A model generated the notes under the pieces. The model saw only the letters and a list, made by a program, of their open reading frames with translations, was not told where the DNA came from and did no database searches. Made by a program: the position numbers and the translations under genes. Source: Streptomyces umbrinus (GTDB lineage: Bacteria; Actinomycetota; Actinomycetes; Streptomycetales; Streptomycetaceae). Taken from it: DNA of 64,000 nucleotides. Positions 1-64,000 of this stretch are shown here, one piece after another (within the stretch, counting starts at the first letter, position 1; every line of letters begins with the position of its first letter). The DNA lies in assembly GCF_030817415.1 (NCBI RefSeq), contig NZ_JAUSZI010000002.1, positions 3,162,001 through 3,226,000 on the forward strand, written 5' to 3'.

Positions 1-167
1 CCGAGATCGTCCTCTCCCCCATTCCCACGGACCCGGTGTGCCTGGGCGCGGCGACGTTCGCGCTGGAGGGTGCCCTCAGCTCGGTGGGCCTGAGACCCGT
101 CGGCGGCAAGGCCTCCGCCCCTCGTCGTGTCTCCCCCACGAAGAGCCGTACAGCGCCGTCTTCCTGA
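1..167 (+). CDS. C-terminal end of a probable ROK-family regulator or sugar kinase (5' truncated)
   Basis: The reading frame enters from the left edge (first full codon at base 3) and stops at TGA 165-167, giving 54 residues. They begin EIVLSPIPTDPVCLGAA, the style of ending seen in Streptomyces ROK-family (NagC/XylR/glucokinase fold) transcriptional repressors. ROK repressors often sit beside the sugar operon they control, and here a sugar ABC importer and beta-galactosidase follow on the same strand, so it may be their repressor. The identification rests on a short tail, and the HTH and sugar-binding domains lie outside the window. Confidence 0.5.
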   Translation, partial: EIVLSPIPTDPVCLGAATFALEGALSSVGLRPVGGKASAPRRVSPTKSRTAPSS

Positions 168-183
168 CGTCGGCGCTCTGCCA

Positions 184-201
184 CGTCCGGTATTCCGGAC
201 G
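184..201. promoter_or_regulatory. Perfect dyad upstream of the galactoside transport operon
   Basis: CGTCCGG-TATT-CCGGACG is a perfect 7-4-7 inverted repeat in the gap between the ROK-like gene (stop 167) and the binding-protein start (322). A direct repeat, GCCGAAG at 239-245 and 251-257, lies between the dyad and the gene. Either could be the operator for the upstream regulator. The dyad could also be a short terminator for the ROK gene, but it has no T-tract. Confidence 0.4.
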
Positions 202-321
202 GGGCACAACGCTTCTAACAGACTTCGTCCAACCCCTTGCCGAAGCATTAGCCGAAGGTTAACGTCCCGCCACCGCACAGCGATTTCGAGCCGCAGCCGT
301 ACTCGAGACAAGGACGTCAGA

Positions 322-1587
322 ATGTCGGCACTGAGCAACAGCAACTGGGACCGTCGATCCGTACTGCGAGCCGCGGCGGGGCTCGCCGCGCTGGGTCCGC
401 TGGCCGCCTGCGGCGGCAACACCGGCCGTGAGGGCGGCGGCAGTTCGGGCAAGGGCCTGGTGCAGTACTTCCACGCGTACGGGGAGGCCGGGACGCAGGA
501 GGCCATCAAGAGGTACGCGAAGGCCTACGACGAGGCCCGCGTGACCACCCAGTGGATCACGGGCAACAACTTCGAGAGCAAGCTGTTCTCGGCGCTGCTC
601 ACCGACAACGCGCCCGACGTCTTCGAGTTCCACCCGCAGCTTCAGATGATCAAGAGCGGCCAGGTGGCGCCGCTGGACGACATCATCGCTCCGGTCAAGG
701 ACGACTTCAATCCGGCCGACATCAAGTCCCACACGGTCGACGGCAAGGTCTACGGCGTCCGGATGATCGACGACCCGCAGTTCTTCTACTACCGGAAGTC
801 GGTGCTGGAGAAGGCGGGCGTGGGAGTGCCCCAGACCCTCGAAGAGCTCGCCGAGGCCGCCGAGAAGCTCACCACCGACAAGGTCAAGGGCCTGTTCCTC
901 GGCAACAGCATGGTGTCGACCAACTACGCCCTGGTCTGGGCGGCCGGCGCCGACCAGCTCAACGCCAAGAACGAGATCGCCTACCACACCGACGACGTGG
1001 CCGCGGCGCTGAAGGTGTACCGCAAGATGTTCACCAGCGGCCACCTGCTCCTGGACGCCCCCGCCGACTACTGGGACCCGTCCGCGCTGGTCCAGGGGCT
1101 GACGGCCATCCAGTGGTGCGGCATGTGGGCCATGCCCGTGATGCAGAAGGCCCTCGGCGACGACCTCGGCATATTCCCCTTCCCCTCGGCCGCCTCCGGC
1201 GCCAAGCCCGCGGTCTACAACGGCGGTTGGTCCATGTTCGTCAACGCCAAGGGCAAGAACGTCGACCTGGCCAAGGAGTACGTGAAGTGGCTCTGGATCG
1301 ACCAGAAGGAGTACCAGGAGGACTGGGCGCTCAGCTACGGCTTCCACATCCCGCCGCGCACCTCGATCGCCGAGTCCGCCACCAAGCTCAAGTCGGGCCT
1401 GCCCGCTGAGGGAGTCAAGCTCTTCACCGACTACGGACGCTTCGACAACATCTCCTGGACCCAGGCGATGATCACCGCGCTCGAAGAAGTGATCGCCAAC
1501 TCCGTCCGCAAGGGCATGGACCCGGAGAAGGCCCTGGACGCCGCGGACAAGAAGGTCAACCTCGAACTCAAGAAGCTCTTCGGATAG
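322..1587 (+). CDS. Sugar ABC transporter substrate-binding lipoprotein
   Basis: This 421-residue extracellular solute-binding protein (family 1, MalE/LacE type) captures a sugar outside the cell for the two permeases that follow. The N-terminus carries a twin-arginine-like stretch (DRRSVLR, residues 10-16) and a lipobox ending LAAC with the lipidated Cys at residue 30, so it should be a Tat- or Sec-exported lipoprotein. The frame is open further upstream, but ATG 322 puts the signal peptide at the N-terminus and follows a GGA-containing ribosome site. The spacing to the permease is 23 bp. The beta-galactosidase downstream points to lactose or another beta-galactoside as ligand. The ligand is inferred from context only. 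Confidence 0.9.
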   Translation: MSALSNSNWDRRSVLRAAAGLAALGPLAACGGNTGREGGGSSGKGLVQYFHAYGEAGTQEAIKRYAKAYDEARVTTQWITGNNFESKLFSALLTDNAPDVFEFHPQLQMIKSGQVAPLDDIIAPVKDDFNPADIKSHTVDGKVYGVRMIDDPQFFYYRKSVLEKAGVGVPQTLEELAEAAEKLTTDKVKGLFLGNSMVSTNYALVWAAGADQLNAKNEIAYHTDDVAAALKVYRKMFTSGHLLLDAPADYWDPSALVQGLTAIQWCGMWAMPVMQKALGDDLGIFPFPSAASGAKPAVYNGGWSMFVNAKGKNVDLAKEYVKWLWIDQKEYQEDWALSYGFHIPPRTSIAESATKLKSGLPAEGVKLFTDYGRFDNISWTQAMITALEEVIANSVRKGMDPEKALDAADKKVNLELKKLFG

Positions 1588-1610
1588 GCCGACGGACAAC
1601 AGGTAGCGAC

Positions 1611-2573
1611 ATGTCGACCACCACGACGCGTGACGCCACGCGCCCCGCCCCGGCCAAGGTCTCCAAGACCAAGCCGCGGCGGGGCATGGGCGGCAGCACG
1701 TTCAACTTCTGGCTCTTCACCGGCCCGTTCCTCATCGGCCTGGTGATCTTCGTCTACATACCCATCGGATGGAGCGCCTGGCTCAGCTTCTTCGAGGCGC
1801 GCTACACGGTCACACCCGACAAGTTCATCGGCTTCGACAACTACAAGTTGATGCTGACGAACGGCGACTTCACCAAGTCGCTCGTCACCTTCACCGTGTT
1901 CGCCGCGATCATCGTGCCGGTCACCTGGGCGCTGTCGCTCGGGCTGGCACTGATGGTGCACCGGCTGCGCTTCATGAAGGCGTTCTTCCGGTCCGTCTTC
2001 TTCCTGCCGACGGCGTGCAGCTTCGTCGCCGCCTCGCTGATCTGGAAGATGTCCATCTTCAGCGGTGTCCGCTTCGGCATGATGAACACCGTCCTCAGCT
2101 GGTTCGGGGTCGAGAACATCGCCTGGCTGGCCAACCCGAACCCGCCCTGGTACTGGCTGGTCATCGTGACCGTACGGCTGTGGCTCCAGGCCGGCTTCTA
2201 CATGATCCTGTTCCTGGCGGCCCTGCAGAACATCCCGCCGGAGCTGTACGAGGCCGCCGCGATCGACGGCGCCAAGCCGGGCTGGCAGACCTTCCGGTAC
2301 ATCACGCTGCCCCAGCTGAGGGCCACCTCGACGGCGGTGATCCTGCTGCTGCTCGTGGCCGCGTACCAGGCGTTCGACGAGTTCTTCAACCTGCTGGCGA
2401 AGACGACCTGGGGCCGCCCGCCCCTCGTCGAGCTGTACTACACGGCCCTCGGCGACGACCAGGACTACGGCGCCGGCAGTGCGGGCGCGGTCATCCTGAC
2501 CCTGCTGATCTGCACGGTGACGCTGCTCCAGGGCAGGTTCATGGGCTTCGGCAGGGGGGAGGAGACCAAGTGA
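1611..2573 (+). CDS. Sugar ABC transporter permease (MalF/LacF type)
   Basis: A 320-residue inner-membrane permease of the carbohydrate-uptake-1 family. About six hydrophobic segments are visible, the first near residues 35-60 (NFWLFTGPFLIGLVIFVYIP). The EAA loop that contacts the ATPase reads ELYEAAAIDGAKPGWQ, matching the family consensus EAAxxDGA. The partner ATPase is not in this operon. Streptomyces commonly uses a shared MsiK ATPase encoded elsewhere, which is the likely energiser here. Its stop codon overlaps the GTG start of the second permease, so the two should be translated in a coupled way and form a heterodimer. Confidence 0.92.
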   Translation: MSTTTTRDATRPAPAKVSKTKPRRGMGGSTFNFWLFTGPFLIGLVIFVYIPIGWSAWLSFFEARYTVTPDKFIGFDNYKLMLTNGDFTKSLVTFTVFAAIIVPVTWALSLGLALMVHRLRFMKAFFRSVFFLPTACSFVAASLIWKMSIFSGVRFGMMNTVLSWFGVENIAWLANPNPPWYWLVIVTVRLWLQAGFYMILFLAALQNIPPELYEAAAIDGAKPGWQTFRYITLPQLRATSTAVILLLLVAAYQAFDEFFNLLAKTTWGRPPLVELYYTALGDDQDYGAGSAGAVILTLLICTVTLLQGRFMGFGRGEETK

Positions 2574-3475
2574 CGACCACCACCCAGGTACGCGAACCGG
2601 TCGAGGCCGGCGCCGCGCGGAAGACGCGTGACCCGCGCAGGAAGCGGGGCCGGAGTGTATTCAGCAGCGCCGGGCTCTACTTCGCCACCGCCGTCTGCGC
2701 GCTGCTCTTCCTCATCCCCTTCTACCTGATCGTCCGCAACGCCCTGTCCACGGACGCCGAGATCACCGGCGAGAACTGGAAGTGGTTCCCGACCGACATC
2801 CAGTGGGGCAACGTCACTGAACTGTTCGACGACCCGACGGTCCCGTTCGCCCAGTCCCTGTGGAACTCGACGGTCGTCGGCGTCCTGCACACCATCGGCA
2901 CGCTGTTGGTCTGCTCGCTCGCGGGCTACGGTCTCGCCCGCATCCCCTACAAGCACGCCAACAAGATCTTCTACGCGGTCCTGGTGACCCTGATGGTCCC
3001 GGCCGCCGTCACCTTCGTACCGAGCTTCGTGCTGGTCTCGTCGCTCGGCTGGGTGTCGAGTATGCAAGGTCTCATCGTTCCGGGGCTGTTCAGTGGTTTC
3101 ACCTGCTTCCTGTTCCGGCAGTACTTCCTGGGGTTCCCCAAAGAACTGGAGGAGGCGGCGCGCGTGGACGGGCTCGGGTACTGGGGTGCGTACTGGCGCA
3201 TCGTCGTGCCCAACTCGCTGAACTTCTTCGCCGCGATCGCGACGATCACCTTCATCAGCGGCTGGAACGCCTTCCTGTGGCCGCTGGTCATCGGCCAGGA
3301 CCAGGAGGCGTGGACCGTGCAGGTCGCGCTCTCCTCGTACATGACCAACCAGACCGTCAATTTCCACCTGATCTTCATGGCCACCGCCATCTCGATCCTG
3401 CCCCTGGTACTCGTGTTCCTGTTCCTCCAGCGCTGGCTGGTGCAGGGGGTCGCACAGACGGGCATCAAGGGCTGA
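2570..3475 (+). CDS. Sugar ABC transporter permease (MalG/LacG type)
   Basis: A 301-residue partner permease. The start is taken as GTG 2570, which overlaps the previous stop in a GTGA junction. The same frame stays open upstream, but that part lies inside the first permease gene and looks nothing like protein. Six membrane spans are visible, with the first around residues 32-55 and an EAA loop reading ELEEAARVDGLGYWG near residue 195. The ending VAQTGIKG is typical of MalG-type permeases in actinomycetes. It pairs with the upstream permease to pass the sugar released by the binding lipoprotein. Confidence 0.92.
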   Translation: MTTTTQVREPVEAGAARKTRDPRRKRGRSVFSSAGLYFATAVCALLFLIPFYLIVRNALSTDAEITGENWKWFPTDIQWGNVTELFDDPTVPFAQSLWNSTVVGVLHTIGTLLVCSLAGYGLARIPYKHANKIFYAVLVTLMVPAAVTFVPSFVLVSSLGWVSSMQGLIVPGLFSGFTCFLFRQYFLGFPKELEEAARVDGLGYWGAYWRIVVPNSLNFFAAIATITFISGWNAFLWPLVIGQDQEAWTVQVALSSYMTNQTVNFHLIFMATAISILPLVLVFLFLQRWLVQGVAQTGIKG

Positions 3476-6370
<2,895 letters not shown>

Positions 6371-6388
6371 CACTGTTACCGGTCACAT

Positions 6389-6417
6389 GGCCGTCCGGCT
6401 CCCCCAGCCGGACGGCC
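6389..6417 (+). terminator. Strong hairpin terminator after the beta-galactosidase gene
   Basis: A perfect 12-bp stem (GGCCGTCCGGCT pairing with AGCCGGACGGCC) closes on a five-C loop, 19 bp after the lacZ stop. It marks the end of the importer operon and separates it from the exporter genes that follow. There is no long T-tract, as is usual in Streptomyces. Confidence 0.8.
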
Positions 6418-6455
6418 GTGTCCGTGTGTCTCCCGCTCCCCCGGAGGTTCCCCGC

Positions 6456-7451
6456 GTGATCGGTTCCATCGAGGTCCGTGGCCTGTCCCGGACCTTCCAC
6501 ACCACCGTGCGCCGCCCCGGTCTCATGGGCGCCGTCAGGTCTCTCGTCAATCCGGAACGGGTCGCCAAGGACGCCGTCTCCGACATCACCTTCGACGTCG
6601 CCCCCGGCGAACTCCTCGCCCTGCTCGGGCCGAACGGCGCGGGCAAGTCCACCACCATCAAGATGCTCACCGGCATCCTCACCCCGACGTCCGGCGAGGC
6701 ACGGGTCGCGGGCGTGGTCCCGTACCAGGAGCGCGAGCGCAACGCGCGCAACATCGGGGCCGTGTTCGGGCAGCGCACCCAGCTGTGGTGGGACCTTCCG
6801 GTGCGGGAGTCCTTCGCGATCCTGCGCGACATCTACGACGTTCCCGAGGACGAACACCGCACGCGTCTGCGGGAGTTCGACGAGCTGCTCGACCTGTCCT
6901 CCTTCTGGGACACCCGGGTACGGCACCTCTCGCTCGGACAGCGCGTGCGCTCCGACCTGGCCGCGGCGCTGCTGCACGATCCGCGGGTGGTGTTCCTGGA
7001 CGAACCCACCATCGGCATGGACGTGGTGGTCAAGGAACAGGTCCGCGAGTTCCTCCGGTACCAGGTGGAGCAGCGCGGGCGGACGGTGCTGCTCACCACG
7101 CACGACATGACGGAGGTCGAGCGGCTCGCCGAGCGGGTCGTCCTGATCAACCACGGGCGGCTCGTCCTGGACGGCACGCTGGACGAGATCCGGCGCAAGT
7201 TCGGCTCGACCTGGCAGGTGCGGGTCACCCTCGCCGACCCGCACGCGCCCGTCGAGGCGCTGCCGGGGATGGTGCTGGTGCGCCACGAGGGCCCGCAGGT
7301 GGTGTTCGGACCCGACGGGCCCACGGCGCCTGCCATGCACCAGGCGCTGAAGCAGGTCATCGAGCGGTACGAGGTGACCGACATCGCGCTGGACGAGGCC
7401 GACCTGGAGGACGTGATGCGTGCCGCGTACGTCCAGGCGGGCGACGAGTGA
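6456..7451 (+). CDS. ABC-2 type exporter, ATP-binding subunit
   Basis: A 331-residue cytoplasmic ATPase of the DrrA/CcmA-like group. It has Walker A GPNGAGKST, signature LSLGQRVRSDLAAALL, Walker B VVFLDEPTIGMD, and the H-loop TTHDM. Start GTG 6456 is chosen because GGAGG (6443-6447) sits eight bases before it. Earlier in-frame starts fall inside lacZ or its terminator. The VNPERVAKDAVSDITFDV segment before Walker A is typical of the subgroup paired with PF06182-type permeases. It overlaps the next gene by 4 bp, so the three genes form one operon. The exported substrate is unknown. Confidence 0.9.
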   Translation: MIGSIEVRGLSRTFHTTVRRPGLMGAVRSLVNPERVAKDAVSDITFDVAPGELLALLGPNGAGKSTTIKMLTGILTPTSGEARVAGVVPYQERERNARNIGAVFGQRTQLWWDLPVRESFAILRDIYDVPEDEHRTRLREFDELLDLSSFWDTRVRHLSLGQRVRSDLAAALLHDPRVVFLDEPTIGMDVVVKEQVREFLRYQVEQRGRTVLLTTHDMTEVERLAERVVLINHGRLVLDGTLDEIRRKFGSTWQVRVTLADPHAPVEALPGMVLVRHEGPQVVFGPDGPTAPAMHQALKQVIERYEVTDIALDEADLEDVMRAAYVQAGDE

Positions 7452-8257
7452 CCATGGCCGTCCTCCAGGGCTGGCGGGCCGCCCGCGTCACCCCGCTCGG
7501 CGAACTCCACACCCCGCCACGCATGACCGCCGCGCTGCTCCGGCTCACGGTGCAGGTGGTGCTGGTCGCCTCACTGTGGCACGGCCTGTACTCGGCCACC
7601 GGCACGACGGCCGGCCTGACCAAGGACCAGGCGGTCACGTATGCCGTTCTGGCCGTACTGGCCACCCGAATAAGGGAGTTGGACCAGTACGCGGGCCGGG
7701 ACACCGTGCTCCAGCACATGCACTTCGGCACGATCATCTACTGGTATCTGCGCCCGCTCCCGCCCCAGCGCTACTACGCGCTGCGGGCGCTCGGCGAGCA
7801 GCTGTACGGGCTGGTGTGGGTGCTCGCCGGATACGTGATCTGTCTGGCCGCCGGAGTCGTGGAGCCGCCCAAGTCGGCTGCCGTGGCAGGGGTGTTCGCG
7901 GTCAGCGCGTTCCTTGGGCAGTGGGTTCTCTACTACGTGATGCTCGCCATCGACCAGCTCTGCTTCTGGACGCTCCGCAACGGCGCCGCGATGCTGATCC
8001 TGATCTTCGCGCAGAACCTGCTGTCCGGGGTGTACGCGCCGCTGTGGTTCTTCCCGGACTGGTTCATCACCATGAGCGGCTTCCTGCCGTTCCAGGCGAC
8101 GCTGAGCGTGCCGCTGTCCCTGTACGTCGGCCGCATCGAACTGTCCGACGCGGGCCCGCAGTTGGCCGTACAGGCCGCCTGGGTGGTGGCCCTCGCCCTG
8201 CTCACCCGGCTGCTGTGGCGGCGGGCCGCCCGGCGCGTGATCTCGCAGGGAGGCTGA
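7448..8257 (+). CDS. ABC-2 type exporter, first membrane subunit (PF06182-like)
   Basis: A 269-residue integral membrane protein with about six hydrophobic segments. It resembles the ABC-2 family (PF06182, former DUF990) permeases that occur in pairs beside one ATPase. GTG 7448 overlaps the ATPase stop; ATG 7454 is an alternative two codons later. The segment with QYAGRDTVLQHMHFGTIIYW and the RPLP turn is typical of this family, in which the first loop faces the ATPase. It likely forms the heterodimeric channel with the next gene product. Nothing in the sequence indicates the substrate. Confidence 0.82.
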   Translation: MTMAVLQGWRAARVTPLGELHTPPRMTAALLRLTVQVVLVASLWHGLYSATGTTAGLTKDQAVTYAVLAVLATRIRELDQYAGRDTVLQHMHFGTIIYWYLRPLPPQRYYALRALGEQLYGLVWVLAGYVICLAAGVVEPPKSAAVAGVFAVSAFLGQWVLYYVMLAIDQLCFWTLRNGAAMLILIFAQNLLSGVYAPLWFFPDWFITMSGFLPFQATLSVPLSLYVGRIELSDAGPQLAVQAAWVVALALLTRLLWRRAARRVISQGG

Positions 8258-8258
8258 C

Positions 8259-9059
8259 ATGTCGGCCAAGGCTCTTCGCGTCGTCTGGCGCATCACCCGG
8301 CTCAACTTCCGTGCCCAGTTGGAGTATCGCTCCGAGTTCCTGATGATGATCGCGATCGGCGCGGTCTGGCAGGTGTCGGTGATCGTGTTCGCGACCGTGC
8401 TGCTCACCCGGTTCAGCGGGATGGGCGGCTGGGACAGCTCGGACGTGCTGCTGATCCCGGCGACGCGGATGCTGGCGCACGGACTGTTCGTGCTGTTCCT
8501 GGGGCGGGTGCACGGTCTGGCGCGGCACATCCAGGAGGGGGTGATCGACACGTATCTGGTCCGCCCGATGCCGGTCTACCGCCAGCTGCAGCTGTCCTAC
8601 TTCCCGACGAACGCGATCGGTGACCTGACCGTGGCGGCCGGTCTGATGGCGGGCGCCCTGAGCCGCAGCGACCTGGACTGGACGGCGACCCGGATCACGT
8701 ACCTCGTCGTCTGCGTCCTCGGCGGAATGCTCCTGGAGGCGGCCATGTTCACGGCGGTCGCGTGCGCCTCGCTGCGCTTCCCTGCCGCCGACTACTGGGG
8801 TCGCTGGCTGGAGGAGCTGCTCGGCACGTTCGGCAGCTATCCGCTGAACGTGCTGCCCAAGGCTGTTGGCGGCTTCCTCACGTTCGGCCTGCCACTGGCG
8901 TTCGTCGCGTACTTCCCGGCGGCGGTGCTGACCGGGCACGACACCGCTGTCCCGTACTGGCTGGCGGCCGTGTCACCCCTGCTCGGCGCCGCGGCCTATC
9001 TGGGGTCGCGGCTGCTGTGGCGGTGGAGCCTTCGGCACTACACGGGTGTGAACGGGTGA
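8259..9059 (+). CDS. ABC-2 type exporter, second membrane subunit (PF06182-like)
   Basis: A 266-residue membrane protein with about six spans, starting at ATG 8259 one base after the previous stop and behind GGGAGGCTG. It has the family hallmark of an amphipathic cytosolic N-terminus (LRVVWRITRLNFRAQLEYRSEF) followed by a first span, and a VIDTYLVRPMP loop near residue 100 matching the RPLP loop of its partner. It completes the three-component exporter and is followed at once by a strong terminator. Confidence 0.82.
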   Translation: MSAKALRVVWRITRLNFRAQLEYRSEFLMMIAIGAVWQVSVIVFATVLLTRFSGMGGWDSSDVLLIPATRMLAHGLFVLFLGRVHGLARHIQEGVIDTYLVRPMPVYRQLQLSYFPTNAIGDLTVAAGLMAGALSRSDLDWTATRITYLVVCVLGGMLLEAAMFTAVACASLRFPAADYWGRWLEELLGTFGSYPLNVLPKAVGGFLTFGLPLAFVAYFPAAVLTGHDTAVPYWLAAVSPLLGAAAYLGSRLLWRWSLRHYTGVNG

Positions 9060-9061
9060 GG

Positions 9062-9097
9062 ACGGCAGGACCCCGGGGTGGGCCGGGGTCCTGCCGT
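9062..9097 (+). terminator. Strong hairpin terminator after the exporter operon
   Basis: ACGGCAGGACCCCGG at 9062-9076 pairs perfectly with 9083-9097 around a six-base loop, 3 bp after the last permease stop. A 15-bp GC-rich stem at this position is a clear operon end. Confidence 0.85.
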
Positions 9098-9165
9098 GCG
9101 TGACGCCCTCACTCGCGGCACTGGCACAGGCACCCCCGTGGCCTGTGCGAGCGCCGGCGATCAGC

Positions 9166-9552
9166 TCAGCACTCGCCGCCCCACTCCGCACTGTGCAGGG
9201 TGATGGGGCCCGTGAAGATGTCCACGTTGGGGTCGTTCGGGTAGTGCAGGCACCCCGTGATGTTTTCGCCCGACGGGGGGCTGACGCGGAACCGGATGTG
9301 GTCCGCGCCCGGGAAGCGCACGCCGTTGTTGAGGATGTACATCCCGTGTTCCGAGTGCAGGTTGTACAGGTTCCCGGTCGACTTCCATGTCGGCGCGCCC
9401 CACGCCACGTCGTTGTTCCACACGCAGACGTATCCCCTGGGACAGTCCGCCGGAGCGGCCGACGCCGGTGGTGCCGAGGCCACACCCATGCCCGCCGTCA
9501 TCAGCAGTGCCGCTACGCCCACGCCGGCCTTCTTGCGGAACCGTGCCTTCAA
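9166..9552 (-). CDS. Secreted peptidase-inhibitor I36-like protein
   Basis: A 128-residue exported protein. The preferred start is TTG at 9552-9550, because GGAGGAAGC precedes it directly and it places a standard Sec signal peptide at the N-terminus (KARFRKKAGVGVAALLMTAG through ASAPPASA). The longer frame to 9633 would bury that signal. The mature part begins APADCPRGYVCVWNN, the C-P-x-G-x-x-C-x-W pattern of the Streptomyces peptidase inhibitor I36 (SMPI-like) family, and has four cysteines, probably in two disulfides. A neighbouring secreted gene is read divergently from a shared control region. Inhibitor activity is inferred from the family. Confidence 0.75.
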   Translation of the reverse strand: MKARFRKKAGVGVAALLMTAGMGVASAPPASAAPADCPRGYVCVWNNDVAWGAPTWKSTGNLYNLHSEHGMYILNNGVRFPGADHIRFRVSPPSGENITGCLHYPNDPNVDIFTGPITLHSAEWGGEC

Positions 9553-9632
9553 AGCTTCCTCCGTCTCAGTAACTACCGGGCGGCTGTTGCCGTCCGGCCG
9601 CTTCCAAGTGGCCAAGCATTGCTCCTGTTCCA

Positions 9633-9670
9633 AGGCTCTGGTCCCTGACAGATGTCAGGGACCAGAGCCT
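9633..9670. promoter_or_regulatory. Near-perfect 38-bp palindrome between two divergent secreted-protein genes
   Basis: Arms 9633-9650 and 9653-9670 (AGGCTCTGGTCCCTGACA and its complement) are perfectly complementary around a two-base centre. The element sits in the middle of the 198-bp gap between the I36-like gene (start 9552, minus) and the small secreted gene (start 9751, plus). Both genes read away from it, so it is not placed as a terminator for either. A bidirectional operator or cruciform is more likely. Confidence 0.6.
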
Positions 9671-9750
9671 CCCGGGCCTGCCTACAGTGCGGGGCGACGA
9701 GTACGGAACCAACCCGCAGTCCGACCCGCCACGGCATCGAAAGGAACGTC

Positions 9751-10134
9751 ATGCGCAAGATGACCGCAGCGCTCGCCGCCGCCGGAGCACTCGCCCTCAC
9801 GATCACCACCGCCCAGAGCGCCGCAGCCGATGGGCACGGCCGCGGCTGGTACGGCGTGTGGGCGGACGGGGTCAACGTCCGCGACATCAACGAGGGCAAC
9901 TGCGTCCACTCACCGAGCACCTCCAACTGCCCCACCGTCATCGGCCAGATCAACTCCTGGGACGAGGTGCTGGTGTACTGCCAGGTCCCGGGCCAGACGG
10001 TCGGCGGCAACCCCTACTGGGTCATGGTCGCGCCGCGGGGCTGGGACAAGTACGGGATCATCTCCAGCTACTACGTGGAGAACAACACCAACTGGATCGA
10101 CGGCGTACCCGGCCTGAACGGCTGCGTGATCTAG
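9751..10134 (+). CDS. Small secreted protein, possibly SH3-like
   Basis: A 127-residue exported protein of unknown function. The Sec signal peptide MRKMTAALAAAGALALTITT ends near AQSAAA, and AAGGAACGTC precedes ATG 9751. The mature chain (WYGVWADGVNVRDI, later VLVYCQVPGQTVGGNPYWVMV and YGIISSYYVEN) has the alternating pattern of bacterial SH3-like domains in secreted Streptomyces proteins. Four cysteines suggest disulfide bonding outside the cell. It faces away from the I36-like gene across the 9633-9670 palindrome. Fold assignment is tentative. Confidence 0.7.
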   Translation: MRKMTAALAAAGALALTITTAQSAAADGHGRGWYGVWADGVNVRDINEGNCVHSPSTSNCPTVIGQINSWDEVLVYCQVPGQTVGGNPYWVMVAPRGWDKYGIISSYYVENNTNWIDGVPGLNGCVI

Positions 10135-10163
10135 AGCCCGTCAGAGAGGCCCTGGTAACCGGG

Positions 10164-11117
10164 TCACCGCTCCCGTCGCAGGTCGCGGGCCGTCATGTCG
10201 TACTGGGACTTGAGGGCTCGGGCCAGGTGGCGTGGGTCGTGCAGGCCCCAGCGGGCGGCGACGGCGGCTGTCGTACGGCCGTCATGGGCGGGGTCGAGCA
10301 GGTCGCGGCGGATGCGGTCGAGGCGTTCGCCGCGCAGCCAGGCCGCGAAGGGGATGCCGGTGCGGTGGAAGAGGCGGTGGAGCTGGCGGGCCGAGATGCC
10401 GTGGGCCGCCGCGACCGAGCCGACGCACAGGGACGGGTCGGAGATGTTCGCCAGCACGTAGACGCGGATGCGGTCGACCAGTTCGGTGGCCGTGTCCATC
10501 CGGCCCGGCTCGGTCTCCGTGAAGGCCGCGAGGAGTAGGGACACCAGGGCATCTCCCGCGTGGGCCTGGGCCGGGCCCGCCAGTTCGTCGAGGTGGCTGC
10601 CGAGTCCCTGAAGGAACGCGGCGAGCACCGCCTGCGCACCGGTGTCGGCGGGCAGGCGACGGGCCGCCCGGGCTGCCACGGTGTCGGCGTGCCGCCCGAG
10701 TTCGGTGCGCGAGATGCCGACGGCCATGACGTCACAGTCGTCGGCGACGGCTAATCGGTACGGGCGTGTCATGTCGAAGACCACGAAGTCGCCGCTGTGC
10801 GCCCGGGATTGGATGCCGCCCTGGTCCACCGCGGCGGGCTCGGGCGACCTGTGCAGCGTGATCTTCAGCAGCTCGGGGTCGGTGGACGAGATCGCCCGCG
10901 CCGACCGCTGGACCAGATGCCCCGAGCCACGGATCCGCGCCACCGCCGCCCGTCCGACGACCGCCGCGTCGATGTCGGCCCGGAACACGTTCGCCTCAAC
11001 TCCCGTACCTGCCACCGGCCTTGGTGCCGTCACCGCGAGTGGCGCGAGGACCGTGGACGCGGCCATCTGTAACTCACCGACAGTGGCCTGGTGTACGTGT
11101 AAGGCGCCACCGCTCAT
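10164..11117 (-). CDS. AraC-family transcriptional regulator with AraC-binding-like N-terminal domain
   Basis: A 317-residue regulator. Residues about 1-190 match the PF14525-type cupin-like sensing domain (VARIRGSGHLVQRSARAI, VVFDMTRPYRLAV). The C-terminal about 100 residues form the double HTH (ISARQLHRLFHRTG; AARWGLHDPRHLARALKSQY). Proteins of this layout usually activate a nearby catabolic or oxidative gene, but no obvious partner stands beside it. It converges with the small secreted gene 29 bp away. A short symmetrical ATCG-GTATAT-CGAT element lies about 35 bp before the start. Ligand and targets are unknown. Confidence 0.85.
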   Translation of the reverse strand: MSGGALHVHQATVGELQMAASTVLAPLAVTAPRPVAGTGVEANVFRADIDAAVVGRAAVARIRGSGHLVQRSARAISSTDPELLKITLHRSPEPAAVDQGGIQSRAHSGDFVVFDMTRPYRLAVADDCDVMAVGISRTELGRHADTVAARAARRLPADTGAQAVLAAFLQGLGSHLDELAGPAQAHAGDALVSLLLAAFTETEPGRMDTATELVDRIRVYVLANISDPSLCVGSVAAAHGISARQLHRLFHRTGIPFAAWLRGERLDRIRRDLLDPAHDGRTTAAVAARWGLHDPRHLARALKSQYDMTARDLRRER

Positions 11118-11321
11118 CGAACCGCTCCCTGACTCGCCCGGGCATTTATCGGTATATCGATTGACCCACTGGAGAGTTACCCGGTTTCTGGGCGCGAATC
11201 GGCGACGGGCCGGGCGGGAAGTGGAGACTCGCCACGCCGCCGCTTCCGTACCTTCTTCCTGGGGGAGCGACGTCGGCTGGGACCCTCACCACAGTTCCAG
11301 CCGGCTGCTCCACCACCGGTG

Positions 11322-11761
11322 TCACCGGCACGGCACCCGGACCTCCGCCCACACCACCTTGTAGGTCCCGCCCAGGCACAGGTCCGTACCCCACTTCTCG
11401 GCCAGCGCGGCCACGATCAGCAGCCCGCGCCCGCCCTCGTCCGACGGCTCCTGGAGCACCGGCCGCCGCTCGGTCCCCCGTCGGCGACCTCGATACGTAC
11501 GACATCCTCGTCGTCCCGCAGCACCAGCCGTACGCGGAAGTCGCGGCCCCGCACCCGCCCGTGCCGCACCGCGTTCGCCGCGAGCTCGGCGACAACCAGG
11601 GTCACGGACTCGCTCGCCTCGCTGTCGTAGGCGAACCCCCACACGTCCATCCGGTTCGCGACCAGCCGCCGCGCGAGCCGGGCCCCTCGCGGGGTGCAAC
11701 TGAAGAGCTGCGTGAACGTACGTACGGTGTCGGGCACTTGGACCCGGATGTCTCCTTGCAT
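11322..11761 (-). pseudogene. Anti-sigma/RsbW-like ATP-binding protein with an internal frameshift
   Basis: The N-terminal part (start ATG 11761) reads through the HATPase N-box ESVTLVVAELAANAVRHG to RIEVADG. The rest of the domain (RRPVLQEPSDEGGRGLLIVAAL, then KWGTDL and YKVVWAEV) continues in another frame to 11322. The frames meet at the five-C run at 11475-11479; one more C would restore a full GHKL kinase-like domain of about 146 residues. Such proteins accompany WhiJ/DUF397 clusters in Streptomyces and resemble RsbW/SpoIIAB, though most lack a known target. The shift is either a real loss of function or a homopolymer sequencing error. Confidence 0.75.
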
Positions 11762-11804
11762 GGGTCAACGGTCCCGGGGCGACGGGCCGTCGACCAGCTC
11801 CGCC

Positions 11805-11830
11805 ACTCGTACGCTGGGCACCGTACGAGT
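11805..11830. promoter_or_regulatory. Perfect dyad in the divergent promoter of the WhiJ-like module
   Basis: ACTCGTACG (11805-11813) and CGTACGAGT (11822-11830) form a perfect 9-8-9 inverted repeat between the ATPase gene (minus) and the XRE regulator gene (plus). It is well placed as an autoregulatory operator for the XRE protein. A further direct repeat, CGTGAC, lies downstream near 11850-11870. Confidence 0.55.
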
Positions 11831-11874
11831 TCACGTTGTGGACAGTACGCGTGACGTTCCGTGACCATGTCGGA

Positions 11875-12711
11875 ATGACCAACAGCACGACGAACGAGCC
11901 CGAGCCGTCGGACAGTTTGAAGACGTTCGGGCTGGTCCACAAGGCTTTCCGCAAGCGGGCGGGTCTGACGCAGGAGGAGTTCGCCCCGCTGGTGCGGTAC
12001 CAGCCGTCGACGGTGGCGTCGATCGAGCAGGGGCGCCGCTTACCGCCGCGGGTGTATGTGGAGCGGGCGGAGGAGGTGTTGGATGCGTTCGGGGTGCTGC
12101 GGGCGGCTGCCAAGTATGCGACTCGGGAGCCGGGTTTGGCTTCTTGGTTCCGCAAGTGGGCGGACTTGGAGGAGCAGGCGGTGACTCTGCATACGTACGA
12201 ATGCCGGGTCGTGCCGGGCCTGTTGCAGACGGAGGCGTACGCCCGGGCAGTGATCTGGAGCGTGCCGCCCCTGCCGACCGAGGAACAGGTCGAGCAGCGC
12301 GTGGCCGCGCGGCTCGCCCGCCAGGAGTTGCTCAGCACGCGCAGGGAGCAGCCGACGGCGTTCAGCTTCATCATCGAGCAGGCCGTGCTGGAACGGCATA
12401 CGGGCGGTGAGAACGTCACACGGGAGACGCTCGACCACTTGCTGGACTTGAACGACCGGCACTGGAACATCGAGTTGCAGTTGATGCCCCTGCGGCAGGC
12501 GAATCACGCAGGCCTTGACGGCCCGGTGCGGCTGCTGGAGACCCCGGAGCACGAGTGGTTCGCGTACTCCGAGGGGCAGCAGACCGGTGTTCTGATCTCC
12601 GACCGGAAAGAGATCAGCTTGGTCCAGCAGCGGTATGCCAAGATGCGCTCACAGGCTCTCACGCCCGAAGACTCCGTGAGCCTGCTCCGGGAGATGCGAG
12701 GAGCGCTATGA
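11875..12711 (+). CDS. XRE-family regulator with DUF5753 domain (WhiJ-like)
   Basis: A 278-residue DNA-binding protein. The N-terminal HTH is AFRKRAGLTQEEFAPLVRYQ followed by STVASIEQGRRLPP. Residues about 100-270 match the DUF5753 (Scr1-associated) domain (YECRVVPGLLQTEAYARA, RQELLSTRREQPTAF, EHEWFAYSEGQQTGVLI). ATG 11875 is preferred to the upstream in-frame 11836 because it starts the conserved region. It overlaps the DUF397 gene in an ATGA junction. WhiJ-type regulators with small DUF397 partners control development and antibiotic production in Streptomyces, and many genomes carry dozens of paralogues. The specific role of this copy is unknown. Confidence 0.9.
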   Translation: MTNSTTNEPEPSDSLKTFGLVHKAFRKRAGLTQEEFAPLVRYQPSTVASIEQGRRLPPRVYVERAEEVLDAFGVLRAAAKYATREPGLASWFRKWADLEEQAVTLHTYECRVVPGLLQTEAYARAVIWSVPPLPTEEQVEQRVAARLARQELLSTRREQPTAFSFIIEQAVLERHTGGENVTRETLDHLLDLNDRHWNIELQLMPLRQANHAGLDGPVRLLETPEHEWFAYSEGQQTGVLISDRKEISLVQQRYAKMRSQALTPEDSVSLLREMRGAL

Positions 12712-12908
12712 GCACCACCACCGAACTCGCCTGGTTCAAGAGCAGTTACAGCGGCTCGCAAGGCGACGACTGCGTCGAAGTCGCCGCCTCCCCCGCCGCC
12801 ATCCACGTCCGCGACTCCAAGAACAGCCGCGGGCCTCAGCTCGCCCTCTCCCCCGACGCCTGGGCGGGCTTCATCTCGTCGGTCAGTGGTCCGCGCAGCA
12901 CGGCGTAG
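12708..12908 (+). CDS. DUF397 small acidic protein, partner of the WhiJ-like regulator
   Basis: A 66-residue protein with the DUF397 signature: FKSSYSGSQGDDCVEVA, then VRDSKN and a C-terminal DAWAGFISSV. The ATG overlaps the regulator stop, so expression is coupled. In studied pairs the DUF397 protein antagonises or modifies its XRE partner. The 3' end overlaps the convergent gene on the other strand by 26 bp. Confidence 0.9.
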   Translation: MSTTTELAWFKSSYSGSQGDDCVEVAASPAAIHVRDSKNSRGPQLALSPDAWAGFISSVSGPRSTA

Positions 12909-13383
12909 GGTCCGGGACCTCGAAGGGGACCAGTACCCCTCCCACCGCGGGCATGAGGGTGAGGACGAGTTCGCCGTCCTGCCACTGCGGGCGGACGTGA
13001 TCCCTCGTCACCACCCCCTGCCCCGGCGGGGGTTCACCCGCCGACCCCAGTACTGTGACGCGGTCGATCGCGGAGCCGGACAGCAGCTCCGCGACCGTCA
13101 CCGTGCCGGTCAGGGCGGCCGACCCGGGGTAGACGACGGCCCGGCCCACCTCGTCGGGCGCGCCGGTCGTCACCTCGTACCCCTTGGCCGTGAGCAGTCG
13201 CGCGGCCTCCCCGGACGCCGTCGTGAACGACAGCACCACCCGCGGCCGTTCCCCCCGCACCAGGTGGGTACAGCCGAACCCGCCCTCCGCGAGGGCGAGT
13301 TCGGCTGCCAGCTCCAGCAGCAGGTGGTCGGCCGCACGCAGGTCGCGCACGTCGGTGTCGACCGTGATGACGTGCTGGTTCAC
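12883..13383 (-). CDS. Uncharacterised protein coupled to the PHP phosphoesterase
   Basis: A 166-residue protein of unknown function. Start GTG 13383 overlaps the stop of the upstream PHP gene (GTGA), so the two are translated together. No signal peptide or membrane span is seen. The sequence begins VNQHVITVDTDVRDLRAADH and contains TTASGEAARLLTAKGYEVTTG and a Pro/Gly-rich C-terminus ending CCADH. The fixed pairing suggests it assists or regulates the phosphoesterase. I do not recognise the family. It could bind a small molecule or metal, but no clear site is visible apart from the two terminal cysteines. Confidence 0.7.
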   Translation of the reverse strand: MNQHVITVDTDVRDLRAADHLLLELAAELALAEGGFGCTHLVRGERPRVVLSFTTASGEAARLLTAKGYEVTTGAPDEVGRAVVYPGSAALTGTVTVAELLSGSAIDRVTVLGSAGEPPPGQGVVTRDHVRPQWQDGELVLTLMPAVGGVLVPFEVPDPTPCCADH

Positions 13384-15092
13384 GCGGGCAGGACCCACAC
13401 GGGGTTCGAGTAGAACCACAGGTCGTTCCAGGGGTCGGCGTCGCCGACGACGTCGATCGCGGGACCGGCGGGGTCGACGGCCGCACCCCGCGAGCCGACG
13501 GCGGACCGCTTGCCGTCGGAGCCGCGCAGGCGGACGTACAGCGGGCGGTCGACGCGACCGAGGGAGTACGTGATCCGGACCGTGCCGGTGGACTTGTTGA
13601 CCTCGTACGACTTGACGACCTTGGCGGTCGGCGCGGTGAAGGTGTCCTTGTCGGCGACCGGTCCGGTGACGTCACCCTGAATGACGTCCACGCGGGCCAA
13701 CTTCGGTGTGAAGCCCGCCCAGTTGGGGCCGTCGGCGAGAGCGATCTCCACGGTGAGCGTGACGTTCGTGCCCTTCTTGACGTGCAGGGCGCCGCCGAGG
13801 GTGGCCCAGCGGCTGCCGCCGGAGAGGCGGACGTCGAGGCCGCTGAGGAGCTGGCCGTGGTCGACCCAGACGCGGCCGGCGCGTATGCCGTCCATGACGG
13901 CGGCGTACGAGAAGCCGTCGGAGCCGACGTGGGTGCGGCTGTACTGGCCGGGCCAGTAGTCGCCCTGGGTGATGTCGATCTTCCCGGCGTAGACCGGGTC
14001 GTCGTAACGGCCGTTGGTGTTGAAGTCACCGCCGCCGCGCGCGGCCGTGTCCGCGTAGACCTGGTGCGAGTCGGAGTTGGCGCTGATCCACCAGGCCTTG
14101 CCCTCGGCGAGGAGGCTGTCCCACAGGCCGCCGACGGTGGCGGTCATCCAGTCGAAGCCGCCCCAGGTGCGGTAGCTCTCCGGCGGGTAGCCGGCGAAGG
14201 AGTCGACGCTGGGGTTGTTGTCGTAGATGCCCCGGGCCCGGCCCATGCCGAGGGGCGCGGGGATACCGGCGGCCTGGTGGCCGGGCGCGCCCTCGAAGCC
14301 GACGGCGATCTGGTGGCTCGCGGGCGTCGCGTCGCGCCAGGCGCGGATCTCGTGCGGGGAGTCGACACCGCGACGCGCCGGGTGGTTGGCGAGCATCAGC
14401 GCGTCCTTGACCTTGCGCCGCTTCACCTGGTCGCCGAGGAAGGCGAGACCCGCGACGGCGAGCGCCTCGTTGGCGGGCGAGGAGCCGGAGGCGTTCTTGA
14501 CGCTGCCGTCGTAGTCGGTCTCGAACTGCTTGAGGACGGAGACCTCGTTCTTGCCGGGGTGCACAAAGACCGTGCCGTGCTCGGCGCCCGGGATGTTCCA
14601 CTCCAGGCCCTGGAAGACGAGGGTGTCCTCGTAGGCGTCACGGGCCGCCTTGATGTCCGGGTTGACCTTGTCCACACCGATCTTGGCGTGCGTGGTGCTG
14701 CCGTGGTCGGTGATGACCAGCCAGTCCATGCCGTGCCTGGCGCCCTGACGGACCTGGTCGACGACGCGGTACTTGCCGTCGCTGCTGTACTGCGTGTGGA
14801 TGTGGTGGTCGCCCGCCAGCCAGAGGAAGCCCTTCTTTCTCCGGCCACCGGACGCCGGCTGGGCGGCGGCGGCCGTCCCGCTCGTCGCACCGCCGAGCAC
14901 TCCGGCGGTCGCCAGGCCCGCGCCGAGCAGACCCGCGCGGCGCAGCATGGAGCGGCGCGACCGCTGGTCGGGTGTCAGGGCCTCGTCGGGCACGGAGGTG
15001 TCGAAGGCGGCCGGAAGGCTCGTACCGCCCTCGTGAGCGTGGTCGTGGTCGTGATGGTGGTGCCCGTGTCCATGCCCGTGGCTGTGCCCCAT
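13380..15092 (-). CDS. Tat-exported PHP-domain metallophosphoesterase (CehA/McbA-like) with His-rich N-terminus
   Basis: A 570-residue protein. Start ATG 15092 follows AGGAGG. Residues 2-20 are a His/Gly/Asp metal-binding run (GHSHGHGHGHHHH), then a twin-arginine signal (RSRRSMLRRAGLLGAGLATA, about 44-63). The PHP core starts with DHHIHT (residues 95-100) and includes DWLVITDHGS, LANHPARRG and NSDSHQ, the metal ligands of this polymerase/histidinol-phosphatase-like family. The C-terminal 150 residues look like a beta-rich domain. The enzyme should act outside the membrane on phosphoesters or amides. The His run before the signal peptide is odd, since it would be cleaved off or stay in the cytoplasm. 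Confidence 0.85.
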   Translation of the reverse strand: MGHSHGHGHGHHHHDHDHAHEGGTSLPAAFDTSVPDEALTPDQRSRRSMLRRAGLLGAGLATAGVLGGATSGTAAAAQPASGGRRKKGFLWLAGDHHIHTQYSSDGKYRVVDQVRQGARHGMDWLVITDHGSTTHAKIGVDKVNPDIKAARDAYEDTLVFQGLEWNIPGAEHGTVFVHPGKNEVSVLKQFETDYDGSVKNASGSSPANEALAVAGLAFLGDQVKRRKVKDALMLANHPARRGVDSPHEIRAWRDATPASHQIAVGFEGAPGHQAAGIPAPLGMGRARGIYDNNPSVDSFAGYPPESYRTWGGFDWMTATVGGLWDSLLAEGKAWWISANSDSHQVYADTAARGGGDFNTNGRYDDPVYAGKIDITQGDYWPGQYSRTHVGSDGFSYAAVMDGIRAGRVWVDHGQLLSGLDVRLSGGSRWATLGGALHVKKGTNVTLTVEIALADGPNWAGFTPKLARVDVIQGDVTGPVADKDTFTAPTAKVVKSYEVNKSTGTVRITYSLGRVDRPLYVRLRGSDGKRSAVGSRGAAVDPAGPAIDVVGDADPWNDLWFYSNPVWVLPA

Positions 15093-15262
15093 GTCGGCCT
15101 CCTGTGTCGAGCGCCGCCGGTGCGGACGCGCGTATGGAGACTCGATGCGAAACATGAACTTTGGTCGACACCACGGTGATCACAGGGCGACACCGACACG
15201 GCAGGTCGCCTCGTCTCCCACTGTTCCCCCAACTGCCCTTGTCCGTCACACTGGTTGACCTT

Positions 15263-15300
15263 GAACCTGAACAACATTCAGGTTCCGGCATTTCAGGTTC
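15263..15300. promoter_or_regulatory. Inverted and direct repeats between two divergent phosphoesterase genes
   Basis: GAACCTGA (15263-15270) and TCAGGTTC (15278-15285) form a perfect 8-7-8 dyad, and TCAGGTTC recurs at 15293-15300, one and a half turns on. The cluster lies 58 bp before the secreted EEP gene and in the same gap as the PHP gene promoter, so one regulator could serve both. Confidence 0.5.
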
Positions 15301-15357
15301 CTCCGCTCGTCCCCCTGATCCTCCCCGCTGTTTCCTCCGACTGGAGACACCCCCACC

Positions 15358-16683
15358 ATGAGAAGACTCATCGGCTCCCTGATGGCCGGCGCGCTGGCCT
15401 TCGCCGGGCTCACTGCCGCCGCCTCGACCCCCGCCGCTGCCGCCGCCCCCTCCTCCGGCACCTTCAACGTCCTCACGTACAACGTCGCGGGCCTCCCGGA
15501 GTTGCTGAGCTCCGGGAACCCGGAGGTGAACACCCCGCTGCTCGCCCCGCGTCTCGGGGCGTACGACATAGTGAACGTGCAGGAGGACTTCAACTACCAT
15601 GCGGCGCTGTACGCGGGCGACAACCACCCGTACCGCACGGCGACCAGTGGCGGTGTGCCCTTCGGCGACGGGCTCAACACCCTCTCGGACTACGCGTTCG
15701 ACGACTTCGAGCGGGTGCGGTGGAACGACTGCACGGGCACCAACTGCCTTACACCCAAGGGCTTTTCGCTCGCCCGGGTCCGGCTGGCGGAGGGCGTCTT
15801 CGTCGACCTCTACAACGTGCACACGAACGCGGACGACACGGCCGAGGCCCACGCCGCCCGCCGCGCGAATGTCGCACAGCTCTCGGCCTTCATCACCGCG
15901 AACTCCTCGGGCAACGCGGTGATCGTCATGGGCGACACCAACACCCGCTACACGCGCGCGGGCGACAACATCCGCCTGCTGTCGACCGCGAACGGTCTCA
16001 CCGACGCGTGGGTCCAGCTGGTGCGCGGCGGAAACGCCCCGGCCCAGGGCAGCGACGCGATCGTCTGCCCCACCACCGCGCCCACGAACGCCTGCGAGGT
16101 CGTGGACAAAGTCCTCTACCGTGGCAGTGACCTCGTGAACCTCTCCGCGAGCCGCTACAACAACGAGTGGGCGAAGTTCCTGGACTCGGCGGGCGGCAAC
16201 CTCTCCGACCACTTCCCGCACACCGTCGACTTCTCCTGGACGCTGCCGGCCAACCTCCGGGCGAGCGACACGTTCGGCGGCCCGCACGGCACGGCCTTCA
16301 ACGACGCGGACAACCTCCCGGCCACGCCCTCGCCGCGCACGCTGACGCTGCGCGGTGCCTCCCGCCTGGACGCGGTGTCGCTCACGCTCGACGGCGGTAC
16401 GTCCCTGACGCACGGCGGCACGGGCGGTACGGCGGCCTCACTCACCCTCGCCGCCGGTGAGCACCTCACCTCGGTCAAGCTCACCCGGGGCCAGAAGGAC
16501 GGCCGGACCCGGGTCTTCTCGGCCGCCTTCACCACCGACAAGTCCCGTACGGTGACGGCCGGTTCGGCCACCTCCGACGCGGTGACCTACACGGCTCCGG
16601 CCGGCTGGCAGATCGTCGGCTTCACGGGCCGCTCGGGCGACGAGATCGACAAGCTGGGCGTGGTGTACGCGCCGATCGGCTGA
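15358..16683 (+). CDS. Secreted endonuclease/exonuclease/phosphatase-family protein (sphingomyelinase-like)
   Basis: A 441-residue extracellular enzyme. A Sec signal (MRRLIGSLMAGALAFAGL through TPAAAAA) precedes an EEP fold: FNVLTYNVAGLPE, NVQEDFNYH (metal Glu), YNVHTNA, VIVMGDTNTRY and LSDHFPHTVDF (catalytic His). This set matches secreted neutral sphingomyelinases and related phosphodiesterases. From about residue 310 a beta-rich domain with PHGTAFND and RTLTLRGASRLDAVSLTL resembles a jacalin-like lectin. It is divergent from the PHP phosphoesterase, which suggests a common role in extracellular phosphate-ester breakdown. Substrate is inferred. Confidence 0.85.
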   Translation: MRRLIGSLMAGALAFAGLTAAASTPAAAAAPSSGTFNVLTYNVAGLPELLSSGNPEVNTPLLAPRLGAYDIVNVQEDFNYHAALYAGDNHPYRTATSGGVPFGDGLNTLSDYAFDDFERVRWNDCTGTNCLTPKGFSLARVRLAEGVFVDLYNVHTNADDTAEAHAARRANVAQLSAFITANSSGNAVIVMGDTNTRYTRAGDNIRLLSTANGLTDAWVQLVRGGNAPAQGSDAIVCPTTAPTNACEVVDKVLYRGSDLVNLSASRYNNEWAKFLDSAGGNLSDHFPHTVDFSWTLPANLRASDTFGGPHGTAFNDADNLPATPSPRTLTLRGASRLDAVSLTLDGGTSLTHGGTGGTAASLTLAAGEHLTSVKLTRGQKDGRTRVFSAAFTTDKSRTVTAGSATSDAVTYTAPAGWQIVGFTGRSGDEIDKLGVVYAPIG

Positions 16684-16714
16684 TCCCGTCGGCGACGACG
16701 CGACCGACGAACCT

Positions 16715-16749
16715 CCGCCCGGACAGGTGTGTACGGCCTGTCCGGGCGG
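16715..16749 (+). terminator. Hairpin terminator after the secreted EEP gene
   Basis: CCGCCCGGACAGG (16715-16727) pairs perfectly with 16737-16749 around a nine-base loop, 32 bp after the stop codon. Confidence 0.8.
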
Positions 16750-16778
16750 CTGCGTGTGCGGGCTGTTGGCGTGGGATT

Positions 16779-16982
16779 CACCTCGATGTGTACGAGCGGC
16801 ACATGGGCGACCCAGGGGTCGGGCAGCTCCAGCGGCTCCGCGAGATCACCGGGGGACAGCTCGCGGCGTACCCGTTCCGTGCGATCGGCGTGCTGGGAGT
16901 CGCGGGAGGCACCGCCTCCACAGCCGCGGCCAACGAGATCTTCCCCCGTCCCGGGCCCTCGCCGGAGGCGTTCGCATGGTGA
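16779..16982 (+). pseudogene. Remnant of a class I SAM-dependent methyltransferase gene
   Basis: The frame from about 16779 reads LDVYERHMGDPGVGQLQRLR, then QLAAYPFRAIGVLGVAGGTA, and stops at 16982. This matches the N-terminus of Streptomyces methyltransferases up to motif I (VLGVAGG), after which similarity stops. About two thirds of the enzyme is missing. GTG 16788 is the only start in frame and has no good ribosome site. I read it as a decayed 5' fragment. The 17000-17036 stretch beyond it holds nothing I can name. Confidence 0.6.
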
Positions 16983-17036
16983 TGGTGTGGGCCGACTGTC
17001 AGGGTAGGTGGCCTCGGGCTCTCAGGACAGGGGAGC

Positions 17037-17601
17037 TCAGGATGTGCCTCGACGGTCCGCCATCGTCCATCCGCCCCGCGGGGACGTGGTGGGGTCGGGC
17101 CCTCGGTGTGCCGCATGGGGCAGCAGGACGACACCGAGAACACGCGCCGCGGGAACACACCCCAGCTGCCGCGAGTCGACGCTCGCCCGTGCGTTGTCCC
17201 CGAGCAGCACGAGGCTGCCGGACGGTACGCGGTCCGGCCGGGAGTGCGCGGAAGCGGCCGCGCCCTGGCCCGGCCGTGGACCGGCATGAGTGAGCGGGTC
17301 CCCCTGCACGGCGCCCACACGCTTGATCATCCACTCTCGCCCGCGCACGGCGCCCGCCCCCGCGCCGGGCGGCAGCGCTGGGCGGAGCCAGCTGTTTCCC
17401 GGCCCGGGGCGTTCCGCCACGACCACCCGCCCCCGGGACGGCCGGCGGACACGAAGGACCACGACCCGGTCGCCGTCGTGATAGGCGGGGCTCCATACTC
17501 GCGCCGCGTACGGTGACCGAGACCAGCACTCGGCGCGTCAGTGCGGCGATGGCGGCCGTGACCGCCACGCCGAACGCGAGGAGCGGCAACCTTCTTCCCA
17601 T
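17037..17601 (-). pseudogene. S26-family signal peptidase with a one-base frameshift
   Basis: Start ATG 17601 follows GGGGAGAG. The chain opens with a membrane anchor (LLAFGVAVTAAIAALTRRVLVSVTV) and the catalytic-Ser box GASMEP. Here the frame breaks at the four-G run 17487-17490 (plus strand). Removing one base gives SMEPAYHDGDRVVVLRVRRP and then the Lys box (WMIKRVGAVQGDP) and LLGDNARASVDSRQLG, the complete S26 set, ending at 17037. As written the protein is truncated. It is the last gene of the MauE/TlpA/ABC cassette, 19 bp after the ABC gene, and would process a protein exported by it. A sequencing error is possible. Confidence 0.8.
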
Positions 17602-17620
17602 GCTCTCCCCTTGTCGGCTC

Positions 17621-19561
17621 TCAGTGGTTCCTCGTCGTGGCAGTGGCAGTGGACGCGGGCAGCGGCGCATCCGTGCCGTGGGGCCGGTAGCCCTCCGCCT
17701 GCAGCGCGAACAGCCTCGCGTACGTGCCCTCCGCGGCCAGGAGGGCGGCGTGGTCGCCCCGTTCCACGACCTTGCCCTCGGACAGCACGACGATGAGATC
17801 GGCGTCCCGTATCGCGCCCAGCCGGTGCGAGATGAGCAGACTCGTACGTCCCTCGCGGTGCCGGCGCAATGACCTGTGCAGGTCGTGCTCGGCGGCCGCG
17901 TCCAGGCCGGCGGAGGGCTCGTCGAGGATCATCAGCTCGCAGCGGTCGCGGAGGAACGCGCGGGCGAGTGCCAACCGCTGCTGCTGCCCGCCCGACAGGG
18001 ACACCCCGGTGCCCACCCCGTCCGTGCCCCGGTCCGGCGAGCCTGCCGTGTCCGGGGCCTCCGGAGTGTCCGCCGTCATGAAGAACGTCCGCGACAACAA
18101 GGTCGCGTAGCCGTGCGGCAGCCCGCTGATCGTGTCGTGGATTCCGGCGCGGAGCGCGGCGGTCCGCAGCCGGGGAGCATCGTCGAGGGCGTCGAGATCG
18201 CCGAGGGCGATGTTCTCGGCGGCCGTCATGTCGTAGTGCATGTAGTCCTGGAAGACCGCACCGATCCGCCGTCTGAGTTCCGCCGCGTCGACCTCGCGGA
18301 TGTCCACGCCGTCCCAGCGGATCGTGCCGCGCGTGGGGTCGTAGAACCGGCACAGGAGTTTGACCAGGGTGGATTTCCCGGCCCCGTTCAGGCCGACGAG
18401 GGCCAGCGCCCCTCCGTGCGGGATGTGCAGGGTGACCCCGCGGAGCACCCAGGGGTGGCCTGGTGCGTAACGGAACCACACGTCGTCGAGGGTGATGCCC
18501 CGGCTCAGGACGGGAAGGGGGCACGGCTCCGCCCTGGTCGGCAGGTCGGGACCCGCGGTGGTGACGACCAGGTAGTGGCCGAACAGTTCCAGTGCCTGAT
18601 GGGAACGGGCGATCTCGCCGGCGATCATGGACAGCGAGCCCTGTACGGCGGCGACCGCCGCCACGAAGACAGTGACGTCACCGCTCGAGAGGGCCCCGCT
18701 GTGCGCGGCGGCGACCGCCCACACCAGCCCTGCGCCGGAGACCGCCGCGGTCAGTGTCGCGAGCCCCGCCTGGACGACGACGTCCCGCCGGTCCATCGCC
18801 CGTTTGGCCGCGTTGGCCGTCCTTCGCTCCGCCAGCATCCGGCCGCGCAGGAATCCGCCGGTTCCGAACAGCCGTATCTCCTTGGCCGCTTCCACGCTGG
18901 ACAGCAGGTCGACGTAGAAGAACTCCCTCCGTTCGACAGGCCCCACCTTCCAGATCATCCGGGCCCGCCGACGTGACAGGGAGATCTCGGCGGCCAGCAT
19001 CGGAACGCCCGACAGCAGGAGCAGTACGGCCATGACCGGGCCCAGGAGGAACAGCGTGCCGACGAAACCGGTCAGGGTGAGAAGGGCCCGCAGTACGTTC
19101 AGTCCGCCACCGACCACGTCGTTCGGATTCATTCCGACATTGGGCTGGGCGAGCCGCAGCCGGTCGAGGAAACGCGGGTCCTCGAACCGTCCCAGGCCCA
19201 CGAAGCGGTTGGTCGCGGTGAACAGCCGGTCCTGGGTCAACAGCCCCGCACGACGGTCGAGTTCGCCGCGCAGGTACTGGATGAGCTGGGGCAGCGTCGC
19301 CGTACCGACACCGGCCGCGGCCAGCCCCGCGACGAGTGCGAGCAGAGTGCCACGCGGCCCCCGGTCGACGATGTTGTCGACGACCAGCTTCATCAGCCAC
19401 GCCGAGACCACCGGTGTGACGCTCGTGACCAGGGTGAGGGCGGTGTGCGCGGCGAAGGCTACGGGAGCGGCCCGTACGGACAGGGACACGGCGGCCGTGA
19501 ACCGGCTCGGGACGCTCGGCATCGGGGTGCTCTCCCGACGCACCGGGGCCTTCTCGCTCAT
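17621..19561 (-). CDS. ABC exporter, fused membrane and ATPase domains
   Basis: A 646-residue half-transporter. Residues about 20-330 hold the membrane domain (ALTLVTSVTPVVSAWLMKLV, TLTGFVGTLFLLGPVMAVLL). The ATPase domain has Walker A GLNGAGKST, an extended Q-loop, signature SLSGGQQQRLALARA, Walker B CELMILDEPSAGLD and H-loop SHRLGAI. An unusual acidic insert (about 20 residues, ADTPEAPDTAGSPDRGTDG) sits before the signature. No C39 peptidase domain is present. ATG 19561 overlaps the redoxin stop. With the redoxin, MauE-like protein and signal peptidase around it, it probably exports a peptide or protein, or a redox cofactor. Confidence 0.87.
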   Translation of the reverse strand: MSEKAPVRRESTPMPSVPSRFTAAVSLSVRAAPVAFAAHTALTLVTSVTPVVSAWLMKLVVDNIVDRGPRGTLLALVAGLAAAGVGTATLPQLIQYLRGELDRRAGLLTQDRLFTATNRFVGLGRFEDPRFLDRLRLAQPNVGMNPNDVVGGGLNVLRALLTLTGFVGTLFLLGPVMAVLLLLSGVPMLAAEISLSRRRARMIWKVGPVERREFFYVDLLSSVEAAKEIRLFGTGGFLRGRMLAERRTANAAKRAMDRRDVVVQAGLATLTAAVSGAGLVWAVAAAHSGALSSGDVTVFVAAVAAVQGSLSMIAGEIARSHQALELFGHYLVVTTAGPDLPTRAEPCPLPVLSRGITLDDVWFRYAPGHPWVLRGVTLHIPHGGALALVGLNGAGKSTLVKLLCRFYDPTRGTIRWDGVDIREVDAAELRRRIGAVFQDYMHYDMTAAENIALGDLDALDDAPRLRTAALRAGIHDTISGLPHGYATLLSRTFFMTADTPEAPDTAGSPDRGTDGVGTGVSLSGGQQQRLALARAFLRDRCELMILDEPSAGLDAAAEHDLHRSLRRHREGRTSLLISHRLGAIRDADLIVVLSEGKVVERGDHAALLAAEGTYARLFALQAEGYRPHGTDAPLPASTATATTRNH

Positions 19562-20100
19562 GCGGCGGGCGACGGCCGTCGGTCCAGGTCGACCCGTGCC
19601 TCGGTCACGACCGACCGGCCGCCACCGTTCGCCCCCACCCTCATGACGGACGGGAATGCCGCGACCTGGAAGGCCGGGCCCACGGTCCCGTGCTGAGCCG
19701 GTTCCGCCACCACCTGCGCCACCGGTGTGAGCTGGGCGACCATGTCGGTGGTCCGTGCGACGTCACCGACGACCGTGGCGAGCACGCGCTCGCGTCCGCC
19801 GGGCATGGCCCTCGCGTACTCCACGAACTTGGGCAGCTCCTCCTTGCAGGCCGGACAACCGGGCGAGAAGAAGCCCACCAGCGTGTCGTCCGCGAGCCCT
19901 TCACGGCTGAGTGGAGTGCCGTCCACGGTGACAGTGGTGAACTCGCCAACCTCCTCCCCGACACCTATGGAGGCGCGGCCGCTGAGATTGCCGATCAGTT
20001 CCGTGTGCTCCCGCAGCCGTTTGACCACGCCCAGAGTGAGCGTCAGGTCCAGGGCGCACAACAGCCCCACGAACACCACGGCGACGATCAGGAACGGCAT
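19558..20100 (-). CDS. TlpA/MauD-like membrane-anchored thiol-disulfide redoxin
   Basis: A 180-residue thioredoxin-fold protein. A single N-terminal membrane anchor (FLIVAVVFVGLLCALDLTLT) precedes the redoxin domain, whose active site is SPGCPACKEELP with cysteines at residues 82 and 85. ATG 20100 is preferred over ATG 20112 because GGAGG lies just before it. The pairing with a MauE-like protein mirrors MauE/MauD of methylamine dehydrogenase maturation, where the pair handles disulfides of an exported partner. No dehydrogenase is nearby, so the client is unknown. Its stop overlaps the ABC gene start. Confidence 0.87.
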   Translation of the reverse strand: MPFLIVAVVFVGLLCALDLTLTLGVVKRLREHTELIGNLSGRASIGVGEEVGEFTTVTVDGTPLSREGLADDTLVGFFSPGCPACKEELPKFVEYARAMPGGRERVLATVVGDVARTTDMVAQLTPVAQVVAEPAQHGTVGPAFQVAAFPSVMRVGANGGGRSVVTEARVDLDRRPSPAA

Positions 20101-20115
20101 GAGTCCTCCCATGGA

Positions 20116-20200
20116 CTGTCATCTGTTTTGACCTGTCAGCTGTGTTGGGCTGTCAGCTGTTCTGAGCTGTTGTCTGTCTTGAGCCGTCAGCTGCCCGGTC
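20116..20200. repeat. Five tandem 17-bp repeats across the MauE gene end and the MauE-TlpA spacer
   Basis: Units start at 20116, 20133, 20150, 20167 and 20184. The consensus is near CTGTCAGCTGTTTTGAG; the middle two units (CTGTCAGCTGTGTTGGG and CTGTCAGCTGTTCTGAG) are closest, and the last is diverged. The array includes the MauE stop codon (20153-20155), so unit gain or loss would alter the C-terminal tail and the spacing to the redoxin gene. Confidence 0.7.
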
Positions 20201-20773
20201 TTCACGTGGCGGTCTGTCGTCCCGGTCTCCCCGGCCGCCTCCCCGGCCCACTGGCGGGACGGCCGGGGCGAAGAGTTCCAGAAAGTCGTCCAGCAGCACG
20301 ACCAGGCCGGCGCCGCACAGTCCGGCCAGGGCCGCGACGCACGCTCCGGCCGGCCGGAGCTCGCCGGGCAGCAGCACGGCCGGGGTGCCCACGGCTGCCC
20401 CGGCCGCCAGCAGAACATTGCGCAGCACGTGCGGGCGGCCCAGGGGACGTACGGAGGTACCGCCGAAGCACTGGCACGGCGCGTGGACGCCGCGACGCAC
20501 GGCATGGGCGATGCCGACGGCGAACACGGTCAGCAGCGTGGCCGCCAGCACGAACCCGGCGGCCGGGCTCACCACCAGCAGCATCCACGTGGCGAACTCC
20601 GCCACGACGATGATCCGCGCCGCCGCCCCGACCCAGCCCCCGGGCAGCAGGTCCATCGTGCGCAGGGACTCGGCGAAGGCATGGAAACGCCCTCGGCCCG
20701 CGACCTTGCTCAGCGACGAGGTCAGGAAGACGACGCCGATCAGGCAGCGCAGGGCCAGGGCCACATAGGGCAC
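20153..20773 (-). CDS. MauE/DoxX-family redox-associated membrane protein
   Basis: A 206-residue membrane protein with about four spans (VALALRCLIGVVFLTSSLSK; IIVVAEFATWMLLVVSPAAG; FVLAATLLTVFAVGIAHAV; and a pair near 125-170). After the third span it has the HAPCQCFGG motif typical of MauE-like proteins, whose cysteines are thought to relay electrons to a partner redoxin. Start GTG 20773 follows GAAGGAGA. It heads the order MauE, TlpA, ABC exporter, signal peptidase. The last about 30 residues are hydrophilic and encoded partly by a tandem repeat array. Confidence 0.82.
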   Translation of the reverse strand: MPYVALALRCLIGVVFLTSSLSKVAGRGRFHAFAESLRTMDLLPGGWVGAAARIIVVAEFATWMLLVVSPAAGFVLAATLLTVFAVGIAHAVRRGVHAPCQCFGGTSVRPLGRPHVLRNVLLAAGAAVGTPAVLLPGELRPAGACVAALAGLCGAGLVVLLDDFLELFAPAVPPVGRGGGRGDRDDRPPREDRAADGSRQTTAQNS

Positions 20774-20867
20774 GGGAATCTCCTTCGGCTTCGGCGCTCC
20801 GGGTGAGGCGGTGCGATCCGCGCCGACCGGGGTCCGGGAAGTCCTCGGCTCCCCGTCCCCCGGCGGC

Positions 20868-22082
20868 TCACGGATGGCGATCGGTCAGACCGGTCCCGGT
20901 CCCGGTGGCGAAGGGGCCGCCGTCGCCGAAGACGAGCCGTGCGAAGTTCTCGCCGATGCGGCGGTGTCCCGCGGGGTCGGGGTGGACCTCGTCGGGCAGC
21001 GGCAACTCGGCGTAGTCCTTCTCGCCGTAGAGGTCGCGACCGTCGAGGTAGTGCAGGTTCGGGTCGTCGGCCGCCCGCTGTCCGACGATCCGGGCGAGTT
21101 CGTCGCGGATGACGTTGAGCGTCAGACGCCCGGCGGCGCGTTCGGCGGGATCGCCCGTGGCCTTGAACCGGAGGGTCCCGCCGTCGAGGTCGGGCGCGAG
21201 GGGGCCCGGGGTGTCCTCCTGGACCGGGCACAGGACGGGGGACACGACCAGCAGCGGCGTGGTCGCGTGCCCCTCGCGGATGGTGTCCAGGAACCCGTGG
21301 ACCGCGGGGGTGAAGGCGCGCAGGCGCATCGCGTCGGCGTTGACGACGTTGATGCCGATCTTGAGGCTGATCAGGTCCGCGGGGGTGTCCCGCATCGCAC
21401 GCGCGGTGAACGGGTCGAGCAGCGCGCTGCCGCCGAACCCCAGGTTGACCAGCTCCACACCGCCCCGGCTTGCGGCCAGGGCCGGCCAAGTGGCGGTCGG
21501 GTGGGCCGCGTTGGAGCCATGGCTGATGGAACTGCCGTGGTGCAGCCATACCTTGCGGCCGTTGTCCGGCGCCTGCTCGACGGGGGCATCGGTGCGCAGG
21601 GCGATCAGCTCGGTGATCTCCGTGTGCGGAAGCCAGATCTCGATGTCCTTGTCGCCCGCGGGCAGTTCGGCGAACCGGGCCGTGCCGGCGGGCCCCTCGG
21701 TCAGCTCGGCGGACTGCGTGACCATGTCGACGATCGTGCGTACGTTGCCGCCGGCCACCGTGGCCTGGGCGGTGAGACGGCCGTCGACCAGCAGGTCGTA
21801 CACGCCGTCCGCCGGGGCCGGGAAACCTCGGTAGACCCGCTTGGTGGGCAGCGTGTCCAGTTCGACTGTGGTGGCCCTGGTGCGGAAGGCCAACCGCACG
21901 CCGGAGGGCTGGGCCTCGGCCACGGCGAGCTGGTCGTCGGGGATCTGGCGGCGAGCCCGGGCGGGCAGGCGATGGGGCAGCAGGCCGTGCGGGGTCTGTT
22001 CCAGATCCAGGAAACCGCGCAGCAAGTCCGCGGTGACGGGCGTGGTGATCCAGTCGTGTTCGGTGTTCATTGCCTCGTTCAT
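20868..22082 (-). CDS. SGNH-type hydrolase (GDSL lipase/esterase family)
   Basis: A 404-residue, probably cytoplasmic enzyme. An N-terminal beta-rich region (about residues 40-180) precedes the SGNH core: block I LHHGSSISHGS with the nucleophilic Ser, block II VNLGFGGSALLDP, block III KIGINVVN, and block V DEVHPDPAGH with the Asp/His pair. The Ser box departs from classical GDS. It follows the TetR gene by 4 bp on the same strand and is probably its target. ATG 22082 and ATG 22070 are both possible starts. The substrate could be an acetylated sugar or a lipid ester. Confidence 0.82.
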   Translation of the reverse strand: MNEAMNTEHDWITTPVTADLLRGFLDLEQTPHGLLPHRLPARARRQIPDDQLAVAEAQPSGVRLAFRTRATTVELDTLPTKRVYRGFPAPADGVYDLLVDGRLTAQATVAGGNVRTIVDMVTQSAELTEGPAGTARFAELPAGDKDIEIWLPHTEITELIALRTDAPVEQAPDNGRKVWLHHGSSISHGSNAAHPTATWPALAASRGGVELVNLGFGGSALLDPFTARAMRDTPADLISLKIGINVVNADAMRLRAFTPAVHGFLDTIREGHATTPLLVVSPVLCPVQEDTPGPLAPDLDGGTLRFKATGDPAERAAGRLTLNVIRDELARIVGQRAADDPNLHYLDGRDLYGEKDYAELPLPDEVHPDPAGHRRIGENFARLVFGDGGPFATGTGTGLTDRHP

Positions 22083-22086
22083 CGCC

Positions 22087-22656
22087 TCAGGTCGTGGTCC
22101 AGGTGCGCAGCAGGGTGTCGAGGGCGTCCAGGGTCCAGGCCCAGGATTCCTGCGAGGGGACGGCGGTGTGGCTGAAGCTTCCGGCCATCTCCAGGCTCAC
22201 GTATCCGTGGAAGACGCTGCCCAGCATCCGGACCGCGTGCGTCTGGTCCGGCTCCGTCAGGTCGTAGCCGCGCAGGATCGCCCGCGTCATCTGCGAGTGC
22301 CTCACCCCGGCACTGGCGGCCGCCGTCTCGGGGTCGAGCCTGAGCCGGGCGGCGTCGTAGCGACCGGGGTGCTCCCGGGCGTAGTCGCGGTAGGCGTCCG
22401 CGAAGGCGGCCAGCGCGTCCTTGCCTGCCCGCCCGGCCACGGCAGCGGCGACCCGGTCGGCGAGTTCCTCCAGCGCGAGCAGGGCGATCCGCGTCTTGAG
22501 GTCGTGCGAGTTCTTCACGTGCGAGTACAGACTCGCGACCTTGACGTCGAACCGCCGGGCGAGCGCCGAGACGGTCACCTGGTCGAAGCCGACCTCGTCG
22601 GCCAGCTCCGCCCCCGCCCGGGTCAGACGCTCCGTGGTCAGCCCCACTCGAACCAT
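22087..22656 (-). CDS. TetR-family regulator
   Basis: A 189-residue repressor-type protein with the N-terminal HTH (GFDQVTVSALARRFDVKVAS, LYSHVKN) and a C-terminal ligand domain of the WHG/TetR_C class. ATG 22656 follows GAGAGGA. A TTG further upstream (22680) is in frame but less likely. It is 45% or more alike by eye to the TetR at 25398, sharing AAVAGRAGKDALAAFADAYR almost exactly, so the two are paralogues. It likely controls itself and the SGNH hydrolase, and possibly the divergent FBP gene, through the palindrome at 22690-22714. Confidence 0.87.
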   Translation of the reverse strand: MVRVGLTTERLTRAGAELADEVGFDQVTVSALARRFDVKVASLYSHVKNSHDLKTRIALLALEELADRVAAAVAGRAGKDALAAFADAYRDYAREHPGRYDAARLRLDPETAAASAGVRHSQMTRAILRGYDLTEPDQTHAVRMLGSVFHGYVSLEMAGSFSHTAVPSQESWAWTLDALDTLLRTWTTT

Positions 22657-22689
22657 AACCGTCCTCTCTATTGCCGACAACCATTATGC

Positions 22690-22714
22690 ATTTGCCTAAC
22701 ATCTTTAGGCAAAT
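22690..22714. promoter_or_regulatory. Perfect palindrome in the TetR/FBP divergent promoter
   Basis: ATTTGCCTAA-CATCT-TTAGGCAAAT is a perfect 10-5-10 inverted repeat, AT-rich against a GC-rich background. It lies 34 bp before the TetR start and 14 bp before the FBP start. It has the size and placing of a TetR-dimer operator controlling both directions. Confidence 0.75.
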
Positions 22715-22727
22715 TAGCCTGCCTCTC

Positions 22728-23219
22728 ATGAAACCTCTGACCGAGCAAGAGATCCGTACGGCGTTCGTGAACTGCACCAAGGGCGAGTCGAAGCGCCTGT
22801 CCGTCCCCCGCGACCTGGCCGAACGGCCCTGGGACGAGCTGGACTTCCTCGGCTGGCGCGACCCCCAGGCCCCCGACCGTGCCTACCTCGCCACCGAGCT
22901 GGACGGCCGCCCGGTGGCGCTCGCACTGCGCGGCACCGGCGCCGCTTCCTGGCAGACGCGGCGCAGCATGTGCTCGATATGCCTGACCACCCACACCGGA
23001 GGCGTCTCGCTGATGGTCGCCGCGAAGGCGGGCAAGGCCGGGCAGCAGGGCAACTCCGTGGGCGCCTACATGTGCAGCGACCTCGCCTGCCCCCTGTACG
23101 TACGGGGGAAGAAGGACGCGGGCGTCGGCGCGCGGCTCCCCGAGTCGCTGACCCTGGAGGAGAAGATCCAGCGGACCGTCGCGAACCTCGGCGCGTTCAT
23201 CGCCAAGGTCACCGCGTGA
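22728..23219 (+). CDS. FBP-domain protein (elongation factor G-binding protein-like)
   Basis: A 163-residue protein matching the C-terminal treble-clef zinc-finger domain of EF-G-binding proteins (PF16571). The zinc ligands are visible as RRSMCSICLTTH and YMCSDLACPLYVRG, giving a CxxC plus CxxxxC set. The FusB family rescues EF-G from stalled or fusidic-acid-locked ribosomes. Actinomycete versions with only this finger are common and largely uncharacterised. The divergent TetR gene and the palindrome just before its start suggest induced expression. No fusidic-acid resistance role can be claimed from sequence. Confidence 0.8.
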   Translation: MKPLTEQEIRTAFVNCTKGESKRLSVPRDLAERPWDELDFLGWRDPQAPDRAYLATELDGRPVALALRGTGAASWQTRRSMCSICLTTHTGGVSLMVAAKAGKAGQQGNSVGAYMCSDLACPLYVRGKKDAGVGARLPESLTLEEKIQRTVANLGAFIAKVTA

Positions 23220-23250
23220 AGCAGCCGCCGCCGGGCAAGGCCGCCGGCGT

Positions 23251-24120
23251 CTAGTGGTCCGCCGCGGAGTGGCCGGCCGATTGCGCGGCCCAGGACGCGA
23301 GGATGCGCAGACGGTCGTGGCTGGGGGTGCCGGGTTCGGCGGTCAGGGTGATGAGCTGCTGGTCGGGATCGGCGGTGCAGGTGAGGAAGGACCAGTCGAG
23401 GGTGAGCTCACCCGCGACCGGATGGTTCAGGACCTTCGTGCCCGTGCCCTGGACGGCGACGCGATGGGCGCCCCACCACCGCCGGAAGTCGGGATCCTGG
23501 AGCGACAACTCGCCCACCAGCTCGACCAGCCGTGGATCCTGCGGGTCACGGGCGGCCTCCATACGCAGCTGGGCCAGGCTCGTCCGTGCCACCCAGTCCC
23601 AGTCCGGGTACAGCGCCCTGATGGCCGGGTCGCGGAAGACCAGCCGTACGAAGTTGCGCTTGTTCTCGGGAATCCGCGCGAAGTCGGTGAACAGGGCGGC
23701 GGCCATGGGGTTCCAGGCGAGGATGTCCGTGCGCCGGCCCAGGACGACGGCCGGTGTGGTGGCCAGGTCGTCCAGCAGACGCCGTAGCTGCGGCTGGACC
23801 TTCTGCGTGGTGCGCCGGCGGGGCCGGGCGGCGTCCTTGCCCGACAGCTCGAACAGGTAGGCACGCTCGCTGTCGTCGAGCCGGAGAACACGCGCGAGGG
23901 TGTCCAACACCGGTTCGGAGGCCTGGCGGCGGCCCTGTTCCAGGCGCGTGTAGTAGTCGGGGCTGATCGACGCCAGCAGGGCAACTTCCTCCCGGCGCAG
24001 CCCCTTGACCCTGCGCCGGCCGCCCGAATCGGGCAGCCCGACCTGGGCCGGGCCCAGCTCCGTGCGCCGCGCCTTGAGGAAGGCACCCAGCTCGCCGGGG
24101 TGCGCGTTGCCGCTGCTCAT
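23251..24120 (-). CDS. MmyB-type XRE-family regulator
   Basis: A 289-residue regulator: N-terminal HTH (LGAFLKARRTELGPAQVGLP, REEVALLASISPDYYTRLEQ) and an MmyB-like PAS-type ligand domain (PF17765; DILAWNPMAAALFTDF, RNFVRLVFRDP, LVGELSLQDPDFRRWW). ATG 24120 is used; the frame runs on upstream only through a translated Arg-Val repeat that mirrors the GCACCC array. MmyB-like proteins in Streptomyces are thought to bind fatty-acid-like ligands and control a divergent enzyme gene. Here that partner is the hydrolase at 24366, with paired TGTCC-N2-GGACA sites between them. Confidence 0.88.
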   Translation of the reverse strand: MSSGNAHPGELGAFLKARRTELGPAQVGLPDSGGRRRVKGLRREEVALLASISPDYYTRLEQGRRQASEPVLDTLARVLRLDDSERAYLFELSGKDAARPRRRTTQKVQPQLRRLLDDLATTPAVVLGRRTDILAWNPMAAALFTDFARIPENKRNFVRLVFRDPAIRALYPDWDWVARTSLAQLRMEAARDPQDPRLVELVGELSLQDPDFRRWWGAHRVAVQGTGTKVLNHPVAGELTLDWSFLTCTADPDQQLITLTAEPGTPSHDRLRILASWAAQSAGHSAADH

Positions 24121-24167
24121 GGATACGAGTCTTACAGACAGCCATGCCCGTGACAGGGGGCCTGACG

Positions 24168-24195
24168 TGTCCCAGGACAGGGTTGTCCGAGGACA
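24168..24195. promoter_or_regulatory. Two TGTCC-N2-GGACA operator-like sites
   Basis: TGTCCCAGGACA (24168-24179) and TGTCCGAGGACA (24184-24195) are perfect palindromes with 16-bp centre spacing, 48 bp upstream of the MmyB-type regulator start. The repetition and symmetry make them good candidates for the binding sites of that regulator, acting on itself and the divergent hydrolase. Confidence 0.72.
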
Positions 24196-24290
24196 GGAGT
24201 CGCCCCTTACCCACCCGCGTACCGCGTGGGAGCGTCGATGACATGACCGGCGGACGGGCCTCCCCGAGGCCGTCACAGCACTTCCGCACC

Positions 24291-24350
24291 GCACCGGCAC
24301 CGGCACCCGCACCCGCACCCGCACCCGCACCCGCACCCGCACCCGCACCC
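24291..24350. repeat. GCACCC hexanucleotide tandem repeat next to a ribosome binding site
   Basis: Two GCACCG units (24291-24302) are followed by eight exact GCACCC units (24303-24350). The array ends directly against the AGGAG ribosome site (24351-24355) of the hydrolase gene at 24366. It lies in the untranslated leader between the operator sites and the gene. Confidence 0.9.
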
Positions 24351-24365
24351 AGGAGACGCAGAAAC

Positions 24366-25301
24366 ATGAAGGCCGACGTCACCTTCCCCAGCAACAACCT
24401 CACTCTCGCCGGGATTCTCTTCACCCCCGATACGCCCGACACCCCCGATGACCACGTCGGCGGCCGGTTGCCCGCCGTCGTCATCTCCCATCCCGGAGGC
24501 GGCGTGAAGGAGCAGAGCCCGAGCATCTACGCCGAGCGTCTGGCCGCTGCCGGGTTCGCCGCGCTTGTCTTCGACGCCGCCCACCAGGGCGAGAGCGAGG
24601 GCGAGCCGCGCGGTCTGGAGAACCCGTTCCAGCGGGCCGAGGACATCAAGTCCGCCGTGTCCTACCTGACCACCCGTGCCGACATCGACCCGGACCGCAT
24701 CGGGGCTCTGGGCATCTGCGCGTCCGGCGGTTACGTCCCCTTCGCCGCGCAGACCGACCACCGCATCAAGAGCGTCGCCACGGTCAGCGCCGCGGACATG
24801 GGCTCGGTGATCCGTGAGGGACTGGGCCGCACACAGGACCCGGCGGTCCTCGATGCCATGCTCGACCGGGCCGGTGAACTGCGCACCGCGGAAGCGCGCG
24901 GCGCGGCCCCGCAGTTGGAGGCGTGGATCCCCGACAACGCCGAGGAGTTGCTGGAGACGGCCACCAGGCAGTTCCGGGAGACGTACGAGTTCTACCGCAC
25001 CCCGCGCGGCCATCACCCCCGCGCCGACCAGGGGTGGGTGCTGCGCAGTGTCGACCTGCTCGCCCAGTACGACTCGTACGCGATGATCCGGCTCATCTCG
25101 CCCCGGCCCCTGCTGATGATCGCCGGTTCGGAGGCGGAGACCGCCTACTTCAGCCGGGAGGCGATCGAGAGGGCGGCCGAGCCCAGGGAACTGTTCGTCA
25201 TCGAGGGCGCCACCCACATCGACCTGTACGACAGGGACGAGTACGTCACGCCCGCCGTCGCCAGGCTCACCGAGTTCTTCGGCAAGCACCTGGCCGGCTG
25301 A
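24366..25301 (+). CDS. Alpha/beta hydrolase (dienelactone hydrolase-like)
   Basis: A 311-residue soluble enzyme. VVISHPGGGVKEQSP forms the oxyanion region, GICASGGY carries the nucleophilic Ser (residue 120), and the C-terminal EGATHIDLYDRDEYV provides the His. The extended middle section (about 130-220) resembles the YcjY-like group often found beside MmyB-type regulators. ATG 24366 follows AGGAG after a hexanucleotide array. The preceding regulator reads the opposite way and probably controls it. The natural ester or lactone substrate is unknown. Confidence 0.87.
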   Translation: MKADVTFPSNNLTLAGILFTPDTPDTPDDHVGGRLPAVVISHPGGGVKEQSPSIYAERLAAAGFAALVFDAAHQGESEGEPRGLENPFQRAEDIKSAVSYLTTRADIDPDRIGALGICASGGYVPFAAQTDHRIKSVATVSAADMGSVIREGLGRTQDPAVLDAMLDRAGELRTAEARGAAPQLEAWIPDNAEELLETATRQFRETYEFYRTPRGHHPRADQGWVLRSVDLLAQYDSYAMIRLISPRPLLMIAGSEAETAYFSREAIERAAEPRELFVIEGATHIDLYDRDEYVTPAVARLTEFFGKHLAG

Positions 25302-25355
25302 CCGCCCGCGATCCGAGACCGGGATCCAAGGCCGGGATCCGCCGCCTTGCTTGCT

Positions 25356-25395
25356 ACCATCTCCAGGTTTTTGGCCAGAACCCTTAGGAGATGGT
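25356..25395. promoter_or_regulatory. Imperfect 40-bp palindrome overlapping the TetR translation start region
   Basis: ACCATCTCC (25356-25364) is complementary to GGAGATGGT (25387-25395), and the inner AGGTTTTTGG/CCAGAACCCT segments are largely complementary too. It includes the GGAG ribosome site of the TetR gene at 25398, so bound repressor would block its own expression. Confidence 0.55.
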
Positions 25396-25397
25396 TG

Positions 25398-25979
25398 ATG
25401 ATGGCCCGTGCCGGGATCACGGCCGACCGGCTCGTCGAGGCCGCTGCCGATCTCGCGGACGAGGTCGGCTTCGAGAGCGTCACGCTGTCCGCGCTGGCCC
25501 GGCGGTTCGGTGTGAAGGACGCGAGCCTGTACTCGCACGTCAGGAGCCTGCACGACCTGCGCACCCGGGTCGCGCTCCTCGCGGGCGGCGAGATGATCGA
25601 CCGGATCTCCACGGCGGTGGCCGGACGGGCCGGCAAGGACGCCCTGGCCGCCTTCGCCGACGCCTACCGTGAGTACGCGCTGGAGCGGCCGGGGCGGTAC
25701 GCGGCCACCCAGATCCGTATCGACCAGTCCCTCGTCGCCGCCTCCCCCGCCTTCGCCCGGACCGCCGAGGTCACGTACGGGATGCTCCGCGCGTACGGCC
25801 TCGACGAACCCGATCTCACCGACGCCGTCCGCCTGTTGAGGAGCACCTTCCACGGCTACTGCGCGCTGGAGGCCTCCGGCGGCTTCGGTGCGCCCCGTGA
25901 CGTACAGACGTCCTGGAACCGGACGATCGACGCGCTCCACGTGCTGCTGGAGAACTGGCCGACTACGAGCGCCCCGTAG
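25398..25979 (+). CDS. TetR-family regulator, paralogue of the one at 22087-22656
   Basis: A 193-residue regulator with HTH GFESVTLSALARRFGVKDAS followed by LYSHVRS, and a TetR_C_33/WHG-like ligand domain with AGRAGKDALAAFADAYREYA. ATG 25398 follows GGAG by seven bases; 25401 is an adjacent alternative. It lies 96 bp behind the alpha/beta hydrolase gene on the same strand. The near-identity of several blocks with the TetR three kilobases upstream points to local duplication. Targets are unknown beyond probable autoregulation. Confidence 0.87.
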   Translation: MMARAGITADRLVEAAADLADEVGFESVTLSALARRFGVKDASLYSHVRSLHDLRTRVALLAGGEMIDRISTAVAGRAGKDALAAFADAYREYALERPGRYAATQIRIDQSLVAASPAFARTAEVTYGMLRAYGLDEPDLTDAVRLLRSTFHGYCALEASGGFGAPRDVQTSWNRTIDALHVLLENWPTTSAP

Positions 25980-26154
25980 CGGCGGGGAGCTGTGACATCT
26001 TTCGGTGCCGCCGAGTGGGCACGACCGGCCACGACGAACTCGCGCCTTTCACCCATGAGTTGCCCTTGAGTTGCCCTACCCCAGGTGCCCCCCTGACCAC
26101 TTAGACTGGAAACTTCGCCGGTTTCAGGTGCCGCCCTGGGGGAGGGAGCGCGCA

Positions 26155-27549
26155 GTGTCCCAACAGCAGCTCCGACGCAACCCGTCCAGGCCGGATCCCG
26201 ATCCGCATCTGCCCCATGGCCCGCGCCCCGCGCGAATAGTGCGCTGGCTGGGCGGATTCGGCTGCGCGGCCGCCGGCTACGCGGTGTTCCAGTCCCTCGT
26301 CGGGGTGCTGCCGGACAGCATCGACGGAGATTCCGCGCGGTACGCGATCGCCGCGGTGAGCGGGCTCGCGACGGCCGTCGCGGCCTGGCTGTCGGCGGCA
26401 CTGCTCCGGTCCCGGTACGCGGACGCGGACAACACCCCTGTATTGCCGGGGCCGTTGACGGGCACTGCCTCCGCTCTGTCGGGGCCAGGACCGCTCCCCG
26501 CGCTCTTCTCCGCCGCCTACGACACCCTCGCCGAACAGGTCTGCGTGGTCGACGACCCGGTCCGCGGGCGGCTCACCGGATGGGCGCACTCCCTCGGCGA
26601 GAGCGGCCCCGGCCGACCCACCTCGGTGGGTACCGCGTACGGCCTGCACATCATGCTGGACCTCGGGATGCCCGAGGGCCGGATCGGCGCGGGCGACCTG
26701 GTGGACACTCTGTGGCGGCTGCGACTGCCCGACGGCGGATGGTCGGCGCGCTCGCAGGGTTCCGAGGCCCGCCCGGCGGTGACCGCCCTGGTGCTGGGCG
26801 CGCTGGCCCGGGCAGGCGCTTCGCGGGAGCGGCTGGCGGCCGAGGTGGCGGTGTGCGAGACGGGCTTCACCCATGAACTCGACCGTACGGGACGGGAGTT
26901 GACGCATGTCGTGACGACCGTGCTGCGCGGTCTGCTGCGCGCCGCGCCCGGTTCGGAAGCGCTGTCGCTGCTGCGGGACGCTCTCGTCGAGGGCGCGGTC
27001 ACCGATCCGCGTCGCGAGCACCGCCGTTGCTGGGGCTACCGGCTCGCTCCCTTCCACGGACCGCCGTCGCCGCTGCACACCGCACAGGCCGTGGTCGCGC
27101 TGGACCGTGCGGCCCGGGTGCTGGGCGGCGAGAGCGCCAACGGCCGCGCGGCCCGCGAGGACGGCGTGCGCTGGCTGCTGGCCTGCCCGGACGCCCCGCA
27201 CGACGCCTGCCTCGATCTGGCCAACCTCCGCGAGGAGGTGCGCAGGCCCCGCACCGACGACCCGTCCCGCCACGAGGTCCTGAACGTACGGCACTTCACC
27301 GCTTCGTGGGTCGTCCGCGCCCTGCTCACCCCCGGCGCCCGGGACATCGCCCGCGAGGACGGCCTGGAGGAGGAGTGGCGGGACCGGCTGAACGGCGCGG
27401 TCAGCGCGGTGTGGGCCGGGCAGACGGACGGCATATGGACCTGGGTCCGCGACGACACCAGCGAGCTGCGCCGCCCCATGTGGATGACCTATCAGGGCCT
27501 TTCGGCGCTGCGGGCTCATGCCGTATGGGTATACCAACCGCATGGCTGA
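26155..27549 (+). CDS. Membrane-anchored prenyltransferase/squalene-cyclase-like alpha-toroid protein
   Basis: A 464-residue protein starting at GTG 26155 behind GGAGGGAG. Two N-terminal membrane spans (IVRWLGGFGCAAAGYAVFQS; YAIAAVSGLATAVAAWLSAA) precede an all-alpha domain with QW-like repeats: WRLRLPDGGWSARSQGS, DGIWTWVRDDTSE. This resembles the (alpha/alpha) toroid shared by squalene cyclases and protein prenyltransferases. I see neither a DxDD cyclase motif nor a prenyltransferase zinc site, so catalysis is doubtful. It is probably a binding or signalling version. The cupin gene follows 16 bp later. Confidence 0.72.
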   Translation: MSQQQLRRNPSRPDPDPHLPHGPRPARIVRWLGGFGCAAAGYAVFQSLVGVLPDSIDGDSARYAIAAVSGLATAVAAWLSAALLRSRYADADNTPVLPGPLTGTASALSGPGPLPALFSAAYDTLAEQVCVVDDPVRGRLTGWAHSLGESGPGRPTSVGTAYGLHIMLDLGMPEGRIGAGDLVDTLWRLRLPDGGWSARSQGSEARPAVTALVLGALARAGASRERLAAEVAVCETGFTHELDRTGRELTHVVTTVLRGLLRAAPGSEALSLLRDALVEGAVTDPRREHRRCWGYRLAPFHGPPSPLHTAQAVVALDRAARVLGGESANGRAAREDGVRWLLACPDAPHDACLDLANLREEVRRPRTDDPSRHEVLNVRHFTASWVVRALLTPGARDIAREDGLEEEWRDRLNGAVSAVWAGQTDGIWTWVRDDTSELRRPMWMTYQGLSALRAHAVWVYQPHG

Positions 27550-27565
27550 GACAGGAGAAGCGTGC

Positions 27566-28291
27566 ATGGGTGGTCGGCAGGTCCTGGCGGCTCGGAGGCT
27601 GCTCGCCGAGGCACTGGACGGCGAACTGCCCGAACACGAACGGGTGTTGGCGGCCCGCTCGGTCGTCGCCGAACTGGGTTCCCCCGACCGGCTGTTGGAG
27701 CTGACCGCCGAACTCGCCTCCGGTGAGGGCGACCCGGAGGGCTGCGCCCGCCTGTCGTACCGCCATGTCCTCGGCTTCGACAAGCTCCTGCTCATCGACG
27801 GCGGTCCGCACCACATGCTGCGCGCCCATCTGTGGCACGCGGGGCGTGGGGTGATCGGCAAGGAGGACATCCACAACCACCGTTCCCCGCTTGCCTCTTA
27901 CGTCGTGCGGGGGCGTCTGGCGATGGAGCTGTACGCGCCCCGGGAGGGCGGCAGTGTCGAGGCGGACCGCTACCGGGAGTCCCTGGCGGACGAGTCGGCC
28001 GACTGGCTGCTGGAGCCGACGGGACCGGCCCGGCTGCACCTCACGCAGGTCGCGGAGTACGCGGCGGGCAGCACCTACGCCCTGCCGGCGCACACCCTGC
28101 ACCGCGCGTGGTGCGACACGGCCGAGCCGACGGTGACGCTCTTCCTGGAGACGGGGAGCGGACGGCGGCAGCACACCGACGTGTTCACGGCGGCGGGGCC
28201 GCATCCGGGGTCGGTGCCGAAGGTGCCGCTCGACGTGGCCGACTATCTGGCCGAACTCGACGCGCTGGCGGAGCTGCTCAGAAGCTCGTGA
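27566..28291 (+). CDS. Cupin-fold protein paired with the alpha-toroid membrane protein
   Basis: A 241-residue protein. ATG 27566 follows AGGAGAAG; an earlier ATG (27542) overlaps the previous stop but lacks such a site. After a helical N-terminus, a cupin-like region has HLWHAGRGVIGKEDIHNHRS, YVVRGRLAMELY, and LPAHTLHRAW. The His-x-His and later His could bind a metal as in cysteine-dioxygenase-like cupins. No reaction can be assigned. The close spacing to the toroid gene suggests a conserved two-gene module. Its 3' end overlaps the convergent NUDIX gene by 14 bp. Confidence 0.7.
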   Translation: MGGRQVLAARRLLAEALDGELPEHERVLAARSVVAELGSPDRLLELTAELASGEGDPEGCARLSYRHVLGFDKLLLIDGGPHHMLRAHLWHAGRGVIGKEDIHNHRSPLASYVVRGRLAMELYAPREGGSVEADRYRESLADESADWLLEPTGPARLHLTQVAEYAAGSTYALPAHTLHRAWCDTAEPTVTLFLETGSGRRQHTDVFTAAGPHPGSVPKVPLDVADYLAELDALAELLRSS

Positions 28292-28700
28292 GGGCCTGTC
28301 GGACGATGTCCAGGTTGTACGCGTCGATGTCGACGCTGTCCAGCTCGGCGGGGCTCAGCCAGACGTACCGCTGATCCGGCTTCTGGAGGGTGATGTGCCA
28401 GGAGAGGGGCTTGACCAGGAAGTTGTCCTGCCAGTTCTTGATCTCGTGCCCTTGGTACTCACTCACGAACGATGATTCGCCGACCTTCCGGACGACCTCG
28501 CCGAGCAGGCCCGTCTCTTCCTTGAGCTCCCGCAGCACCCCGTCCTCGGGACTCTCGCCGGGCTCCAGCTTTCCGCAGGGAACGCCCCACACCAGGGGCA
28601 GGAACCGCTCGGTCTCACTGCGGCGCACCAACAGCACACGGCCTTCGTGCATCACGACGGCGGCCGCCAGTCGCTTGTCGCCGGGGATCTCCATGTCCAT
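28278..28700 (-). CDS. NUDIX hydrolase
   Basis: A 140-residue cytoplasmic pyrophosphatase. The NUDIX box is complete: GKLEPGESPEDGVLRELKEE followed by TGL, fitting G-x5-E-x7-REUxEExGU with the metal-binding glutamates. The N-terminal AAAVVMHEGRVLLVRRSE is the usual first strand pair. The size and the GVPCGKLEPGE wording place it among MutT/ADP-ribose-like hydrolases of unknown substrate. ATG 28700 and 28694 are both possible. It converges with the cupin gene, overlapping by 14 bp. Confidence 0.9.
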   Translation of the reverse strand: MDMEIPGDKRLAAAVVMHEGRVLLVRRSETERFLPLVWGVPCGKLEPGESPEDGVLRELKEETGLLGEVVRKVGESSFVSEYQGHEIKNWQDNFLVKPLSWHITLQKPDQRYVWLSPAELDSVDIDAYNLDIVRQALTSF

Positions 28701-28778
28701 GGTTCCTCGGTCCCTCGGTTCCTCGCCGGTCGGAGTCCACAGGGTTCTATACCCACGAAAACATCAACGCTACCAGGG

Positions 28779-29594
28779 TCACCCAAGGGTGTCCGGCCGT
28801 TGGGAGCCGGGCCGTACGAGCGCCTGCACCTCGCCGTACGTCGGTGCCGGCCCCTCGACGGACCGGCCCGCGCGGATCAGGGCCGCCGTCTCCACCGCCG
28901 CGCCCAGGGCCCTGCGGTAGAGGAGCGAGCCGAGGCTGATACGGCGTACGCCCAGGTCGGCGAGGGCGGGCACGGTCGGACCGGTGGGCGAGTAGAGGAT
29001 GTTGAGGGGAATGTCCAGGGTCTTCAACAGGGCGGTGATCCGGGACGGTTCGGAGAGGCCCGGGACGAACACGCCGTCGGCGCCCGCCTGTTGATAGGCG
29101 TCGAGGCGTCGGCTCGTGTCGTCCAAATCACCGGCGCCGCCATCGCCGTCGCCGCCCAGCCAGTGGGTGTCGGTCCGGGCGTTCACGAACAGGCCCGGTA
29201 CGGCGGACTTCACCGCCGCGATCTTCGCCGCGTGGAGTTCGAAGGGTGTCAGGGTGCCGTCGGGACGGCCGTCCTCCAGGTTGATGCCCACGGCCCCGAC
29301 GGCCACCAGCTCGCGGGACACCCCGGCGACCTCGTCCGGGTCGTCACTGAAACCGCCCTCGGCGTCGACCGAGAGGAGGAACGGGCCGCTGCTCAGCGCC
29401 AGGGCCAGATTGAGCGTCGCGTCACGGGTCGCCGCCGCCCCGTCGGGCAGTCCGGCGGCCGCGGCCACTCCCAGGCTGGTCGTGCCGACCGCCGCGAAGC
29501 CCTGGGCGGCCAGGGCCGCCGCCGAGGCGTGGTCCCAGGCGTTGGGAAGCAGCAGCGGGGCGTCGGCGTGGTGGAGTGCGGCGAAGGCTGTCAC
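28779..29594 (-). CDS. PEP-mutase/isocitrate lyase superfamily protein
   Basis: A 271-residue TIM-barrel protein. LLLPNAWDHASAAALAAQGF begins the barrel, LLSVDAEGGFSDDPDEV carries the metal-binding Asp/Glu, and VNARTDTHWLG follows. This matches the PEP mutase-like branch (PF13714). Members cleave or rearrange C-C or P-C bonds in small acids, but most Streptomyces copies are uncharacterised. GTG 29594 overlaps the DinB-like stop (GTGA), so it is translated second in that pair. No phosphonate genes are nearby, so phosphonate synthesis is not suggested. Confidence 0.82.
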   Translation of the reverse strand: MTAFAALHHADAPLLLPNAWDHASAAALAAQGFAAVGTTSLGVAAAAGLPDGAAATRDATLNLALALSSGPFLLSVDAEGGFSDDPDEVAGVSRELVAVGAVGINLEDGRPDGTLTPFELHAAKIAAVKSAVPGLFVNARTDTHWLGGDGDGGAGDLDDTSRRLDAYQQAGADGVFVPGLSEPSRITALLKTLDIPLNILYSPTGPTVPALADLGVRRISLGSLLYRRALGAAVETAALIRAGRSVEGPAPTYGEVQALVRPGSQRPDTLG

Positions 29595-30109
29595 GGCGTG
29601 CCGCCCAGGTCTCCCACGGCGTCGGCGTAGTACGTGGATCCCGTGAGGTGGAAGGCGAGTTGACGGAAGGTCCAGCCCTCTCCGGGCGAGTGGTCGAGCT
29701 GTTCCTCGGTGAGCGCGGACAACCGGTTCGCCCACATCCGGGCCAGCCGGCCGAGCCTGCTGCGGGCCTCGTCCAGGTCCTCCTGGGTGAAGGGCGCGAG
29801 ATCGGCCGGTGTGGTGGTCGCGGAGGCGTGCCAGTGGTCGGGCAGCGGGCGCTCGCCGACGAGCCGTGCCTCCAGTTCGGCGAGGTGGTCGACCAGGTGG
29901 TCGGCGACCCTGCGGACGGCCTTGTGCGGGGTGTAGACACGGTCGTCGACGTGGGCGGGCGTCCCGTCCCAGGCGGTCCAGGTCGCGGCCAGGGCGAGGA
30001 CGTGGTCGACCATGGCGGTGACCGCTTCCGCCGGGTTGCGGTCGTCGGTGGCCGGGGCGTCGTACCCGGAGGCCGCAGGTGCCGCGGTGCGTGCTTCGGA
30101 CGTGGTCAT
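29591..30109 (-). CDS. DinB-like four-helix protein
   Basis: A 172-residue protein of the DinB/MDMPI-like helical-bundle group. Visible features are the helix with TAMVDHVLALAATWT, KAVRRVADHLVDHLAELEAR with the HLVDH metal-type motif, and the closing WTFRQLAFHLTGSTYYADAV with a conserved His. The superfamily includes mycothiol- and bacillithiol-dependent transferases, which bind a metal through three histidines. It is coupled to the PEP-mutase-like gene downstream. A thiol-dependent detoxification role is possible but not shown. Confidence 0.78.
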   Translation of the reverse strand: MTTSEARTAAPAASGYDAPATDDRNPAEAVTAMVDHVLALAATWTAWDGTPAHVDDRVYTPHKAVRRVADHLVDHLAELEARLVGERPLPDHWHASATTTPADLAPFTQEDLDEARSRLGRLARMWANRLSALTEEQLDHSPGEGWTFRQLAFHLTGSTYYADAVGDLGGTP

Positions 30110-30262
30110 ACGGCAACGCTAGGGGCGGAACGCTTCGGTACTCGCCGAACAGTCCGGGACCCGGAGGCGGACCCGCTCCCTCCGTGCAACCCCTGCCGGG
30201 ACTCGGGCGTCTCAACCAGCGCCGGGCACCCCTGCGTGCCCGGTACGGGGGAGGACGGCGCG

Positions 30263-30685
30263 ATGGCCGACAAGGGGAAACACGGATTCGTCCGGAGCGT
30301 GCGCCGGTTCTTCTGGCTGCCCCGGGACATGCCACGCCGTCCGGCCGCGGCGATGCCCCTGGTGCGGGCGTGGCTGTTCGCGCTGGCTGTGGGGGCCCTC
30401 TTCGCGGTGTTCACCCCGGACGACGATGTCCTGACGCCGTCGATCATGACGGTCGTCGTGTGGGTGGCCACGCTCGACGACGTGATCAAAGGTGTGCGGC
30501 ACCGCTGGCCGGCCTTCCTGATCTCGTGGGCCGTCGGCTGGGGTCTCGCCCGGCTCCTGTCCGTGAAGCTGCCGGGTCTCGGCGATTCCCACTGGGACGA
30601 GTTCGCCGCCTTCGCTCCGGCGACGGCGGTGTCCGTGGTCATGTTCGTCGAGATCACCCGGCTGCCCCAGAACCGACACCTGTGA
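30263..30685 (+). CDS. Small membrane protein of unknown function
   Basis: A 140-residue protein starting at ATG 30263 behind GGGGGAGGAC. A basic N-terminus (KGKHGFVRSVRRFFWLPRDM) leads to three or four hydrophobic segments (AWLFALAVGALFAVF; IMTVVVWVATLDDVI; FLISWAVGWGLARLL; AFAPATAVSVVMFVEIT). I do not recognise the family. It faces away from the DinB-like gene and converges with the DUF2264 gene, 9 bp away, so it stands alone as a transcription unit. Confidence 0.7.
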   Translation: MADKGKHGFVRSVRRFFWLPRDMPRRPAAAMPLVRAWLFALAVGALFAVFTPDDDVLTPSIMTVVVWVATLDDVIKGVRHRWPAFLISWAVGWGLARLLSVKLPGLGDSHWDEFAAFAPATAVSVVMFVEITRLPQNRHL

Positions 30686-30694
30686 CCCGCGCGC

Positions 30695-32425
30695 TCAGAC
30701 GCCCGGCCGCTCGGTGCCGACCGTGACCGCGCCGTCGTCCAGCCGGGCCCGTACCTCGCGCCCACCGCTCCAGCAGGCATGGATCTCGTTCGTCCCGTCC
30801 ACGACGGTCAAGGTCACAGACTCCTCCAGCGGGACCGGATCCGGCTCGGCGGTGAGACGGGCGAGCGCGACGAAGACGGTGTCGGTTGCGGCCGTGACAC
30901 CGGTCAAGCCGTCGGACGATGCGCTCAACAGACCGTGAATGGGCCGGAGTTCGGCTTGTGCGCCACTCTCCCCGGTCGCCCACCCAGTGACCCGTACCGC
31001 CGTGCCCTCCGGCGCGGCCGACACCCGGAACGCCCGTACCTCCACCGCGCCCTCGGCCAGCACGAGGCTCGTGACGCGGGCACCGGAGGCCGTCGTGTGC
31101 CGGGAGGCCACCCAGCCCTCGCCGACACCCAACGGCTCGATGCCGGTGCGGCTCGGGTCGTCTCCGACGATCACGCTGTTGTCGTACGACGTTGAGGGCG
31201 TCGTCACCGTCGAGTACGCGAGCCGTGTGTAGTACGGGTCGTAGCGGACGTCCTCGCTGCCGTGGTTGTGGAGGCGGACCAGACCGTCCGAACTCGTGGA
31301 CTGCAGAAGCCAGTTGGGCGGGCCGATCGGGTGGGACTCGTCAGCCCGGTCCGCCGGTCGAGGCTCCTCTGTCGCAGTCCACACCTCGTGGTCCGGCGGG
31401 AGCAGCAGGCCGAGGAAGCCCTTGCTCGCCCAGTACGGGGAGGCGGGGCCCGAATAGCCTTGCAGGACGGCCGAGTCGGGGCCGTGCCAGCCGAGGGTGA
31501 GCAGGCCGTGGCCGTCGACGGCTCCCCGGTCGAGGAAGTACTTCAGCGCGCCGGACCCCAGTCGCCGCGTCCCGCCCGGCGACAGGGGCGTACGGCCGGT
31601 GAGCGCGCCGAGCCAGAGGGGCGCGGTCGTCGCGAAGCGGTAGGTCAGTGAGCGGCCCTGGTGCATCGGCGCACCGTCGCCGCCGAACAGGCGGGCGTAG
31701 TCCGCGAGATGGGCCGAGAGACGGCCGCCGTAGAGGTCCAGCAGCCGCTCGTCGTCGGCCAGCCAGGCGTGCAGCACCGGGTACAGGTGCATGGCCCAGC
31801 CGTTGTAGTAGTCGAAGGCGCGCCCGTCGCCGTCGGTGTACCAGCCGTCGCCGACGTACCACTGCTCGATGCGGTCGAGGCCCCGGTCGATCGCGGCACG
31901 GGACAGCGTGGGCTCGTACCCGATGTCCTCCAGGAAGCCGCCGACCGTCACCGGGAACAACTCCCAGTTGCAGGGCCAGGGTTCGGCCGTCAGCGCGTCG
32001 CCGAGCCAGGCCGCGGCCCGCTGCCGTACTCCGTCGTCGAGGCGGTCCCAGAGGAGGGGCCGGGTGAGGCGCAGGGCGAGGGCGATGGAGGCGGCCTCGA
32101 CGAGGGGCTGGCTGCGGTCCTCGATGCGCGGCCAGATGCCGGCCGTTCCGGCGGCGAGGCCTTCGGCATACCGTTCCAGGGCCTTCTCGTCGCGGCGGAA
32201 GGCCGCCAGCATCAGCGTACGGGCGTATCCCTCCAGGCCGTCGGAGAGGCGGCCCGACCAGCTCGTGTGCTCGCCGGGCAGGTGATAGAGGGCGCGGTCC
32301 TCGGTCGCGTACGGCTCCACGGCCGCGAGCAGGGAGTCGGCCGCCGCCTCCCAGTGCGCGCGTGTGTAGCCGGTGTGCGGGCTGAGGGCGCGGTCCTCGG
32401 GGATTCCGGCGGGGCCTGCGGACAT
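30695..32425 (-). CDS. DUF2264-family protein (probable polysaccharide-degrading accessory)
   Basis: A 576-residue protein matching DUF2264, an (alpha/alpha)6-barrel family seen in pectin and glycan degradation loci. ATG 32425 follows AGGAAG. The core runs about residues 15-370 (SWSGRLSDGLEGYARTLMLA, RAFDYYNGWAMHLYPVL, GAPMHQGRSLTYRF) and a beta-rich C-terminal domain follows. The pattern of aromatic and acidic residues suggests a glycan-binding cleft, like unsaturated glucuronyl hydrolases, but the catalytic residues are unassigned. No signal peptide is seen, so it may act on imported oligosaccharides. It ends a run of four same-strand glycan genes. Confidence 0.82.
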   Translation of the reverse strand: MSAGPAGIPEDRALSPHTGYTRAHWEAAADSLLAAVEPYATEDRALYHLPGEHTSWSGRLSDGLEGYARTLMLAAFRRDEKALERYAEGLAAGTAGIWPRIEDRSQPLVEAASIALALRLTRPLLWDRLDDGVRQRAAAWLGDALTAEPWPCNWELFPVTVGGFLEDIGYEPTLSRAAIDRGLDRIEQWYVGDGWYTDGDGRAFDYYNGWAMHLYPVLHAWLADDERLLDLYGGRLSAHLADYARLFGGDGAPMHQGRSLTYRFATTAPLWLGALTGRTPLSPGGTRRLGSGALKYFLDRGAVDGHGLLTLGWHGPDSAVLQGYSGPASPYWASKGFLGLLLPPDHEVWTATEEPRPADRADESHPIGPPNWLLQSTSSDGLVRLHNHGSEDVRYDPYYTRLAYSTVTTPSTSYDNSVIVGDDPSRTGIEPLGVGEGWVASRHTTASGARVTSLVLAEGAVEVRAFRVSAAPEGTAVRVTGWATGESGAQAELRPIHGLLSASSDGLTGVTAATDTVFVALARLTAEPDPVPLEESVTLTVVDGTNEIHACWSGGREVRARLDDGAVTVGTERPGV

Positions 32426-32508
32426 CGGTCGGGCTTCCTGTCTCGCTCGGGTGGAATGTGTGTACCTGGGACGCCCCGGTTCCGGACGGGACGCCCCAGG
32501 AGTCCAGC

Positions 32509-33564
32509 TCACCTCACCAGGCGCTCGGGCACCAGGTGTTGGGCAAGTAGTTCGTCGCGGACGAGTTCCGCGTACGCCGTCGCGCCGTACGCGGAGGTGT
32601 GCGTGTTGTCCCTTTTCTCGTTGTAGAGGTAGAGCGCCTTGGAGCCCTCGACACCCAGTGACTCGACCAGGGCCTTCGTCCTGGCCGTGAGGTCGATGAG
32701 CGGCACGTCGCGGGCGGCGGCGACCGAGCGGGTGACGGCCGGATGGTCGACGCCCAGGCCGTTCACCAGCAGGGCCGTGCCGTTGTTGAGAGTGCCGTCA
32801 CTGTTGAACCAGCGGCGGACGATCGGAGTGACCAGAACCGGTCGGCCACCCTTGTCCCGTACGCCCGCGACGAGCGTTTCGAGGTTCGCGCGGTACGTCG
32901 CCTCGTCGGTCTGCTTGTCGTTGTGGGCCAGCTGGATGAGAACGAGGTCACCCTTGCGGATCAACGGCTGGACGGTCCCGAAGAGCCGCGGGTCGGCGAG
33001 GTAGGTGACCGTACTCTCCCCGGAATCCCCGTAGTTGGCGACCGAGACGCCCTTGCGAAGGTACTGCGGAAGTTGCTGGCCCCAGCCGGAGTAGGGGTCA
33101 CCCGGCTGATCGCAGACCGTCGAGTCACCGACGAGGAAGATCTGGCGGGTGTGCCGGACGGCGGCCGGAGTGACCCGGATGTCGGCGAGCGCGGGCGCCG
33201 AGCCGCCGACGACCAGGTCGAGACCGGGCGTGCCCTCGGCTCCGGTGGGTTCACCCTCGGGCGTGCGGACGTTCACGGTGAAGGTGCGGGTCACCGCCTC
33301 GCCCGCCCCGGTGGGCGTCTCGGCGAGCAGGGTGCGCCGCGTCTCACCGGTGATGCCGGTGCTCGCCGCGGTGTCACCGCCGAGCCGGACACGCACGTCG
33401 TACGTGCCGGGCGCGACGTCGAAGTGGCATGCCGTCGCGGTGCAGTTCGCCATCCCCATACCCGTCCCCGTCCCCGTCCCGCGGCCGTGTGCCTGGGCCG
33501 GGACGGCGGACAGAGCCGTGGCGGTGGTCAGCGCGGCCAGCAGGGTGATCGTCATGCGTCTCAA
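32509..33564 (-). CDS. Secreted SGNH esterase, rhamnogalacturonan acetylesterase-like
   Basis: A 351-residue exported enzyme. Start TTG 33564 has GAGGAG five bases before it and gives a good signal peptide (MRRMTITLLAALTTATALSA, VPAQA); ATG 33555 is the alternative. After a beta-rich N-terminal domain (about 40-135), the SGNH blocks appear: FLVGDSTVCD (nucleophile), GDSGEST, LAHND, and DNTHTSAYG (Asp/His). This fits the CE12 rhamnogalacturonan acetylesterase family, which removes acetyl groups from pectin backbones. A GTGTGTG run after the signal is coded by a short hexanucleotide repeat near 33460. It lies among the GH43 genes. Confidence 0.85.
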   Translation of the reverse strand: MRRMTITLLAALTTATALSAVPAQAHGRGTGTGTGMGMANCTATACHFDVAPGTYDVRVRLGGDTAASTGITGETRRTLLAETPTGAGEAVTRTFTVNVRTPEGEPTGAEGTPGLDLVVGGSAPALADIRVTPAAVRHTRQIFLVGDSTVCDQPGDPYSGWGQQLPQYLRKGVSVANYGDSGESTVTYLADPRLFGTVQPLIRKGDLVLIQLAHNDKQTDEATYRANLETLVAGVRDKGGRPVLVTPIVRRWFNSDGTLNNGTALLVNGLGVDHPAVTRSVAAARDVPLIDLTARTKALVESLGVEGSKALYLYNEKRDNTHTSAYGATAYAELVRDELLAQHLVPERLVR

Positions 33565-33582
33565 CGCGACTCCTCAATTCCC

Positions 33583-34995
33583 TCAAGTCCCTCGGGTCCA
33601 CTGCTGGTTGGTCGCCCCGTTGCACGTGTACGTGATGATCGCGGCGGAGTCGGCGGTGGAAGCGCCGTTCACGTCAAGGCACTCGCCGCTCGCGCGGGAC
33701 GTGATGGTCACGTAGGAGCCGCTGGTGGTGAGCGACCACTGCTGGCTGGTCGCCGAGGAGCTGCAGTTCTCCTGGGTGACGGTGTTGGCGTTCTCCTGGA
33801 CGCACAGGGAGCTGCCTCGGACGTTCAGTTGGTAGTAGCCGCTGCCCAGGGACTTGAACCAGTACTTCTGGTTGTTGCCGCCGTTGCAGGTGTACTGCTT
33901 GATCTGGGCGCCCGCCCACAGCGACTGGCTGGTCACGTCGGCGCACTTGGAGGAGTGGCGGGCGATCAGCGTGTTGTAGGCGGCGCTCGTTCCGGTGACC
34001 GTCCCGGCGGTCGTGTCGACGGTGACCTCCGGGGACCAGGACATGGACATCGTGGTCGAACTCGGGAAGGTCAACGGCAGCCACACATAACGGGAGTCGT
34101 TGACCGTGCCGCCGAACGCGTTGCCCCAGCGGTCGCCCATGTAGAGGTACGAGGTGCCCGAACTCCCCTGTACGGGAAGGACGTACGCGGTCTGCGAGCC
34201 GTAGGTCGTCGAGTCGCCGACGTTCGTCATCGCCGTCCAGGGGCCCGCGATCGAGGTCGCCGTGGCGTACTGCTGCTGGTTGGGGTTCCAGCCAGTCGCG
34301 CCCGAAGTCAGCATGAAATAGACGCCGTTGCGCTTGAAGAGGGCCGGTGCCTCGCGGTGGCCGCCGTGCCAGGGGTCCGCGACCAGGCTCGCGATGCCCG
34401 TGTAGTCGGCGGTCAGGCGGTAGATCTGGAGGTCGTAGTTCTCACGGGCTGCCGAGATCATGTAGCCGGCGCCGTCGGTGTCCACGAATACCGTGATGTC
34501 ACGGGACATGTGCGTGCCGAGCGGCCGGAAGCTGCCCTGCCAGGTGTAGTTGCCGTCGACCGTGTCCGACACGGCGACCGCCGCGCGGGCCTCGCCGTAG
34601 TCGACGCCGTTCTCCTTGTGCATCCACATCACGAACTTGCCGGTGGACGCGTTGTACATGACCTTCGGCCGCTCGATGTTCGCGGTCGCCAGTTCCGGGT
34701 CGCTCGCCTCGGTGAGGACGTGGTTGCGGAACTCCCAGTTCTTCAGGTCCGTCGAGCGGTAGGCGTCCACGTACCGGAAGGTGTTGTCGGTGTTCCGGTT
34801 CTCGCCGAACCAGTAGTAGTACGTGCCGACCTTGATGACCCCGCCGCCGTGCGCGTGCAGGGGGTTCCCGCTGGTGTCGGTGAACTGCGTGCCGTTGGTG
34901 ACGGTCTGGGGTGCCGCCTGGGCCGGACCGGCCGTGACGAGTGCGCCGGCCAGCGCCAGACAGAGGGCCAGGAGTACCGCGTACGCACGTCTCAT
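33583..34995 (-). CDS. Secreted GH43 enzyme with ricin-type lectin domain, exo-1,3-galactanase-like
   Basis: A 470-residue exported glycosidase. ATG 34995 gives the signal peptide MRRAYAVLLALCLALAGALV ending PAQA; a GTG at 35004 overlaps the upstream stop. The catalytic five-blade propeller covers about residues 35-320. HAHGGGVIKVGTYYYWFGEN is close to GH43 subfamily 24 exo-beta-1,3-galactanases, which attack arabinogalactan main chains. Residues about 330-470 form a ricin B/CBM13 lectin with three repeats and QxW motifs (NNQKYWF, SQQWSL, NQQWTRG). It is two bases from the next GH43 gene and acts outside the cell. Confidence 0.87.
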   Translation of the reverse strand: MRRAYAVLLALCLALAGALVTAGPAQAAPQTVTNGTQFTDTSGNPLHAHGGGVIKVGTYYYWFGENRNTDNTFRYVDAYRSTDLKNWEFRNHVLTEASDPELATANIERPKVMYNASTGKFVMWMHKENGVDYGEARAAVAVSDTVDGNYTWQGSFRPLGTHMSRDITVFVDTDGAGYMISAARENYDLQIYRLTADYTGIASLVADPWHGGHREAPALFKRNGVYFMLTSGATGWNPNQQQYATATSIAGPWTAMTNVGDSTTYGSQTAYVLPVQGSSGTSYLYMGDRWGNAFGGTVNDSRYVWLPLTFPSSTTMSMSWSPEVTVDTTAGTVTGTSAAYNTLIARHSSKCADVTSQSLWAGAQIKQYTCNGGNNQKYWFKSLGSGYYQLNVRGSSLCVQENANTVTQENCSSSATSQQWSLTTSGSYVTITSRASGECLDVNGASTADSAAIITYTCNGATNQQWTRGT

Positions 34996-34996
34996 C

Positions 34997-36091
34997 TCAG
35001 ACACTCTCCTTCGAGGTGTCGGCCACGGGGATGCCGAAGTCGGGGGTGCCGTCGGGCTTCCAGCCGAGCCGTTGAATGCGGGTGTGCCGGTTGGGGTCGT
35101 TCAGCGGGTCGCCGACGATGTCCTTGTACTGGCGGGCGTGGTAGACGAGGACATCGGTGCGGCCGTCCTCGGCGACGGTGAAGCTGTTGTGGCCCGGGCC
35201 GTACTGCTTGGTGGTGTCGTTGCTCGTGAAGACGGGGGTCGGCGACTTGGACCAGTTCGCGGGGTCCATGAGGTCGCTGCGGGCGTCGGCGGTCAGCAGG
35301 CCCATGCAGTAGTTGAAGTCGGTGGCGCTCGCCGAGTAGGACATGAAGACACGGCCGTTGCGCTTGATGACCGACGGCCCTTCGTTGACCTTGAAGCCGA
35401 TTACTTCCCAGGGCAACTCCGGAGTGGTGAGCCGGACCTGAGGTCCCGTCAGAGTCAGCGGATCCGCCATCTCGGACAGCCAGACCGCGGTGTTGTTGTC
35501 CATGCCGGGCTCGTGCTGCGCCCAGGACAGGTACCGGGTCCCCCGGTGGGTGAAGGTGGTGGCGTCGAGGGAGAAGGTCTCCCAGGCCGTCTTCAGCTGG
35601 CCCTTCTCGACCCACTCCCCGCGGAAGGGGTCACGGCTCGCGTTCTCCAGCACCCAGATGCGGATGGCCCAGATGTCGTTCGCGGGCGCGGCGGCGAAGT
35701 AGACGTACCACTTGCCGTCGATGTGGTGGATCTCCGGCGCCCAGATGTGCGCACCCATGTCACCGCTCGCGTGCTTCGTCCAGATCACGGACTCGGCGGC
35801 CCCGGTCAGCCCGCGCAGGGTCCGGGAGCGGCGCAGGATGATCCGGTCGTACTCGGGGGCCGTGGCCGTGAAGTAGTAGTGGCCGTCCCGGTGTCGGTGG
35901 ATGTGCGGGTCGGCGCGGTTGCGGACGAGCGGGTTGATGTACCGGCCGCCCCGTCCGGCCCCGTCGGCGGCGGCCTCGGCGACTGCGCCCCCGACCCCGG
36001 GTACGGCCGTGAGCGCGCCCGCTGCGACGGCGCCCCTCAAAAGGAGTCTGCGGCTGGGGACTTCGGACGGGTCGACGTCATTGCGGCTCAT
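34997..36091 (-). CDS. Tat-exported GH43 enzyme, arabinofuranosidase/arabinanase-like
   Basis: A 364-residue glycosidase. The N-terminus has a twin-arginine signal (SRRLLLRGAVAAGALTAVPG). The propeller core shows the GH43 catalytic triad regions: NPLVRNRADPHIHRH (general base Asp), WAPEIHH (pKa modulator area), and FKVNEGPSVIKRNG (acid Glu). The sequence resembles family 43 members that release arabinose from arabinan or arabinogalactan side chains. It is the first gene of the four-gene minus-strand run, so side-chain removal, galactan cleavage and deacetylation are expressed together. Exact linkage specificity is not visible. Confidence 0.87.
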   Translation of the reverse strand: MSRNDVDPSEVPSRRLLLRGAVAAGALTAVPGVGGAVAEAAADGAGRGGRYINPLVRNRADPHIHRHRDGHYYFTATAPEYDRIILRRSRTLRGLTGAAESVIWTKHASGDMGAHIWAPEIHHIDGKWYVYFAAAPANDIWAIRIWVLENASRDPFRGEWVEKGQLKTAWETFSLDATTFTHRGTRYLSWAQHEPGMDNNTAVWLSEMADPLTLTGPQVRLTTPELPWEVIGFKVNEGPSVIKRNGRVFMSYSASATDFNYCMGLLTADARSDLMDPANWSKSPTPVFTSNDTTKQYGPGHNSFTVAEDGRTDVLVYHARQYKDIVGDPLNDPNRHTRIQRLGWKPDGTPDFGIPVADTSKESV

Positions 36092-36112
36092 GCGTGTGCC
36101 CCTCCACGCTCA

Positions 36113-36231
36113 TGTTCACAATTTCGAACAACATCTGACATTAAGAAACGCCGAAACCGTAAGGGTGCGTTCCGGGGAGGTCAACGGTTCGGGAGAGAAC
36201 CGGGGAGCGAAACTTTTGCGACCGAAGTTTC
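36113..36231. promoter_or_regulatory. Two operator-like dyads between the GH43 operon and the beta-strand-rich wall protein gene
   Basis: TGTTC-N8-GAACA spans 36113-36130, just outside the GH43 start. GAAACTT-N9-AAGTTTC spans 36209-36231 near the divergent gene, and its left half reads CGAAACTTTTG, one mismatch from the CGAAANTTTCG palindromes near the LacI gene at 48052. Both are candidate repressor sites for the glycan genes. Confidence 0.5.
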
Positions 36232-36267
36232 TGTTATCGGCCCCCGCCCGAACCCGTCTCCACGGAC

Positions 36268-38454
36268 GTGAACAAGAACATCCGCGTACCGGCGGCAGGG
36301 ATTCGCGTACGGGCGACAGGGATTCGTGGACGGGCGGCGGGAGTCGGCGGAGCGCTCGCCGTCGTCGTCGCGACAGGAGTCATGGCACCGGGCGCGGTCG
36401 CGGCGCCCGCCGGGGCGAAGGACGTCACGGCGGCGGTGCTCGCCGACCGGGACGTGACGCTGAGCGGCGACACCGTGGTGACCGTGCCGGCCGGGGAGAC
36501 CACGTACGACGGGGTGTTCCGGGGCGAGGGCACGCTCACCGTGCGCGGCTCCGGCACCCTGGTCCTCACCAAGGACAGCGATTTCACGCTGCCCAAGGCC
36601 CGGCAACGGCAGCGGATCGCCACCCTGGGCGGCAACCACCCGTACACCACCGTGAGCAACCCGGACCCGCCGGCGATCACCGTCGAGCGCGGGGCGACCC
36701 TCCAGTACGGCACGGGCGGCGGCACGGGTCTGATCGGACACTTCCCGTACAACACCCCGGGCTACCAGCTGAACCAGCTCAACGTCAGGGTCGACGGAAC
36801 CCTGCGGCTCTCCCTCGTACGGACCTTCAACCTCGGCACGATCAGCGGTTCGGGGCTGGTCAGCCAGCCGCGGTTCATGTGGGGCAAGCTCGACATCGCG
36901 GGCACGCACCCGTTCACCGGGGTGATCGACAACGGCACCGCGATGGACGCGGGCAAGTCCGAGTACCCGGTGTCCCTGCCGAACGCCCGCGCCATCCTCA
37001 ACCAGGGCACCTGGACCGTCGACACCCCGCTCGGTCAGACCGTCACCCTGCGGCAGAACTTCTACCAGCGGGAGTACGGCAGCGACATCAACGTCCAGTC
37101 GCGGCCCGGCAGCAAGGTCGTACTCACCGGCCAGTACAGCTGGTCGAACCAGGGCGGCGACACGAACCCCTCGCTCAGCGACCCGGCGCTCAACTGGCGG
37201 CCCGCGGCGAAGAACGTCAACAAGCGCGGTACCAACATCAAGGGTGCCAACGTGCAGTGGGGCGACGGGACCACGAACAAGATCTTCATGCCGGGGACGG
37301 CCGAGACCGTCTACATCAACCTGCTTGCCGCCAGGGCCCGTTCACTGCTCACCTTCGACTACAACGGGCCCGTGACGCTCGGCGCGCCCATCGGCGGCGG
37401 CCGGTTCCACGACACACTGTCCGCGCCCGGTGCCGGGGACGTCGTCATCAAGGGGACCAAGGGCAACGACGTCACCTTCGCCGCCGTCCAGTACTACGAC
37501 GGCTCCACGACCGTCCAGAAGGGTGCGGTCCTGCGGCTGGGCAGCGGAAAGACGGGCGGCGACGGCGGGCTGTACACCAAGGGCGACCTCTACAAGGTGG
37601 TCAACAACGGCTCGCTGGTGCTCCGCAACACCTCCAAGCCGCTGGCTCTCTCCCGGATCAGCGGCGGCGGCTCCCTCACACAGTCGGGGGTCGCCACGAC
37701 GACGCTGACGGGCCCGGCGGTGACGTACACCGGGACGACGACCGTCACGAAGGGCACGCTCGCGCTCGACGGGACGGGCCCGACCCGCAGCAGGGCGATC
37801 CGCCTGACGGCTTCCGGCGCGCGGCTCGACGTCCGCAAGGCGCCCGGCGCGGCCCTGAACCTGACGGCCTCCCTGTCCGGCAAGGGCACGGTCGTCGGCT
37901 CGGTGACCAGTACGGGCAAGGTCTCGGGCGGGGTGACGGTGACTGGGGATTACACGCAGCGGCCGGGTGGTCAACTCGTCGTAGGTGGCGAGGCGTTGAA
38001 GGTCGGGGGCAAGGTGACGCTGGCGGGGAAGCTGGACGCCCGCTCGGGTTCGGAGACCGAGACCGAGACCGATACCGAGACGGAGACGGAGACGGTCACG
38101 CTGATCGACCACGCCGGCAAGGCGAGGACGACCGGCACGTTCACCGGGCTGAAGGAAGGCGCTGCGGTCGAGGTGGGCAGGGCCAAGTACCGGATCAGCT
38201 ACCGGGGCGGTGACGGCAACGACGTCGTCCTGACCGCCGCCACCACCGCGAGCCCGTCCGCGACCGCCCGCGCCGCCGCGGAGTCGGCAGTACCGAAGGC
38301 CGCGCGTACGCAGAACGCGGCCGACGAGAGTCCCATACCGCGTGCGTGGTGGCTCGTCGCCGCCGCCCTGGGGCTGCTGGCCACGCTGATGATCCCGGTG
38401 ACCAGGCGTCGGAGGGCGCGCGCGAGGGGCGGGCGGCACGCATCGGCGCGGTGA
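36268..38454 (+). CDS. Surface-anchored beta-strand-repeat protein (autotransporter-associated-repeat-like)
   Basis: A 728-residue exported protein from GTG 36268. Three seven-residue N-terminal repeats (IRVPAAG, IRVRATG, IRGRAAG) precede a signal peptide (GVGGALAVVVATGVMAPGAV). The body is rich in beta-strand repeats such as GTLTVRGSGTLVLTKDSDF, TTVQKGAVLRLGSGK and GTTTVTKGTLALDG, the pattern of autotransporter-associated strand repeats and parallel beta-helices. An acidic ETETETDTETETET linker, then RAWWLVAAALGLLATLMIPV and a basic tail, form a C-terminal membrane anchor without a sortase motif. Divergent from the GH43 operon, it may bind or cleave the same glycan at the cell surface. Confidence 0.75.
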   Translation: MNKNIRVPAAGIRVRATGIRGRAAGVGGALAVVVATGVMAPGAVAAPAGAKDVTAAVLADRDVTLSGDTVVTVPAGETTYDGVFRGEGTLTVRGSGTLVLTKDSDFTLPKARQRQRIATLGGNHPYTTVSNPDPPAITVERGATLQYGTGGGTGLIGHFPYNTPGYQLNQLNVRVDGTLRLSLVRTFNLGTISGSGLVSQPRFMWGKLDIAGTHPFTGVIDNGTAMDAGKSEYPVSLPNARAILNQGTWTVDTPLGQTVTLRQNFYQREYGSDINVQSRPGSKVVLTGQYSWSNQGGDTNPSLSDPALNWRPAAKNVNKRGTNIKGANVQWGDGTTNKIFMPGTAETVYINLLAARARSLLTFDYNGPVTLGAPIGGGRFHDTLSAPGAGDVVIKGTKGNDVTFAAVQYYDGSTTVQKGAVLRLGSGKTGGDGGLYTKGDLYKVVNNGSLVLRNTSKPLALSRISGGGSLTQSGVATTTLTGPAVTYTGTTTVTKGTLALDGTGPTRSRAIRLTASGARLDVRKAPGAALNLTASLSGKGTVVGSVTSTGKVSGGVTVTGDYTQRPGGQLVVGGEALKVGGKVTLAGKLDARSGSETETETDTETETETVTLIDHAGKARTTGTFTGLKEGAAVEVGRAKYRISYRGGDGNDVVLTAATTASPSATARAAAESAVPKAARTQNAADESPIPRAWWLVAAALGLLATLMIPVTRRRRARARGGRHASAR

Positions 38455-38547
38455 CGGCCGTACGGCCGGGACCGGGAGACACCCCCTTGCCGGGACGCGG
38501 AGAAAAACCCCGCGCGCACTCCCCGGCCCCTTGCTACCGTCCCTGCC

Positions 38548-38598
38548 ATGAAGCGCGCCCATATGACGACGACGCCGGAGAGTGTCCCGGCGCGCTGA
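38548..38598 (+). CDS. Threonine-rich leader peptide upstream of the ThrRS-like gene
   Basis: A 16-residue frame, MKRAHMTTTPESVPAR, with three consecutive ACG Thr codons. No ribosome site precedes the ATG, but TACCGT at 38535-38540 is well placed as a -10 box for a transcript starting at the A of this ATG, that is a leaderless leader peptide as known for Streptomyces amino-acid attenuators. The synthetase below and the hairpin in between give the Thr codons an obvious sensing role. It is inferred, not proven, to be translated. Confidence 0.75.
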   Translation: MKRAHMTTTPESVPAR

Positions 38599-38645
38599 CT
38601 CATGAGCCAGTCCGAAGCCCCGGGGCGAGTGCCCCGGGGCTTCGG
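38573..38645 (+). terminator. Transcription attenuator with 15-bp terminator hairpin
   Basis: Three successive dyads follow the Thr codons: CGCCGG/CCGGCG (38573-38592), the near-palindrome CTGACTCATGAGCCAG over the leader stop (38595-38610), and a perfect 15-bp stem (CCGAAGCCCCGGGGC, 38612-38626, with 38631-38645) on a GAGT loop. The last hairpin lies 53 bp before the synthetase start. Ribosome stalling at Thr codons when Thr-tRNA is scarce should change folding and permit readthrough. I did not find an unambiguous antiterminator arm by eye. Confidence 0.78.
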
Positions 38646-38697
38646 CGTTCCCGGTCGCTCGCCCGGACATCTTCCCGTCCACGAGGAGACCGCGACC

Positions 38698-39981
38698 ATG
38701 AACGACAACCACACCGACAACAACACCGTCAGCAGCCACGGCCAGGACCACGGCGACCGCCACGACCATCGCAGGCTCGGCCGTGAGCTGGACCTGTTCG
38801 ACACCGATCCGCTGATCGGGGCGGGGCTGCCGTACTGGCTGCCCGACGGCGCGACCGTACGGCACACCCTGGAGGAGTACATCCGCGGCGAGGAGCGGCG
38901 GGCCGGCTACCGGCACGTGTACTCGCCGGTGCTCGGCAAACGGGAGCTGTACGAGATCTCGGGGCACTGGTCACACTACAGCGAGGACATGTTCCCGCCG
39001 ATGGAGCTGGGCTCGGAGCAGGTCGTGCTGCGCCCGAGCCTGTGTCCCCACCACGCGGTGATCTACCGCTCCCGACCGCACAGCTACCGTGAACTGCCGC
39101 TCAGAATGGCGGAGTTGGGCGGCATGTACCGCTCCGAGCTGTCCGGCGTACTCGGCGGCCTCACCCGCGTACGGGCGATCCAGCTCAACGACGCGCACAT
39201 CTTCTGCACCCTGGACCAGGTGGCCGACGAGGCGGGGGCGGCGCTGGAGATGATCCGCCGGGCCTACGAGGCGCTCGGGATCGACCCGGTCCGCTACCGG
39301 CTGTCCCTGCCGGGCCCGGGCGGCAAGTACGTCGCCGCGCCCGAGCTGTGGCGGCGGTCCACCGCACTGCTGACCGAGGTCCTGGACCGCTCGGGGCTGC
39401 CGTACGAGGCGGCCGAGGGCGAGGCCGCGTTCTACGGTCCGAAGATCGACGTCCAGGTCGCCGACGGCGCGGGCCGGGAGTCCACCCTCTCCACCGTGCA
39501 GGTCGACTTCCACCAGCCCGAGCGGTTCGGCCTGCACTACATCGGCGCGGACGGCGGCAAGCACCGGCCGGTCATGGTCCACCGCAGCATCATCGGCAGC
39601 GTGGAGCGTGCCGTGGCGCACCTCGTCGAGCAGCACGGCGGCGCCTTCCCGCCCTGGCTCGCCCCGACCCAGCTGGTGATCCTGCCGATCTCGGACGCGG
39701 AGCTCCCGGACGCCGCCTCCCTCGCCCGCCGCTGCGCCGAACGGGGGCTGCGGGCCGAGATCGCCGGCCCGGGGAGCGGTAGCCTGGGCGCCCGCGTCCG
39801 GGCGTCCCGTCTGGTCCCGTACCAGGCGGTGATCGGCGCGAAGGAGGCCGTGGACGACCGGGTGGCACTGCGCCTGCGCGACGGCCGCCGCCTCGAACCG
39901 CTACCGGCCGAGGAGGTCGTCGACCGGGTCGCCTCACTGACCAGGGCGAACAGCACCGAGCTGTGGAACGGCTCGGCCTGA
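38698..39981 (+). CDS. thrS2: Compact threonyl-tRNA synthetase paralogue lacking TGS and editing domains
   Basis: A 427-residue class II synthetase that would charge tRNA-Thr in the cytoplasm. ATG 38698 follows ACGAGGAGACC. It starts directly with the catalytic core (GAGLPYWLPDGATVRHTLEEY) and has the zinc ligands Cys (RPSLCPHH) and His (NDAHIFC), motif 2-like MYRSELSGVLGGLTRVR, and motif 3 HRSIIGSVER. The C-terminal anticodon-binding domain (LVILPISDAE) is complete. Housekeeping ThrRS is about 650 residues with N-terminal TGS and Ser-editing domains, both absent here, so it cannot clear Ser-tRNA-Thr itself. An attenuator precedes it. It may be an inducible or inhibitor-resistant spare. The gene name is tentative. 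Confidence 0.9.
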   Translation: MNDNHTDNNTVSSHGQDHGDRHDHRRLGRELDLFDTDPLIGAGLPYWLPDGATVRHTLEEYIRGEERRAGYRHVYSPVLGKRELYEISGHWSHYSEDMFPPMELGSEQVVLRPSLCPHHAVIYRSRPHSYRELPLRMAELGGMYRSELSGVLGGLTRVRAIQLNDAHIFCTLDQVADEAGAALEMIRRAYEALGIDPVRYRLSLPGPGGKYVAAPELWRRSTALLTEVLDRSGLPYEAAEGEAAFYGPKIDVQVADGAGRESTLSTVQVDFHQPERFGLHYIGADGGKHRPVMVHRSIIGSVERAVAHLVEQHGGAFPPWLAPTQLVILPISDAELPDAASLARRCAERGLRAEIAGPGSGSLGARVRASRLVPYQAVIGAKEAVDDRVALRLRDGRRLEPLPAEEVVDRVASLTRANSTELWNGSA

Positions 39982-40005
39982 CCGAGGCCCGCAGTCCGTA
40001 GCAGG

Positions 40006-41118
40006 TCAGCTCGGGCCGGAGGGTGCGGCGGGCAGTTCCACCGTGATGCGGATCCCGCCGTCGGAGCGCGGGGTGAGGGTGAGTGTTCCGTCGTGGGCGT
40101 GGGTGATGGTCTTGACGATGGCCAGGCCGAGGCCGACGCCCGCGTGGTCGGTGTGTACGCGTTCTGTGCCGCGCTGGAATCGTTCGGTGAGTGTCGAGGC
40201 CTGCTGTGGGGTGAGCTTCTCGCCGGTGTTCTCGACGGTGAGCACCACGGTGTCGGGGCGGACGGCGGTGTCGACCCACACAGTGCCCTGTTCGGGCAGG
40301 TTGTGGACGATCGCGTTGTGCACGAGGTTCGTGGTCAGCTGCAGCAGGAGCGCGTGCGATCCGAGGGTGGGCGTGATGTCGCCGGACGTTTCGAAGGCGA
40401 CGCCACGCTTCTCGGCGAGGGGGAGGAGTGTCTCGATGGCTTCCTCCGCCAGGAGGGACAGGTCGACGTGTTCCCGGGTGAAGGACCGCTGGTCGGCGTG
40501 GCTGAGCAGGAGCAGTGCTTCGGTGAGGTCGATCGCCCGGGTGTTGACGGCGTGGAGGCGGTCGATGACCACGCCGGCGTCCTGGTATGGATCGGCTCGC
40601 GCCACGTCGAGAAGTGCCTTCGAGACCGCCAGCGGGGTGCGCAGCTCGTGAGAGGCGTTGGCCGCGAATCTCTGCTGTTCGGCGACGTGCGCTTCGAGCC
40701 GGGCGAGCATCGCGTCGAAGGCGTCGGCGAGTTCGCGGAACTCGTCCTTGCGGCCCGGCAGCCGGATCCGGTGGGAGAGCGATCCGTTCGTGGCGGTTCG
40801 GGTGGCGTCCGTGATGCGGGTCAGCGGGGCGAGCATGCGGCCCGCGAGGATCCACCCTCCCACGAGGCCGAACACCAGCAGGAACGCCAGTACCGCGGCC
40901 GCCCTCGGAGCGAAGACGCCGAGGAGGACGGACCGGATGGGGAAGACACCATTCGTGAGCGTTTCATCGTCGGCGGTGTTGAGCATCGCCCGATCGGGGA
41001 CGTACCGCAGGAGGAACACCCACACCGCCGCGAGCAGCAGGACGCCGGCGATCATGAGGAATCCGGCGTAGCTGAGGGTGAGTTTGAGGCGAACGCTCAT
41101 ACCGGGCCGCCTATCCAC
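40006..41118 (-). CDS. Two-component sensor histidine kinase
   Basis: A 370-residue membrane kinase. GTG 41118 is preferred because GGGAGGGG precedes it and it overlaps the regulator stop by 8 bp. Two membrane spans (YAGFLMIAGVLLLAAVWVFL; AAAVLAFLLVFGLVGGWILA) flank a short extracytoplasmic loop of about 35 residues. HAMP, HisKA with phospho-acceptor His157 (ASHELRTPL), and the HATPase with N-box QLTTNLVHNAIVHN and GVGLGLAIVKTI follow. The small sensor loop suggests detection of an envelope or membrane signal. Its closest general likeness is the CutS type of Streptomyces. Confidence 0.92.
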   Translation of the reverse strand: MDRRPGMSVRLKLTLSYAGFLMIAGVLLLAAVWVFLLRYVPDRAMLNTADDETLTNGVFPIRSVLLGVFAPRAAAVLAFLLVFGLVGGWILAGRMLAPLTRITDATRTATNGSLSHRIRLPGRKDEFRELADAFDAMLARLEAHVAEQQRFAANASHELRTPLAVSKALLDVARADPYQDAGVVIDRLHAVNTRAIDLTEALLLLSHADQRSFTREHVDLSLLAEEAIETLLPLAEKRGVAFETSGDITPTLGSHALLLQLTTNLVHNAIVHNLPEQGTVWVDTAVRPDTVVLTVENTGEKLTPQQASTLTERFQRGTERVHTDHAGVGLGLAIVKTITHAHDGTLTLTPRSDGGIRITVELPAAPSGPS

Positions 41119-41830
41119 GGTCCCCTCCCCCGTGCCCGGCCCCGTGTCCCGCCCCTTGTCCGGCCTCCGGTTGCGTGTCGATGCGGTAGCCGACGCCCGG
41201 CACGGTGGCGATGATCCAGGGTTCGCCGAGCCGCTTGCGCAGGGCCGAGACGGTGATGCGCACGGCGTTGGTGAACGGGTCGGCGTTCTCGTCCCACGCG
41301 CGTTCCAGGAGTTCCTCGGCGCTGACGGTGCCGCCTTCGGCGGCGACGAGGACTTCGAGCACGGCGAACTGCTTCCGGGTCAGCGCGACGTAGCGGTCCT
41401 CGCGGTAGACCTCTCTGCGGAACGGGTCCAGGCGCAGACCCGCGATCTCCCGCACGGGCGGCCTGTTGTGGGCGCGTCTGCGGTCGAGTGCTCTGAGCCT
41501 GAGCGCGAGTTCCCGGAGTTCGAAAGGTTTCGTGAGGTAGTCGTCGGCGCCGAGTTCGAACCCGGAGGCCTTGTCGTCGAGCCGGTCGGCGGCGGTGAGC
41601 ATGAGGATCGGCATGCCGCTGCCGGAGGCGACGATGCGTTTGGCGATCTCGTCACCGGAGGGGCCCGGGATGTCGCGGTCGAGGACGGCGATGTCGTACG
41701 TGTTGATGCCCAGCAGTTCCAGAGCGGTGTCGCCGTCACCCGCGAGGTCGGCGGCGATCGCTTCCAGGCGCAGACCGTCGCGGATGGCTTCTGCCAGAAA
41801 GGGCTCGTCCTCGACGATCAGCACACGCAT
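41111..41830 (-). CDS. OmpR-family response regulator
   Basis: A 239-residue regulator starting at ATG 41830. The receiver domain has IVEDEP, phospho-acceptor Asp51 in VLDRDIPG, and the switch Thr/Lys (LTAADR, YLTKPFE). The winged-helix DNA-binding domain (EVYREDRYVALTRKQFAVLE, ITVSALRKRL, VPGVGYRI) follows, and a Gly/His-rich tail ends the chain. The wording of the receiver resembles CutR-type regulators. It is transcribed ahead of its kinase and is divergent from the membrane EEP-family gene, a likely target. Confidence 0.93.
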   Translation of the reverse strand: MRVLIVEDEPFLAEAIRDGLRLEAIAADLAGDGDTALELLGINTYDIAVLDRDIPGPSGDEIAKRIVASGSGMPILMLTAADRLDDKASGFELGADDYLTKPFELRELALRLRALDRRRAHNRPPVREIAGLRLDPFRREVYREDRYVALTRKQFAVLEVLVAAEGGTVSAEELLERAWDENADPFTNAVRITVSALRKRLGEPWIIATVPGVGYRIDTQPEAGQGAGHGAGHGGGDRG

Positions 41831-41994
41831 ACGCCCGATGCTACGAGCCGACGCATATCGCCGGCATATCGAAAACCGCATACGTGCCCGCAACACCGCG
41901 CTGCCTTGACTGGGGGCATGTCCAGCAGCGAACCAGCAGGAACAGGAACCGGCCGTGGCCGGCTTCGGCCCCGTCGACCGGGAGCCTCCACGCG

Positions 41995-43134
41995 ATGACG
42001 ACCACCCCCCAGCCGGACACTCAGGAACTCGTGGCCGCCGACGCACGGGACACGGCGGAGACCGGACAGGGCGACGCCGGCCGCCGGGGTGCCGACCCCC
42101 GGGGCGGCTCCGTCGCCTGGCGTGCGCGCATCCGCCGGGCGATCCGCGCCGTCTCCCGGCCTGAGCCCTGGAAGCGCGGCCCGGTGCTCGCGGCCCTGGC
42201 GGTGCTCCTTGGCCTGCTCATGCTCCTGCACGCGCGGATCCCGGACGGGCTGAAGAACGTCGGCAGCCTGGTGGAGACCTTCCTGCCGTGGTTCGGCCTG
42301 TTCGTCCCGGTGCTGCTGGCCGGAGCGCTGTGGCGCCGCTCGGCCTCCACCCTGGTCGCACTGCTGCTGCCGGTCACGGTGTGGCTGAACCTCTTCGGCG
42401 GCGTGCTCAGCGACAAGTCCCACCCGGGCGGTGACCTCACCGTGGTCAGCCACAACGTCGGCGCCGGCAACTCCGACCCGGCCGGCACCGCCCGCGACCT
42501 GGCCGCCTCCGGGGCAGACGTGCTGGCTCTGGAGGAGCTGACCACACAGGCCCGGGGTGCGTACGAGAAGGGGCTGGCGAAGGCGTACCCGTACCACGCG
42601 GTCAAGGGCACGGTCGGGCTGTGGAGCAAGCGCCCGCTGTCGGACACCCGGACGGTCGACGTCGCGATGCTGGGCATGGCCGGACCACTGGCGAGGAACC
42701 TGTCGGCCGAGGAGAAGGCGGCCACGCCCCGCGCGCTGCGCACCACGGTGGCCACGGACCAGGGGCCGCTCGCGGTGTACGTGGCCCACTTGGGCTCCGT
42801 ACGCGTCAATCCCAGGGCGGGCCTGTCGACGAGCCAGCGGGACGACGGCGCGCAGGAGCTCGGCAAGGCCGTCGCGGCCGAGCCGAACGAGCGGGTGGTG
42901 GTGCTCGGCGACCTGAACGGCACGACGGACGACCGCGCGTTCGCCGGCCTCACCTCACAGCTGCGCTCGGCCCAGGAGACGGCCGGGGACGGCTTCGGTT
43001 TCAGCTGGCCGGCGGGGTTCCCGGTCGTACGGATCGACCAGATCCTGGTCCGCGGTGTGGAACCGCGGAGCTCATGGGTACTGCCGGCCACCGGCAGCGA
43101 CCACCTGCCGGTGGCGGCCAGGATCAACTTGTGA
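41995..43134 (+). CDS. Membrane-anchored endonuclease/exonuclease/phosphatase-family protein
   Basis: A 379-residue protein. A hydrophilic N-terminus of about 60 residues leads to three membrane spans (PVLAALAVLLGLLMLLHARI; FLPWFGLFVPVLLAGALWRR; LVALLLPVTVWLNLFGGVL). An EEP domain then faces outward: VVSHNVGAGN, DVLALEELT (metal Glu), VYVAHLGSVRVN, VVVLGDLNGTTDD and GSDHLPVAARINL. It should cleave phosphodiesters of lipids, nucleic acids or teichoic-type polymers at the membrane. ATG 41995 is the first codon after the divergent promoter shared with the two-component system. Confidence 0.87.
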   Translation: MTTTPQPDTQELVAADARDTAETGQGDAGRRGADPRGGSVAWRARIRRAIRAVSRPEPWKRGPVLAALAVLLGLLMLLHARIPDGLKNVGSLVETFLPWFGLFVPVLLAGALWRRSASTLVALLLPVTVWLNLFGGVLSDKSHPGGDLTVVSHNVGAGNSDPAGTARDLAASGADVLALEELTTQARGAYEKGLAKAYPYHAVKGTVGLWSKRPLSDTRTVDVAMLGMAGPLARNLSAEEKAATPRALRTTVATDQGPLAVYVAHLGSVRVNPRAGLSTSQRDDGAQELGKAVAAEPNERVVVLGDLNGTTDDRAFAGLTSQLRSAQETAGDGFGFSWPAGFPVVRIDQILVRGVEPRSSWVLPATGSDHLPVAARINL

Positions 43135-43157
43135 GCAGCGCGTACGGGCAGGCGCGG

Positions 43158-44393
43158 TCAGCGCTCGCAGAACTCGGTCTCGACGGCCGCGTCCTCCAGT
43201 CGCTGCTCGCCCCAGTCGCCGTCGCGGTTCATGGTCATGACGCGTCGGCCGTCCGCCGAGGCGAGCGTCCGGGTCGCGGAGCCGGGGATCATGCCGCCGT
43301 GGCCCCATGCCCAGCAGCCCTCCTTGAGCTTGAAGTGCCGTATGCCGAGGCCGTAGCGGTCCTGCGGACCACCGTGTCCCTTGTCCCCGTCGACGTGGAC
43401 CGTGTCGAGCAACTGCCGCTGCTGGGCGGGCGGCAGCAGCTCACCGGCCAGCAGCTTGGACAGGAAGGTGTTCACGTCTCCCACGGTCGAGATCAGCTGC
43501 CCGGCGGAGAAGGCGACGGTGGGGCTGAACTCGGTGACATCACGCACCTTCGCCTCCGGCCCGTCCTCGAACAGCGTGGAGTAGTGCCTCGCGTGCGGTG
43601 CGGGCAGTCGGGGCGAGGCGCCCGGCACGCTCGTACCGCGCAGACCGAGCGGCCGGACGACCAGACGCTCGACCGCCTGCGCGTACGTGCCGCCGGAGGC
43701 CTTCTCGACGACCATGCCGGCGAGGACGTAGTTGGTGTCGGAGTAGTCCCACCTGCCTGGCCTGCCGGGCCTGCTGCCCTGCTCCGGCTGGAAGTTGGGC
43801 GGGTGGGCGAGCGCGATGTCCACCAGCTCTTCCGGGGACCACCTGGTGTGGCGGTTCCGGTCGAACTCGTCCCCCGCGTACAGGGCGCGGAAGCCCTCGT
43901 CCATGTTGTAGTCGAAGATGCCGCTCGTGTGGTTGAGCAGGTGCCGCACGGTGATGTTCCCGGGCCGGTAGCCCTTGCCCCGCACCACCCCGGGCAGCCA
44001 TTGCTCCACGCTGTCGTCCAGCGAGAGGCTGCCCTCGGCTTCGAGCCCGAGCAGCACCGTGGCGGTGAAGGTCTTGGTCACGCTGGCGATACGGAACTTC
44101 TCGCCGGTGCTCCTCGGCCGCTCGGTGGCCAGGTCACCGACACCGGCCCGGCCGTCCCACACACCGCGCGCGTCCCCTACCTGGGCGATGACACCGGGCG
44201 TGCCCCGCGCGACGATCTCGTTCAGCACGGCCTGGGTCTTCACGTGCGCGGGCTGGGTGCTCGGGTGTAATCGGGGCGGGGAATGGTGAGTTGGCCCGGC
44301 CGGTGCGGCGGTGGCTGCGGTCAGCGTTCCCAGGGCGACGGCTGCGACGGCAAGGGCGACGGGGAGTCCAGGAAAGGACTGTTGACGGCTCAT
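43158..44393 (-). CDS. Secreted serine hydrolase, D-alanyl-D-alanine carboxypeptidase/class C beta-lactamase fold
   Basis: A 411-residue exported enzyme. The signal peptide covers GLPVALAVAAVALGTLTAAT with cleavage after ATAAPA. The catalytic motifs are SVTK (Ser104, Lys107), YSDTN near residue 219, and HGGM near the C-terminus in place of KTG. This combination is typical of Streptomyces DD-peptidases of the R61 type and their esterase relatives. It probably trims peptidoglycan stem peptides or hydrolyses amide/ester substrates outside the cell. It converges with the membrane EEP gene and is divergent from the lipoprotein gene. Confidence 0.88.
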   Translation of the reverse strand: MSRQQSFPGLPVALAVAAVALGTLTAATAAPAGPTHHSPPRLHPSTQPAHVKTQAVLNEIVARGTPGVIAQVGDARGVWDGRAGVGDLATERPRSTGEKFRIASVTKTFTATVLLGLEAEGSLSLDDSVEQWLPGVVRGKGYRPGNITVRHLLNHTSGIFDYNMDEGFRALYAGDEFDRNRHTRWSPEELVDIALAHPPNFQPEQGSRPGRPGRWDYSDTNYVLAGMVVEKASGGTYAQAVERLVVRPLGLRGTSVPGASPRLPAPHARHYSTLFEDGPEAKVRDVTEFSPTVAFSAGQLISTVGDVNTFLSKLLAGELLPPAQQRQLLDTVHVDGDKGHGGPQDRYGLGIRHFKLKEGCWAWGHGGMIPGSATRTLASADGRRVMTMNRDGDWGEQRLEDAAVETEFCER

Positions 44394-44463
44394 GGGAACA
44401 GCTCACCAAGCGGCCGATCGCCCACACCATCGGGAACACCCCGGAAAGGGGTCGGGGACACGA

Positions 44464-44510
44464 CCTAGGGGTCGCTGCCGGCACGAGCCTAGGGCCGCTG
44501 CCTGCACGAG
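44464..44510. repeat. Two tandem 23-24-bp repeats in a divergent promoter
   Basis: Units 44464-44487 and 44488-44510 share CCTAGGG, then CGCTGCC, then GCACGAG, with few differences. They lie between the divergent DD-peptidase-like gene (start 44393) and lipoprotein gene (start about 44570) and could be paired regulator sites. Confidence 0.5.
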
Positions 44511-44569
44511 CCCGTACGACAGCCGCCAATCGCACCGGAGGGAAACACCAGTGCGGCAGGATGGGGCCC

Positions 44570-45274
44570 ATGATCCGTGCCCTGCGTGCCGTGCGTCTCC
44601 TGCCGCTGCTGCTCCTGCCCCTGCTGCTCGTTTCCTGCGGTACGGAGGAGGCGGGAGCCGGGGCCGGCACGGGCGGATCGGCCGATGCCGGCACGGACAC
44701 GGCAGGTGCCGACGAGGGCACGGGCAGGTCGGACGATCCCGCCGATCCCGCCGAACTCGCCACCCGTGCCGGGGCCTTGGGGATCGCGCCGGAGCTCGTC
44801 TATGTCACCGAGGCCCCGGGGTTCGCCGTGGCACAGCAGTCGGTGGGGGTGTTCGGGGGCGACGGGTTCCATGCCGCGTACTTCTCCCAGAAGACCCACG
44901 CCCAGTTCGAACTCTTCGTGGACCGGGGCACTTTGAGCGCGGGGAACTGCGCGAAGACCCAAGTGGGGCAGGGGTCGGGCGAGTCGGTCGCCTGTGAGCG
45001 CGACGGGGACGCCTGGTACCGGAAGGCCGGTGGCCGGCACGAGTACGCCCTGCCGCGCGACGGCCATGTGATCCGGCTCGTCGGTGACGCGAACCGGCTG
45101 GACCGCGCCCTTCTGCGCGAGGCCGCAAAGGCGACCCACCACCCGGACGCCGCCGAGCTGACCGCCCTCCTGCCACCGGCGCCCGAGGGCACCGCCACCG
45201 AGCCGGTCGAGCGCGGGGACCTGCCGCCGGTCGGCGACGGGGCGCCCAACAACGAGGTGGGCGCGTCGGGTTGA
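44570..45274 (+). CDS. Lipoprotein of unknown function
   Basis: A 234-residue exported lipoprotein. The signal LRAVRLLPLLLLPLLLVSC ends in a lipobox with the Cys followed by an Ala/Gly/Thr/Asp-rich linker. ATG 44570 is used; ATG 44561 is in frame and possible. The folded part (about 75-200) has LGIAPELVYVTEAPGFAVAQQ, GDGFHAAYFSQKTHAQFEL and two cysteines (GNCAKT, VACERD) likely bonded. I do not recognise the family. It is divergent from the secreted DD-peptidase-like gene and may act in the envelope. Confidence 0.78.
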   Translation: MIRALRAVRLLPLLLLPLLLVSCGTEEAGAGAGTGGSADAGTDTAGADEGTGRSDDPADPAELATRAGALGIAPELVYVTEAPGFAVAQQSVGVFGGDGFHAAYFSQKTHAQFELFVDRGTLSAGNCAKTQVGQGSGESVACERDGDAWYRKAGGRHEYALPRDGHVIRLVGDANRLDRALLREAAKATHHPDAAELTALLPPAPEGTATEPVERGDLPPVGDGAPNNEVGASG

Positions 45275-45292
45275 GCGACCGGCCCGCCGGAC

Positions 45293-45303
45293 CGAAAATT
45301 TCG
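45293..45303. promoter_or_regulatory. CGAAANTTTCG operator-like palindrome upstream of the ThuA gene
   Basis: CGAAAATTTCG is a perfect odd-centred palindrome 62 bp before the ThuA start. It is the same motif as the two sites near the LacI-family gene (47916-47926 and 48004-48014). Confidence 0.6.
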
Positions 45304-45365
45304 GACTCCCGCCTCTGCCGCCGGTCCTCCGACCCGTGCGCCGGCGCACCATAGAGTCGGATCCC

Positions 45366-46043
45366 ATGGCAGCGCAGCGCCCAGAACCCCGTGTCCTCGT
45401 CCACACCCGCACCACGGACTACCGCCACGAGTCGATACCCGACGGTATCGCCGCCGTGCGGTCGCTCGGTGCCGCGCACGGCTTCACCGTCCACGCGACG
45501 GAGGCCCCCGACTTCTTCGACGCCCCCGTCGGCCGGTACGCGGCCGTCGTCTTCCTCTCCACCAGCGGCGACATCCTGACGCCCGCAGGCCGGGAGCACC
45601 TCGCCGCGTACGTCGAGGCGGGCGGCGGCTTCGTAGGAGTGCACGCGGCGGCCTGTACGGAGTACGACTGGCCCTACTACGGCGAGTTGCTCGGGGCCAG
45701 GTTCGCGCGGCACCCCGACCACCAGCCGGGCAAGGCGGTGGTGGAGGACCGCGATCACCCCGCGACCCGGCATCTGCCCGCCGTCTGGGAGTTCACCGAC
45801 GAGTGGTACGACTTCCGCACGAACCCGCGCGACGCGGTGCGCGTGCTCGTCTCCGCCGACGAGTCCTCGTACGACGGAGGCGGCATGGGCGACGACCATC
45901 CGCTCGTGTGGTGCCGCGAACAGGGCGCGGGCCGGGTCTTCTACACCGCCCTCGGCCACGCCTCGGAGGCCTACGAGGATCCGGCCTTCCGGCAGCATCT
46001 GCTCGGCGGAATCGGCTGGGCGGGGCGAATCCGCACTCCGTGA
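45366..46043 (+). CDS. ThuA-domain protein
   Basis: A 225-residue cytoplasmic protein of the ThuA (trehalose-utilisation) class I glutamine-amidotransferase-like fold. It starts VLVHTRTTDYRHESIPDGIA and has VVFLSTSGDILTPAGREHLA, GGGFVGVHAAACTEYDW and GRVFYTALGHASEAY, all diagnostic. ThuA proteins take part in disaccharide metabolism, perhaps in isomerising keto-sugars. ATG 45366 begins the conserved region. The upstream CGAAANTTTCG palindrome suggests control by the LacI regulator at 48052. Confidence 0.9.
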   Translation: MAAQRPEPRVLVHTRTTDYRHESIPDGIAAVRSLGAAHGFTVHATEAPDFFDAPVGRYAAVVFLSTSGDILTPAGREHLAAYVEAGGGFVGVHAAACTEYDWPYYGELLGARFARHPDHQPGKAVVEDRDHPATRHLPAVWEFTDEWYDFRTNPRDAVRVLVSADESSYDGGGMGDDHPLVWCREQGAGRVFYTALGHASEAYEDPAFRQHLLGGIGWAGRIRTP

Positions 46044-46089
46044 GAGGCGGACGGCCCCTCATTACTCTGTGAGAGGCGGGCGGCCCCTC
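46035..46089. repeat. Two 26-bp direct repeats between convergent genes
   Basis: Copies at 46035-46060 and 46064-46089 read ACTCCGTGAGAGGCGG then ACGGCCCCTC, with two differences between them. The first copy contains the ThuA stop codon and the second runs up to the carboxylesterase stop, so the copy probably arose by a short tandem duplication of the gene end. Confidence 0.75.
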
Positions 46090-46094
46090 GGTCG

Positions 46095-47672
46095 TCACCC
46101 CCGCCGCACACCTCCCGGCCTCCGAAGCCGCCGCACGACCGACAGCGGCACCGCACCCGGCCTCTGCGTCTTCCGGTCGGCAGGGTCGGCAGGGTCGGCC
46201 GCGACCTCGGAGGCGGCGAACTCGGCTTCCCACAGGGCGAGTTCGCGATCCCGGGGCCCGTGCACGACCGCGGGCTCCCCCGCCCCGAAGACCCGTACCG
46301 GATGCGTGGCGTCCCACACCGGCCACCCAGGATCCCCCTCGACGGCGAACCGCACCCACGCCGAGTGCATCTCGTCGGCGAGAGCCTGCGGTGCGCCGGG
46401 CCCGGCGAGCTTCGCGGCCTCGGGCACGTCGGCCGTGTCGAAGACGAAGCCGAGCTCCAGGGCGTGGCAGGCGCCGAGGCCGGGGACGTTGGAGGGCCAG
46501 GCGAACTCGTAGACGTACGAGGGTGCCGGGTGGGCGTCCGCCAGGCGGTGCAGCGGTACGCGGAGGAGATAATCGGTGACCAGTTGGCCCACCAGGTCGG
46601 CGGTGCTCGCGTCGGGATGGGCCAGCCGGTAGCCGCGCGGGACCTCGGGGCCGCAGCGGCAGCGGGCCATCGCGCCGGCCAGGGCGACCGGGCCGAGCCG
46701 GTCGATGCGTTCCAGGAGGCCGGTGGGCGCGAGCCACAGCCGGTACTCCTCGCTGGTCCAACCGAGCAGCAGGTCGACGTCCCGGGCCGCGTCGCCGTCG
46801 AGCAGGGCCTCCAGCGGGTCGCGCGGCACGAGGTCTCCGTCGACGACGATGCCGAACGCGGGACCCCCGAGGACCGGGCTGGCACGGCGGCCGACCTCGG
46901 CCTGCGCCTCGGCCAGGGCGGCCCGGTCGACGGCGGCGAACGCCTCGGCGGTCGCGGGGATCTTCAGCCGCGTGGCCATACGCCGCACCAGGCGCCGCAC
47001 CTTGTCCCGTTCTGTCACCTCGGGCGGGCCGCTCTGCAGCGCGGCCCGCAGGAACAGCCCCTTGGCGCGCGGGCTCGCCAGCAGCGCCCCGATGCTGATC
47101 GCACCGGCGGACTCGCCGAAGACGGTCACCCGGTCCGGGTCACCGCCGAACTCCGCGATCGCGTCCCGCACCCACTCCAGCGCGGCGAGCTGGTCGCGCA
47201 GGCCAGGGTTGGCGGGGGCGTCCGGGAAGAGGCCGTAACCCTCAATGCCCAGGCGGTAGTTGAGGGAGACGAACACCAGGCCGTCGCGGGCGAAGGACCG
47301 GCCGTCGTACACCGGGACCGCCGACGAGCCGCGGGTCAGCGCCCCGCCGTGGATCCACACCATGACGGGCAGGCGGGCGCCTGGGCCCGGCTCGGGCGTC
47401 CACACGTTCAGGTTGAGGATGTCGTCACCCGGCACGACCGGGTCGGAGAGCAGCTTCGCGAAGGCCTCGGAGTACGGCGGCTTGGGTGGCGTCGGCCCGA
47501 ACTCACCGGCGTCGCGCACGCCGTCCCACGGCTCGGGCGGGACGGGCGGCCGGAAGCGGCGGGGGCCGAAGGGAGGGGCGGCGTAGGGGATGCCTCGGAA
47601 CACGGCGAGGCCGTTCTCGTGACGGCCTCGGACGGCACCGTAGGGGGTGCTGACCACGGGACCCTCGGTCAT
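46095..47672 (-). CDS. Type-B carboxylesterase
   Basis: A 525-residue alpha/beta hydrolase of the para-nitrobenzyl esterase group. It has the N-terminal VVSTPYGAVRGRHENGLAVF and FRGIPYAAPPFG, the EDCLNLNVW equivalent (DDILNLNVWTP), the oxyanion hole HGGAL, and the nucleophile box FGESAGAIS with Ser188. The acidic and His members lie near residues 310 and 405. No signal peptide is seen. The start (47672) faces the LacI gene across a 379-bp gap with three operator-like palindromes, so it is a probable LacI-controlled gene. Confidence 0.9.
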   Translation of the reverse strand: MTEGPVVSTPYGAVRGRHENGLAVFRGIPYAAPPFGPRRFRPPVPPEPWDGVRDAGEFGPTPPKPPYSEAFAKLLSDPVVPGDDILNLNVWTPEPGPGARLPVMVWIHGGALTRGSSAVPVYDGRSFARDGLVFVSLNYRLGIEGYGLFPDAPANPGLRDQLAALEWVRDAIAEFGGDPDRVTVFGESAGAISIGALLASPRAKGLFLRAALQSGPPEVTERDKVRRLVRRMATRLKIPATAEAFAAVDRAALAEAQAEVGRRASPVLGGPAFGIVVDGDLVPRDPLEALLDGDAARDVDLLLGWTSEEYRLWLAPTGLLERIDRLGPVALAGAMARCRCGPEVPRGYRLAHPDASTADLVGQLVTDYLLRVPLHRLADAHPAPSYVYEFAWPSNVPGLGACHALELGFVFDTADVPEAAKLAGPGAPQALADEMHSAWVRFAVEGDPGWPVWDATHPVRVFGAGEPAVVHGPRDRELALWEAEFAASEVAADPADPADRKTQRPGAVPLSVVRRLRRPGGVRRG

Positions 47673-48051
47673 TCGACCATCTCCTCACCTGAGCGGGAAC
47701 CACAGGGCCCGCCCCCTCAGCGCATCACACAATCCCTGTGTCACGCAGCCCAAGAGCGGCTCCTGGAGCTGCCCCAGGGCTGTTCAGGACGGCCCAAGGA
47801 CCGCCCGGATCGGCCCCAGGGCGGTCCCAGGAGGGCGAAATCCGCCGTGCGGCGGCCCGTCCGACAGAGCGGGGCGACACGGCCAACCTGCCCAGGACCT
47901 GCGTGTTCGACATTTCGAAAGTTTCGACTCCGCGAAATTCCGTTGAATACCGGCTCTTCCACGGCGTGTCACCGCGGCCTTACTGTAGGAAGCGCTTTCT
48001 ACCCGAAACTTTCGACGGCCCTCGGGACGGGGCCTGGAGAGGTGGGCTTCC
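47673..48051. other. Divergent control region of the carboxylesterase and LacI genes
   Basis: This 379-bp gap holds no convincing gene; its open frames are low-complexity. The left half is a GC-rich run with repeated CCCAGG/GGCCC words. The right half (47900-48020) is less GC-rich and carries the three palindromes described separately. Confidence 0.6.
47915..48014. promoter_or_regulatory. Three LacI-type operator palindromes
   Basis: TCGAAAGTTTCGA at 47915-47927 and CGAAACTTTCG at 48004-48014 share the CGAAANTTTCG motif. Between them, GTAGGAAGCGCTTTCTAC at 47985-48002 is an 18-bp palindrome with one mismatch and the central AAGCGCTT typical of LacI-family sites. The closest one ends 37 bp before the LacI start. 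They are well placed for autoregulation and for control of the divergent esterase. Confidence 0.75.
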
Positions 48052-49080
48052 ATGGTGCGTACCGGAAGCGTGGCCGGGCCGACCCTCGCGGTCGTGGCAC
48101 GTGAGGCGGGCGTTTCCGTACCGACGGCCTCCAAGGTCGTCAACGGCCGGGAGGACGTGGCGCCGGAGACCCGCCGCCGGGTGACGGAGGCGCTCGACCG
48201 GCTCGGCTATGTCCGCAGACCCCGGTTCGACGCGGTGAAGTCGCCCGGCCTGGTCGACCTCGTCGTCCACTCGCTGGAGAACTCCTGGTCGGGCTCGATC
48301 CTGCACGGCGTGGAGGAGGCGGCGCACGACGCCGGCCTTGAGGTGGTCGTCTCGGCAGGCCTGACCCGGACCCGGGGCGGCCGTCCGGAGCGCGGCTGGC
48401 TGGACAAGCTCTCCACGCGCGGCTCCTCCGGTGTGCTGTTCAACCTCGCCGAGCTGACCGCCTCCCAGTACGCCTGGCTGGACCAGCACCGCATCCCGTT
48501 CGTGCTGATCGACCCGGTGCTGGAGCCGCCACCCGGGGTCGTCTCGGTCGGCGCGGCCAACTGGCACGGCGGGGTGACCGCCACCGAGCACCTGCTCTCC
48601 CTCGGCCACGAACGCATAGCCGTCATCGCCGGCTACCGCCGCAAGATGTGCAGCACCGCGCGCGTCGCCGGCTACCGCTCGGCCCTCGCGGCGGCCGGAC
48701 TGCGCCATCGCCCCGAGTACCTGCGCTACGGCAACTTCGACGAGAGCGCCGCGCACCGGCGGATGCTGGAGCTCCTCGATCTGCCGGAACCGCCCACGGC
48801 CGTCTTCGTCTGCTCGGACCGCATGGCTCTGGGCGCGTACCGGGCGCTGGCCGAGCGGGGGCTGTCCGTCCCGGACGACGTCAGCGTGGTGGGCTTCGAC
48901 GACCTGCCCGAGGCCCACTGGGCCTCACCGGCCCTGACGACCGTCCGCCAGCCGCTCGCGGAGATGGCGGCGACTGCGATGCGCCTGCTGGTGCGGATGA
49001 TGGCGGGCGAGCAGCCGGAGGGGACGCGTACGGAGTTGTCCACGCGGCTGGTGGTACGGGCGAGCACGGCACCCCGCTGA
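48052..49080 (+). CDS. LacI-family transcriptional regulator
   Basis: A 342-residue repressor. The N-terminal HTH and hinge are TLAVVAREAGVSVPTASKVV and ETRRRVTEALDRLGYV, and the ligand domain has the periplasmic-binding fold (VDLVVHSLENSWSGSILHGV, VFVCSDRMALGAYRAL, VSVVGFDDLPEAHW, LTTVRQPLAEMAATAMRLL). These features match sugar-responsive Streptomyces repressors of the xylan and cellulose type. GGAGAGG lies before ATG 48052. Its operators are likely the CGAAANTTTCG sites here and at 45293. The inducer sugar is unknown. Confidence 0.92.
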   Translation: MVRTGSVAGPTLAVVAREAGVSVPTASKVVNGREDVAPETRRRVTEALDRLGYVRRPRFDAVKSPGLVDLVVHSLENSWSGSILHGVEEAAHDAGLEVVVSAGLTRTRGGRPERGWLDKLSTRGSSGVLFNLAELTASQYAWLDQHRIPFVLIDPVLEPPPGVVSVGAANWHGGVTATEHLLSLGHERIAVIAGYRRKMCSTARVAGYRSALAAAGLRHRPEYLRYGNFDESAAHRRMLELLDLPEPPTAVFVCSDRMALGAYRALAERGLSVPDDVSVVGFDDLPEAHWASPALTTVRQPLAEMAATAMRLLVRMMAGEQPEGTRTELSTRLVVRASTAPR

Positions 49081-49092
49081 CCCGCCCCGCCC

Positions 49093-50094
49093 TCAGGCAG
49101 AGTCGAGCGGCTTGGGCGAATCGAGTGAGTCTAGTGAGTCGGGTCGGGCGAGTGCTTCCGCGATTCCCGTGATCGCCGCCGGCCCGACCCGGCAGCACCC
49201 GCCGATCAGCCGGGCCCCGGCCCGCTCCCAGCCGCCGACCTGCTCGGGGGTGAAGGTGGAGCGGCCGGTCCAGGCGCGCGCCTCGGCGTCCCAGGTCTCG
49301 CCGCTGTTCGGGTAGACCACGACCGGCTTGCCGGTGACGCGTGCGGCGGTCTCCACCGCGGCGTCCACGTCGTCGGGGGCGCAGCAGTTGACGCCGACCG
49401 CGATCACCTCGTCGGCGTCGGTGGCGAGCGCGAAGGCCTCCTCCAGCGGCTGCCCGGCCCTGGTCCGGTCCCCGGCGACGCTGTACGACAGCCACGCCGG
49501 TACGCCGAGCCCGCGCACCGCCCGCAGCAGCGCCCGCGCCTCGTCGGCGTCGGGCACGGTCTCAAGGGCCAGGACGTCAGGACCGGCCTCGGCCAGCACC
49601 TCAAGGCGGGGCCGGTGAAACGCCTCCAGTTCGGCGACGCTCAGCCCGTACCTGCCCCGGTACTCCGAACCGTCCGCGAGCATCGCCCCGTACGGGCCCA
49701 CCGACGCCGCCACCCACAGCGGTTCGCGCACGCCCTTCGCCTCGGCCTGCCGGGCCGCCTCGCGGGCGAGTTCGACGCTGAGCCCGAGCAGTTCGGCCGC
49801 GCGCTCGCGGGAGACGCCGCGCCCCGCGAAGCCCTCGAAGGTCGCCTGGTAGCTGGAGGTGATCGCCACGTTCGCGCCCGCCTCGAAGTACGCCAGATGC
49901 GCCTCGGTGATCGCCTCGGGCCGTTCGGCGAGCAGCCGCGCCGACCACAGCTCGTCGCTCAGGTCGTGCCCGGCCGATTCGAGCTGGTTGGACATACCGC
50001 CGTCGAGAACGACGGTGCCGGCGGCGAGCGCCTCGGCGAGGGTGAGGGTGCGCGGGGCGGCGGGAGAGGGATCGCTGGTGGTGTCGCTGCTCAT
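49093..50094 (-). CDS. mmuM: Homocysteine S-methyltransferase (MmuM-type)
   Basis: A 333-residue cytoplasmic enzyme that makes methionine from homocysteine and a methyl donor such as S-methylmethionine. It has VVLDGGMSNQLESAGHDLSD at the barrel start, AITSSYQATFEGF, and the zinc-binding cysteines in VGVNCCAP and LIGGCCRVGP. A diverged DSLDSLDSP repeat at the C-terminus is coded by nine-base DNA repeats. Length and motifs fit E. coli MmuM. It is divergent from an APC permease that may import the methyl donor. Confidence 0.93.
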   Translation of the reverse strand: MSSDTTSDPSPAAPRTLTLAEALAAGTVVLDGGMSNQLESAGHDLSDELWSARLLAERPEAITEAHLAYFEAGANVAITSSYQATFEGFAGRGVSRERAAELLGLSVELAREAARQAEAKGVREPLWVAASVGPYGAMLADGSEYRGRYGLSVAELEAFHRPRLEVLAEAGPDVLALETVPDADEARALLRAVRGLGVPAWLSYSVAGDRTRAGQPLEEAFALATDADEVIAVGVNCCAPDDVDAAVETAARVTGKPVVVYPNSGETWDAEARAWTGRSTFTPEQVGGWERAGARLIGGCCRVGPAAITGIAEALARPDSLDSLDSPKPLDSA

Positions 50095-50281
50095 GTCACG
50101 ACGCTAGTCGAAGGTGCGGCGGATGCCCGCACGTGTCCAGTGTGTGAACAGATTGCCCACCATGTGGGATGTGGGGTTACGATCACGGCCTCCCCACTCC
50201 CCGTACGCCGCAGTGCGTCGACCGGCGTCGCCGTGGCCGCCGGACGCGATGCGGCGCGTCCCCACGGAATCCGGAAGTGCC

Positions 50282-51670
50282 ATGACTGCCCCCAGCACCA
50301 CCGAGGCCGATGGAACACGCCCCGGTCCGGCCCCGGCCGCACCCCGCCGCACCTTCGGTCTCGCCGCCGCCACCGCCCTCGTCATGGGCAACATCATCGG
50401 CGGCGGCATCTTCGTGCTGCCCGCCACCGTCGCCCCGTACGGCACGGTCAGCCTGCTCGCCTTCGTCGTCCTGTCCATGGGCGCGGTGCTGCTGGCCCTG
50501 CTCTTCGGGAAACTCGCGCGCCGCAGCCCGGTGACCGGCGGCCTCTACGTCTATCCGCGGGACGCGTTCGGCGAGTTCGCGGGATTTCTGTCGGCCTGGT
50601 CGTACTGGACCATGACCTGGGTCAGCATCGCCGCGCTCGCGGTGGCGACCGTCGGATACGCCGATGTGCTGCTGCCGCTGGACGGCAACCGCGCCCTGGA
50701 GGCGGCCGTGGCGGCGGCCGCGCTGTGGCTGCCCGCCGCCGCGAACTTCGCGGGCACCCGCTGGGTCGGCGGGGTGCAGATCGTGTCGACGATCCTGAAG
50801 TTCGTGCCGCTGCTCCTGGTCGCCACCGTCGGGCTCTTCTTCATCGACACCGACAACTTCGGCCCGTTCAACGCCTCCGGCGACAGCGTGTCCGGCGCGC
50901 TCGCCGCCTCCGCCGCGCTGCTCCTCTACAGCTTCCTGGGCGTCGAGTCGGCCGCGATGAGCGCGGGCGAGGTCCGCGACCCGGAGCGCACGGTCGGCCG
51001 CGCCAGCGTGCTGGGCACGCTCGGCTCGGCACTCGTCTACCTCCTCGGCACGGTCGCGGTCTTCGGGCTCGTCCCGCACGGCCAACTCGCCCAGTCAGGC
51101 GCGCCGTTCGCCGACGCCGTCGACGCGATGACCGGCGGCCACTGGGGCGGCACACTCATCGCGATCGTCGCCGTCGCCTCGATGGTCGGCTGCCTCAACG
51201 GGTGGATCCTGATGAGCGCCCAGATGCCGTACGCCGCCGCCCGCGACGGGCTGTTCCCGGCGAGGTTCGCCCGCGTGGGCAAGGGCGGTGTCCCCGGTTT
51301 CGGCGTCCTTGCCTGCGCCTCCCTCGGCACGGTCCTGATCGGCCTCAACTACACGGCGGGACCCGACACCACGTTCCGCGTGCTCGTCCTCATCACCACC
51401 TTCACCGGGTGTGTGCCGTATCTCCTGTCGGCCGCGGCCCAGTTGTACTGGCTCGCCCAGGGCACCCGCGATCGCGTCCGCCCCGCGGGCCTGGCACGCG
51501 ACCTGATCGTCGCCGCCCTCTCCTTCGCCTTCTCGTTCTGGCTGATCGCGGGCGCCGGGTATGCGGCCGTGTACCAGGGGGTGTTGTTCCTGTTCGCCGG
51601 GATCCCTGTGTATGTGTGGCTGCGGGGGCGGTCCGAGGGCGGCCGGTCGTCCGGGGTCACCAAGGGATGA
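50282..51670 (+). CDS. APC-superfamily amino acid permease
   Basis: A 462-residue membrane transporter with about 12 spans. ATG 50282 begins the protein; upstream in-frame starts lie in the promoter. LAAATALVMGNIIGGGIFVL is the classic first span with the substrate-contacting GxGxF-like motif, and FLGVESAAMSAGEVRDPERT is the conserved sixth-span segment. It resembles arginine/agmatine and basic amino-acid antiporters of this superfamily. Divergence from MmuM suggests S-methylmethionine uptake, as in the E. coli mmuPM pair, but this is inferred from position only. Its end overlaps the convergent SDR gene by 14 bp. Confidence 0.88.
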   Translation: MTAPSTTEADGTRPGPAPAAPRRTFGLAAATALVMGNIIGGGIFVLPATVAPYGTVSLLAFVVLSMGAVLLALLFGKLARRSPVTGGLYVYPRDAFGEFAGFLSAWSYWTMTWVSIAALAVATVGYADVLLPLDGNRALEAAVAAAALWLPAAANFAGTRWVGGVQIVSTILKFVPLLLVATVGLFFIDTDNFGPFNASGDSVSGALAASAALLLYSFLGVESAAMSAGEVRDPERTVGRASVLGTLGSALVYLLGTVAVFGLVPHGQLAQSGAPFADAVDAMTGGHWGGTLIAIVAVASMVGCLNGWILMSAQMPYAAARDGLFPARFARVGKGGVPGFGVLACASLGTVLIGLNYTAGPDTTFRVLVLITTFTGCVPYLLSAAAQLYWLAQGTRDRVRPAGLARDLIVAALSFAFSFWLIAGAGYAAVYQGVLFLFAGIPVYVWLRGRSEGGRSSGVTKG

Positions 51671-52394
51671 CGCCGTCGTCCTCGAAGAACGAACCGGTCG
51701 GGCCGCCGTCGGGCAGCGTGGCGAGCCGGATCGCCGTGGCCGCGCCCTGCTCAGGGGTGCGGGGTCCTTGGAAGCCGGTGAAGTCGGTCGCGACCAGACC
51801 CGGGCAGGCGGCGTTGATCAGGATGTCCGTGTCGGCGAGCTGCCGGGCGTACTGCACGGTGACGGCGTTGAGGAACGACTTCGACGGCGAGTAGGCCGCC
51901 ATGACGGGGCCGATCTCGATGTCCGGGTCCGCCTGCCGGGTGAGGGAGGCGACGGAACTGGAGACGTTGACGATGCGCGGCGACGTCGAGCGCCGCAGCA
52001 GCGGCAGCATCGCGTTGGTCACCCGGATGACACCGATGACGTTGGTCTCCACGACCGTGCGGACCAGGTCGAGGTCGAGCGCGGTCGGGTCCTGTATCCA
52101 CCCCGGCCCCATCTCCCCTGAGATACCGGCGTTGTTGACCAGGACGTCCAGGCGCCCGGCCTGCCGTTCGACCAGCTCCGCGGCATCGGTGACGCTCAGG
52201 TCGTCGGTCACGTCCAGCGGAACCCCGAACGCGTCCACCCCGGCGGCGCGCAGCTTCTCGACAGCGGTCTCGCGCCGGACCTCCTCGCGGGCTCCCACGC
52301 CCACGCGGTACCCGAGGGCGCCAAGACCGGCCGCGATCTCGTACCCGATTCCCTTGTTCGCGCCGGTGACCAGCGCGATCTTCGTTTCGCTCAT
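51657..52394 (-). CDS. Short-chain dehydrogenase/reductase
   Basis: A 245-residue NADP-type oxidoreductase. The Rossmann motif TGANKGIGYEIA is at the N-terminus, NNAG at about residue 86, the catalytic Ser in IVNVSSSVAS, and Tyr-Lys as YSPSKS (YxxxK-like, with Lys at YSPSK). It resembles carbonyl-reductase-like SDRs. ATG 52394 is taken as start. It is divergent from a LysR gene 87 bp away, which is likely its regulator. Its substrate is unknown. Confidence 0.9.
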   Translation of the reverse strand: MSETKIALVTGANKGIGYEIAAGLGALGYRVGVGAREEVRRETAVEKLRAAGVDAFGVPLDVTDDLSVTDAAELVERQAGRLDVLVNNAGISGEMGPGWIQDPTALDLDLVRTVVETNVIGVIRVTNAMLPLLRRSTSPRIVNVSSSVASLTRQADPDIEIGPVMAAYSPSKSFLNAVTVQYARQLADTDILINAACPGLVATDFTGFQGPRTPEQGAATAIRLATLPDGGPTGSFFEDDGVIPW

Positions 52395-52481
52395 GCCGTT
52401 GATGCTCGCTCGCGGACGGGCAGCGCAGCCAACACCGATCCGGCGTCCTGTCATACCCGGCAGGTATCACCGGGCTACGCT

Positions 52482-53351
52482 GTGGCCGTGGACACCCTGG
52501 AGACCCGCGAGTTGAGGTACTTCGTCGCCGTCGCCGAGGAACTGCACTTCGGCCGCGCCGCCGAGCGCCTCGGCATGGCCCAGCCACCACTCTCCCGGGC
52601 GATCCAGCAGTTGGAACGGCGCCTCGGCGTCTCCCTGTTGGAACGCAACCGACGCGGCGTCTCCCTGACCGACGCCGGGGAGGTACTGCTGCACGAGGGC
52701 CGCGCAGCCCTCGACGCGGCCACGGCCGCCGCTCGCCGCACCCGTCGCGCGGGTGGCGCCGACAGTCCGGGCGGCCCCCGCAACCGCCTGGTGCTGGCGG
52801 TGAAGGCCGCCGCGGCTCACGAACTACTGCAGAAGCTCCTCGACGCCTACGCGGCCGAGCCCGACGCCGCCGAGATCGAGGTGCTGCCGTGCGGCTTCTG
52901 CGAGCAGGAAGAGCTGTTGCGCGACGGCCGCGCCGATGTGGCACTCATGCACGCGCCGTTCAACTCCCTCGCCGGGTTCGACAGCGAGGAACTGCTGACC
53001 GAGGGACAGATCGCCATCCTGCCCGCCGACCACCCCCTCGCCGCGCACAAGTCACTGACCCTGGCCGACGTCAGCGACATCCCCGGCCTTCCGGCCGCCC
53101 GCTGGCCCCGCCACGGCACGTACCCGCCCGGCCCTGGCCCCGAGATCCGCGACCAGACGCAGCTGGCCCAGCTGATCGCCCTCGGACGCACCGTGGCCGT
53201 CTTCCCCGACTCCGCCCGCGCCTGGCTGTGGTCCGAGCACGCCGCCGTCCCCCTGACCGACGCACCCCCGGTCGTCACCCACATCGCCTGGCCCGCCCAC
53301 AGCCGCTCCCTGGCCCTCGCGGGCCTGATCCGCACGGCCACGCGGCTATGA
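52482..53351 (+). CDS. LysR-family transcriptional regulator
   Basis: A 289-residue regulator. The N-terminal HTH reads LRYFVAVAEELHFGRAAERL and AQPPLSRAIQQLERRLGVSL, standard for LysR. The effector domain has LRDGRADVALMHAPF and LLTEGQIAILPADHPLA. GTG 52482 and GTG 52488 are both possible starts. LysR proteins normally control a divergent gene, here the SDR, through a site in the 87-bp gap. The inducer is unknown. Confidence 0.92.
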   Translation: MAVDTLETRELRYFVAVAEELHFGRAAERLGMAQPPLSRAIQQLERRLGVSLLERNRRGVSLTDAGEVLLHEGRAALDAATAAARRTRRAGGADSPGGPRNRLVLAVKAAAAHELLQKLLDAYAAEPDAAEIEVLPCGFCEQEELLRDGRADVALMHAPFNSLAGFDSEELLTEGQIAILPADHPLAAHKSLTLADVSDIPGLPAARWPRHGTYPPGPGPEIRDQTQLAQLIALGRTVAVFPDSARAWLWSEHAAVPLTDAPPVVTHIAWPAHSRSLALAGLIRTATRL

Positions 53352-53440
53352 CCTGCACGTCCTGAAACCGTGCCGCTGTCGCACAGGCCCTGTCCGATTC
53401 GTTCAAGACCGCCGTCCACCGCCCTCCCTACGGTGGCCCC

Positions 53441-53842
53441 ATGACTCCACGATTCGACCTCGTCGGCCTCGTCGTCTCCGACATGGCCGCCTCCCTGACC
53501 TTCTACCGCCGCCTGGGACTCGAGTTCCCCGAGGGCTCCGAGAAGCAGCCGCACGTCGAGGCGGACCTGCCCGGCGGCCTGCGCTTCGCCCTCGACACGG
53601 AGGACACGATCCGCTCCTTCCACCTCGGCTGGCAGCCGCCGACGGGAGAGGGAAGGGTCGGCCTGGCCTTCGCCTGCGACAGCCCCGCGGACGTCGACGC
53701 CACCTACGAGGAACTGGTGGCGGCCGGCCACCCGTCCGAACTCAAGCCCTGGAACGCAGACTGGGGCATGCGCTACGCAGTCGTACGCGACCCGGACGGC
53801 AACGGCGTGGACCTGTTCGCACCCCTGAGCAGCGCCCCGTAA
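53441..53842 (+). CDS. VOC-superfamily (glyoxalase/bleomycin-resistance fold) protein
   Basis: A 133-residue protein built from two beta-alpha-beta-beta-beta units. VGLVVSDMAASLTFYRRLGL starts the first and GMRYAVVRDPDGNGVDLFAP ends the second. The RDPDGN motif is typical of the family. Many members bind a metal or a small lipophilic molecule; the metal ligands are not complete here. It is a stand-alone gene with a hairpin at its stop codon. No substrate can be inferred. Confidence 0.88.
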   Translation: MTPRFDLVGLVVSDMAASLTFYRRLGLEFPEGSEKQPHVEADLPGGLRFALDTEDTIRSFHLGWQPPTGEGRVGLAFACDSPADVDATYEELVAAGHPSELKPWNADWGMRYAVVRDPDGNGVDLFAPLSSAP

Positions 53843-53880
53843 GGGGCGCGGGGAACTGCGCGACCAGCCCCCACCGAACC
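53832..53880 (+). repeat. Dispersed Streptomyces hairpin repeat at the VOC gene end
   Basis: GCGCCCC-GTAA-GGGGCGC (53832-53849) is a perfect stem spanning the VOC stop codon, followed by GGGGAACTGCGCGACCAGCC. This wording recurs after many genes in Streptomyces chromosomes, where it serves as a terminator or dispersed repeat. Recognition of the family is from memory. Confidence 0.65.
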
Positions 53881-53913
53881 CGCACGCGCCCACTCACGGA
53901 CCCGGCCCCAACC

Positions 53914-54648
53914 TCAACGCCGCAGCAACTCCCCCAACGGCGCCCCCGCCAACTCCCGTACGTCACGCGCCAGGTGAGCCTGATCGGCGAACCCGGCCCG
54001 CACGGCGGTGTCCGCCAGAGGCACCCCGTCCCGCGCCAGCCCCAGTGCCCGCTGCAGGCGCAGAATCCTGGCCAGCGTCTTCGGCCCATAGCCGAAGACG
54101 CCCCGCGCCCGCCGGTGCAACTGCCGTTCGCTCCACCCCACCGCGTCCGCGACCGAGGCGACGGAACGTCCCGCGGACAGCCCCGCGACAGCGCCCCGCA
54201 CCCACGGATCGGGCGGATCGACATCGCCTGCCCGCGCCACGGCCAAGGCCTCCAGCGCGGCGGCGGGATCGGCCGCCGCGTCCACCCGCTCGGTCAGCCG
54301 CCGGACGGCCCCCGCGCTCCACAGATCGGCGAGGTCGACGCGCCGGTCGCGCAGTTCGTGCGCCGGGACGCCGAGATAGGCGGGCGCCGTCCCGGGGAAG
54401 AACCGGACGCCCGCGAACCGAGTGCCGCCGGACGCGCCGCTCACGTACGCGCGGGTGTCGGGCCCGGCGACGAAGAGCCGCCCCTCGGTCCACAGCAGGT
54501 CCATGCACCCGTCGGGCAGCACAGGCGCCGAGTCGCCCGGCACGGCGGTACGGGTCCACACGACCGCGCCCGGGAGCCGCGACGCCCACTCCCGGTACGG
54601 GTCGGGCGACACGGCCACGTACGACTCGTCCACGTACGGCTCCGCCAC
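53914..54648 (-). CDS. AraC-family regulator with N-terminal DUF6597-like domain
   Basis: A 244-residue regulator. The N-terminal half ([60 protein letters not shown]) matches the DUF6597 sensing domain. The C-terminal half has the double HTH ([40 protein letters not shown]). Start GTG 54648 lacks a clear ribosome site, but it lies 11 bp after the previous gene, so reinitiation may be used. It could act with or respond like the AraC gene ahead of it. Targets are unknown. Confidence 0.85.
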
Positions 54649-54658
54649 AGGCAAAAGG

Positions 54659-55594
54659 CTACGCCGCCCTCGTCCGGTGTTCCTGGGGGCTGACCCCGTA
54701 GACCCGCTTGAAGGCGCTGGACAGTGCGAACGCACTGCCGTAGCCGACCTGGCGGGCGATCGCCTCCAGGGTGTCCTCGGTGCCGCGCAGCCGGTCGGCG
54801 GCGAGGGCGAGGCGCCAGCCGGTCAGGTACGTCATCGGGGGTTCGCCCACGAGTTCGCTGAAGCGGCGGGCGAGCGCGGCCCGTGAGACGCCTGCCTTCG
54901 CGGCGAGGGAGGCGACCGTCCAGGGGTGCGCCGGATCGTCCTGGAGGAGCCGCAGGACCCGGCCCACGACAGGGTCGGCCAGGGCCTGGTACCAGGCGGG
55001 CGCCTCGGCCTCGGGCCGGGAGAACCAGGCCCGCAGCGCGGCGATGACCAGCAGGTCGAGCAACCGGTCGAGGACGACCTCCTGGCCGGGCTCGTCCCGC
55101 ACGATCTCTTCCATGATCAGCGGGGTGAGCGGGCACTCCCACACGTCGGAGGGCAGGGTCAGCAGCGCCGGCAGCGCGTCCAGCAGCCGCCCGCTGACCT
55201 CGCCGTGCATCGGATACGTCCCGATCAGCATCACCATCGAGCCGTCGATCCGCGCGCCCCAGGTGCGGACGCCCAGATCCATCCGGCCCTTCAGCGAACG
55301 GCCGTCCGGATACGTGCACACCTGGTTCGGCAGGATCACCGCCTGGGGCACGGTCGCCGGGTCGTCGGCGCAGGTGTACGGGTCCGGTCCACGCGCGATG
55401 GCGAGGTCACCGGCCCGCAACCGCACCCGCTCCCCCTCCTCGGGCATGATCCAGGCATGCCCGCGCACCAGGAGCATGACGGTGAGCGGGGCACGGTCCT
55501 CGATGCGCAGGGACCAGGGCGGCTCGAAACACGCTCGGATCATGAAGGCACCACGCGCGCGTGGACCTTCCAGAAGGCCTGCGAGTGCGTCCAT
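54659..55594 (-). CDS. AraC-family regulator with cupin domain
   Basis: A 311-residue regulator. The N-terminal cupin_6-type domain starts [17 protein letters not shown] and has [19 protein letters not shown] and [16 protein letters not shown]. The C-terminal HTHs are [20 protein letters not shown] and [20 protein letters not shown]. The group usually controls a nearby NAD(P)H-binding or redox gene. That fits here, since the NmrA-like gene starts 80 bp away in the other direction. The ligand may be a thiol or quinone-like compound, which is a guess from the neighbour. Confidence 0.9.
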
Positions 55595-55674
55595 GACCTC
55601 AGAGTAGACGCGCCCTTATGGGAACGAGAGCTTCAGCGATGTTCCCTTTCGGCGCCAGGCCGTTGACTGGGCTC

Positions 55675-56511
55675 ATGACGGAAAACACGCGGAACGAGAC
55701 GGTGTTGGTGACGGGGGCCTCGGGCAAGACGGGGCGTCAGGTGGCGGAGTCCGCGAAGGCCGCCGGGTTCGATGTTCGGGCCGCTTCGCGCAGCAGCGAG
55801 GTGCGCTTCGACTGGTACGACTCCTCGACGTGGGCCGAGGCGCTGCGCGGCGCGGACGCGGCGTATCTGGCGTACACGCCGGACATCGGCGCGCCGGGTG
55901 CCGCGGAGAACATCGCGGCCCTCGCGCGGCTGGCCCAGGAACTCGGCGTGCGCCGTCTGGTGATGCTGTCGGCGCGCGGCGAGCGGCAGGCGGAGCCGGC
56001 CGAGCGGGCGCTGCGGGAGTCGGGTGCCGAGTGGACGGTCGTGCAGGCCGACTGGTTCTTCCAGAACTTCAGCGAGGGTCTGCTGCTGGAGGGTGTGCAT
56101 AGTGGTGAGTTCGTGTTCCCCGCCGGTGAGGTGAAGGTGCCGTTCATCGACACACGGGACCTCGCGGACGTCGTCGTGAAGGCGCTGACGGACTCCTCGT
56201 ACGCGGGCCGGACCCTGGAGATCACGGGGTCGCGGCTGCTCACCTTCCGGGAGGCCATGGCGGAGATCACCGCCGCGGCGGGCCGGGAGATCCGTTACGT
56301 GCCGGTGTCGACGAAGGAGTACGGGGCGATCCTGGCCGGGTTCGGGCTGCCGCCCGAGGAGGTCACGTTCATGGAGGAGGTCTTCGACGGGCTGCTCGAC
56401 GGCGGCAACGCCCGGTCCACCGAGACCGTCCGGCAGGTTCTGGGGCGCGCGCCGCGCGACTTCACGGACTTCGCGCGGGAGCTCGCGGCGACCGGCGTGT
56501 GGAAGGCCTGA
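55675..56511 (+). CDS. NmrA/NAD(P)-binding reductase-like protein
   Basis: A 278-residue Rossmann-fold protein. VLVTGASGKTGRQVAESAKA holds the dinucleotide-binding motif (GASGKTG), with no catalytic Tyr-x-x-x-Lys, like NmrA and QorB. Other landmarks are AAYLAYTPDIGAPGAAENIA, VVQADWFFQNFSEGLL, and FIDTRDLADVVVKAL. ATG 55675 is the most likely start. The divergent AraC gene 80 bp away is probably its activator. It may reduce quinones or sense the redox state. Confidence 0.88.
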   Translation: MTENTRNETVLVTGASGKTGRQVAESAKAAGFDVRAASRSSEVRFDWYDSSTWAEALRGADAAYLAYTPDIGAPGAAENIAALARLAQELGVRRLVMLSARGERQAEPAERALRESGAEWTVVQADWFFQNFSEGLLLEGVHSGEFVFPAGEVKVPFIDTRDLADVVVKALTDSSYAGRTLEITGSRLLTFREAMAEITAAAGREIRYVPVSTKEYGAILAGFGLPPEEVTFMEEVFDGLLDGGNARSTETVRQVLGRAPRDFTDFARELAATGVWKA

Positions 56512-56568
56512 CGGACACCGGCGTACCCCCGAAAGTTTCCGGAGCGCGCCCTGGCGCCCCCGTCGCGC

Positions 56569-57720
56569 TCACTGCGGCGGAGGCGTCTCGTCGCCGTTCT
56601 TGGGTGTGGTCTTCGCATGGGTCCGCAGCCGGGAGGTCACGTCCTCCGGGGGCAGGAAGCGGGACCAGCGCTCCGGGAACTCGGAGGGCATGTCGGGGTC
56701 GTCCGGGTCGTCGGTGAGGTGGGCCCTCGCCGCGGCCGCGCGGGCGACGAGGTCGGCGGCCTGCGCAGCGCGCAGCCGCTCGTTGACGGCTCGCGCGGCG
56801 GCGGTGGCCGCGGCCGGCCAGACCCGGTCGATGGCCGCGTTGACGGCGGCGCCGACAAGGACCGCGAAGGCGGAGACACCGATCCACAGCAGCACGGCGA
56901 CGGGGGCGGCCAGGGAGCCGTAGATGCTGGGGCCCTCGACCGTGTTGGTCAGATAGATGCGCAGCAGGAAGCTGCCCAGCACCCACATGGCGAGGGCCAC
57001 CAGGGCGCCCGGCACGTCCTCGACCCAGGGCGAACGCACCGGTACCGACACGTGGTACAGCGTCGTCAGGAAGGCGATGGACAGCACGATGACGACGGGC
57101 CAGTACAAACCCTGTACGACGTTCTCCGACCAGGGGACGACGTCCACCACGGCGTCCGGGCCCGCGACGACCAGCGGCAGCACGATGGAGCCGATGAGCA
57201 GCGCCGCGAGGAACAGCGCGAAGGCCACGAGCCGGGTCTTGACGATGCCGCGTACGCCGTCGAGGCCGTACATCACGGTGATGGTGTCGATGAAGACGTT
57301 CACGGCGCGCGAGCCCGACCACAGTGCGAACAGGAAGCCGAGGGAGATGACGTCGGGGCGGCCGCCCTCCATGACGTCGTGGAGGACGGGCTCGGCGATC
57401 TGTGTGACGCCCTTGTCGGTGAGGATCGTGCGGGACGCCTCCAGGAGGTTGGTCTCGACGCTGGCGATGGTGTCGGCGCCGGTCCAGTCGTCCACGTAGA
57501 CCAGCAGGCCGAGCATGCTGAGCAGCAGCGGCGGCACGGACAGCAGCGTGAAGAACGCCGCCTCCGCCGCGAGTCCGAGGATCCGGTACTCGATGCACGA
57601 GTTGACGGTGTCCTTGATCAGCAGCCAGGCGGTCCTGCGCTTGGAGACGTTCCGATAGAGGGCACGGGCCCGATGGAGACGGCCGGGCGCACTCTGAGGG
57701 GGTTCACTTGCTGGCTGCAC
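56569..57720 (-). CDS. YihY/BrkB-family membrane protein
   Basis: A 383-residue membrane protein of the YihY/virulence factor BrkB family. About six spans are visible, from LAAEAAFFTLLSVPPLLLSM to PVAVLLWIGVSAFAVLVGAA. SRAVNVFIDTITVMYGLDGVRGIV is characteristic of the family. A hydrophilic C-terminal tail of about 80 residues extends into the cytoplasm. The family is related to alternate ribonuclease-BN names that have been withdrawn; its role is unknown but may concern envelope transport. The 58-bp convergent gap before it contains a near match to the CGAAANTTTCG motif. Confidence 0.88.
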   Translation of the reverse strand: MQPASEPPQSAPGRLHRARALYRNVSKRRTAWLLIKDTVNSCIEYRILGLAAEAAFFTLLSVPPLLLSMLGLLVYVDDWTGADTIASVETNLLEASRTILTDKGVTQIAEPVLHDVMEGGRPDVISLGFLFALWSGSRAVNVFIDTITVMYGLDGVRGIVKTRLVAFALFLAALLIGSIVLPLVVAGPDAVVDVVPWSENVVQGLYWPVVIVLSIAFLTTLYHVSVPVRSPWVEDVPGALVALAMWVLGSFLLRIYLTNTVEGPSIYGSLAAPVAVLLWIGVSAFAVLVGAAVNAAIDRVWPAAATAAARAVNERLRAAQAADLVARAAAARAHLTDDPDDPDMPSEFPERWSRFLPPEDVTSRLRTHAKTTPKNGDETPPPQ

Positions 57721-58180
57721 GCCCTAAAGGTATCCGCCGTGCGAGGTTGCACTCATCCCGCGGTACCACGACCGGGTCCGAGGTGCTCGGCGGCGCGCTT
57801 CCGCCCCTCCCGGTTCCGTCATACGAAAGAAAAGCGGCAGCAACCCGACAGAAATCGTAAAGGAAAATCGAACCGGCTTTCTGTCATGACCGCGTTGGCC
57901 GAATTACTCACCCTCCAGAAGCGGAACGCGCGACAGCACATACGCCATCCATGAAGTGAGTTCCCCGGTCGCACGTACGGAGGGGACGATTCAGGGGTGA
58001 AATCGATGAAGGTTCGAACGGCGAGAAAGCGCCATAGGACGAAACGCCCTTGACCCGTTCATGAGCACACAGAAACAATTCGGATTGCATTCCGCTGGGC
58101 ACGTGGGGACGGCTCAGTGCACCACGACACGGGGGACTCAGAAAGGCCTGGACCAGGGCCCGACACAGCCGCGTTACCCG

Positions 58181-58207
58181 TGATCCGCGTGGGAACCACG
58201 CGGATCA
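58181..58207. promoter_or_regulatory. Perfect 12-3-12 palindrome upstream of the Pls-like operon
   Basis: TGATCCGCGTGG (58181-58192) and CCACGCGGATCA (58196-58207) are perfectly complementary around GAA. It lies 315 bp before the synthetase start and could be a strong operator, or a hairpin in the 5' leader RNA. Confidence 0.65.
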
Positions 58208-58352
58208 TGCCGTGCTGCTCTGCACCTTTTCACGCGGCCACTCCAGACACTCCGGCAAACTCGGCGAACAATATCCTCTCGTCTGCCATCTCATTTCCAT
58301 TGAGCACAATTCTTCCTTCCGGCCCGAGCCTTTCTTCCGGAACAACTCCTTC

Positions 58353-58368
58353 TTCCGGCACACCGGAA
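58353..58368. promoter_or_regulatory. TTCCGG-N4-CCGGAA dyad upstream of the Pls-like operon
   Basis: A perfect 6-4-6 inverted repeat 154 bp before the synthetase start. Additional TTCCGG half-sites occur near 58316 and 58335, so several copies of one half-site cluster within about 55 bp. Confidence 0.5.
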
Positions 58369-58522
58369 TCACATCGGAATCACCCTGGTTCACCCACGCC
58401 TCAGGCATAGCCAATTCGGCTGCCCGATGAAACTGCGGGCGTGATTCCTTCGTATTCCCATCCGGAGTACCAATCACTCCGAACGGTCCACAAGTAGCAG
58501 TAATCATCAGCAAGGAGATCAA

Positions 58523-61018
58523 GTGGTGGTAAATCCAGGTGAGGTCACGACCGCCGTTCCGGCCGGCTCCCTGACCACCCACGCCCCGGCGAACGGCACC
58601 GAACACGTCCTCGCGGAGGTGCTCGCCGGTGTCGTACGCGTCGAGCGGGTCCCCGTCGACAGCCACTTCTTCGACGACCTCGGTGCCAACTCCCTGGTGA
58701 TGGCCCACTTCTGCGCCCGGGTCAGGAAGCACCCCGACCTGCCGGCCGTGTCGATGCGGGACGTATACGGCCACCCGACGATCCGGGGGCTCGCGGCGGC
58801 GCTCGCCGAGGTCCCGGACGAGCCGCCGGCGCCCGCACCCGAACCGGCCGAGCCTCCCCCACCGGGCAGCACCGCACGGTACGTCCTGTGCGGAGCACTC
58901 CAGTTCCTGGTCTTCGCGGCGTACTGCCTGCTCTCCGGGCTCGTCACCGCTCAGGGGTACGACTGGGTCTCGGCCGGCGAGGGCGTGGTGGACGTCTATC
59001 TGCGGTCGGCCCTCTTCGGCGGTGCCGTCTTCGTCGGGGTGTGCGCGCTGCCGGTGGTGGCCAAGTGGGTGCTGGTCGGCCGCTGGAAGGAGACCGAGTT
59101 CCCCGTCTGGAGCCTGGCCTATCTGCGCTTCTGGACCGTCAAGGCACTGCTGCACGCCAACCCGATGGTCCTGTTCGCCGGCAACCCGCTCTTCGTGCTC
59201 TATCTGCGGGCGCTCGGGGCGAAGATCGGCAAGGGCGTCACGATCCTCTCCCACTCGGTCCCGGTCTGCACCGACCTGTTCACCGTCGGCGCGGGCACCG
59301 TGATCCGCAAGGACTCCTACTTCCTCTGCTACCAGGCTCACGCCGGACGGATACGCACCGGCCCGGTCACCCTGGGCCGGGACGTCTTCGTCGGTGAGAA
59401 GACGGTCCTCGACATCGGCACCTCCATGGGTGACGGCTCCCAGCTGGGCCACTCGTCCGCGCTCTACGGCGGCGCGTCGGTGCCGGACGGGCAGCACTGG
59501 CACGGCTCCCCCGCCCAGCGCACGGACGTCGACTACGTACGGGTCGCGCCCGCGGACTGCGGCACCGCGCGGCGGGTGGGCTACGGCCTGGCCACCGTGC
59601 TGCAGACGCTGTTCCTCTATGTGCCGTTCCTCGTCGGGGGCACGTACATGCTGCTCACGGTGGCGCCCTCGCTGGAGGTGCTGCTCGACCGGGAGACGCA
59701 GCACATCACGTCGGGGCGGTTCTACGCCGAGGCTCTCGGTCTGTCGCTCGCGCTCTTCGTGGTCTTCATCCTGATCGGCTTCGCCACCGTGTCCGTACTG
59801 CCGCGGCTGCTGAACCAGATCCTCGAACCCGACCGGGTCTATCCGCTCTACGGCTTCCACTACTCGGTGCAGCGTGCCGTCGCTCGCCTGACCAACGTCA
59901 AGTTCTTCAAGTGGCTGTGCGGGGACAGCTCGTACATCGTCCACTACCTGCGGGCCCTCGGCTACGACCTCTCGCACGTCGAGCAGACCGGCTCCAACTT
60001 CGGTACGGAGGTGGGGCACGAGACGCCGTATCTGGCCACCGTCGGCAGCGGCACGATGGTCGCCGACGGACTGTCGATCATGAACGCCGAGTTCTCCGGC
60101 ACGTCGTTCCGCGTCACGCGGACGTCGATCGGGGCGCACAACTTCCTCGGCAACCACATCGCCTACCCCGCCGGGGGCCGCACGGGCGAGAACTGCCTGC
60201 TCGCGACGAAGGTGATGGTCCCGCTCGACGGCGAGATCCGTGAGGGGGTCGGCCTGCTGGGCTCGCCGCCCTTCGAGATCCCGCGGACCGTGGAGCGCGA
60301 CACCCGCTTCGACCACCTCCGTGAGGGCGACGAGCTGCACCGCCGCCTGGCCGCGAAGAACCGGCACAACCTGCGCACCATGGGCCTGTTCCTGTTCATC
60401 CGGTGGTTCGACTGGTTCGCGCTCACGGTCCTCGGCTTCGCCGCCTTCGACCTGTACGGGGAGCTCGGCGCCGCGGGCGGTCTGCTGATCGGCGCGTCCC
60501 TGATCGTCGGCCTCGCGTTCACCACCGGCTACTACGTGCTGGTGGAGCGGCTGATCTGCCGGTTCCGTCCGCTGGAGCCCCGGCTGCACTCCATCTACGA
60601 CCCGCTCTTCTGGCGCCACGAGCGGCTGTGGAAGATCCCCGACAGGCACATCAGCGTCTACAACGGCACCCCGTTCAAGAACCTGGTCTGGCGGCTGCTC
60701 GGGGTCCGTGTCGGCCGCAGGGTCTTCGACGACGGGGCCTACATCACCGAGCGGACGCTCACCGCCATCGGGAGCGACAGCACGCTCGGCGCGCACAGCA
60801 AGGTGCAGTCGCACTCGCAGGAGGACGGCACCTTCAAGTCCGACCACATCGAGATCGGCGACGGCGTGACGCTCGGCGTCGGCGCGCTCGTCCACTACGG
60901 GGCGTCGATGGGCGACGGCGCCGTACTCGCCGCCGACTCCTTCCTGATGAAGGGCGAGGAAGTACCGGCGGGGGCCCACTGGGGCGGGAACCCGGCGGTC
61001 GCCCAGCGGCGCTCCTGA
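58523..61018 (+). CDS. Carrier domain fused to a Pls/PosA-type membrane synthetase domain, lacking adenylation domain
   Basis: An 831-residue membrane protein from GTG 58523, behind AAGGAG. Residues about 28-100 are a peptidyl carrier domain (FFDDLGANSLVMAHF, phosphopantetheine Ser57). After a Pro/Glu linker comes the C-terminal domain of poly-amino-acid synthetases (TIGR02353, Pls/PosA): about six membrane spans (YVLCGALQFLVFAAYCLLSG and others) alternating with three hexapeptide/acyltransferase-like domains (LGAKIGKGVTILSH; TRTSIGAHNFLGNH; SHIEIGDGVTLGV-like near 770). In epsilon-polylysine synthetase this region links monomers iteratively. Normally an adenylation domain precedes the carrier in the same chain; here it is absent and presumably supplied by the next gene. 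Confidence 0.85.
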   Translation: MVVNPGEVTTAVPAGSLTTHAPANGTEHVLAEVLAGVVRVERVPVDSHFFDDLGANSLVMAHFCARVRKHPDLPAVSMRDVYGHPTIRGLAAALAEVPDEPPAPAPEPAEPPPPGSTARYVLCGALQFLVFAAYCLLSGLVTAQGYDWVSAGEGVVDVYLRSALFGGAVFVGVCALPVVAKWVLVGRWKETEFPVWSLAYLRFWTVKALLHANPMVLFAGNPLFVLYLRALGAKIGKGVTILSHSVPVCTDLFTVGAGTVIRKDSYFLCYQAHAGRIRTGPVTLGRDVFVGEKTVLDIGTSMGDGSQLGHSSALYGGASVPDGQHWHGSPAQRTDVDYVRVAPADCGTARRVGYGLATVLQTLFLYVPFLVGGTYMLLTVAPSLEVLLDRETQHITSGRFYAEALGLSLALFVVFILIGFATVSVLPRLLNQILEPDRVYPLYGFHYSVQRAVARLTNVKFFKWLCGDSSYIVHYLRALGYDLSHVEQTGSNFGTEVGHETPYLATVGSGTMVADGLSIMNAEFSGTSFRVTRTSIGAHNFLGNHIAYPAGGRTGENCLLATKVMVPLDGEIREGVGLLGSPPFEIPRTVERDTRFDHLREGDELHRRLAAKNRHNLRTMGLFLFIRWFDWFALTVLGFAAFDLYGELGAAGGLLIGASLIVGLAFTTGYYVLVERLICRFRPLEPRLHSIYDPLFWRHERLWKIPDRHISVYNGTPFKNLVWRLLGVRVGRRVFDDGAYITERTLTAIGSDSTLGAHSKVQSHSQEDGTFKSDHIEIGDGVTLGVGALVHYGASMGDGAVLAADSFLMKGEEVPAGAHWGGNPAVAQRRS

Positions 61019-61083
61019 CGGCTCCGCGGCACGGACAGGCTCCGCGGCACGGACAAGAAAGACAAACAGGGGGAAGCAAGACC

Positions 61084-63414
61084 ATGGAAACTATCCCGAA
61101 GTGGACGCTCGACCCGGTGCCCGGCACCGCGGAGTACGAAGTCCCGCTGCCCGACGGGCTGTCGCGGGAACCCCGCGCCCTCCTGGCCGCACACGCACGG
61201 GTCCTCGCCGCACTGTCCGGCGAGCGCGAGGTGACGGTCGGATACGTGGCGGCGAAGGGCGAGCGGCCGAGGCCGTGCCCGCTGACCGTCGGCACCGGCT
61301 CCTGGCACGACCTGCTGGACCACATACACGAGGCCGAGGCGGACCTGGCCGCGCAGAGGGCGGGAGACGAACCGGCGGCCTTCGAGACCGTGCTCGATCC
61401 GCACGGCGGCCGGGGCCCCGAGGACACCGTGCTGCACGTGGCGTTCGAGGACCACACCCTGCGCCTGCGCTACCGCACCGACGTCCTCGACGCGGACGCA
61501 GCCGCCCGGATCGCCGGCTACCACCTCACCGCGCTCAGCCTGCTCGCCGCCGACCCGGACGCCGAGCCCGGCCGGCAGAGTCTGCTGTCCGACGGCGAAC
61601 TCCGGCTGCAGCTCCATGGGTTGGCGGGGCCGCACCGCGAGCTGCCGGACCGCCGGGTCCACGAGCTGTTCGAGGAAAGGGTGTTGGCCCACCCCGAAGC
61701 CGTCGCGGCCGTGCAGGGCGACCAGGAGTGGACGTACCAGGAGCTCAACTCCCGGGCGAACCAGCTCGGTCGGGCCCTGCTGACCCGCGGGCTGCGCCGC
61801 GAGGACGTCGTCGCCGTGGTCATGGAGCGCGACCTGGACTGGATGGCCGCCGTCCTCGCCGTCCTCAAGGCGGGCGGCGTGTATCTGCCCATCGAGCCGC
61901 ACTTCCCCGCCGAACGCATCGCGGCCACCCTGGCGCGCGCCGGCTGCGAACTCGTCCTGACGGAGGACGGCAGCACCACCACCCTGGACGTGGCCGACAC
62001 CGGCGCCCGCATCCTGCACGTCGACACGGCCTACGCGGAGAACCACCCCGACAGCGACCTCGGCATCCCCGTCTCCGCGGACCAACTCGCCTACATCTAC
62101 TTCACCTCCGGCTCCACCGGCGAGCCCAAGGGCGCGATGTGCGAGCACGCCGGCTTCCTCAACCACGTCCACGCCAAGCTCGACGACCTGGGCGTCGGCG
62201 AGGGCCAGGTGGTCGCCCAGACCGCACCCCAGTGCTTCGACATCTCGCTGTGGCAGCTGGTCTCCGCACTCCTGGTCGGCGGCCGGACCCTGCTGGTCGC
62301 GCAGGAGGTGATCCTGGACGTCCCGCGGTTCGTGGACACGATCACCGGAGGCCGGGTCAACGTCCTCCAGGTGGTCCCGTCCTATCTGGAGGCCGTGCTC
62401 GCCGAGTTGGAGCAGCGCCCGCGCGAACTGCCGGACCTGCACTGCGTGTCGGTCACCGGGGAGGCGGTGAAGAAGGAGCTCGTCGAGCGCTGGTTCGCGG
62501 CCGAGCCCGGCATCCGGCTGGCCAACGCGTACGGGCTGACCGAGACCTCGGACGACACCAACCACGAGGTCATGTCCCGGGTGCCTGACCAGGACAGGGT
62601 CCCGCTCGGGCGGCCGGTCGCCAACGTGCGCGTGTACGTAGTCGACGAGGACCTGTCTCCCGTACCTCTCGGCGCACCCGGCGAGATCGTCTTCTCCGGA
62701 GTCTGTGTCGGCCGCGGGTACGTCAACGACCCCGAGCGGACCAGGGCGGCGTTCACCATCGACCCGTACCGCCCGGGTGAGCGGCTCTACCGCAGCGGCG
62801 ACCACGGCCGCTGGCTGCCCGACGGCAAGCTGGAGTTCCTGGGCCGCCGGGACAGCCAGGTGAAGATCCGCGGTTTCCGTATCGAGATCGGCGAGATCGA
62901 GAACGCGCTGCTGCGGGTGCCCGGGGTCCGGGACGGCGCCGTGGTGGTCGTGGGCGGCACGCGGCTTGTGGCTTTCTGCGCCGGGTCCGCCCGGTTCGAC
63001 TCCGGGGCCGTGCGGGAGCGGCTGGCCGTGTCGCTGCCCGCGTACATGGTCCCCTCGGCCGTCCACTGGCGGGAGAGCCTGCCGCTGACCGCCAACGGCA
63101 AGACCGACCGGAAGACGCTGACCGGACTCGCCGGTGAGCTCGACTCCGCCGGGAACGGCTCGCCCGCGGGGGAGGGCACGCACGCGCCCGGCACCGCGAG
63201 CGAGCGCCGGGTGGCGGCGGCCTGGGCCCAGGTGCTCGGCATCCCCGGCGACCGGATCGGCCGCCGGGACCACTTCTTCGACCGCGGCGGCACCTCGCTC
63301 GCGGCGGTGAAGCTCGCGATCGCCCTGGACCGGGCGATCACCCTCAAGGACGTCACACGTCATCCGGTCCTCGCGGACCTGGCGGGGCTCCTGGACACCC
63401 CCACTGCCTCCTGA
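61084..63414 (+). CDS. NRPS adenylation-carrier protein with a reduced N-terminal condensation-like remnant
   Basis: A 776-residue cytoplasmic enzyme. ATG 61084 begins a roughly 180-residue segment resembling the end of a condensation domain (LHVAFEDHTLRLRYRTDVLD), without an HHxxxDG motif. The adenylation domain follows, with A3 YFTSGSTGEPKGA, A5 NAYGLTETS, A7 YRSGDHGRW, A8 GRRDSQVKIRGFRIEIGEIE and A10 LPLTANGKTD. By hand alignment to GrsA the specificity code is DIWQSTADDK, close to the DIWELTADDK code of diaminobutyrate domains. A carrier domain ends the chain (FFDRGGTSL, Ser738). It likely activates a basic or diamino acid and loads its own or the neighbouring carrier. Confidence 0.88.
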   Translation: METIPKWTLDPVPGTAEYEVPLPDGLSREPRALLAAHARVLAALSGEREVTVGYVAAKGERPRPCPLTVGTGSWHDLLDHIHEAEADLAAQRAGDEPAAFETVLDPHGGRGPEDTVLHVAFEDHTLRLRYRTDVLDADAAARIAGYHLTALSLLAADPDAEPGRQSLLSDGELRLQLHGLAGPHRELPDRRVHELFEERVLAHPEAVAAVQGDQEWTYQELNSRANQLGRALLTRGLRREDVVAVVMERDLDWMAAVLAVLKAGGVYLPIEPHFPAERIAATLARAGCELVLTEDGSTTTLDVADTGARILHVDTAYAENHPDSDLGIPVSADQLAYIYFTSGSTGEPKGAMCEHAGFLNHVHAKLDDLGVGEGQVVAQTAPQCFDISLWQLVSALLVGGRTLLVAQEVILDVPRFVDTITGGRVNVLQVVPSYLEAVLAELEQRPRELPDLHCVSVTGEAVKKELVERWFAAEPGIRLANAYGLTETSDDTNHEVMSRVPDQDRVPLGRPVANVRVYVVDEDLSPVPLGAPGEIVFSGVCVGRGYVNDPERTRAAFTIDPYRPGERLYRSGDHGRWLPDGKLEFLGRRDSQVKIRGFRIEIGEIENALLRVPGVRDGAVVVVGGTRLVAFCAGSARFDSGAVRERLAVSLPAYMVPSAVHWRESLPLTANGKTDRKTLTGLAGELDSAGNGSPAGEGTHAPGTASERRVAAAWAQVLGIPGDRIGRRDHFFDRGGTSLAAVKLAIALDRAITLKDVTRHPVLADLAGLLDTPTAS

Positions 63415-63533
63415 CCACGGCCGACCACGCCGACGACACGAAAGAGACGGAACCGAAGGCACCGACGACACCCATGACCGGAACACCGCACACCCGCACG
63501 ACCGAACACCGCAAGGCCGAAAGGAAGCACCTG

Positions 63534-64000
63534 ATGTCGTCTTCATCTCCGACGTTGCTACCGGACGTCGACCTGCGCCCCGGCAGCCCTCCGATCCTGC
63601 GCGCCGACGCCGCGGGCGACACGGCGGGCTGGGCGGCCGAACACCGCGACGCGCTGCGGGCCTTCGTCGCCGAGCACGGCAGCCTGCTGGTCCGCGGCCT
63701 GGGGCTGCGCGACCCGGACACGACCGCGGCCGTCTTCCGCCGGCTGGCCACGACCCTGATGCCCGACCGGGAGTCCTTCGCGCCCCGGCGGACCTACGAG
63801 GACGGTGTGTACTCCTCGTCCAAGTGGCCGCCGAACCAGCAGATGTGCATGCACCACGAGCTGAGCTACGCGCTGGAGTTCCCCGGCCTGATGCTGTACG
63901 CCTGCCTCGACGCACCCGACCAGGGCGGGGCCACCGCGGTCGCCGACGCGCCTGCCGTGCTCGACGCGCTGCCCGCCTCCCTCACCGCACGGTTCGAGCG
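63534..64000 (+). CDS. SyrP/TauD-like non-heme iron oxygenase (3' truncated by window)
   Basis: At least 155 residues from ATG 63534 (AAAGGAAG before it); the end lies beyond the window. It belongs to the Fe(II)/2-oxoglutarate-dependent TauD superfamily. FVAEHGSLLVRGLGL and MHHELSYALEFPGLMLYACL are close to the SyrP branch, whose members hydroxylate amino acids bound to NRPS carrier domains. His107 and Glu109 form the H-x-E/D metal pair; the second His and the Arg for 2-oxoglutarate should follow later. It is 119 bp behind the adenylation gene and likely beta-hydroxylates the activated residue. Confidence 0.82.
   Translation, partial: MSSSSPTLLPDVDLRPGSPPILRADAAGDTAGWAAEHRDALRAFVAEHGSLLVRGLGLRDPDTTAAVFRRLATTLMPDRESFAPRRTYEDGVYSSSKWPPNQQMCMHHELSYALEFPGLMLYACLDAPDQGGATAVADAPAVLDALPASLTARFE

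What the first reader, a model, noticed from the sequence alone, without database searches (positions are those of the whole stretch)
58523..64000. Split Pls/PosA-type synthetase with a separate adenylation-carrier protein and a carrier-directed hydroxylase
Seen: the membrane C-terminal domain of poly-amino-acid synthetases is fused to a carrier domain only, and an adenylation-carrier protein and a SyrP-like oxygenase follow in one operon. Known: epsilon-polylysine, gamma-poly-diaminobutyrate and poly-diaminopropionate synthetases are single A-carrier-membrane chains. Inference: this is a two-protein version with two carriers, which would allow modification (hydroxylation) of the tethered monomer before polymerisation or chain transfer. 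That could yield a hydroxylated or alternating homopolymer not made by the single-chain enzymes.
Basis: partly seen in the sequence, partly recalled or inferred. Interest (0 to 1): 0.88.

Follow-up and report, generated by a model that had tools for sequence, protein, structure and literature searches.

The report
Split two-carrier diaminopropionate-polymer-type synthetase
A five-gene operon, found in many soil actinobacteria, makes the small diamino acid diaminopropionate, tethers it to a protein, probably oxidises it there, and passes it to a membrane enzyme like the ones that build natural cationic polymers; no product is known.

Summary
58523-61018 is a carrier (PCP) plus the Pls/PosA membrane domain (TIGR02353, 797 bits, no adenylation domain); 61084-63414 is adenylation-PCP; 63474-64538 is a TauD-type oxygenase. 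Right of the window follow SbnB and SbnA, both above curated cut-offs, so the monomer is very probably L-2,3-diaminopropionate (Dap). No hidden A domain and no siderophore NRPS was found. In 62 named loci with enough flank, PlsT, A-PCP and TauD occur together in 62 and all five genes in 56. At least 38 of 121 sampled Streptomyces genomes carry PlsT and this TauD. Two genomes fuse PCP-PlsT, A-PCP and TauD into one chain. The A-PCP/TauD unit also occurs in seven stretches without PlsT, two of them with a different diamino-acid pathway. None of 90 A-PCP proteins shows the HHxxxD motif of a condensation domain, so PlsT is the likely condensing enzyme. Unproven: the oxidation product (simple hydroxylation of free Dap would be unstable), and whether a polymer or a short peptide results. 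A new variant of the Pls/PosA kind; ten searches of an open-access library found no description.

The parts
58050..58079 (+). promoter-like TTGACC-18-AACAAT, in a block conserved upstream of the operon in relatives
   Evidence: 1 found, 0.4 (sd 0.7) in shuffles; the block CGAAACGCCCTTGACCCGTTCATGAGC is seen in 6 of the 7 aligned upstream regions, one of them (L062) with one change; L077 did not align. Consensus match only.
58181..58207 (.). perfect 12-bp inverted repeat with 3-nt spacer in the presumed leader (attenuator or operator, untested)
   Evidence: present in relatives, with pairs changed on both arms in L062 by eye; no Rfam match
58523..61018 (+). PlsT: PCP-TIGR02353 membrane condensing protein (831 aa) without adenylation domain
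58610..58804 (+). carrier domain 1 (PCP1; Ser57 invariant)
   Evidence: PF00550; S57 among invariant columns of 24 PlsT
58886..60997 (+). TIGR02353 domain; hexapeptide-repeat matches, soluble segments between three pairs of hydrophobic segments
61084..63414 (+). A-PCP protein (776 aa): remnant of a C domain, A domain, PCP2; no thioesterase, unlike its longer relatives
61084..61638 (+). probable remnant of the C-terminal half of a condensation domain (no HHxxxD)
   Evidence: alignment with TE-type relatives; relative L043 matches PF00668 only at profile 186-279, 23.6 bits, below its cut-off of 30.6; HHxxxD in 0 of 90
61669..62721 (+). adenylation domain, pocket residues D I W Q S T A D D K
   Evidence: PF00501; pocket positions by hand with GrsA numbering recalled; same ten residues in 83 of 92 aligned A-PCP rows
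63208..63393 (+). carrier domain 2 (PCP2), Ser in 92 of 92 rows
63474..64000 (+). TauD/SyrP-like Fe(II)/2-oxoglutarate oxygenase, runs to 64538 beyond the window (start perhaps near 63534). Two more genes of the operon lie wholly right of the window and cannot be entered as parts: SbnB at 64535-65605 (L001:8536-9606) and SbnA at 65668-66657 (L001:9669-10658), both +.
   Evidence: PF02668; H127 in 102, E129 in 101, H321 in 101 of 102 aligned rows; SbnB TIGR03944 413.7 bits (cut-off 326.9), SbnA TIGR03945 378.1 bits (cut-off 349.95)

Best explanation
The operon makes an oxidised, Dap-based cationic oligomer or polymer with a split Pls/PosA-type synthetase. SbnA and SbnB make L-Dap. The A domain of the second protein activates Dap and loads it on its own carrier (PCP2) and, since the operon has no other A domain, probably also in trans on the carrier of PlsT (PCP1). 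TauD oxidises the Dap held on PCP2. The membrane domain of PlsT then joins the units, doing the work of the condensation domain that the A-PCP protein has lost. Shown: the genes, their domains, the intact carrier serines and iron ligands, conservation of the set, fusions, purifying selection. Inferred with good support: Dap as monomer, TauD acting at the A-PCP stage. Inferred with weak support: nature of the oxidation, polymer rather than short peptide, route from PCP2 to PCP1.
For: SbnB and SbnA above cut-off. Of 62 (of 80) named loci with enough flank, 62 hold PlsT+A-PCP+TauD and 56 all five. In 33 varied loci the only families found in more than 14 loci are these genes and opposite-strand frames over them, judged by coordinates. 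Of 40 Streptomyces genomes with TauD at 62% identity or more, 38 hold the split PlsT; of 20 (of 56) genomes without a TauD match, 0 do; 37 of 42 TauD copies have it within 9 kb. Single-chain fusions PCP-PlsT-A-PCP-TE-TauD (L128, 2356 aa) and PCP-PlsT-A-PCP-TauD (L149, 2323 aa; by BLAST only). A-PCP on one frame with TauD in L136, L139 and L140, where no PlsT lies in the stretch; SbnB/SbnA replaced by an SbnA-like enzyme, an ArgH-like lyase and a kinase in L134, L140 and L141 while A-PCP and TauD stay. The six of 33 loci with an extra threonine-synthase-like gene (two of the six checked by profile) are the same six that show the pocket variant DIWQSTTDDK. 73 positions are fixed (95% or more) for the same residue in split and single-chain membrane domains, 21 of them polar.
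Against: No product, transcript or assay. The pocket code was not found in the papers searched and differs from the Pls-type codes quoted in PMC10522769. A second cluster in the same genome with SbnA and SbnB shows no A domain with this code. Six of the 62 loci lack one or both Dap genes in the stretch: L089, L101 and L128 both, L118 and L125 SbnA, L131 SbnB. One of 20 sampled short PlsT genes (L047) stands without the other four; TauD of 62-63% occurs in two genomes without PlsT (G107, G080). Hydroxylated free Dap would be unstable (chemistry recalled). 18 of 62 loci carry a thioesterase on A-PCP, which fits release of a short product as well. At 55 positions with a polar residue on at least one side, split and single-chain membrane domains are fixed for different residues.
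Confidence: 0.55

Rival explanations
1. PlsT is not a polymerase here but a membrane-bound replacement for a condensation domain between two carriers: it joins Dap on PCP1 to oxidised Dap on PCP2 once or a few times, and a short peptide is released (by the thioesterase where there is one).
For: Order PCP1-PlsT-(C remnant)-A-PCP2-(TE) in both fusions; no HHxxxD before the A domain in 90 of 90, five of which start at a stretch end; TE in 18 of 62 loci; the same A-PCP/TauD cassette stands beside ordinary NRPS genes (L138, L139).
Against: 44 of 62 loci, the window type among them, have no TE on A-PCP; the membrane domain keeps 73 residues fixed as in single-chain Pls, whose characterised members polymerise.
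Confidence: 0.3
2. It makes the known comb-like polymer multi-L-Dap-poly-L-Dap, with TauD serving another role.
For: The polymer exists in a Streptomyces and consists of Dap (cited in PMC10522769 and PMC9606270); two carriers and one Dap-type A domain could give Dap-Dap units.
Against: No gene assignment for that polymer seen (the paper itself was not available); TauD is conserved with intact ligands and no oxidation is mentioned in the passages seen.
Confidence: 0.07
3. A siderophore or other metallophore operon in which these genes are minor parts.
For: Dap and carrier-bound hydroxylation occur in metallophores; SbnA/SbnB were first described there (recalled).
Against: Beyond the five genes no gene family was found in more than 14 of 33 loci except opposite-strand frames (smaller families were not all annotated); to the right of SbnA come an AidB-like gene, a GAF regulator and unrelated genes.
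Confidence: 0.05
4. A decaying operon: the A-PCP has lost its thioesterase and part of a C domain and makes nothing.
For: No TE and small deletions in the C remnant against relatives.
Against: dN/dS 0.245-0.400 for all five genes; TE-less form in 44 of 62 loci; active residues kept.
Confidence: 0.03

Closest known systems
Epsilon-poly-L-lysine synthetase Pls and PosA (delta-poly-L-ornithine synthetase)
   Same: TIGR02353 membrane domain with three pairs of membrane segments, PCP just before it; 21 polar positions shared as fixed with 26 single-chain Pls-type proteins of Streptomyces.
   Different: No A domain in the chain; a second carrier on a separate A-PCP; an oxygenase; the membrane domain falls apart from the single-chain ones in the tree, 95 against 26.
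Poly-L-Dap synthetase of S. albulus PD-1 (PMC4668381)
   Same: Dap monomer made by an SbnA/SbnB-like pair, assembled by an A, PCP and membrane-domain enzyme.
   Different: That enzyme is one 4,338-bp reading frame; its Dap genes are not located close to it, and the words oxygenase and hydroxylase do not occur in the main text.
SyrP/AmbC-type NRPS oxygenases
   Same: TauD family, HxE...H ligands, gene next to an A-PCP protein; one homologue is named Protein AmbC by a source.
   Different: Partner A domain is of a Dap-associated type; I found no description of Dap oxidation by such an enzyme (searches listed in the report).
Staphyloferrin B SbnA/SbnB
   Same: Both genes score above the curated cut-offs.
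   Different: No siderophore synthetase gene was found in the operon.

Membership tests
Pls/PosA (CHPA) synthetases | TIGR02353 C-terminal domain | tested here: met
   796.8 bits, cut-off 423.1
Pls/PosA (CHPA) synthetases | A, PCP and membrane domain in one chain | tested here: not met
   A domain on a separate protein; the A-PCP gene is separate and adjacent in 19 of 20 Streptomyces loci chosen for a short PlsT frame, the twentieth having PlsT alone
Pls/PosA (CHPA) synthetases | Three pairs of membrane segments | tested here: met
   hydropathy scan only; no topology predictor run, no finished structure model
Pls/PosA (CHPA) synthetases | A-domain code with acidic third residue, as in the codes quoted in PMC10522769 | tested here: not met
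   DIWQSTADDK against DGESISVVNK, DLEDIGTVTK, DSECYGGVTK, DIESIGTVTK
Pls/PosA (CHPA) synthetases | Product is an isopeptide homopolymer | not testable with these tools
   needs chemistry
Dap biosynthesis SbnA/SbnB | Curated equivalog scores | tested here: met
SyrP-type carrier-directed oxygenase | TauD domain with HxE...H ligands | tested here: met
SyrP-type carrier-directed oxygenase | Acts on aminoacyl-S-PCP | not testable with these tools
   only supported by fusion and gene order
Siderophore NRPS | Further NRPS and siderophore genes in the operon | tested here: not met
   nine genes right of A-PCP scanned; shared neighbours in 33 loci

The most novel reading that the evidence does not exclude
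The Pls-type membrane domain has replaced the condensation domain of an NRPS module and works between two carriers, joining Dap on PCP1 with oxidised Dap on PCP2 to give an alternating, oxidised poly-Dap (or oligo-Dap): a heteropolymer that single-carrier Pls enzymes, which use a free acceptor, could not make.
Probability: 0.3. Interest if true: 0.82.

Novelty: new variant of a known kind. Interest (0 to 1): 0.62.

Why it matters
Cationic isopeptide polymers are few and useful (food preservatives, cell-penetrating carriers). An operon in about a third of the sampled Streptomyces genomes with a split, tailoring version of the synthetase points to a common but, as far as searched, undescribed product. 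A split system also lets each carrier, the oxygenase and the membrane domain be tested apart, which bears on how Pls enzymes condense and release their chains.

Tried and rejected
Sequencing error or hidden upstream A domain: rejected, since the genome-wide AMP-binding search finds no other match in the window and the same split recurs in many genomes. Siderophore NRPS: disfavoured. AidB-like gene after SbnA (66703-68376) as sixth member: not adopted; in the 62 loci it occurs in 32, none with a TE; in the seven such loci of the 33-locus sample other neighbours are conserved too; the genome has a second AidB; its dN/dS is lower, 0.14-0.16 in three comparisons and 0.26 in the fourth. Literature search for the pocket code gave nothing. 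A second cluster with SbnA and SbnB in the same genome was read for a matching code: no match, a result against easy assignment. Structure prediction of TauD was accepted but not finished at the last try; that of PlsT was never accepted, so no fold search was run.

Counts and limits: the tree is FastTree, midpoint rooted; support 1.0 for the single-chain clade, 0.665 for the other. The named scan favours close relatives of TauD and kept 80 of 87. Of the 121 genomes, 68 were given; 53 were not. The list typed into holds the 54 TauD rows of 55% identity or more except one partial row (G119, 57%); of the 42 rows at 62% or more, two are partial matches (G054, G034). The Fisher value treats related genomes as independent and is not used. 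Of the 90 A-PCP frames, five start at a stretch end. Several named loci are metagenome bins whose organism labels may be wrong.
Full report
What is there. The window is G000:C2:3162001-3226000 of a 12.4-Mb genome; the nearest named relative by the oxygenase is Streptomyces phaeochromogenes, 98%. On the + strand lie PlsT (58523-61018: PCP and TIGR02353 membrane domain), A-PCP (61084-63414), TauD (63474-64538), SbnB (64535-65605) and SbnA (65668-66657), the last two and the end of TauD right of the window. No A domain is in PlsT. The two carriers have their serines. The TauD iron ligands H127, E129 and H321 are kept in 102, 101 and 101 of 102 aligned rows. All five genes show dN/dS of 0.245-0.400 against four relatives. 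The genome also has a single-chain Pls-type frame of 1390 aa at C2:9223759.

How general it is. TIGR02353 is over its cut-off in 228 of 392 Streptomyces genomes. In the rows listed (a capped list) the open frames fall into two sizes, 854-1106 and 1172-1715 aa. I took 20 of the shorter ones: 18 have all five genes, one has four with the stretch cut, one has PlsT only. A named-genome scan with TauD gave 80 loci (87 relatives; the best 80 kept) in Streptomyces, Actinacidiphila, Kutzneria, Kibdelosporangium, Lentzea, Actinomadura, Pseudonocardia, Geodermatophilus and some metagenome bins. 62 of the 80 have enough flank; 62 of 62 hold PlsT, A-PCP and TauD, 56 of 62 all five; the six others lack one or both Dap genes in the stretch. 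The scan favours close relatives, so this measures linkage, not prevalence. For prevalence: TauD at 62% identity or more in 40 of 121 Streptomyces genomes. Of these 40, 38 have the split PlsT; of 20 (of the 56) genomes without a TauD match at E 1e-60, none; of 8 others with more distant or partial TauD, 2; the remaining 53 genomes were not tested for PlsT. 37 of 42 TauD copies have PlsT within 9 kb; the five exceptions are G102 and G034 (PlsT on another contig), G012 (PlsT far off), G107 and G080 (no PlsT).

Two forms. In 18 of the 62 loci A-PCP carries a C-terminal thioesterase (about 1085 aa in the sampled Streptomyces); in 44 none was found, as in the window. Neither form shows an active condensation domain: 0 of 90 A-PCP proteins have HHxxxD before the A domain, five of them starting at a stretch end, and what precedes the A domain in L043 matches only profile 186-279 of 456 of the Condensation family, below its cut-off. 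In the plasmid of an ant-associated Pseudonocardia, and in L114, L120, L122, L126 and L127, an extra A-like region precedes the Pls domain; where I read it, the pocket is not a normal amino-acid pocket by my alignment at about 30% identity, which may be off.

Who works with whom. Two genomes carry single chains: PCP-PlsT-A-PCP-TE-TauD (L128, 2356 aa) and PCP-PlsT-A-PCP-TauD (L149, 2323 aa; BLAST only). Fourteen further loci, most with more distant TauD genes, were fetched. Eight hold the same type of A-PCP with TauD (DIWQ-type pocket): six with SbnB and SbnA (L136-L139, L148, L149), two with an SbnA-like enzyme, an ArgH-like lyase and a kinase instead (L140, L141); seven of the eight have no PlsT in the stretch. 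A Kitasatospora plasmid (L134) is like L140. From recall, that second gene set is the friulimicin route to 2,3-diaminobutyrate. The other six (TauD 43-48%) are NRPS clusters in which TauD lies beside an A domain of another code. So A-PCP and TauD form a unit that goes with vicinal diamino acids made in two ways and is handed to different assembly enzymes, PlsT being one. In six of 33 loci (Kutzneria, Kibdelosporangium, Lentzea) an extra threonine-synthase-like gene (two of the six checked by profile) goes together with a changed pocket, DIWQSTTDDK, seen in those same six loci, again linking pocket and precursor genes.

The membrane domain. Split PlsT domains (95) and single-chain Pls-type domains (26) fall into two groups, with only 118-133 bits between the window's domain and the single-chain ones by phmmer. 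They share 73 positions fixed for the same residue, among them H764, D768, E700, Q762 and D774, and differ at 55 fixed positions with a polar residue on at least one side. PMC10522769 (section 13 read) models this domain as three left-handed beta-helices over six membrane helices, like sugar-nucleotide acyltransferases; hexapeptide matches here agree. My own models did not finish.

Mechanism. Best reading: Dap is made by SbnA/SbnB, activated by the A domain, held on PCP2, oxidised there by TauD, and joined by PlsT with PCP1. The A domain must also load PCP1, or the unit must move from PCP2 to PCP1; neither is shown. A hydroxyl on either carbon of free Dap is an unstable carbinolamine (chemistry recalled), so I expect either a desaturated or otherwise oxidised Dap, or hydroxylation of an N-acylated residue. 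The place of PlsT before an A-PCP whose own condensation domain is reduced to a remnant suggests that PlsT replaced it. That would make it a condensation catalyst between two carriers, which single-carrier Pls is not. Whether a polymer or a short peptide results cannot be told from sequence.

Literature. Ten searches of the open PMC library listed no paper that by title or abstract describes this operon or a split Pls. PMC4668381: parts 1 and 2 of 5 and passages. PMC10522769: sections 10 and 13 and passages; the word 'split' and the phrase 'in trans' do not occur in it. PMC9606270, PMC11298585, PMC9248904: passages only. Subscription papers, among them the comb-like polymer paper (Takehara 2021), were seen only as citations.

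Noticed in passing
58181-58207: Perfect 12-bp inverted repeat (3-nt spacer) between the promoter-like site and PlsT, conserved in related Streptomyces, with pairs changed on both arms in L062 by eye; attenuator or operator, no Rfam match.
   Followed up: partly
66703-68376 (right of the window, L001:10704-12377): AidB-like acyl-CoA dehydrogenase 45 bases after SbnA; present in 32 of 62 loci, none of which has a TE on A-PCP; the genome has a second AidB.
   Followed up: partly
L136, L137: The A-PCP/TauD/SbnB/SbnA cassette beside phosphoglycerate dehydrogenase-like, SDR and DSBA-like genes (and a ketosynthase-like gene in L137), without PlsT: perhaps a polyketide-type cluster using the modified Dap unit.
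   Followed up: partly
G000:C2:5138000-5185000 (L150-L152): A second region of the same genome with SbnA, SbnB, two TauD genes and at least seven A domains, four with Asn/Asp-like codes by recall.
   Followed up: partly
L133 (Pseudonocardia plasmid pBCI1-2): Operon variant on an ant-symbiont plasmid: broken A-like region, tandem PCPs, Pls domain, TauD and a cysteine synthase homologue.
   Followed up: partly
L142-L147: NRPS clusters with a TauD relative (43-48%) next to a module of code DAQDLGLVDK or similar (Gln/Glu-like by recall); several have repeated modules of code DALQYGGGTK or similar.
   Followed up: no
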